Below are positions 1 to 20,997 of a DNA stretch of 20,997 bases, one piece after another. Within the stretch, counting starts at the first letter, position 1; each line of letters starts with the position of its first letter. Origin of the DNA: a virus; the IMG/VR virus record IMGVR_UViG_3300003635_000029, positions 1 to 20,997 of that record; one strand, given 5' to 3'. The notes below the pieces were generated by a model. That model was not told the origin of the DNA. It did not search any database and saw only the letters and a program-made list of their open reading frames with translations. A program made the translations under genes and the position numbers.

Positions 1-37
1 ACTCTTTGCACTTTCCCGCGGTTGAAACAAAAAATGC

Positions 38-49
38 TAGGGTGGGGAA
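38..49 (+). promoter_or_regulatory. Candidate leaderless -10 promoter of the late operon
   Basis: TAGGGT at 38-43 fits the actinobacterial -10 consensus TANNNT and is preceded by TGC (35-37), an extended -10 arrangement. It ends exactly 6 nt before the ATG at 50, so transcription would begin at or next to the start codon. The same spacing recurs at 7834 and 11789. The purine run GGGGAA (44-49) could instead act as a poor ribosome-binding site if the promoter lies further upstream. No convincing -35 is visible in the 37 bases available. Confidence 0.4.
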
Positions 50-484
50 ATGCCTAATCCTTCTAAGCCGCTTGAGATGAAACGTTTGCAGGGGAATCCG
101 GGGAAGCGTGATTTGCCTGCGCTGTCGGATACGTTTGAGTTGGAGGGTGGGTATGTGGAACCGCATCGGCCTTTGGGTGACGCTGGTCGGGCTTTGTGGG
201 ATCGTGTGTTTGGTGTGGGTAAGACCTGGGTGTCTAAGCAGTCTGATGTTGAGGCGTTGATGATTGTGTGTCGGCAGTTGGATCGGCAGGTGATGTTGGA
301 GCAGCAGGTTGAGTCGGCTCCTGATGATTTTCATTTGTTGCGTCAGTTGTTGGAGTTGGAGAAGGCGATTATGTCTGGGCTTGGTGTGCTTGGGTTTACT
401 GTGGATGCGCGTTCTCGTTTGGGGTTGGCGGAGATAAAAGCAAAGTCGGCGTTTGAAACGTTGATGTCAGAAAGGGAAAGATGA
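50..484 (+). CDS. terS: Terminase small subunit, P27-like
   Basis: This 144-residue protein is probably the small terminase subunit, which recognises phage DNA and hands it to the large subunit for packaging. The start carries the basic NPSKPLEMKRLQGNPGKR-type segment (residues 3-20) typical of P27-family small terminases, followed by a mostly helical, acidic body and a C-terminal RSRLGLAEIKAKSAFE segment that also matches that family. Its length is normal. It opens the operon and is separated from the large terminase by one methyltransferase-like gene, which it overlaps by ATGA. The family call rests on motif and synteny; DNA-binding specificity cannot be read from sequence. Confidence 0.88.
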   Translation: MPNPSKPLEMKRLQGNPGKRDLPALSDTFELEGGYVEPHRPLGDAGRALWDRVFGVGKTWVSKQSDVEALMIVCRQLDRQVMLEQQVESAPDDFHLLRQLLELEKAIMSGLGVLGFTVDARSRLGLAEIKAKSAFETLMSERER

Positions 485-1092
485 AGATACTAAACCTGTA
501 TGCAGGTATTGGCGGTAATAGACGTCTATGGGGAGGGGAGCACGAAGTAACTGCTGTTGAGTATGATCCGGCGATTGCGCAGGTTTACGCCGATTACTTC
601 CCGGATGACGAGTTAGTCGTTGGTGACGCGCACCAGTATTTGTTGGAGCACCACTCGGAGTTTGACTTTATTTGGTCTTCTCCTCCTTGCCAGACACATT
701 CGTCGTTTAGGTTCAACATTGGGGTTCGGTTTCGCGGCGTTGAGCCTAAGTTTCCTGATATGACGTTGTATGAGGAGATTGTGTTTTTGCAGTATCACTC
801 GGAGGCGTTGTGGCTTGTTGAGAATGTGGTGCCTTATTACGAGCCGTTGATTCCGGCTAAGAAAATTAATCGGCACTTGTATTGGACTAACTTTGATTTG
901 CCTGATTTGACTCCTGACAAGGATGTGATTCGTCACGCGCAAATTCCGCAGCTTTCGGAGAAGTTTGGTTATGACTTGTCTGGTTACAAGATTTCTAATA
1001 AACGTCAGGTGTTGCGTAACTGTGTTGAGCCTAGGACGGGTAGGGAGATTCTTGATGTGGTGGAGAAGGCTTTTGTTTTAGCTGATGGCTGA
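481..1092 (+). CDS. Short C5-cytosine DNA methyltransferase-like protein
   Basis: A 203-residue protein with the order of motifs expected for an S-adenosylmethionine-dependent cytosine-C5 methyltransferase: motif I NLYAGIGG (5-12), an acidic residue after the second strand (VEYD, 26-29), motif IV SPPCQ with the catalytic Cys70, motif VI ENV (114-116), and a C-terminal VLRNCVEP segment resembling motif IX. Typical enzymes exceed 300 residues. Here only about 35 residues separate the middle motifs from motif IX, so a normal target-recognition domain is absent. The start overlaps the small terminase stop (ATGA) and the end overlaps the large terminase by 8 nt, so expression is tied to packaging genes. 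It may modify phage DNA against restriction or mark it for packaging; no partner nuclease is present. Catalytic residues look intact. Confidence 0.8.
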   Translation: MKILNLYAGIGGNRRLWGGEHEVTAVEYDPAIAQVYADYFPDDELVVGDAHQYLLEHHSEFDFIWSSPPCQTHSSFRFNIGVRFRGVEPKFPDMTLYEEIVFLQYHSEALWLVENVVPYYEPLIPAKKINRHLYWTNFDLPDLTPDKDVIRHAQIPQLSEKFGYDLSGYKISNKRQVLRNCVEPRTGREILDVVEKAFVLADG

Positions 1093-2599
1093 GCCTCGTT
1101 GGTTGACGCCCGTCCCGCAAGAATCGGTTGATCGTGGTGACGGTGATTTTCTGTGCCGTTTTGCGGAAGCGTTTGCGACAATCACGAAGGACAGCATTGC
1201 TGGGCCTGCGGGTAGCCCGATGGTGTTGCGTGAGTGGCAGAAACGGTTACTTGGTGACTTGTTTGCCCGTGATGACGACGGCGGGCTACGCAACCGTATT
1301 TCTTTGGTGGGTATGCCGAGGAAACAGGGTAAGTCGGCGCTTGGTTCGTTGATTGCTGCTTTTGCTTTGGTGGATACGAAAACGCAAGGGGCTGAAATTT
1401 ATTCGGTTGCTGCTGACCGTAACCAGGCGAAGATTGTGTTTGAGGATACGAAGAAAATGATTCGCAACTCGGAGCTTGCGGAGCATGTGAAGATTTACCG
1501 TGACTCACTGTATGTGCCTGCGACGGGGAACGTGTATCGGGCGTTGTCTGCTGATGCCCCTAGGCATGAGGGTTTGTCGCCAACGATGGTGTTGTTTGAT
1601 GAGTTGCACGCGCAACCTAATCGGAAACTTTTTGATGTGATGTCGTTGGCTCAGGGTGCTCGCGGTAAGCAGGCGACGATGATTGCGATTACTACTGCGG
1701 GTGTGAAGACGGAATCGCAGACGGGTAAGGACAGTATCGCTTACACGCTATATCAGTACGGTAAAAAACTGATTTCTGGTGAGGAGAAGGACGACACGTT
1801 CTACATGTGTTGGTATGAGGCGGATTCTGAAGCCGATCATAAGCTTGAAAGCACTTGGAAGGCCGCTAACCCTGGTTTTGACGACATTGTGGCTAAAAGT
1901 GACTTTGAGTCGGCGGTGAAACGGACACCGGAGGCTGAGTTTCGCACTAAACGGTGCAATCAGTGGGTTTCTGCTCAGCAGGCATGGTTGCCGACAGGTT
2001 CGTGGACAAAATTAGCGCAAAATGTGGACATTACCGAGGACGAAGACTATGTTTTGGGCTTTGACGGGTCTTACGCGAACGACAGCACCGCTATTTGCGC
2101 TGTAACTATCCCTAAAGAGGGCGAAAAGGCCAAAGTAAAGCTTGTGAAGGTGTGGGAGAAGGATTTTGACCGTGATGACGACACTTGGCGGGTCAATATC
2201 GAGGAAGTGAAGCAAACAATCATCGATTATGTGCAAAAACACCCTCAGTGTCGTGAGATTGCGTGTGACCCGTACCGTTGGGCGTCGATGATGCAAGATT
2301 TGGACGAAATGGACTACCCAATCGTCGAATATAAAACAAACTTGTTGAATTTGATGATTCCGGCGACTCAGAAGGTGTTTGAGGCGGTCACGGAGGAACG
2401 TTTGGAGCATGACGGCAACGCGGTGTTGTCACGGCACATTGACAACTGTGTTATCAAGATTGATCATCGTGGTCAGCGTGTCACGAAGGAGTCTGCTGCG
2501 TCGAAGAAGAAGATTGACGCGGCGATTGCGTTCATTATCGCTTATGACCGCGCAACAGCAAGTAGAATAGATGAGGGAGTGCCGGAGTTTTTCTTCTAA
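1085..2599 (+). CDS. terL: Terminase large subunit (ATPase and nuclease)
   Basis: This 504-residue protein is the motor that pumps DNA into the prohead and cuts the concatemer. The N-terminal ATPase has a Walker A segment GMPRKQGKSA (76-85), a Walker B VLFDE ending in Asp172-Glu173, and a coupling motif AITTAG (201-206). The C-terminal RNase H-like nuclease shows the expected acidic residues: Asp327 in GFDGS, Asp395 in ACDPYRW and Asp478 in KKIDAAIAF. Length and architecture are those of a full-size, intact Terminase_1-type protein. The ATG at 1085 overlaps the methyltransferase stop and has only a distant GGAGAAGG upstream, so translational coupling is likely. Confidence 0.95.
   Translation: MAEPRWLTPVPQESVDRGDGDFLCRFAEAFATITKDSIAGPAGSPMVLREWQKRLLGDLFARDDDGGLRNRISLVGMPRKQGKSALGSLIAAFALVDTKTQGAEIYSVAADRNQAKIVFEDTKKMIRNSELAEHVKIYRDSLYVPATGNVYRALSADAPRHEGLSPTMVLFDELHAQPNRKLFDVMSLAQGARGKQATMIAITTAGVKTESQTGKDSIAYTLYQYGKKLISGEEKDDTFYMCWYEADSEADHKLESTWKAANPGFDDIVAKSDFESAVKRTPEAEFRTKRCNQWVSAQQAWLPTGSWTKLAQNVDITEDEDYVLGFDGSYANDSTAICAVTIPKEGEKAKVKLVKVWEKDFDRDDDTWRVNIEEVKQTIIDYVQKHPQCREIACDPYRWASMMQDLDEMDYPIVEYKTNLLNLMIPATQKVFEAVTEERLEHDGNAVLSRHIDNCVIKIDHRGQRVTKESAASKKKIDAAIAFIIAYDRATASRIDEGVPEFFF
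2563..2573 (+). promoter_or_regulatory. Repeated TAGAATAGATG motif, candidate -10
   Basis: TAGAATAGATG lies inside the 3' end of the large terminase gene, 33 nt before the next start codon. The identical 11 bases recur at 12237 and a one-base variant at 10342, both directly upstream of genes. TAGAAT fits the TANNNT -10 consensus. No -35 is apparent. Because it overlaps coding sequence it could be chance, but its position before the small membrane protein and portal genes fits an internal promoter. Confidence 0.3.
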
Positions 2600-2606
2600 G
2601 GACGTT

Positions 2607-2741
2607 ATGTTAGTAAATGGCTTACAAATTGGGGGCGCTGTTGCAATCAGCGTGGGTGTCGCCCTTGTCTTCGCACCAGCGGGTTTGATTGTTGCTGGCA
2701 CATTCGCTGTGCTATTCGGTTTGAGTTTGGAGCGTAAGTAA
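2607..2741 (+). CDS. Small hydrophobic membrane protein
   Basis: A 44-codon gene between the large terminase and the portal. It begins with ATG at 2607 after a good ribosome-binding site AAGGA (2598-2602, overlapping the terminase stop) and ends TAA at 2739-2741, where the portal ATG overlaps by one base. The product is almost entirely hydrophobic or small residues from about residue 8 to 40 (for example VGVALVFAPAGLIVAG), ending in the basic tail ERK. That suggests one long membrane segment or a tight hairpin of two. Similar tiny membrane proteins are often found next to portals in phages; their role is unknown to me. Holin-like activity is possible but the position argues against a main holin. 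Confidence 0.75.
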   Translation: MLVNGLQIGGAVAISVGVALVFAPAGLIVAGTFAVLFGLSLERK

Positions 2742-4105
2742 TGCTTGGTGATTTGTTTTACAACGGTGAGGAACGCGCCCTCTCGTTTCAAACAGTGTGG
2801 GGGTCGGGCGACTTTCTTGAGTTGGAGAACGAATCTGCGACTGTTGTAAACCAGGAGACCGCGTTCCAGGTTAACGCTATTTTCTCCGCTGTCAGCCTTA
2901 TCAGCGACACCATTTCTACTTTGCCTGTCGATGCTCACATTCGGTTGGATGGTCGCCGTACTGCTTTCCGCCCTCGCCCCGCATGGGTGCAGAACCCTGA
3001 CGTGGACACCACGAAGGAAGCTTTCTACGGTGCTGTGATTGTGTCGATGCTTTTGGACGGTAACGCTTTCATTCGCGTGTATAGCAACCGTCGTGGCGAA
3101 ATCAACAACTTGGTTGTGTTGAACCCCATTGACGTGCAGATTCGCCGTAACGGGTTAGGCCGTGTCATGTACGAAGTGAAGGGTGAGTCGCGTCCTGTGT
3201 CTGCGGACAACATGATTCACATTCCCGATGTTGTGCGTCCTGGTGCCATCCGTGGTGTGTCGCGTGTTGAAGCGTTGAAGGAAGACTTTGGCCTTGCTAT
3301 CGCTTTGCGGAACTATGCGGCACGTTTCTTCGGCGCTGGTGCTACTACTCAGGGCATCATTGAGTACCCGAGCAAGTTGACTGCTGAGCAGGCTAAAAAC
3401 TTGCAGGAGGGTTTTGACGCCCGCCATAAGGGTTGGAAGCGAGCACACCGTACAGGTATTCTTTCTGGTGGGGCAAGCTACAAACCTACCTCGGTTGGTA
3501 ACGATCAGGCACAGTTTATTGACTCACGTCGGATGGCTGTTGAGGATGTGGCTCGCGCTTTCAATGTGCCACCACACCTGCTTGGTCTGCCCGGTACGAA
3601 CACTTATGCGTCTGTGGAGCAAAACAACCTTGCGTGGGTTATTCACTGTCTGCGACCTATTGTGCAGAAGCTTGAGTCAGCTTTCTCACCGTTGATGGCG
3701 CGTTACCCTGGCGGGGAGACAGCGTTTATCAAGTTCAACCTTGACGGTTTGCTTCGTGCTGACATCAACTCGCGTATGACCGCCTACAGCACTGGTTTGC
3801 TGTCCGGTTTCTTGACTATTAATGATGTGCGTCGCCTTGAGGACTTGCAGAACATTGATGACCCGTCTGCTGACACGGTGCGTGTGCCTTTGGCTAACGT
3901 GAACGTCGCTGCTGCAACGTTGAAGGAAGAGACTGAGAAGGTGGATATGGCGCAACGTCTTATCCAGGTTGGTTTTGACCCTGCGGATGTTTTGGCGAAA
4001 CTCGGTCTGCCAGATATTGACCACACTGGTCTGCCTTCGGTGCAGTTGCAACCTACAGCGCAGATTGACCCGGAGGACCCTAACTCGGAGTACGTTGTCG
4101 AGTAA
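2741..4105 (+). CDS. Portal protein, HK97 type
   Basis: A 454-residue portal, the dodecameric ring at the capsid vertex through which DNA passes. The N-terminal part has the usual pattern of a portal (FQVNAIFSAVSLISDTIST at 42-60, then a DGNAFIRV strand at 106-113). The central region has the family hallmark FNVPPHLLG (274-282), followed by TNTYASVEQNN and a long helix to about residue 320. The C-terminal 60 residues are acidic and probably disordered. Length is normal. It is translated from an ATG overlapping the upstream stop and itself overlaps the next gene (TAATG), so the whole block is coupled. Confidence 0.93.
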   Translation: MLGDLFYNGEERALSFQTVWGSGDFLELENESATVVNQETAFQVNAIFSAVSLISDTISTLPVDAHIRLDGRRTAFRPRPAWVQNPDVDTTKEAFYGAVIVSMLLDGNAFIRVYSNRRGEINNLVVLNPIDVQIRRNGLGRVMYEVKGESRPVSADNMIHIPDVVRPGAIRGVSRVEALKEDFGLAIALRNYAARFFGAGATTQGIIEYPSKLTAEQAKNLQEGFDARHKGWKRAHRTGILSGGASYKPTSVGNDQAQFIDSRRMAVEDVARAFNVPPHLLGLPGTNTYASVEQNNLAWVIHCLRPIVQKLESAFSPLMARYPGGETAFIKFNLDGLLRADINSRMTAYSTGLLSGFLTINDVRRLEDLQNIDDPSADTVRVPLANVNVAAATLKEETEKVDMAQRLIQVGFDPADVLAKLGLPDIDHTGLPSVQLQPTAQIDPEDPNSEYVVE

Positions 4106-4368
4106 TGATTACTAATGGTCGCCAATCAGTTGGTGCTACAGCCGTAAAGATTGATGGTCGTAGCACTGTTTACAGTCGTTTGTATATTCACAATGACGAC
4201 ACGACAAAAGATTTATTTCTTGGCGGACCTAACGTGACTGTCGCTAATGGGTACAAGATTGCAAAACTTTCAACTGAGGAGTTTGACTTGCCACCGTTAA
4301 ACGACATTTACATGGTTAGCTCTGGCGGTAGCCATAATGTTTCTTGGATACGGATTGAGATTGACTAA
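4105..4368 (+). CDS. Small beta-rich protein of unknown function
   Basis: An 87-residue protein between portal and protease, joined to both by TAATG overlaps. Alternating polar and hydrophobic residues (STVYSRLYIHN, NVTVANGYKIAKL, NVSWIRIEID) suggest an all-beta fold with no membrane segment or signal peptide. Small proteins in this position occur in other siphoviruses. A minor head component, decoration protein or part of the connector are all possible. I do not recognise a named family. Confidence 0.75.
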   Translation: MITNGRQSVGATAVKIDGRSTVYSRLYIHNDDTTKDLFLGGPNVTVANGYKIAKLSTEEFDLPPLNDIYMVSSGGSHNVSWIRIEID

Positions 4369-6263
4369 TGCCTTACTACATTTCTGATTCAGCGGAGGGT
4401 TGCTCAGGGTGGGCGACCATTAAAGAGGACGGCGAAGTTATGGGATGCCACGAAACTAAACAAGACGCTATCGACCAGGGTGTCGCTATTGCTGCGAACG
4501 AGGATTCTGAGTTTCTTGGCGAGCGCGCAATGCCTGGTACTTTAAACGCTGGCGACTTTGTTGCTTGGCGTGAGGGTGGCGAGCTATACCAGGGTCGCGT
4601 CCGCGAGATTGTTACTTCTGGTTCTATTGCTGTGCCAAATTCGGGTGTAACTGTTGACGCTACTCTGTTTGATCCTGCAGCGTTAGTGCAAATGTGGGAG
4701 CAGGTAGATGGCACCTGGGTTGAAAGTTCTACTTTCCTTGGCTTCCGTTTTTCTCAGTTGACAAAAGTGGGTGCTTTGCCTCCTGGGGAGATGCCAGAGT
4801 TTACGTTTGAGGATGATGACGCACCGGAGGGCTATCATTACATGCCAGATGGAACCTTGATGCTTGATTCTGAGCATGAGGGAGAACGCGCTGCACCTGA
4901 CGCGCTTTCCGTAGATGACTTTGTTTCTTGGAATACTTCTGGTGGTCGCGCTAGAGGGCAAATCGAAAGAATCGAAAGAGACGGCTCGATAAACGTGCCG
5001 GACAGCTCATTCACTATTGAAGGGACAGAAGATGATCCAGCAGCTCTTATCCGCATATGGCGGGAAGGTGAAGAAGGGTACGAAGCGTCCGAAACTCTTG
5101 TAGGACACAAGTTCTCTACTCTCACTAAGATTGACAGTCTGCGCTCGGTTGAGATGGAGCAACGAGAGGTGAACCTGACTCCACCTGCTTACATGCGTGC
5201 TGCAGCCCGTCAGGGGTTGAAGTATCACGAGGAAGGTTTGTCTGGTGATGGTTTGCGCCCGCAGACAGTCCGTGAGGCTCGCGCAATGGCGGCAGGTAAC
5301 GTCAGCGCGGACAAGTGGGTTCGTTTGGCAGCGTGGATTGCACGCCACATGGGTGATCTTGACTCACCTGCAGCAAACCCTAACAATGATGATTACCCGT
5401 CGGCTGGTGTTGTTGCACACTTGTTGTGGGGTTCTGGGCCTTCTAAGCGTGCCGCGCGTCGCGCAATGGAGTATGCGGAAGGTGTTGTCGCTAGACTAGA
5501 AGAAGAGAATCGTGAGCGCGTGAGCGTGGAGGCTAGGGATATGGCAAAGATTGAAACGAGAACGAACACGGCACAGTTTGAGGTTCGTGAGCTAGATGGT
5601 GGCGGTTCTACGTTCACCGGTTACGCTGCTGTGTTCAACTCGCCTAGCGAACCGTTGCCGTTCACTGAGACGATTGCTCCTGGAGCGTTCAAGCGTTCGT
5701 TGCAGTCCCGTAACGATGTGAAACTGTTGTGGAATCACGACTCGGGTATTGTGCTTGGTTCTACACGCGCAGGGACGTTGCGTTTGGAAGAGGACAACAT
5801 TGGTTTGCGTGTGAGCGCTGATTTGCCTGACACTCAGGCTGGACGTGACGCAGCCTATTTGATTCGCCGTGGTGATGTGGACGCTATGTCGTTTGGTTTC
5901 TCTGTGCCGAAGGGTGGCGACGAGTGGGTGTCGGAGAACGAGCGTGTGCTTCGTTCGGTCAGAATTTTCGAGACCAGCGTAGTGGCGTTCCCTGCGTACA
6001 CCGGTACTGCTGGTAGCACGTCGGTGCGTGAGCTGGAACGTGTTGCTACCCGCGCTGCTGTGGATGCTGACGAACTTGCTGACGCTATGTTGGCTATGGA
6101 GTCAGGTCTGGACTTGTCGAAGGATCAGGCGAACTTGCTGATTGATGTTGCTAACAAGTTGAGCGACAGTGGCGAACCGGAAGAGTCGTCGGATGACAGT
6201 ATTGACCCGTCTATGCTGGAACTGAAGAAAAAGAAACTAGAACAACTCCTGAAAGGGATTTAA
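4368..6263 (+). CDS. Multi-domain HK97-type prohead maturation protease
   Basis: A 631-residue protein whose protease part occupies only about residues 395-548. That part resembles the U35/HK97 prohead protease: WNHDSG with His457, DAMSFGFS with Ser508, and ETSVVAFPAY (535-544). It should cleave the capsid N-terminal delta domain during maturation. Ahead of it are a 50-residue Cys-containing domain (GCSGWATIKEDGEVMGCHET, 11-30), a tandem duplication of an about 85-residue SH3/Tudor-like beta domain (55-138 and 175-259; GDFVAW and DDFVSW starts, QLTKVGALP and TLTKIDSLR ends), a YHYMPDG linker (156-162), and a helical domain (267-385, with HLLWGSGPSKRAARRAMEYA). The C-terminal about 80 residues are helical and charged, ending in KKKKLEQLLKGI, possibly scaffold-like. 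Usual proteases of this family are nearer 200 residues, so this is a large fusion. Confidence 0.9.
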   Translation: MPYYISDSAEGCSGWATIKEDGEVMGCHETKQDAIDQGVAIAANEDSEFLGERAMPGTLNAGDFVAWREGGELYQGRVREIVTSGSIAVPNSGVTVDATLFDPAALVQMWEQVDGTWVESSTFLGFRFSQLTKVGALPPGEMPEFTFEDDDAPEGYHYMPDGTLMLDSEHEGERAAPDALSVDDFVSWNTSGGRARGQIERIERDGSINVPDSSFTIEGTEDDPAALIRIWREGEEGYEASETLVGHKFSTLTKIDSLRSVEMEQREVNLTPPAYMRAAARQGLKYHEEGLSGDGLRPQTVREARAMAAGNVSADKWVRLAAWIARHMGDLDSPAANPNNDDYPSAGVVAHLLWGSGPSKRAARRAMEYAEGVVARLEEENRERVSVEARDMAKIETRTNTAQFEVRELDGGGSTFTGYAAVFNSPSEPLPFTETIAPGAFKRSLQSRNDVKLLWNHDSGIVLGSTRAGTLRLEEDNIGLRVSADLPDTQAGRDAAYLIRRGDVDAMSFGFSVPKGGDEWVSENERVLRSVRIFETSVVAFPAYTGTAGSTSVRELERVATRAAVDADELADAMLAMESGLDLSKDQANLLIDVANKLSDSGEPEESSDDSIDPSMLELKKKKLEQLLKGI

Positions 6264-6265
6264 TC

Positions 6266-6466
6266 ATGGCAAGTAAAGCTGAAATCAAGAAGGCAATCCT
6301 TGAGGTTGCTGGCAACCCTGAGTCGGGTCCTGTACGTCAGTTGGCTGACGCTTGGGCTGACGCGATCGTTGCCTTGGATGCTCCTGCACCCGCGCCTCGT
6401 GTTGAGCGTGAGGATGCAGAACCGGTCAAAGAAACTCGCGTTCTAAAGGCTGCAGAGAAGCGCTAG
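6266..6466 (+). CDS. Small charged protein, unknown
   Basis: A 66-residue protein starting 2 nt after the protease stop, with an AAAGGGA ribosome-binding site inside the protease 3' end. Residues 1-37 form a probable helical domain (KAEIKKAILEVAGNPESGPV then QLADAWADAIVAL), followed by an Ala/Pro linker (APAPAPR) and a charged tail. It is the last gene before a strong terminator. Its place just before the capsid gene would fit a small scaffolding or capsid-assembly helper, but that is inference; no family is recognised. Confidence 0.75.
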   Translation: MASKAEIKKAILEVAGNPESGPVRQLADAWADAIVALDAPAPAPRVEREDAEPVKETRVLKAAEKR

Positions 6467-6474
6467 CGGGTTTC

Positions 6475-6511
6475 CCCTCCCGTTTCCCCCTTTCCGGGAG
6501 GGTCTTTTCTT
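6475..6511 (+). terminator. Rho-independent terminator before the capsid gene
   Basis: CCCTCCCG (6475-6482) pairs perfectly with CGGGAGGG (6495-6502) around a 12-nt pyrimidine loop and is followed by TCTTTTCTT. This ends transcription of the packaging/protease block 9 nt after the upstream stop codon. Confidence 0.85.
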
Positions 6512-6531
6512 CCTCGATGTGATGATTGAGG

Positions 6532-6537
6532 TAAAAT
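6532..6537 (+). promoter_or_regulatory. Candidate capsid-gene promoter (-10 TAAAAT)
   Basis: TAAAAT, a near-consensus -10, lies 21 nt after the terminator tail and 84 nt before the capsid ATG, implying a leader of about 78 nt. The -35 window (about 6509-6514) is CTTCCT-like and poor, as at the other promoter candidates here. A new promoter is needed if the upstream terminator works. Confidence 0.45.
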
Positions 6538-6573
6538 TGAAGCATCGGTTGAGTGTCAGCACCGCCGGTTGTT

Positions 6574-6592
6574 AGTCTGCGTCAGCGCGACT
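6574..6592 (+). promoter_or_regulatory. Hairpin in the capsid mRNA leader
   Basis: AGTC (6574-6577) and GCG (6579-6581) pair with CGC (6586-6588) and GACT (6589-6592), giving a 7-bp stem with one bulged T and a TCAG loop. It lies 18 nt before the strong ribosome-binding site AAGGAG of the capsid gene. It is not followed by a T run, so it is not a terminator; mRNA stabilisation or translational control are possible. Confidence 0.4.
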
Positions 6593-6621
6593 GAAATCAT
6601 AATCACATTCTAAGGAGAATA

Positions 6622-7776
6622 ATGTCTGAGTTCATCAAGTCTCAGCAGGAAATCCGCGCAAACCTTGCTGCACAGATTCAGGAAAGCCTGGATGTTGCAG
6701 AGGAGCGTGGGGGCCTGAATGAAGAGACTCTTAACAAGGTGAACGCTCTTGAGGCTGACATCCGCGCCGCTGATGAAGCGATTGCTGTTGCCCAGCGTGC
6801 AGAAGAGCGTAAAAACGAGGCTGCTGAAGCTTCTCGTGGATTCGTGCCCAACGCTGAGGCACGCAACGAGAGCGATGTGCTTCGCGCAATCGGTAAGGGT
6901 GAAATCCGTGAGCACATGTTTGAACAGCGTGCGCTTTCTTCGTCCACCGACACCGTACCTGTTTCGTTCTTCGACCAGGTGTTCCAGGTTGCTCGTCTCG
7001 TTGGGCCCATGCTCGACACTTCCGAGGTCCTGAACACGACTTCTGGCGAGAACATCACCGTTCCCACCATGACCGCTTACAGCACTGCTTCGCTGAAGGC
7101 TGAAGGTTCCGCTATTGCTGAGTCTGACCCCACCTTCTCAAGCATCACGCTTGGCGCTTACAAGTACAGCTTCCTCATCGGAGTCAGCAACGAGCTGATT
7201 GCGGATGCAGGGTTTAACCTTGAGGCGCTGCTTGCTGAGCAGGCTGGTAACGCAATCGGCTTTGGTGTCAACGGCGCACTCACCACGGGTGACGGAAGCG
7301 ACAAGCCAAACGGTATTGTTACTGCTGCTGGTTCTGGTGTCACCGGTGGAACCGCCGTTTCTGGTGCGTTCACCGCTGACAACCTCATTGACCTGATTTA
7401 CTCGCTGGATGGTGCGGCTCGCCGTCTCCCCGGTGTTGGATTCCAGGCAAACACCGCTTCGGTTGGTGCAATGCGGAAGCTGAAAGACCAAGCCGGACAA
7501 TACCTCTACCAAGTTGGTGTTGGACAGCCGGACTCGTTCGCTGGTTTCCCCATCTTCGAGAACCCTGCAATGGCTGACATTGCTACGGACGCCAAGTCGG
7601 TTATCTTCGGACACCTGCCTTCCTACAAGGTTCGCATGGCTGGCGGTCTACAGGTTGCTTCGAGCACCGACTACGCATTCAACAAGGATCAGACCTTCTA
7701 CCGGTTCCTGATGCGCGTTGACGGCGACTTGACCCACGCTGGTCACGTCAAGTACTTCGTGGGAGCTTCTTCCTAG
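6622..7776 (+). CDS. Major capsid protein, HK97 fold
   Basis: A 384-residue major capsid protein of the HK97 (Phage_capsid) type, forming the icosahedral shell. Residues 1 to about 103 are charged and helical with coiled-coil character (delta domain, internal scaffold), and the ordered shell domain begins near residue 104, where the upstream protease probably cuts. The shell part shows VPVSFFDQVFQVARLVGPML (112-131), NITVPTM, KYSFLIGVSNELIADA, and a C-terminal FRFLMRVDG-like strand region ending in YFVGASS. The start is set by an excellent AAGGAG ribosome-binding site. Its codons are richer in C-ending forms (AAC, ACC, CTC) than the neighbouring glycosyltransferase genes, as expected for very high expression. 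It is a one-gene transcription unit bounded by terminators. Confidence 0.95.
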   Translation: MSEFIKSQQEIRANLAAQIQESLDVAEERGGLNEETLNKVNALEADIRAADEAIAVAQRAEERKNEAAEASRGFVPNAEARNESDVLRAIGKGEIREHMFEQRALSSSTDTVPVSFFDQVFQVARLVGPMLDTSEVLNTTSGENITVPTMTAYSTASLKAEGSAIAESDPTFSSITLGAYKYSFLIGVSNELIADAGFNLEALLAEQAGNAIGFGVNGALTTGDGSDKPNGIVTAAGSGVTGGTAVSGAFTADNLIDLIYSLDGAARRLPGVGFQANTASVGAMRKLKDQAGQYLYQVGVGQPDSFAGFPIFENPAMADIATDAKSVIFGHLPSYKVRMAGGLQVASSTDYAFNKDQTFYRFLMRVDGDLTHAGHVKYFVGASS

Positions 7777-7796
7777 TAGTTGACGACACGCTGAGA

Positions 7797-7831
7797 GGCC
7801 GGGGTTGTGGGTTGCCCCGGCCTTTCTGTTT
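7797..7831 (+). terminator. Rho-independent terminator after the capsid gene
   Basis: GGCCGGGG (7797-7804) pairs perfectly with CCCCGGCC (7815-7822) around a 10-nt loop, followed by TTTCTGTTT. This strong terminator isolates the capsid mRNA from the glycosyltransferase cassette. Confidence 0.9.
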
Positions 7832-7845
7832 GCTAGGATGCTTTT
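7832..7845 (+). promoter_or_regulatory. Leaderless-type promoter of the glycosyltransferase cassette
   Basis: TAGGAT (7834-7839) is preceded by TGC overlap (TTTGC) and ends 6 nt before the ATG at 7846, so the predicted transcript starts at the ATG. The 6-nt spacer GCTTTT has no ribosome-binding site, which supports a leaderless message. The -35 region falls inside the terminator stem. The same layout is seen at 38 and 11789. Confidence 0.5.
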
Positions 7846-9063
7846 ATGGGGAAAAAGGGTAATCCTGCTGTACAAGAACAACTTTCTGGTGCTTTCGGTG
7901 TTTGGTCTAATTCTTATGACGCACCGACTGGGTATGGGCAACAGGTCAAGTATCTAATCGACCGGCTTGTCCGTCAGGGGTTAGATGTTGCTAACTTTTC
8001 CAACTTTGGGTTGGAGGGGCAGATTGGCAGCATTGAGACTCCGCATGGGCGTGTGACGCATTATCCGCGTAGCTTTACTGGTTATTCGCAGGACGCGGCA
8101 CCGTTGGACTTTATGACGTGGAGTAACTCGGTCCAGAAGAAGAACCTGTTTTTCACGTTGTATGACGTGTGGGTTTTAGAGTCACCGCATTATGAGAAGT
8201 TTGACCAGATTTGGTCGTGGACTCCGTTGGATCATATTGTGATGCCGTCGAAGGTTGAACAGTGGTTGCGGCGCGACAACGTGTTGCCTATTGCAATGTC
8301 ACCGTTTGGGAAACGCGAGATGGACGCTAAGGGTATTGAGAACGCTTATGTTCCTCACGGTATTGACACGAAGGTGTTGAAGGAGTCGTGGGAGTTGTCG
8401 TCTGGGTCTGATGTGCGTGACTATTGGAAGACTCGGGACAAGTTTGTTGTGGGTATGGTTGCCGCGAATAAGGCGTCGGGGTTGGTTCACCGTAAGGCGT
8501 TTAGTGAGAACTTGATGGCGTTTAGTATTTTCCAGAAGCGTCACCCGGATGCTGTGTTGTATTTGCACACGGATGGTTCTGGTAGCGGTATTGGTTGGAA
8601 CTTGTTGGAGTTGTTGAAGTCTTTGGGTGTGCCGGAGAAGTCGGTGTTGTTTGTGAACCCGCTTGAGTACCGTTATGGGGCGACGCAGGAGAACCTGGCG
8701 TGTTATTACACGGGTATGGATGTGTTGTTGGCTGCTTCTATGGGTGAGGGTTTTGGTGTGCCGACGATTGAGGCGCAGGCCACGGGTACACCTGTGATTG
8801 CGTCTAACTGGGCTGCGTCGCAGGACCTTGTGTCTGATGATGGTTGGTTGGTTGACGGGACACCGGTGTGGGATGCGGGTCAGTTGTCGTGGTGGCAGAC
8901 ACCTTCTGTGCCTTCTATTGTGGATGCGTTGGAGCAGGCTTACGATCGTGGTAAGGGTCGTTCGCAGGTGTCTGTGGACTTTGCGCGACAGTTTGATGTT
9001 GAGAAGGTGTGGAAAGAGTCTTGGATGCCTTTGCTGAGGACCTATTTTGATAAAGCTCAATGA
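7846..9063 (+). CDS. GT4-type glycosyltransferase
   Basis: A 405-residue GT-B-fold glycosyltransferase, predicted to move a sugar from a nucleotide donor to an acceptor in the cytoplasm. The GT4 signature is clear: EGFGVPTIE (301-309, E-x7-E) followed by ATGTPVIAS. The N-terminal half has the expected Gly-rich acceptor-side start (YDAPTGYGQQV, 24-34), and the linker has YVPHGID (168-174) before the donor-binding half beginning near residue 200. No signal peptide or membrane segment is seen. It begins a three-gene overlapping cassette placed between the capsid and connector genes, so the acceptor is more likely a virion protein than DNA or cell wall. No sugar-nucleotide synthesis gene accompanies it, so the donor would come from the host. 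Codon use is strongly TTG/GTG-rich. Confidence 0.9.
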   Translation: MGKKGNPAVQEQLSGAFGVWSNSYDAPTGYGQQVKYLIDRLVRQGLDVANFSNFGLEGQIGSIETPHGRVTHYPRSFTGYSQDAAPLDFMTWSNSVQKKNLFFTLYDVWVLESPHYEKFDQIWSWTPLDHIVMPSKVEQWLRRDNVLPIAMSPFGKREMDAKGIENAYVPHGIDTKVLKESWELSSGSDVRDYWKTRDKFVVGMVAANKASGLVHRKAFSENLMAFSIFQKRHPDAVLYLHTDGSGSGIGWNLLELLKSLGVPEKSVLFVNPLEYRYGATQENLACYYTGMDVLLAASMGEGFGVPTIEAQATGTPVIASNWAASQDLVSDDGWLVDGTPVWDAGQLSWWQTPSVPSIVDALEQAYDRGKGRSQVSVDFARQFDVEKVWKESWMPLLRTYFDKAQ

Positions 9064-9688
9064 CCTGCGTAACAATGCTAAAGGTGAAACTGTTTGGGTA
9101 CTCGGTTCGGGGCCTTCTCTAAACTTTATTGACCCTGCGTTTTTTGCGGATAAAACGGTGGTGTCTACGAACTATTCGGCGCGAACTATCGGCATCACAG
9201 CGGACTATGTGTTCAGCCATTACCATCACGTTGCGTTAGACCTTCTCTTGGAGGGCAGTATTGCGGTTACGTTGAAGCAGGACACCGTTACCCATAAAGA
9301 GTGGGGTTTGGGCGACTGGGAGACGTTGTGTCTTGTACATCAGGATTCTTATGCTGCCCCTGGGGATGCGTGGAACCCGTTTGATAGGAACCCGCCACGC
9401 CCGGACAGTCTTGCTTACGGATCGTCAAGTTTGCATGGGGCAATGCACTTGGCGGCACATTTAGGTGCGGCACACATCATGCTTGTTGGTGCTGACTGTG
9501 GAACGATTGATGACAAACATCGTGTTGACGAGTACCCGGTTGATGGTCACAAACCTTGGTTGCTATACAACAAACATCATCAGTTGATGAAGGCTTGGCT
9601 TATCGCACATTACGGTGTGACAGTGTACTCGTTGAACCCGTTTATCAACTTGAACCTTGAAGGTCACACGTTTGCGGGTGTTGCATGA
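9047..9688 (+). CDS. DUF115 / sialyltransferase-like protein
   Basis: A 213-residue protein with an N-terminal VLGSGPSL motif (18-25) and a downstream YGSSSLHGAMHLAAHLG segment leading into IMLVGADCG (144-152). This is the pattern of the DUF115 (MptE/Maf-like) group; the GxGPSL start is also shared with GT42-type sialyltransferases. A sugar-transfer or nucleotide-sugar-related role fits its place between two glycosyltransferases. The start is TTG at 9047, chosen because GAGGA (9036-9040) lies 6 nt upstream and no in-frame ATG is nearby. It overlaps the previous gene by 17 nt and the next by ATGA. The exact activity cannot be told from sequence. Confidence 0.8.
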   Translation: MIKLNDLRNNAKGETVWVLGSGPSLNFIDPAFFADKTVVSTNYSARTIGITADYVFSHYHHVALDLLLEGSIAVTLKQDTVTHKEWGLGDWETLCLVHQDSYAAPGDAWNPFDRNPPRPDSLAYGSSSLHGAMHLAAHLGAAHIMLVGADCGTIDDKHRVDEYPVDGHKPWLLYNKHHQLMKAWLIAHYGVTVYSLNPFINLNLEGHTFAGVA

Positions 9689-10344
9689 TTCCGGTGATGG
9701 TTGTGCCGGTGTTGAACCGGTATGACTTGTTGCAACGCATGTTGGACTCTATTGATTACCCTGTTCGTGATTTGCTGATTATTGATAACGGTAATGGGCT
9801 TGAGGATGTGACGGTGCCTTGGAGGGTCGCTGACGCACACATTTTGCGGTTGCCTGCGAACCTTGGTGTGTCTGGGTCGTGGAATTTTGGTATCAAGATG
9901 TTTCCGCACGCCGAGAAGTGGCTTTTTGCGTCTAATGATGTCGTGTTTGGCAGAGGTGCCCTTGAGACGCTCTCAGAGGCTCGTGGAGACGAGATAGTGC
10001 TCTCTGATGTGTTTCCCTTCTGGCACACCTTTTCTGTCGGTGACGAGGCTGTCAGCAGGCTCGGTTTGTTCGACGAGTGCGGTTTTTTCCCTGCTTACTA
10101 CGAAGACAACGATTATCAACGTCGCGCAGATTATCACGGTGTCACAGTACGCAAATTAGCGTTCCCGGTGACGCATGACAACTCGTCAACGATTAGATCG
10201 GATGAGTCTTTCAATCAGGCTAACTCGCAAACGTTTGCGCGTAACAAAAAACACTTTGACAACAAGGTGAGGATGGATGACTTTACTCCTGGCGAGTATT
10301 CTTTGCAGCGTCGTCGCGTGAACGACTGGAGTGTCCCACGATAG
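9685..10344 (+). CDS. GT2-type glycosyltransferase
   Basis: A 219-residue GT-A-fold family 2 glycosyltransferase. The N-terminus reads VVPVLNRYDLLQRMLDSID (6-24), the nucleotide-binding strand ends in IIDNG (32-36), and PANLGVSGSWNFGI (57-70) matches rhamnosyltransferase-like members. SND (83-85) stands at the DxD position, and YYEDNDYQRRADYHG (138-152) contains the catalytic-base region. No membrane segments are present, so it acts as a soluble enzyme. It is the last gene of the cassette, starting within the stop of the DUF115-like gene, and its stop codon overlaps a promoter-like motif for the next block. Confidence 0.9.
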   Translation: MIPVMVVPVLNRYDLLQRMLDSIDYPVRDLLIIDNGNGLEDVTVPWRVADAHILRLPANLGVSGSWNFGIKMFPHAEKWLFASNDVVFGRGALETLSEARGDEIVLSDVFPFWHTFSVGDEAVSRLGLFDECGFFPAYYEDNDYQRRADYHGVTVRKLAFPVTHDNSSTIRSDESFNQANSQTFARNKKHFDNKVRMDDFTPGEYSLQRRRVNDWSVPR

Positions 10345-10352
10345 ACTAGATG
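10342..10352 (+). promoter_or_regulatory. Repeated TAGACTAGATG motif, candidate -10
   Basis: TAGACTAGATG overlaps the stop codon of the GT2 gene and precedes the adaptor ATG by 10 nt. It differs by one base from the copies at 2563 and 12237. TAGACT fits TANNNT. A good ribosome-binding site (GGAGGAC from 10353) follows immediately, so a transcript starting near 10354 would cut into that site; the motif may instead act at another register. Confidence 0.3.
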
Positions 10353-10362
10353 TGGAGGACTT

Positions 10363-10956
10363 ATGGCAATCACCAACGGCTACACTGATTTAACTACTAT
10401 AAAACTTAGTCTTGGCATCACCGACTCGGTTGATGACACTTGGCTTGAGATTTGCATCAACGCCGCGTCACGCGCAATCGACAACTTCGCGGAGCGTGTG
10501 TTCTATCAGACGAGCGCGTCACGAGTGTATATACCGGACGACAACTTTGTTGTAGAGATTGACGATCTTGCTACGTTGACGACGTTGAAGACGTCTACGA
10601 ACCTTGATGGTGTGTTTGACCAGACGTGGGGTGCGAATGACGCACAGTTGCAACCGTTGAACGGTATCGCTGGTGGTATTCCTTCTCCGACGACACATAT
10701 TCGTGCTGTGGGTGATTACTGGTTCCCGACGGGTGGTCGTGAAGCTACGGTGCAGGTGACGGGTACGTTCGGTTGGGATGCTGTGCCGGACGCTATCGAG
10801 CAAGCTTGTATCTTGCAGGCTGCACGTTACTTCAAGAGGGCAGACAGCCCTATGGGTGTCGCTGGTTTCGACGCTATGGGTGTTGTGCGTTTGTCCCGTA
10901 TTGACCCTGACATTGCAACGCTTTTGGAGCCGTACTGCCGTATTAGGATGGCGTAG
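10363..10956 (+). CDS. Head-tail connector (adaptor) protein
   Basis: A 197-residue protein of the gp6-like / Phage_connect type, which sits under the portal and links head to tail. The N-terminal YTDLTTIKLSLGITDSVDDT and then WLEICINAASRAIDNFAERVF (helices) match the start of this family. The middle is beta-rich, and the C-terminal helix IEQACILQAARYFKRADSP is the usual closing feature. It starts at ATG 10363 behind GGAGGAC. It opens the connector-tail block after the glycosyltransferase cassette. Confidence 0.88.
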   Translation: MAITNGYTDLTTIKLSLGITDSVDDTWLEICINAASRAIDNFAERVFYQTSASRVYIPDDNFVVEIDDLATLTTLKTSTNLDGVFDQTWGANDAQLQPLNGIAGGIPSPTTHIRAVGDYWFPTGGREATVQVTGTFGWDAVPDAIEQACILQAARYFKRADSPMGVAGFDAMGVVRLSRIDPDIATLLEPYCRIRMA

Positions 10957-10958
10957 CT

Positions 10959-11360
10959 TTGGACATCCAGGCAATCAGGGAACGAATAGCCGTCAACCTC
11001 GGCACTATTAGCGGGTTGCGGACTGCCGAGAACGTGCCCGACATGGTGAACCCACCTGTCGCGGTGGTCAGCTTGGAGCAGATAGGTTTCGACGGCGCTT
11101 TCAACCAAGGGCTTACCACTCTTGAGTTCACAATTTTTGTTGTTGTGTCTCGTGCTGACGAGCGCACAGCGCAACGGAAGCTAAACCAGTATGTTGCTGC
11201 GACCGGGGATTACAGTATCAAGTCTGCGGTAGAATCGGATAGGAGACTTAATAATCTCGTAGCGGATTTACGGGTTCGTAGCGTGAATAACATAGGCTCT
11301 CTACAACTGGATGATCAAGAATATATGGCGGCTGAATTCGCTGTCGCTGTTTATGTATAA
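10959..11360 (+). CDS. Tail terminator / tail completion-like protein
   Basis: A 133-residue protein directly before the major tail protein gene, the standard place of the tail terminator that caps the tail tube and joins it to the head. It has an N-terminal helix (IQAIRERIAVNL), a Pro-containing strand region (MVNPPVAVVSL), and alternating strands and helices ending in AEFAVAVYV, consistent with that alpha/beta fold. The start is TTG at 10959, 2 nt after the adaptor stop, with AGGATGG upstream. Assignment rests mainly on position and size; a minor capsid or stopper role is an alternative. Confidence 0.75.
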   Translation: MDIQAIRERIAVNLGTISGLRTAENVPDMVNPPVAVVSLEQIGFDGAFNQGLTTLEFTIFVVVSRADERTAQRKLNQYVAATGDYSIKSAVESDRRLNNLVADLRVRSVNNIGSLQLDDQEYMAAEFAVAVYV

Positions 11361-11371
11361 GGAGAAATAAG

Positions 11372-11782
11372 TTGGCTAAGTATGTAGTGCAATCACAGTC
11401 AGTGACCCTCAACGGCACTGATGTTTCTGACGCTTGCGCTCGCGCCGAGCTGGTCCTCAACGCTGCAGAAGTTGAAACAACTGACTTCGGTAGCGGTGGT
11501 TGGACTGAGGTCGTTGGTGGCCTCAAGAGTGGTCAGGTTACGCTTGACTTCCACAGCGACTTCGGTGTAGGCGGAGTGTCTAATTTGTTCCAGGACCTCG
11601 TGGGTACTATCGGTACTGTCGTTGTTATTGCAGGTGGCACCGCTGCCTCAGCTACGACACCCCAGTACACCGCCGAGGTTTTGATTAACAGCTTCACCCC
11701 TGTGGCTGGTGCAGTCGGCGATCTCGCCACCTTCTCGGTGACGTTCCCGACTTCCGGTGCCGTTGGTTACGCAACCGCGTAA
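11372..11782 (+). CDS. Major tail (tube) protein
   Basis: A 136-residue protein that is Gly/Thr/Val-rich and beta-strand-rich, the building block of the tail tube. Segments such as SVTLNGTDVSDACARAELVL (10-29), a GWTEVVGGLKSG turn, and the C-terminal ATFSVTFPTSGAVGY match small major tail proteins. The TTG start at 11372 is supported by a perfect AAGGAG (11359-11364) 7 nt upstream that overlaps the previous stop; there is no nearby ATG in frame. C-ending codons are common, as in the capsid gene, consistent with high expression. It is followed by the tail assembly chaperone, as expected. Confidence 0.88.
   Translation: MAKYVVQSQSVTLNGTDVSDACARAELVLNAAEVETTDFGSGGWTEVVGGLKSGQVTLDFHSDFGVGGVSNLFQDLVGTIGTVVVIAGGTAASATTPQYTAEVLINSFTPVAGAVGDLATFSVTFPTSGAVGYATA
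11767..11782 (+). promoter_or_regulatory. Inverted repeat at the end of the major tail gene
   Basis: TTACGC (11767-11772) and GCGTAA (11777-11782) form a perfect 6-bp palindrome with a 4-nt spacer, ending at the stop codon and followed by TTGTTG. It sits just upstream of the -10 at 11789. A weak terminator, attenuator or operator are possible; it overlaps coding sequence and may be chance. Confidence 0.25.
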
Positions 11783-11788
11783 TTGTTG

Positions 11789-11800
11789 TAATATAGCGAT
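11789..11800 (+). promoter_or_regulatory. Leaderless-type promoter of the tail chaperone
   Basis: TAATAT (11789-11794) is followed by AGCGAT and then ATG at 11801, the same 6-nt gap as at 38 and 7834. There is no ribosome-binding site in the spacer. This would separate low-level chaperone expression from the abundant tail protein message. Confidence 0.45.
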
Positions 11801-12052
11801 ATGAGAATCAACCTACACATTCAGTTCGCGGACGGTACGTCAAAAACAGTAACTTGTGGCGCTGCTGACCTTGTTGCTTTCGAGGACAAGTTTGGTATTA
11901 GTGTTACGAAGCTGGCTGAGGAAACTCGGATTGGCTGGTTGTTGTTTTTGGCGTGGCACTCGGAGAAACGCTCGGGCGGTACTAAGGCTGACTATGAGAA
12001 GTGGCTGGAAACAGTTGACACCATTGGGGAGTCTGAGGAAGACCCAAAATAG
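11801..12052 (+). CDS. Tail assembly chaperone, short (gpG-like) form
   Basis: This 83-residue protein is the zero-frame product of the tail chaperone gene. Residues around DLVAFEDKFGISVTKLAEE and then WLLFLAWHSEKRSGG match actinophage gpG-like proteins that coat the tape measure before tail tube assembly. It ends with an acidic stretch and Pro-Lys just before the TAG at 12050-12052, which lies directly after a slippery heptamer. It starts at ATG 11801 with no ribosome-binding site, consistent with a leaderless transcript. Confidence 0.88.
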   Translation: MRINLHIQFADGTSKTVTCGAADLVAFEDKFGISVTKLAEETRIGWLLFLAWHSEKRSGGTKADYEKWLETVDTIGESEEDPK

Positions 12053-12201
12053 TTGGTCTCGGTGAGTCTTCGGCTCACTGGATGATCGCTGGCCTAGCGG
12101 TTGAAACCGGGATTAGTCCTAGAGAGTTGTTACAACTTGACGACAGGATGCTATGGACCATGCAACGCTGGTTGGTAGCTAAGAATCTGCCGAGACAGTA
12201 A
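11801..12201 (+). CDS. Tail assembly chaperone, frameshifted (gpGT-like) form
   Basis: A -1 shift on CCCAAAA at 12043-12049 joins the 83 zero-frame residues to 50 more encoded at 12049-12198, ending TAA at 12199-12201, for a 133-residue fusion. The extension begins IVGLGESSAHWM and continues with VETGISPRELLQLDD and MQRWLVAKNL, which is the typical T-like segment of siphovirus chaperones. The extension has no start codon with a ribosome-binding site of its own. The fusion is thought to connect the tape measure to the tail tube protein, and a fixed ratio of short to long form matters in known phages. The tape measure lies one gene further on than usual. Confidence 0.88.
12043..12080 (+). promoter_or_regulatory. 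Programmed -1 ribosomal frameshift signal
   Basis: The heptamer CCCAAAA (12043-12049) is read C CCA AAA in the zero frame, fitting X XXY YYZ, and the next codon is the TAG stop. Ten nt downstream a stem forms: CGGTGAG (12060-12066) with CTCACTG (12074-12080, one G-T wobble), plus a C-G pair closing a TTCG tetraloop (12069-12072) and one bulged T. Slippery site, adjacent stop and stable stem together are the classic design. Confidence 0.88.
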
Positions 12202-12206
12202 GGAAG

Positions 12207-12230
12207 CCGCCCCTTCGGGGGCGGTTTTCT
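12207..12230 (+). terminator. Rho-independent terminator after the chaperone gene
   Basis: CCGCCCC (12207-12213) pairs perfectly with GGGGCGG (12218-12224) around a TTCG tetraloop, followed by TTTTCTT. It lies 5 nt after the frameshifted stop codon and closes the major tail/chaperone unit. Confidence 0.92.
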
Positions 12231-12236
12231 TGTCGG

Positions 12237-12247
12237 TAGAATAGATG
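12237..12247 (+). promoter_or_regulatory. Repeated TAGAATAGATG motif, candidate -10
   Basis: TAGAAT (12237-12242) starts 6 nt after the terminator tail and 29 nt before the next ATG, giving a predicted leader of about 16 nt containing a weak AGGCGG ribosome-binding site. The 11-base motif is identical to the one at 2563. The -35 window lies inside the terminator stem. It probably drives the tape measure and fibre genes. Confidence 0.45.
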
Positions 12248-12265
12248 TAGACGTTAGGCGGATTC

Positions 12266-12886
12266 ATGGCAGAGACTTACAGGACTGACATTGTTGTCAG
12301 TGACATGAAGCGTCTCATCCGTCGCCTAAATGACATTGAGCCTGAGTTGGCTAAGACAATGCGTCGTGAGTGGAAAGAGATTGTTGATCCGGCTAGGGCG
12401 CATTTGTCGGCGAAGTTGAAGTCTGCTGGTATCCCTATGCGGGGTTTCCGCAAGCGTGGTTCGCCTGTTTCTAAGACGTGGAATAACCGTGGTCAGTCGT
12501 CTCGTGTTTTTGTGCAGATGCGTGCGGGGAATCGTGTGATTTCTCAGATGCGCAATCAGACTGTGTTGCGTTTGGTTGTGCGGAGTCCTGCGACGGTTAT
12601 TGCGGATATGGCGCGGAAGCGTGCTACTCCGAGTGGGACGAAAACTGATTGGTATGTGTATCCGAACGCGAAGTCGTTTACGGAGAATCAGAAGCCTGGT
12701 TTTCGCCGTCATACTGTGACGAGTCAGGGCGAGCAGATGTTGCAAAACCTGCAGGGTTGGGGTCGCGGTAATGCGTCTCGTGTTGCGTACCCGTCTGTGG
12801 AGAAAACGTTGCCTGATGTGCAACAAAAATTACTTGCCAATATAAATGAGTACATTACTTTGACTAATCAAGAGTTAGGTCCCTGA
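12266..12886 (+). CDS. HK97 gp10-like tail/connector component
   Basis: A 206-residue, strongly basic protein. It starts with a helix-rich domain (SDMKRLIRRLNDIEPELAKT, then REWKEIVDPARAHLSAKLKS) typical of HK97 gp10-like (tail component or neck) proteins, followed by an Arg/Gly-rich middle with NNRGQSSRVFVQMRAGNRV and a C-terminal helix. In most siphoviruses such a gene lies before the tail terminator; here it lies after the chaperone and before the tape measure, so it may be a displaced neck protein or a tail-tip factor. It starts at ATG 12266 and its stop overlaps the tape measure start (TGATG). Confidence 0.6.
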   Translation: MAETYRTDIVVSDMKRLIRRLNDIEPELAKTMRREWKEIVDPARAHLSAKLKSAGIPMRGFRKRGSPVSKTWNNRGQSSRVFVQMRAGNRVISQMRNQTVLRLVVRSPATVIADMARKRATPSGTKTDWYVYPNAKSFTENQKPGFRRHTVTSQGEQMLQNLQGWGRGNASRVAYPSVEKTLPDVQQKLLANINEYITLTNQELGP

Positions 12887-15810
12887 TGGCTAAAGCAAGA
12901 CCGTTATCTATACCCGTCATCCTTGGTATCAAGGGTGGGGGTCTTGATGAGGCTATTAAGGACACTAAGAGGCTTTCTAAGCAGCTTGGGCGGTTGTCTG
13001 ACACTGCTGTCAAGGCTGCTGCTGGTTTTGTTGCTTTCAAGGGTGGTCAGCTTGTAGCTAACTTTGCTCGTGACGCTATTGATGCTGGTCGTGACCTTCA
13101 GGTTAACTTGAATGGTTTGCAGTCGGTGTTTGGTGAGTTCACACCAACACTGGTTGAGTTCACGAAGAGCACTGCCGGTATTGGTCTGTCAATGTCCGAG
13201 GCTGCCAAGGCTTCTACATTCTTGGGTTCGGTGCTGAAGCAGTCCGGTTTCTCGATGGAGGAAGTGTCTGAGCAGACACAACGCCTTGTCGGTTTGGCTG
13301 CTGACCTTTCTCTGACGTTCGGTTACGACGTACAAGAGTCGTTGCTTGCAATGACTGCTTTGTTCCGTGGTGAGTATGACCCGATTGAGAAGTTCGGTGT
13401 CGCCATGAAGCAGAACGAAATCGAGGGTGTGAAGCTTGCCCGCGGTTTGGAGGGGTTGACTGGTTCTGCTGAGCGTCTTGTTGATCAGCAGATTCGCCTT
13501 GAGTTGCTGTATGAGCGTTCTTCTGACTCTATGGGCGCTTATGAGCGTCAGGCTGGCACATTGCGGGTTGCTCAGGATACGTTGCGGGCGTCGTTCAACA
13601 ACATGCAACAAATCTTGGGTACAGCGATGCTCCCCGTTGTTGCCGACTTGACTGCTTCTATGATTCCTTTGGTCCAAACTATCGGACCTGTTTTGGCTGC
13701 TGCCATGCGTCAGGTTATCCCAATGCTGGTTTCTTTCTCGCAAAACAGCGAGGGCATTGTGAAAACAATGGTTAGCCTGGTCAAAATTATTGCAAATGTT
13801 GTCACAGTCATTTCGACATTGACAAAGTTTGTTATCAACAACATTGACGTTTTCAGAATTCTTGCGACGGTTCTTGTAACTGTTGGTACAGCACTTTACG
13901 CGCTTCGTGTTGGTGTGGCGGTCATGGGGGCTGTGCAGTCGGCTACTGCCGCCTTGAATATCACTCTCAACTTGACGTCAGTTGCGTTGCGACGCATCAA
14001 GTATGCCCTTGTCGCTATCCCTGTTGTGGGTTGGGCTTTGGGTATTGTCGGGCTGGCTACAGACTTCTTTGGTCTCACTTCTGCTGTCAATAAGACGGGC
14101 GAAACCATTGAGGATATGTTTGACGAGAAGGCTCTTCTTGCTGACATTGAGGCTCTTGGCGATCTTACTGCTCAGGGTGCTGCGCTTGAGGAATCGTTTG
14201 AGGATGTTGCGCAAGCGGGTGGTGCCGCTAAGGACGCTGTAGGCGATTTCTACAAGAATTTGTCTAATGAGATTAGTAAACAGCAAGCTAAGTTGCGTTT
14301 GCAACAAATGGGGGCTTCTGAAGGTCTTATCTCGGCAATTCTTGGTTCTGGTGATGAGTGGCAACGAGTCTTTAACGATGTTGTGTCGCGTGGTATTGCT
14401 GGTGTTGCTGATGTGCAAAAACTGTTCCGCGCTACTGCTGCCGGTTTTGATGAGGCTATGGCGCAGTGGGAAGAGGAGTATGGTGAGCCGTTCCGCCAGT
14501 TCAAGGAAGACGCGCTTTCTGCCCGTGACGCCCTAATTGAGTTCACTCGTGAAATTGAGATTCTGCCTTCTGTGGCGGAAACTTTGGGTCAGTTTGAGCG
14601 TGACGCGGTAAACAACCTTGAGTCTATTGAGGAAAAGCTTGAGGACGCTTTCGATAACGGTCAGTTGTTGGATGGTTCTTACGAGAACTTGTTGCAGTAT
14701 GCGCGTGACGAGTTCCAGGTGTTGCGTCAGATTGAACGTCAACGTGATGAGATTATTGGTCGCCGTGATGCTGCTGAGGCTCTCATTGATTCGGTGCAAA
14801 GCTCTATCCGATCGGGTGCCCGCCTTGTAAACATTCTTGGTGATGTGCAGAACGAGGCCGAGGATGTTGATGTTGTCGAGTTTGCACGCAAGACGGTTAT
14901 GGCGGGCGGTGAGCTTAAAGAGTTCCGCACCGCGTTAATGTTTAACTTTGTTGAACCGATTGAGGAGGCTGCTTCTAAGGCTGACAAGCTTGTTGCTGGT
15001 TATCGTGCGGTTGTTGAGCGTACACGCGAGTTTGTTGAGAACCTGAAGACGTTGCGTGCGTTGGGTCTTGACCCGATGTTGTTCAACCAGTTGGTTGAGG
15101 CTGGTGTTGAGGCTGGTGGTGAGACAGCGCAGGCGCTTGTTGACGGTGGTTCGGACACTATTAATGAGTTGAATGGTTTGTTTGGTGAGCTTGACCGTTT
15201 GGGTGCTGAGTTGGGTGAGGACACTGCCCAGGTCATGTATGGGCAGGGTGAGAACTTCGTCAATGGCATTGTTGAGGGGTTGGAGTCGCAGGCTGGCGAG
15301 TTGGAGTTGTCGGCTACGTCTATTGCTGAAGCGTTTACGACAGCGTTTGAGGAAGTCCTTACTGATGGTATTAATGCGGCGATTGATGCGGCTGAGGCTG
15401 CTTTGGCTCGTATGCCTCAGATTGGTGATTTTGCGCCTGGTTTTGACCCTGGCCCCGGTCCCGGCCCCGGTCCCGGCCCTGGTCCCGGTCCGGACCCCAT
15501 AACCGGTAATCGTGGCGCTATTTCTGGAACTGTTGCAAATGCCATTTCACAGGGTTTGAGCAAGAGTCCAATTCCTATTTCGGGTACGGTTCTTAGTGCC
15601 ATTAGGGGCCAGCAAGCTCCGCCAATTAGTAACCGACCTTCCTTTGGTCCTTATGTTGGCACTTCTGGAAATGTGCCGGAACTTACTAGAATTGTGAACA
15701 ATTATGTAAACACTTCTCCGGCGGAAACTGCACGAAACCTAAACCAGTTCACGAAGAACAACACAACCGGTAGTATTTTTGACTCTGCCACGAGAAGGAA
15801 CCTCCGGTAA
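12886..15810 (+). CDS. Tape measure protein
   Basis: A 974-residue tape measure that sets tail length; by the usual scale of about 0.15 nm per residue the tail would be near 145 nm. The N-terminal third resembles the TP901 core domain, with AASTFLGS-like helices and LLAMTALFRGEYDPIEKFG (residues about 153-171). Two hydrophobic regions (about 323-355, ILATVLVTVGTALYALRVGV; and 373-396, YALVAIPVVGWALGIVGLA) could insert into the host membrane during DNA entry. Long charged helices follow, then a Gly-Pro repeat (about 855-871) and a Ser/Asn-rich C-terminal segment of about 100 residues. No peptidase domain is apparent. It is translationally coupled at both ends (TGATG and TAATG). Confidence 0.95.
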   Translation: MAKARPLSIPVILGIKGGGLDEAIKDTKRLSKQLGRLSDTAVKAAAGFVAFKGGQLVANFARDAIDAGRDLQVNLNGLQSVFGEFTPTLVEFTKSTAGIGLSMSEAAKASTFLGSVLKQSGFSMEEVSEQTQRLVGLAADLSLTFGYDVQESLLAMTALFRGEYDPIEKFGVAMKQNEIEGVKLARGLEGLTGSAERLVDQQIRLELLYERSSDSMGAYERQAGTLRVAQDTLRASFNNMQQILGTAMLPVVADLTASMIPLVQTIGPVLAAAMRQVIPMLVSFSQNSEGIVKTMVSLVKIIANVVTVISTLTKFVINNIDVFRILATVLVTVGTALYALRVGVAVMGAVQSATAALNITLNLTSVALRRIKYALVAIPVVGWALGIVGLATDFFGLTSAVNKTGETIEDMFDEKALLADIEALGDLTAQGAALEESFEDVAQAGGAAKDAVGDFYKNLSNEISKQQAKLRLQQMGASEGLISAILGSGDEWQRVFNDVVSRGIAGVADVQKLFRATAAGFDEAMAQWEEEYGEPFRQFKEDALSARDALIEFTREIEILPSVAETLGQFERDAVNNLESIEEKLEDAFDNGQLLDGSYENLLQYARDEFQVLRQIERQRDEIIGRRDAAEALIDSVQSSIRSGARLVNILGDVQNEAEDVDVVEFARKTVMAGGELKEFRTALMFNFVEPIEEAASKADKLVAGYRAVVERTREFVENLKTLRALGLDPMLFNQLVEAGVEAGGETAQALVDGGSDTINELNGLFGELDRLGAELGEDTAQVMYGQGENFVNGIVEGLESQAGELELSATSIAEAFTTAFEEVLTDGINAAIDAAEAALARMPQIGDFAPGFDPGPGPGPGPGPGPGPDPITGNRGAISGTVANAISQGLSKSPIPISGTVLSAIRGQQAPPISNRPSFGPYVGTSGNVPELTRIVNNYVNTSPAETARNLNQFTKNNTTGSIFDSATRRNLR
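15448..15499 (+). repeat. Gly-Pro coding tandem repeat in the tape measure
   Basis: A run of alternating CCC/CCT and GGT/GGC codons, with a 12-base unit close to GGCCCCGGTCCC repeated about three to four times, encodes about eight consecutive Pro-Gly pairs. Near-identical repeats of this sort change length by slippage. At protein level it would make a stiff or extended linker between the helical body and the C-terminal domain. Confidence 0.85.
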
Positions 15811-17033
15811 TGGCTAACCCGTCAATACTTGTTGAGATTGGGTTTAACCTTCTGCTCAGCCCGGAAGCACCCTTTTTTAAACTAGATGATGCCGTACAGG
15901 GGCGTTTAGATAACACTGAGTACCGTTTAGGTGGCACGTTCTTCTACGACATTACCGATCGTGTACGAAACGTGTCGGTCACTCGCGGGCGTTCACAAAT
16001 TTTCACTAACAACATTGCTGGTGAAGCAACTATTGAGTTGAATAACCGTGACAGGGCGTTTGACCCGTTGTACCCGGATTCACCGTTTGTTGGGAACATT
16101 ATTCCTCGCCGTGAGATTCGTATCACTGTTGCTGATGAGGTTGTGTTTACGGGTTGGGTTGAGGACTGGGATTTGGGGTACAGCCCGGACGGTGACTCCA
16201 TCGCTGTCGCTAAAGCGGTTGACGCAACATCTATCCTCGCCAACCAAACGTTTGATGCGTTTACTCCGTCGGAGGAGTTGTCTGGTGCCCGTATTGCTGC
16301 GGCGTTGGATAGGCCGGAGGTTGCTTGGGCTGAGGAGTTGCGTGACCTTGAAGCGGGTCGTGAACTGATGGGTGCGTACCCTGTCGAGGATGAATACAAT
16401 GTTTTGAATTATTTGCAGAACATTGCTGAGTCGGAAACGGGTAGTTTCTTCATTGACAAGTTGGGGCGTGTTGCTTTCCGTGACCGGTTGAGTACACCGT
16501 CTACGGATGATGTTCTTGTGTTCGGTAATGGTGGTATCCAGTTTGAGAACATTCAGGTTGTGTACGGGTCTGAGTTGTTGTTCAACGAGGTTACTGTGTC
16601 ACGGTTCACGGGTGGTACAGCGGTCGCCACGGACACCTCCTCGGTGAATTCGTATGGTTATCGTGCGTTGACGGTCAGTGATTCGCAGGTGGCGAACGAC
16701 ACTCAGGTTGTTGAGATTGCGTTGGATTATGTGAGCCGGTATTCGCAACCGGAGTACCGTATTGAACGTGTTGACTTCCCGATGCATAAACTGTCACCAA
16801 CCGATCAGGAACGTATTAGCCGACTTGAGTTAGGTGACGTGTGTTTCATCTCGTTCACACCGAATAACATTGGGGACCCGATTGAACGGTACATGGAGGT
16901 TATTCGGGTTGACCATGCGGTGACTCCGTTTACGCATGTTGTAGAGTTGGGTTTCCGCCAGTTGGCGTTCCCACCGTTTGTTTTGGATTCGCCTGTCTTT
17001 GGTAGACTTGGTGTAGGCGCTTTAGCCAGATAA
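15810..17033 (+). CDS. Minor tail protein (tail hub / baseplate-like)
   Basis: A 407-residue protein following the tape measure. Its start has a strand-rich segment DITDRVRNVSVTRGRSQIF, then GEATIELNNRDRAFDPLYP and IIPRREIRI, then FTGWVEDWDLGY (about 113-124). This is the pattern of actinophage minor tail proteins related to tail hub (gp27-like) folds. Residues from about 190 onward include a hub-like SETGSFFIDKLGRVAFRDR segment. It probably forms the tail tip that closes the tube and holds the fibres. No separate distal tail protein gene is seen between it and the tape measure. The ATG overlaps the upstream stop. Confidence 0.85.
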   Translation: MANPSILVEIGFNLLLSPEAPFFKLDDAVQGRLDNTEYRLGGTFFYDITDRVRNVSVTRGRSQIFTNNIAGEATIELNNRDRAFDPLYPDSPFVGNIIPRREIRITVADEVVFTGWVEDWDLGYSPDGDSIAVAKAVDATSILANQTFDAFTPSEELSGARIAAALDRPEVAWAEELRDLEAGRELMGAYPVEDEYNVLNYLQNIAESETGSFFIDKLGRVAFRDRLSTPSTDDVLVFGNGGIQFENIQVVYGSELLFNEVTVSRFTGGTAVATDTSSVNSYGYRALTVSDSQVANDTQVVEIALDYVSRYSQPEYRIERVDFPMHKLSPTDQERISRLELGDVCFISFTPNNIGDPIERYMEVIRVDHAVTPFTHVVELGFRQLAFPPFVLDSPVFGRLGVGALAR

Positions 17034-17042
17034 GGATGACGT

Positions 17043-17420
17043 ATGCCATATAAAGTTTGGGCTGTTAATGAGATTTTGACGGCTGCGGATATGAATACCT
17101 ATGTTGGTAATCAGACTGTTTTGTCGTTTGCTGGGACTGCTGCTCGTGCTTCTGCGGTGGGTACTCCGGTGGAGGGTATGGTTTCGTATGTTGGTGGTGG
17201 CACTGTTGAGGTTTATGCGGGTACTGCTGATGGTTGGACGACGATTAGTGGTGGTGGTGGTGGGAATGTTGCGGATGACAGTATTCAGCCGAACTTCAAC
17301 ACGATCAGTAATAATTACACGTTTGTTGATGGGTATAACGGTGTGTCTGCTGGGCCGATTACGATTGCGGTTGGTGCTACTGTGACTGTTGGTACTGCGA
17401 GTGCTTGGAGTGTTGTATGA
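17043..17420 (+). CDS. Tail fibre module, N-terminal attachment type
   Basis: A 125-residue protein. Its start, PYKVWAVNEILTAADMNTY, is a very common N-terminal module of actinophage tail fibre or tail tip proteins, followed by a strand-rich AARASAVGTPVEGMVSYV region, a poly-Gly linker and a Thr/Val-rich end. It is short for a full fibre, so it probably acts with the genes downstream. The ribosome-binding site AAGGA at 17032-17036 overlaps the previous stop. Confidence 0.75.
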   Translation: MPYKVWAVNEILTAADMNTYVGNQTVLSFAGTAARASAVGTPVEGMVSYVGGGTVEVYAGTADGWTTISGGGGGNVADDSIQPNFNTISNNYTFVDGYNGVSAGPITIAVGATVTVGTASAWSVV

Positions 17421-17983
17421 GTGAGTTGGCTGTTGGTTCGTTGGCGGGGTTGGCGTCTAATTCGTATGTGATTGATGTGGCGTCGGGGTCCCAGTTGACG
17501 CAACCGGGGATGACACTTGCCGTTGAGTCTGCCCTCAAAACCGACACATTTAGTTCGTCTGTCTCCGGTAAGGGTAGCGTTGCGGTAACTGATTTGTCTA
17601 TCACTCATACGATGGCTAATGCTTCTAATAAGCTTTTGATTATGGCTTATTTTGGTGTTGCGGGGAATAGTCACGGTTTTGGCAATGTCGGAATCGCAGT
17701 GGCAGACGATGGAACACTTATTGGTGTTGGTACCGGTGTGGGCGACCGTATTGCGGTTGCTGCTGGTGGTCTCGTGTCGTCCTCTTCGGCGACTCATGTT
17801 GTAGCGATGCCTCATATTCACTTACTTTACTCACCTGGCGATACAAGTTCACACACTTACACTGTGCGAGCTTTTAACATTCGCGGTGACACGCAAACTC
17901 TGTATGTAAACAGGTCGGTACGCGATGGCACAACCGACTCTCGTGGTGCTTCTGCTATCACTATCCAGGAGGTCGCTGGCTAA
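17417..17983 (+). CDS. Tail fibre-like protein, paralogue A
   Basis: A 188-residue protein. I take ATG at 17417 as the start because it overlaps the previous stop (ATGA) and follows GGAG at 17407-17410; an upstream in-frame TTG at 17405 would lack this. The body, from LKTDTFSS through THTMANASNKLLIMAYFG, is the jelly-roll-like pattern widespread in tail fibres of marine and freshwater phages. The end SAITIQEVAG is nearly the same as that of the gene at 18282, indicating a duplicated fibre domain. It probably contacts the host surface; the receptor is unknown. Confidence 0.75.
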   Translation: MSELAVGSLAGLASNSYVIDVASGSQLTQPGMTLAVESALKTDTFSSSVSGKGSVAVTDLSITHTMANASNKLLIMAYFGVAGNSHGFGNVGIAVADDGTLIGVGTGVGDRIAVAAGGLVSSSSATHVVAMPHIHLLYSPGDTSSHTYTVRAFNIRGDTQTLYVNRSVRDGTTDSRGASAITIQEVAG

Positions 17984-18018
17984 TGCTTACCGTAAACTTA
18001 TCTAAGGAGAAAAACTAA
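17983..18018 (+). other. Eleven-codon mini reading frame joining two genes
   Basis: ATG at 17983 overlaps the upstream TAA and the frame ends TAA at 18016-18018, which overlaps the next ATG. It encodes 11 residues (MLTVNLSKEKN) and contains the AAGGAG of the following gene. It may be a coupling device, a gene remnant or chance; a functional peptide is unproven. Confidence 0.25.
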
Positions 18019-18281
18019 TGGATATTGCAACAATTCTTACACGCAAATACTCGGGTGCCGAATGGGTACTCAACGGTGATGCTTACAGTGGCCTCACTTG
18101 GTTGTCGGATGGTGATGCACCTTCTGAGGCTGATTTGAAGAAGCTGTGGCCTGTTGTTGAGAAGGAGATCGCTGCTGAGGCTCAAGCCAAGTTGGATGCT
18201 AAGGCTAGTGCTGTGGCGAAGCTTGAGGCTTTGGGTTTGACGGTTGAGGAAGTGTCTGTAGCTTTCGGTTTGGAGGCGTAA
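18018..18281 (+). CDS. Small tail-associated protein, possibly XkdW-like
   Basis: An 87-residue protein with an excellent AAGGAG site. The start (ILTRKYSGAEWVLNGDAYSG then LTWLSDGDAPSEADLKKLWP) resembles a small phage family found among tail fibre genes, some annotated XkdW-like, often with a role in fibre assembly or none known. The second half is an Ala/Glu-rich helix (EKEIAAEAQAKLDAKASAVA) followed by a short helical end. It lies between two fibre paralogues. Function is not established. Confidence 0.7.
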   Translation: MDIATILTRKYSGAEWVLNGDAYSGLTWLSDGDAPSEADLKKLWPVVEKEIAAEAQAKLDAKASAVAKLEALGLTVEEVSVAFGLEA

Positions 18282-18863
18282 GTGTCTACGCTGAAGGTTA
18301 ATAACGTCACTGACCTGGGGGCGGATGCGGTTGTTACGGATGGTGTAATTGATTCGGGGGCGTTGCCTACAGGGTCGATTTTGCAGGTTGTTCAAGCTGC
18401 CAAAACCGATACGTTTAGCACGACAGCTACAAGCTTTACTGATGTCACAGGACTGTCTTTGTCAATTACACCATCATCGACAAGTAGCAAAATTCTTTTA
18501 ATGACATCTTTGTATGTCGGCTCGGGTTCTGGGAACCAGTCTAACGTTCATGTGCGTTTGGCGGGCGGTAATGCTAGTGCTTTCGTTGGTGATGCGGATT
18601 CAAGTAGAGGCAGGGCTGCCGCGTCGTCTTTGGCTGGCGAGGATACTACGGCTCGTACTGTTCAAGAGCATTTGGTAAATTCGGCAAGTATTGTTTATTT
18701 GGATAGTCCAGCAACGATTTCTGCTATTACTTACAAAGTGCAGATTGTGAACGCCGATAATACGGGAACGGCGGTTTATGTTGGCAGGCCTGCTGACAAT
18801 GCGGACAAGTTTACTGTTCCTCGCTTGGCTTCTTCTATTACTGCTATGGAGGTGGCTGGTTAA
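18282..18863 (+). CDS. Tail fibre-like protein, paralogue B
   Basis: A 193-residue protein starting at GTG 18282, supported by GGAGG at 18272-18276 and direct abutment on the previous stop. The N-terminal STLKVNNVTDLG motif is a common fibre start in environmental phages, followed by PTGSILQVVQAAKTDTFST, LSLSITPSSTSSKILLM and a C-terminal SSITAMEVAG. The last segment and the KTDTFS...SKxLLM core are shared with the gene at 17417, so the two probably fold alike and arose by duplication or module exchange. The N-terminal part up to residue about 35 differs and probably anchors it to a different partner. Confidence 0.78.
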   Translation: MSTLKVNNVTDLGADAVVTDGVIDSGALPTGSILQVVQAAKTDTFSTTATSFTDVTGLSLSITPSSTSSKILLMTSLYVGSGSGNQSNVHVRLAGGNASAFVGDADSSRGRAAASSLAGEDTTARTVQEHLVNSASIVYLDSPATISAITYKVQIVNADNTGTAVYVGRPADNADKFTVPRLASSITAMEVAG

Positions 18864-18952
18864 TGTCTACGATGCGTTTTGATTACTGGCAGACTTCTGA
18901 TGGTGTGCCTGTGACTGATAAGGATTCTGCTGAAACGGATTTTGGGGGGTAA
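18863..18952 (+). CDS. Twenty-nine-residue tail-fibre N-terminal mini-protein
   Basis: ATG at 18863 overlaps the previous stop (TAATG) and the frame ends TAA at 18950-18952, three bases before the next ATG. The product, MSTMRFDYWQTSDG plus 15 residues, matches the start of the next protein (MSSVARFDTWQAADG) in the RFDxWQxxDG motif, and the DNA is also similar there. It is either a stand-alone mini-protein or the remnant of a lost fibre gene after a recombination. The G run before its stop does not allow a fusion by frameshift, since both alternative frames stop at once. Confidence 0.55.
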   Translation: MSTMRFDYWQTSDGVPVTDKDSAETDFGG

Positions 18953-18955
18953 CTA

Positions 18956-19912
18956 ATGTCTAGTGTTGCGAGGTTTGATACTTGGCAGGCTGCTGATGGT
19001 ACTAATGTTGCTCGTTTTAGTGGTGGGCAATTAGAGACTTGGGATGGGTCTGCTTGGGGCGCACCGACTCCCGGGGCAGCTGTTGTTGAATCTACGACTG
19101 GTTCTCCTAGTGTGGGAACGGTGTCCTCTGGTGGGACAACCTACAATGCTTATGTATTTACAGGTGACGGCTCGATTACTTTTAGTGAGGCTGGTTTTGC
19201 CGATGTCCTAGTCGTAGGTGGTGGGGGCGCAGGAAACCAGAACATCAACGCTGGAAACGCTGGGGGCGGGGCTGGTGGTGTTTTAAACCTAACTCAAGCT
19301 TACTTTGCCTTGGGGACTGCTGTCGTTCAGGTTGGTGCTGGTGCAGCCGGTGGACTGCCTGCTGATATTGCTAGAGGTGGTGAAAGTTCTCAAGTCAACG
19401 GTTACTACGGTGTTGGCGGAGGACCTGGCGGATTCCGAACAAACGGCGGATTTGGCGGATCTGGCGGAGGCGGCGGTTCTGAAAACTCTGCGTTTGTAGG
19501 TGGGCCCGCTCTTGACGGTCAGGGTGGAGCAGGTGGCACTGGTTTTGGTTCAGGAACAATAAACGCCCGAGCTGGCGGGGGCGGAGGCGGTGGCTCTGCA
19601 TCAGGTGGAAACGCAAGCTCAAGCAACGCGGGAGCTGGTGGTGATGGCAAAATTGTGAACATCATCACAACTGCTCTGGCAACAAGTTTTTCCGTAGGTG
19701 AAGTTTCAGGTTCGGACTTGTATTTTGGCGGTGGCGGTGGGGGCTCTTCGCCTTCGAGCGGTTCTGCATCAGGCGGCCTTGGTGGCGGGTCGAACGGCAA
19801 CAGCTCGACCTCTTCTAACGCGACTGCAAATACGGGCGGGGGAGCTGGTGGGGCCGGTAGTTCTTCAGGAAATGGCGGTTCAGGTGTTGTAATTGTAAGG
19901 GTGGCTGTCTAA
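18956..19912 (+). CDS. Glycine-rich tail fibre/adhesin
   Basis: A 318-residue protein. Residues 1-40 hold the RFDTWQAADG module and a tryptophan-containing linker (ETWDGSAWGAP), probably for attachment. A strand FTGDGSITFSEAGFADVLVV leads into a long Gly-rich part (about residues 88-310) with many GGG runs broken by Ser/Asn and short hydrophobic inserts, and the end is GSGVVIVRVAV. This matches glycine-rich tail-tip adhesins, some of which fold as polyglycine-II bundles with host-specificity loops between Gly blocks. Length is normal for such proteins. A GGGGGG run precedes the ATG. It is the best candidate in the window for the receptor-binding protein. Confidence 0.8.
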   Translation: MSSVARFDTWQAADGTNVARFSGGQLETWDGSAWGAPTPGAAVVESTTGSPSVGTVSSGGTTYNAYVFTGDGSITFSEAGFADVLVVGGGGAGNQNINAGNAGGGAGGVLNLTQAYFALGTAVVQVGAGAAGGLPADIARGGESSQVNGYYGVGGGPGGFRTNGGFGGSGGGGGSENSAFVGGPALDGQGGAGGTGFGSGTINARAGGGGGGGSASGGNASSSNAGAGGDGKIVNIITTALATSFSVGEVSGSDLYFGGGGGGSSPSSGSASGGLGGGSNGNSSTSSNATANTGGGAGGAGSSSGNGGSGVVIVRVAV

Positions 19913-20166
19913 TGGCTCATTTTGCGAGAGTAGTTGATGGAAATGTTGTCAGGGTTCATGTCGTAAATAACAGCATCATCACCGATGATAATGGTGTGGA
20001 GCATGAACAGACTGGTCAAAACTTTTTGGCTGGATTGCATGGAGTTCCGGCAACACAGTTTGTTCAATGTTCCTATAACGGTAATTTTCGAGGTAGATAC
20101 CCCGCGGCGGGTTTTGCTTACGATGCTGCCCTTGATGAGTTTGTTGCCCCTGTTGAAATAGGTTGA
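19912..20166 (+). CDS. Conserved small phage protein, unknown function
   Basis: An 84-residue protein starting within the adhesin stop (TAATG). The start MAHFARVVDGNVVRVHVVNN and later QCSYNGNFRGRYPAAGFAYD match a small family often found beside tail fibres in aquatic phages, including cyanophages. It is beta-rich with no membrane segment. The function is not known to me; a fibre accessory or chaperone would fit its place. Confidence 0.75.
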   Translation: MAHFARVVDGNVVRVHVVNNSIITDDNGVEHEQTGQNFLAGLHGVPATQFVQCSYNGNFRGRYPAAGFAYDAALDEFVAPVEIG

Positions 20167-20176
20167 GGTGAATTAA

Positions 20177-20278
20177 GTGTCTGAGCGCCCTTGCCCTTAC
20201 TGTGAAACCTCACATAACTGCACAGGTTTCTGCGGTGCGAACTGTCACGGTCATTTTTGCGACTATGTTGAGGTGTGA
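20177..20278 (+). CDS. Cys/His-rich mini-protein
   Basis: A 33-codon gene starting at GTG 20177 with GAGGTG (20165-20170) 6 nt upstream and ending TGA at 20276-20278, next to the endolysin start. The product has six Cys (positions 6, 9, 15, 19, 23, 28) and three His (13, 24, 26), including CPYC and CHGHFC, among only 33 residues. This suggests zinc binding (a tiny zinc-ribbon or knuckle). No family is recognised. Cysteine content this high is unlikely by chance in a frame with a good ribosome-binding site. Confidence 0.6.
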   Translation: MSERPCPYCETSHNCTGFCGANCHGHFCDYVEV

Positions 20279-20280
20279 TT

Positions 20281-20841
20281 GTGCGACTCTCGGAACCGTG
20301 GCCTGAGCCATACACTGTAAACGCTCGCTCCCCTTACGGGTGGCGGGTACACCCCATAACAGGGAAACGGAAGTTCCATCACGGGGTTGATGTTGCCTGC
20401 CCTACAGGGACACCCCTCACGGCCCCAGCTGACGGCACGATCGTGCATAAGGGTGCTGGTGCTTCCGGCGGGTACACGCTTATTGTGAAGCACGCGCCGG
20501 ACTTGTTTACGGTTTATTACCACCTGCGGGAACCTTCGCATTTGAACAAGGGCACTCGGGTGGAACGTGGGGAACGGATTGCCTGGTCAGGTAACACCGG
20601 TGCCTCCACCGGCCCACACCTACACTTTGAGGTGCGACACCCTACGAGGACCTGGGGGCAGACTGTAGACCCGATGCCTTACTTCGAGGCTGAGCCTGAG
20701 ATTGTGATTGAGGAACCGGTCACGGTTGAGAAGCTTGTGGAGGAGCTGGAGAAGCCTGTGAAGCCTGCGCCGCCTCGCGTGGTCAAACCTATGAGTGCCC
20801 GCCTCCGCCGGTTCTTCGACATCAGGAGGGCGCTGCGCTAA
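20281..20841 (+). CDS. M23-type metallopeptidase endolysin
   Basis: A 186-residue zinc endopeptidase of the M23 (LytM/lysostaphin-like) family, cutting peptidoglycan cross-links. Zinc ligands are visible: HHGVD (His33 and Asp37) and HLH (His113 and His115, in PHLHFEVRH), with the family segments SPYGWRVHPITG near the N-terminus and GTPLTAPADGTIV. The C-terminal about 50 residues are Glu/Pro/Lys-rich with a short basic end, and no recognisable cell-wall-binding domain is seen. I prefer GTG at 20281, 7 nt after GAGG (20270-20273), over GTG at 20275, which is too close to it. There is no signal peptide, so release would need a holin or other route. A tail-linked lysin is the alternative. Confidence 0.88.
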   Translation: MRLSEPWPEPYTVNARSPYGWRVHPITGKRKFHHGVDVACPTGTPLTAPADGTIVHKGAGASGGYTLIVKHAPDLFTVYYHLREPSHLNKGTRVERGERIAWSGNTGASTGPHLHFEVRHPTRTWGQTVDPMPYFEAEPEIVIEEPVTVEKLVEELEKPVKPAPPRVVKPMSARLRRFFDIRRALR

Positions 20842-20997
20842 TGGCTGACGAAGAAACTGGAGCTGTAAGGGTTTCAATGCGGGATATTTACGCTGAGGTG
20901 CAAAGGCAAGGCCGCCTGCTCGAAAAGATTGCTAACGCCCTCCCTGACTCCGAGGACAAGATTGAGGATCACGAGGCACGCATTAGGAAACTTGAGA
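20841..20997 (+). CDS. Coiled-coil protein, truncated by the window end
   Basis: At least 52 residues are visible from ATG 20841, which overlaps the endolysin stop (TAATG). The sequence (VSMRDIYAEVQRQGRLLEKI, then EDKIEDHEARIRKLE) is heptad-like and charged. Small proteins of this type following an actinophage endolysin often continue into a membrane segment and may be holin-related, but that part lies beyond the window. Confidence 0.7.
   Translation, partial: MADEETGAVRVSMRDIYAEVQRQGRLLEKIANALPDSEDKIEDHEARIRKLE

Follow-up and report, generated by a model that had tools for sequence, protein, structure and literature searches.

In these phages the space between the major capsid protein (MCP) and head-tail connector genes is, as judged by sequence comparison, a modular locus in which a GT4-type glycosyltransferase gene is fixed in first position, the genes behind it are exchangeable and empty slots exist. 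The window analyzed here (the whole stretch of 20,997 nt) carries a GT4, a DUF115-like and a GT2 gene in this slot, and its identity patterns indicate that it is itself a recombinant, in which one exchange replaced the middle gene together with GT2 while GT4 was kept with the capsid gene. We consider it fairly probable (roughly 0.7) that the cassette consists of cytoplasmic virion-glycosylation genes in a modular slot, with GT4 starting a glycan that is extended or capped by the products of the exchangeable genes. Virion glycosylation, as proposed in an earlier note on this DNA, stays the leading reading given the head-operon position and the three folds, all of glycosylation type in profiles and models.

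Three glycosylation-type genes in the head operon

The three ORFs between positions 7846 and 10344 were intact and each overlapped the next in the ORF list and sequence (Table 1), and dN/dS was well below 1 in the pairs for which it could be computed. They form a group of transferase-fold genes inside the head operon, flanked by the MCP and connector genes; apart from them, gene order is the usual one, from terminase through portal, protease, capsid and connector to tail. The overlapping GT4, DUF115-like and GT2 trio described earlier was thus borne out by ORFs, profiles and models, and its three different glycosylation folds were supported by Pfam, PHROG, and AlphaFold models with structure comparison. 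No transmembrane-type segment was found in the cassette proteins (maximum KD19 1.26).

Table 1 Features in and around the capsid-connector slot of the window.
Feature	Position	Strand	Basis
HK97-type MCP gene	6622..7776	+	Pfam Phage_capsid 8e-55, phrog_10
Putative intrinsic terminator, perfect 9-bp stem (7796-7804/7815-7823), then T-rich tract	7796..7831	+	sequence
Predicted leaderless-type promoter, extended -10 box TGC-TAGGAT (7831-7839) and 6-nt gap	7831..7845	+	sequence
GT4-type (GT-B) glycosyltransferase, ATG start, 405 aa	7846..9063	+	PF13692 1.7e-11, phrog_2170 9e-35
MptE/DUF115-like protein, TTG start, 213 aa, 17-nt overlap with GT4	9047..9688	+	PF01973 7e-7, phrog_4603 1.9e-6
Swapped module (middle gene and GT2)	9050..10345	+	sliding DNA identity and per-gene protein identities
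GT2-type (GT-A) glycosyltransferase, ATG start, 219 aa, 4-nt overlap	9685..10344	+	phrog_29879 3e-57
gp6-like head-tail connector, bounding the slot on the right	10363..10956	+	Pfam PF05135 1.7e-6, phrog_442 8e-17

The GT4 protein matched Glyco_trans_1_4 (PF13692) with 45 bits against a cut-off of 27, contains the E-x7-E motif as EGFGVPTIE and belongs to CAZy GT4 (GT-B). The GT2 protein matched Glycos_transf_2 just under the Pfam cut-off (1e-4), and its AF2 model (pLDDT 94; Foldseek E 3.5e-8; Z 14-16 to GT-A enzymes) predicted an unambiguous GT-A fold, in agreement with assignment to CAZy GT2 (GT-A); residues D85, E140, D141 and D143 (EDND) were invariant or nearly so. Its top match was to polypeptide GalNAc-transferases (Z 16.1), tied with a fucosyltransferase and a chondroitin polymerase, and with such ties we rejected choosing a glycan-initiating fold from structure.

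Two further features of the head region were observed. In the prohead protease (gene at 4368-6263), the protease domain occupies residues 404-560 and is preceded by 400 additional N-terminal residues that match Hva1_TUDOR twice, an unusual fusion that is seemingly kept in near relatives. Between the small and large terminase genes lies a short C5-type DNA methyltransferase-like gene (481-1092, 203 aa), whose profile match is confined to the N-terminal 76 residues.

A putative capsid terminator and a predicted leaderless-type cassette promoter

The GT4 ATG lies 6 nt downstream of a box with the motif TGn-TAnnnT. A strong hairpin occupied the same place behind the MCP gene in most relatives despite differing sequence, even where GT4 was only 45-60% identical, and in relatives at that level of identity the -10-like box held a distance of 6-7 nt to the ATG. 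By script, a -10 box at 5-8 nt preceded 27 of 51 distinct GT4 starts, with at least seven further starts recognized by eye, as the script misread an ATG inside or near the box (e.g. within TATGCT) as the GT4 start in at least seven cases. The box preceded 0/42 MCP starts, 0/24 portal starts and 3.5% of random positions. More distant clades had a Shine-Dalgarno-like sequence at GT4 in its place. The terminator and leaderless-type promoter ascribed to the cassette by the earlier note are therefore conserved as sequence features; the terminator was also found behind the MCP gene of empty-slot phages, which would assign it to the capsid gene and only the promoter to the cassette.

In empty-slot phages (L157-L175, L189), the capsid terminator was often followed by a TAAACT box placed 6 nt upstream of the connector ATG, and the combination of terminator and leaderless start hence seems to be a general arrangement of these head operons. 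Among more distant relatives, CCTGCG hexamers occurred near the GT4 start in L075, L076, L077, L080 and L088 (repeated in L075 and L088), and several of these loci had a GAGCGCAGG-like sequence in the terminator loop upstream of GT4.

Slot content varies behind a fixed first gene

Loci were gathered with GT4, the middle gene, GT2 and, cassette-blind, the capsid protein as queries, yielding 67 distinct capsid-connector slots with both borders present, for which counts are biased by seeding except in the capsid-seeded set and many contigs are fragments. Fourteen of the 67 slots were empty, with 15-96 nt between the flanking ORFs, and 53 were occupied. GT4 was present and first in every occupied slot (53/53) and stood alone in five, while GT2 was found in 45, the DUF115-like gene in 20 and psMT in 6. 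The capsid-seeded set comprised 22 empty and 25 occupied contigs, all of the latter with GT4 (25/25). A search for the trio beside capsid genes in other phages had been proposed earlier; in the slots compared here the leading GT4 was constant, and in many of them a methyltransferase or other sugar genes took the place of the middle gene. GT2 usually followed next or closed the slot.

Where they could be identified, slot genes belonged to sugar chemistry; a few slot ORFs were without a Pfam match. They included genes for NAD-dependent epimerase/GDP-mannose dehydratase (L076, L080, L183), an RmlD-like protein (L177), UDP-glucose dehydrogenase (L029), cytidylyltransferase (L039, L040, L139, L180) and rhamnosyl-O-methyltransferase/TylF (L072), as well as other methyltransferases and TOD1/MUCI70, GT17 and GT7-like domains. 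In Microcystis phage Mae-JY09 the capsid gene is directly followed by a GT4 homologue and an epimerase gene, and the head region of Synechococcus phage S-CBS4 contains GT4-GT2-methyltransferase. In the closest cultured relative, Pontimonas phage phiPsal1 (MG835450), genes 010-012 fill the same slot between the MCP and neck genes in the order GT4, methyltransferase, GT2; its GT4 and GT2 were each 51% identical to those of the window, whereas a SAM methyltransferase gene, encoded on the opposite strand, stands where the window has the DUF115-like gene. The source paper of phiPsal1 does not discuss the phage genes (PMC6106888). A DUF115-like gene followed by a methyltransferase and a GT4-like gene also occurred in an Actinomycetales MAG (L195, 5863-8380), with no head genes recognized nearby.

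The middle gene and GT2 exchanged as a unit

Protein identities between the window and the nearest clade (e.g. L006) were 96% for portal, 89% for MCP, 85% for GT4, 90% for the connector and 90% for the tail tube, compared to 43% for the middle gene and 55% for GT2. Against a distant clade (e.g. L049) the pattern was inverted, with 52% for MCP, 47% for GT4 and 54% for the connector compared to 72% for both genes of the swapped pair. In a sliding comparison, DNA identity to L006 fell from about 80% to 41-74% at ~9050-10345 and returned to 84% at 10350, while identity to L049/L058 rose from about 55% to 59-85% over ~9050-10345. The breakpoints coincide with gene borders, at the overlap of GT4 with the middle gene and at the GT2/connector junction, and it is this inversion between near and distant clades at gene borders that points to exchange of the two genes together.

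Over loci, GT4 identity tracked MCP identity (Mantel r = 0.92, with MCP-portal at 0.93), and correlations with MCP were lower for GT2 (0.62) and the DUF115-like gene (0.61). Physical linkage contributes to the co-inheritance of GT4 and MCP, and linkage alone could account for it.

Fold and likely role of the middle protein

The middle protein matched PF01973 (MptE-like, former DUF115) with 29.6 bits, below the curated cut-off of 34.6, and its PHROG match, phrog_4603, is an alpha-2,3-sialyltransferase family. When its sequence was searched against solved structures, no meaningful match emerged, even with the threshold relaxed to E 10. Plain Foldseek against PDB placed mostly Rossmann dehydrogenases on top, and HPPK, Maf and sialyltransferases were separated only by the VIA second structural comparison. 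The AF2 model (pLDDT 83) was tied between archaeal HPPK/MptE (Z 12.7 over 156 residues) and Maf glycosyltransferase (Z 12.3 over 177 residues), followed by SteA and then by Cst-I/CstII (Z 8.9) and mammalian GT29 (Z about 7). The predicted structure is the fold that MptE has in common with the central domain of Maf (PF01973), shared with the GT42 enzymes Cst-I and CstII; the protein is only 15-18% identical to Maf/Cst and is without the N- and C-terminal domains of Maf. For GT42, the Pfam scan gave no match to PF06002 (CST-I family) and the likeness is one of fold, while a CST-I family search over genomes returned zero matches, controls included, and is uninformative.

The middle protein is probably a CMP-sugar transferase. 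It could be a nonulosonate or Kdo transferase, because Maf enzymes with a PF01973-type domain use CMP-nonulosonates and CMP-Kdo on flagellin (PMC11339370), genes for sialic acid and Kdo are reported from Pontimonas (PMC6106888), and NeuB and NeuA/KdsB-family genes occur in a Microbacteriaceae MAG, possibly a mixed one, that holds a trio phage contig. The phage host is probably among tiny aquatic actinobacteria, to judge from phiPsal1 and one MAG. Among non-subscription papers screened by title and abstract, none treated phage DUF115-like genes as virion-glycosylation genes.

Weighing virion glycosylation against other roles

Since a fixed, capsid-linked and sometimes solitary GT4 precedes exchangeable sugar genes, the cassette resembles an initiating glycosyltransferase with a variable glycan-building module, in which GT4 is probably the initiating enzyme and the MCP, encoded directly upstream, a possible acceptor. 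Late in infection, the trio would be transcribed from its own leaderless promoter just past the capsid terminator, and GT4, acting in the cytoplasm, would add the first sugar to a virion protein of high abundance, with the capsid as the likeliest target. The glycan would then be extended, capped or decorated by the exchangeable part, here by GT2 and the Maf/GT42-fold enzyme, which may transfer a host-made CMP-activated nonulosonic acid or Kdo. By swapping this second part, phages would change the glycan while GT4 remains with the capsid. In this scheme we infer the acceptor, the sugars, the order of steps and the advantage.

A C-terminal glycan site has been reported for mycobacteriophages, and for this reason the C-termini of the capsid and tail tube proteins were checked; neither is Ser/Thr-rich. 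Ser/Thr content of the MCPs of cassette-bearing phages was not above that of empty-slot phages, and at strict thresholds no MCP column separated the two groups. Relaxed Ser/Thr positions (e.g. 134, 155, 163, 168 and 238) were rejected, as they were confounded by phylogeny and matched in opposite cases too. Elsewhere in the window, two Ser/Thr-rich proteins (17405-17983 and 18282-18863) share segments around an AxKTDTFS motif in the manner of paralogues; they may be fibre or decoration proteins and could serve as other acceptors for the glycan. A glycine-rich protein of adhesin-like composition is encoded at 18956-19912 (phrog_2295, function unknown, 4.5e-32).

The main rival for the middle gene is a role as an MptE-like pyrophosphokinase or other nucleotide-binding protein, which would leave the cassette with two transferases and an unrelated enzyme. 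Both the Pfam name and the archaeal HPPK, a pterin pyrophosphokinase, among the best structure matches agree with this, but Maf aligned over more residues, the Cst-I/CstII and GT29 sialyltransferases came next in the structure ranking, the PHROG match is a sialyltransferase, and the gene is a steady partner of two transferases that other sugar genes replace; we therefore judge such a role improbable. A more specific version of virion glycosylation, in which capsids carry nonulosonate-ended glycans and lineages swap the second half of the pathway as a glycotype cassette behind a capsid-specific initiator, likened to capsule-locus swapping in bacteria, is put forward tentatively.

Phage transferases often change host surfaces, and the enzymes might instead alter host cell-wall or surface glycopolymers in infection, for example by blocking re-adsorption of progeny or competitors. 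In Pontimonas, the cell-wall transferases form an unusually large set that was acquired horizontally (PMC6106888), and the sugar-nucleotide genes in related slots would also fit. Against this, the cassette proteins are without a membrane segment and the genes lie in the late head operon, where they invariably follow the capsid gene and are inherited together with it; moreover, phiPsal1 was judged lytic, with no integration (PMC6106888), and lysogenic conversion is therefore unlikely. Taken together, action on the host surface appears rather unlikely. Transferases acting on modified DNA are well known in phages (as cited in PMC12619734), so glycosylation of phage DNA bases against restriction could also be envisaged, yet the cassette lies in the late head operon and methyltransferase/dehydratase content is varied. 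No thymidylate synthase/hydroxymethylase family gene was found in complete phiPsal1 or in two 31-35 kb relatives, nor was one present in the phiPsal1 annotation, and because all three relatives are without such a hydroxymethylase we regard DNA modification as very improbable.

Comparison with known systems and implications

Among virion-glycosylation systems of the Che8/Corndog/Myrna type, that of the actinobacteriophage Che8 (gp108-110) was shown experimentally by Freeman et al. 2023, as cited in PMC12363180 and PMC12619734, with the capsid and tail tube reported there as glycosylated. Like the window, Che8 has three overlapping glycosylation genes, one of them with a methyltransferase domain, but these belong to other Pfam/PHROG families (a GT2-TylF fusion, GT2 and GT25) and lie at the right genome end rather than beside the capsid gene. 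Orthology of the two trios was rejected, as the only similarity was a local GT2-profile match to gp109 (6.4 bits). The mycobacteriophage precedent invoked earlier thus applies to function and not to enzyme families, and the best explanation, by analogy, would be that the window cassette works like the Che8 trio without being orthologous to it. Maf enzymes offer a second parallel, as they work in the cytoplasm and attach nonulosonic acids to Ser/Thr residues of a surface protein that is being assembled (PMC11339370). Among viruses, PBCV-1 glycosylates its own capsid with its own enzymes (PMC11571054), and Chlorella virus NY-2A B736L (3oy2) is a virus-encoded GT-B with a weak match to the window GT4 (E 0.004). 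Chlorella viruses differ in their eukaryotic host and genome organization, and their homology to the window GT4 is only distant.

To our knowledge, glycosylation of the phage particle has been demonstrated for no more than a handful of phages, most of them mycobacteriophages. New here is the cassette as an exchangeable module with a fixed first GT4, empty slots and a variable middle gene. The empty, half-filled or variously filled slot, together with the swap in the window, suggests that environmental phages diversify the sugars of their particles under selection, and that phage particles may be substrates of a Maf/sialyltransferase-type enzyme. Variation in the slot offers natural comparisons with and without the cassette and a defined candidate acceptor.
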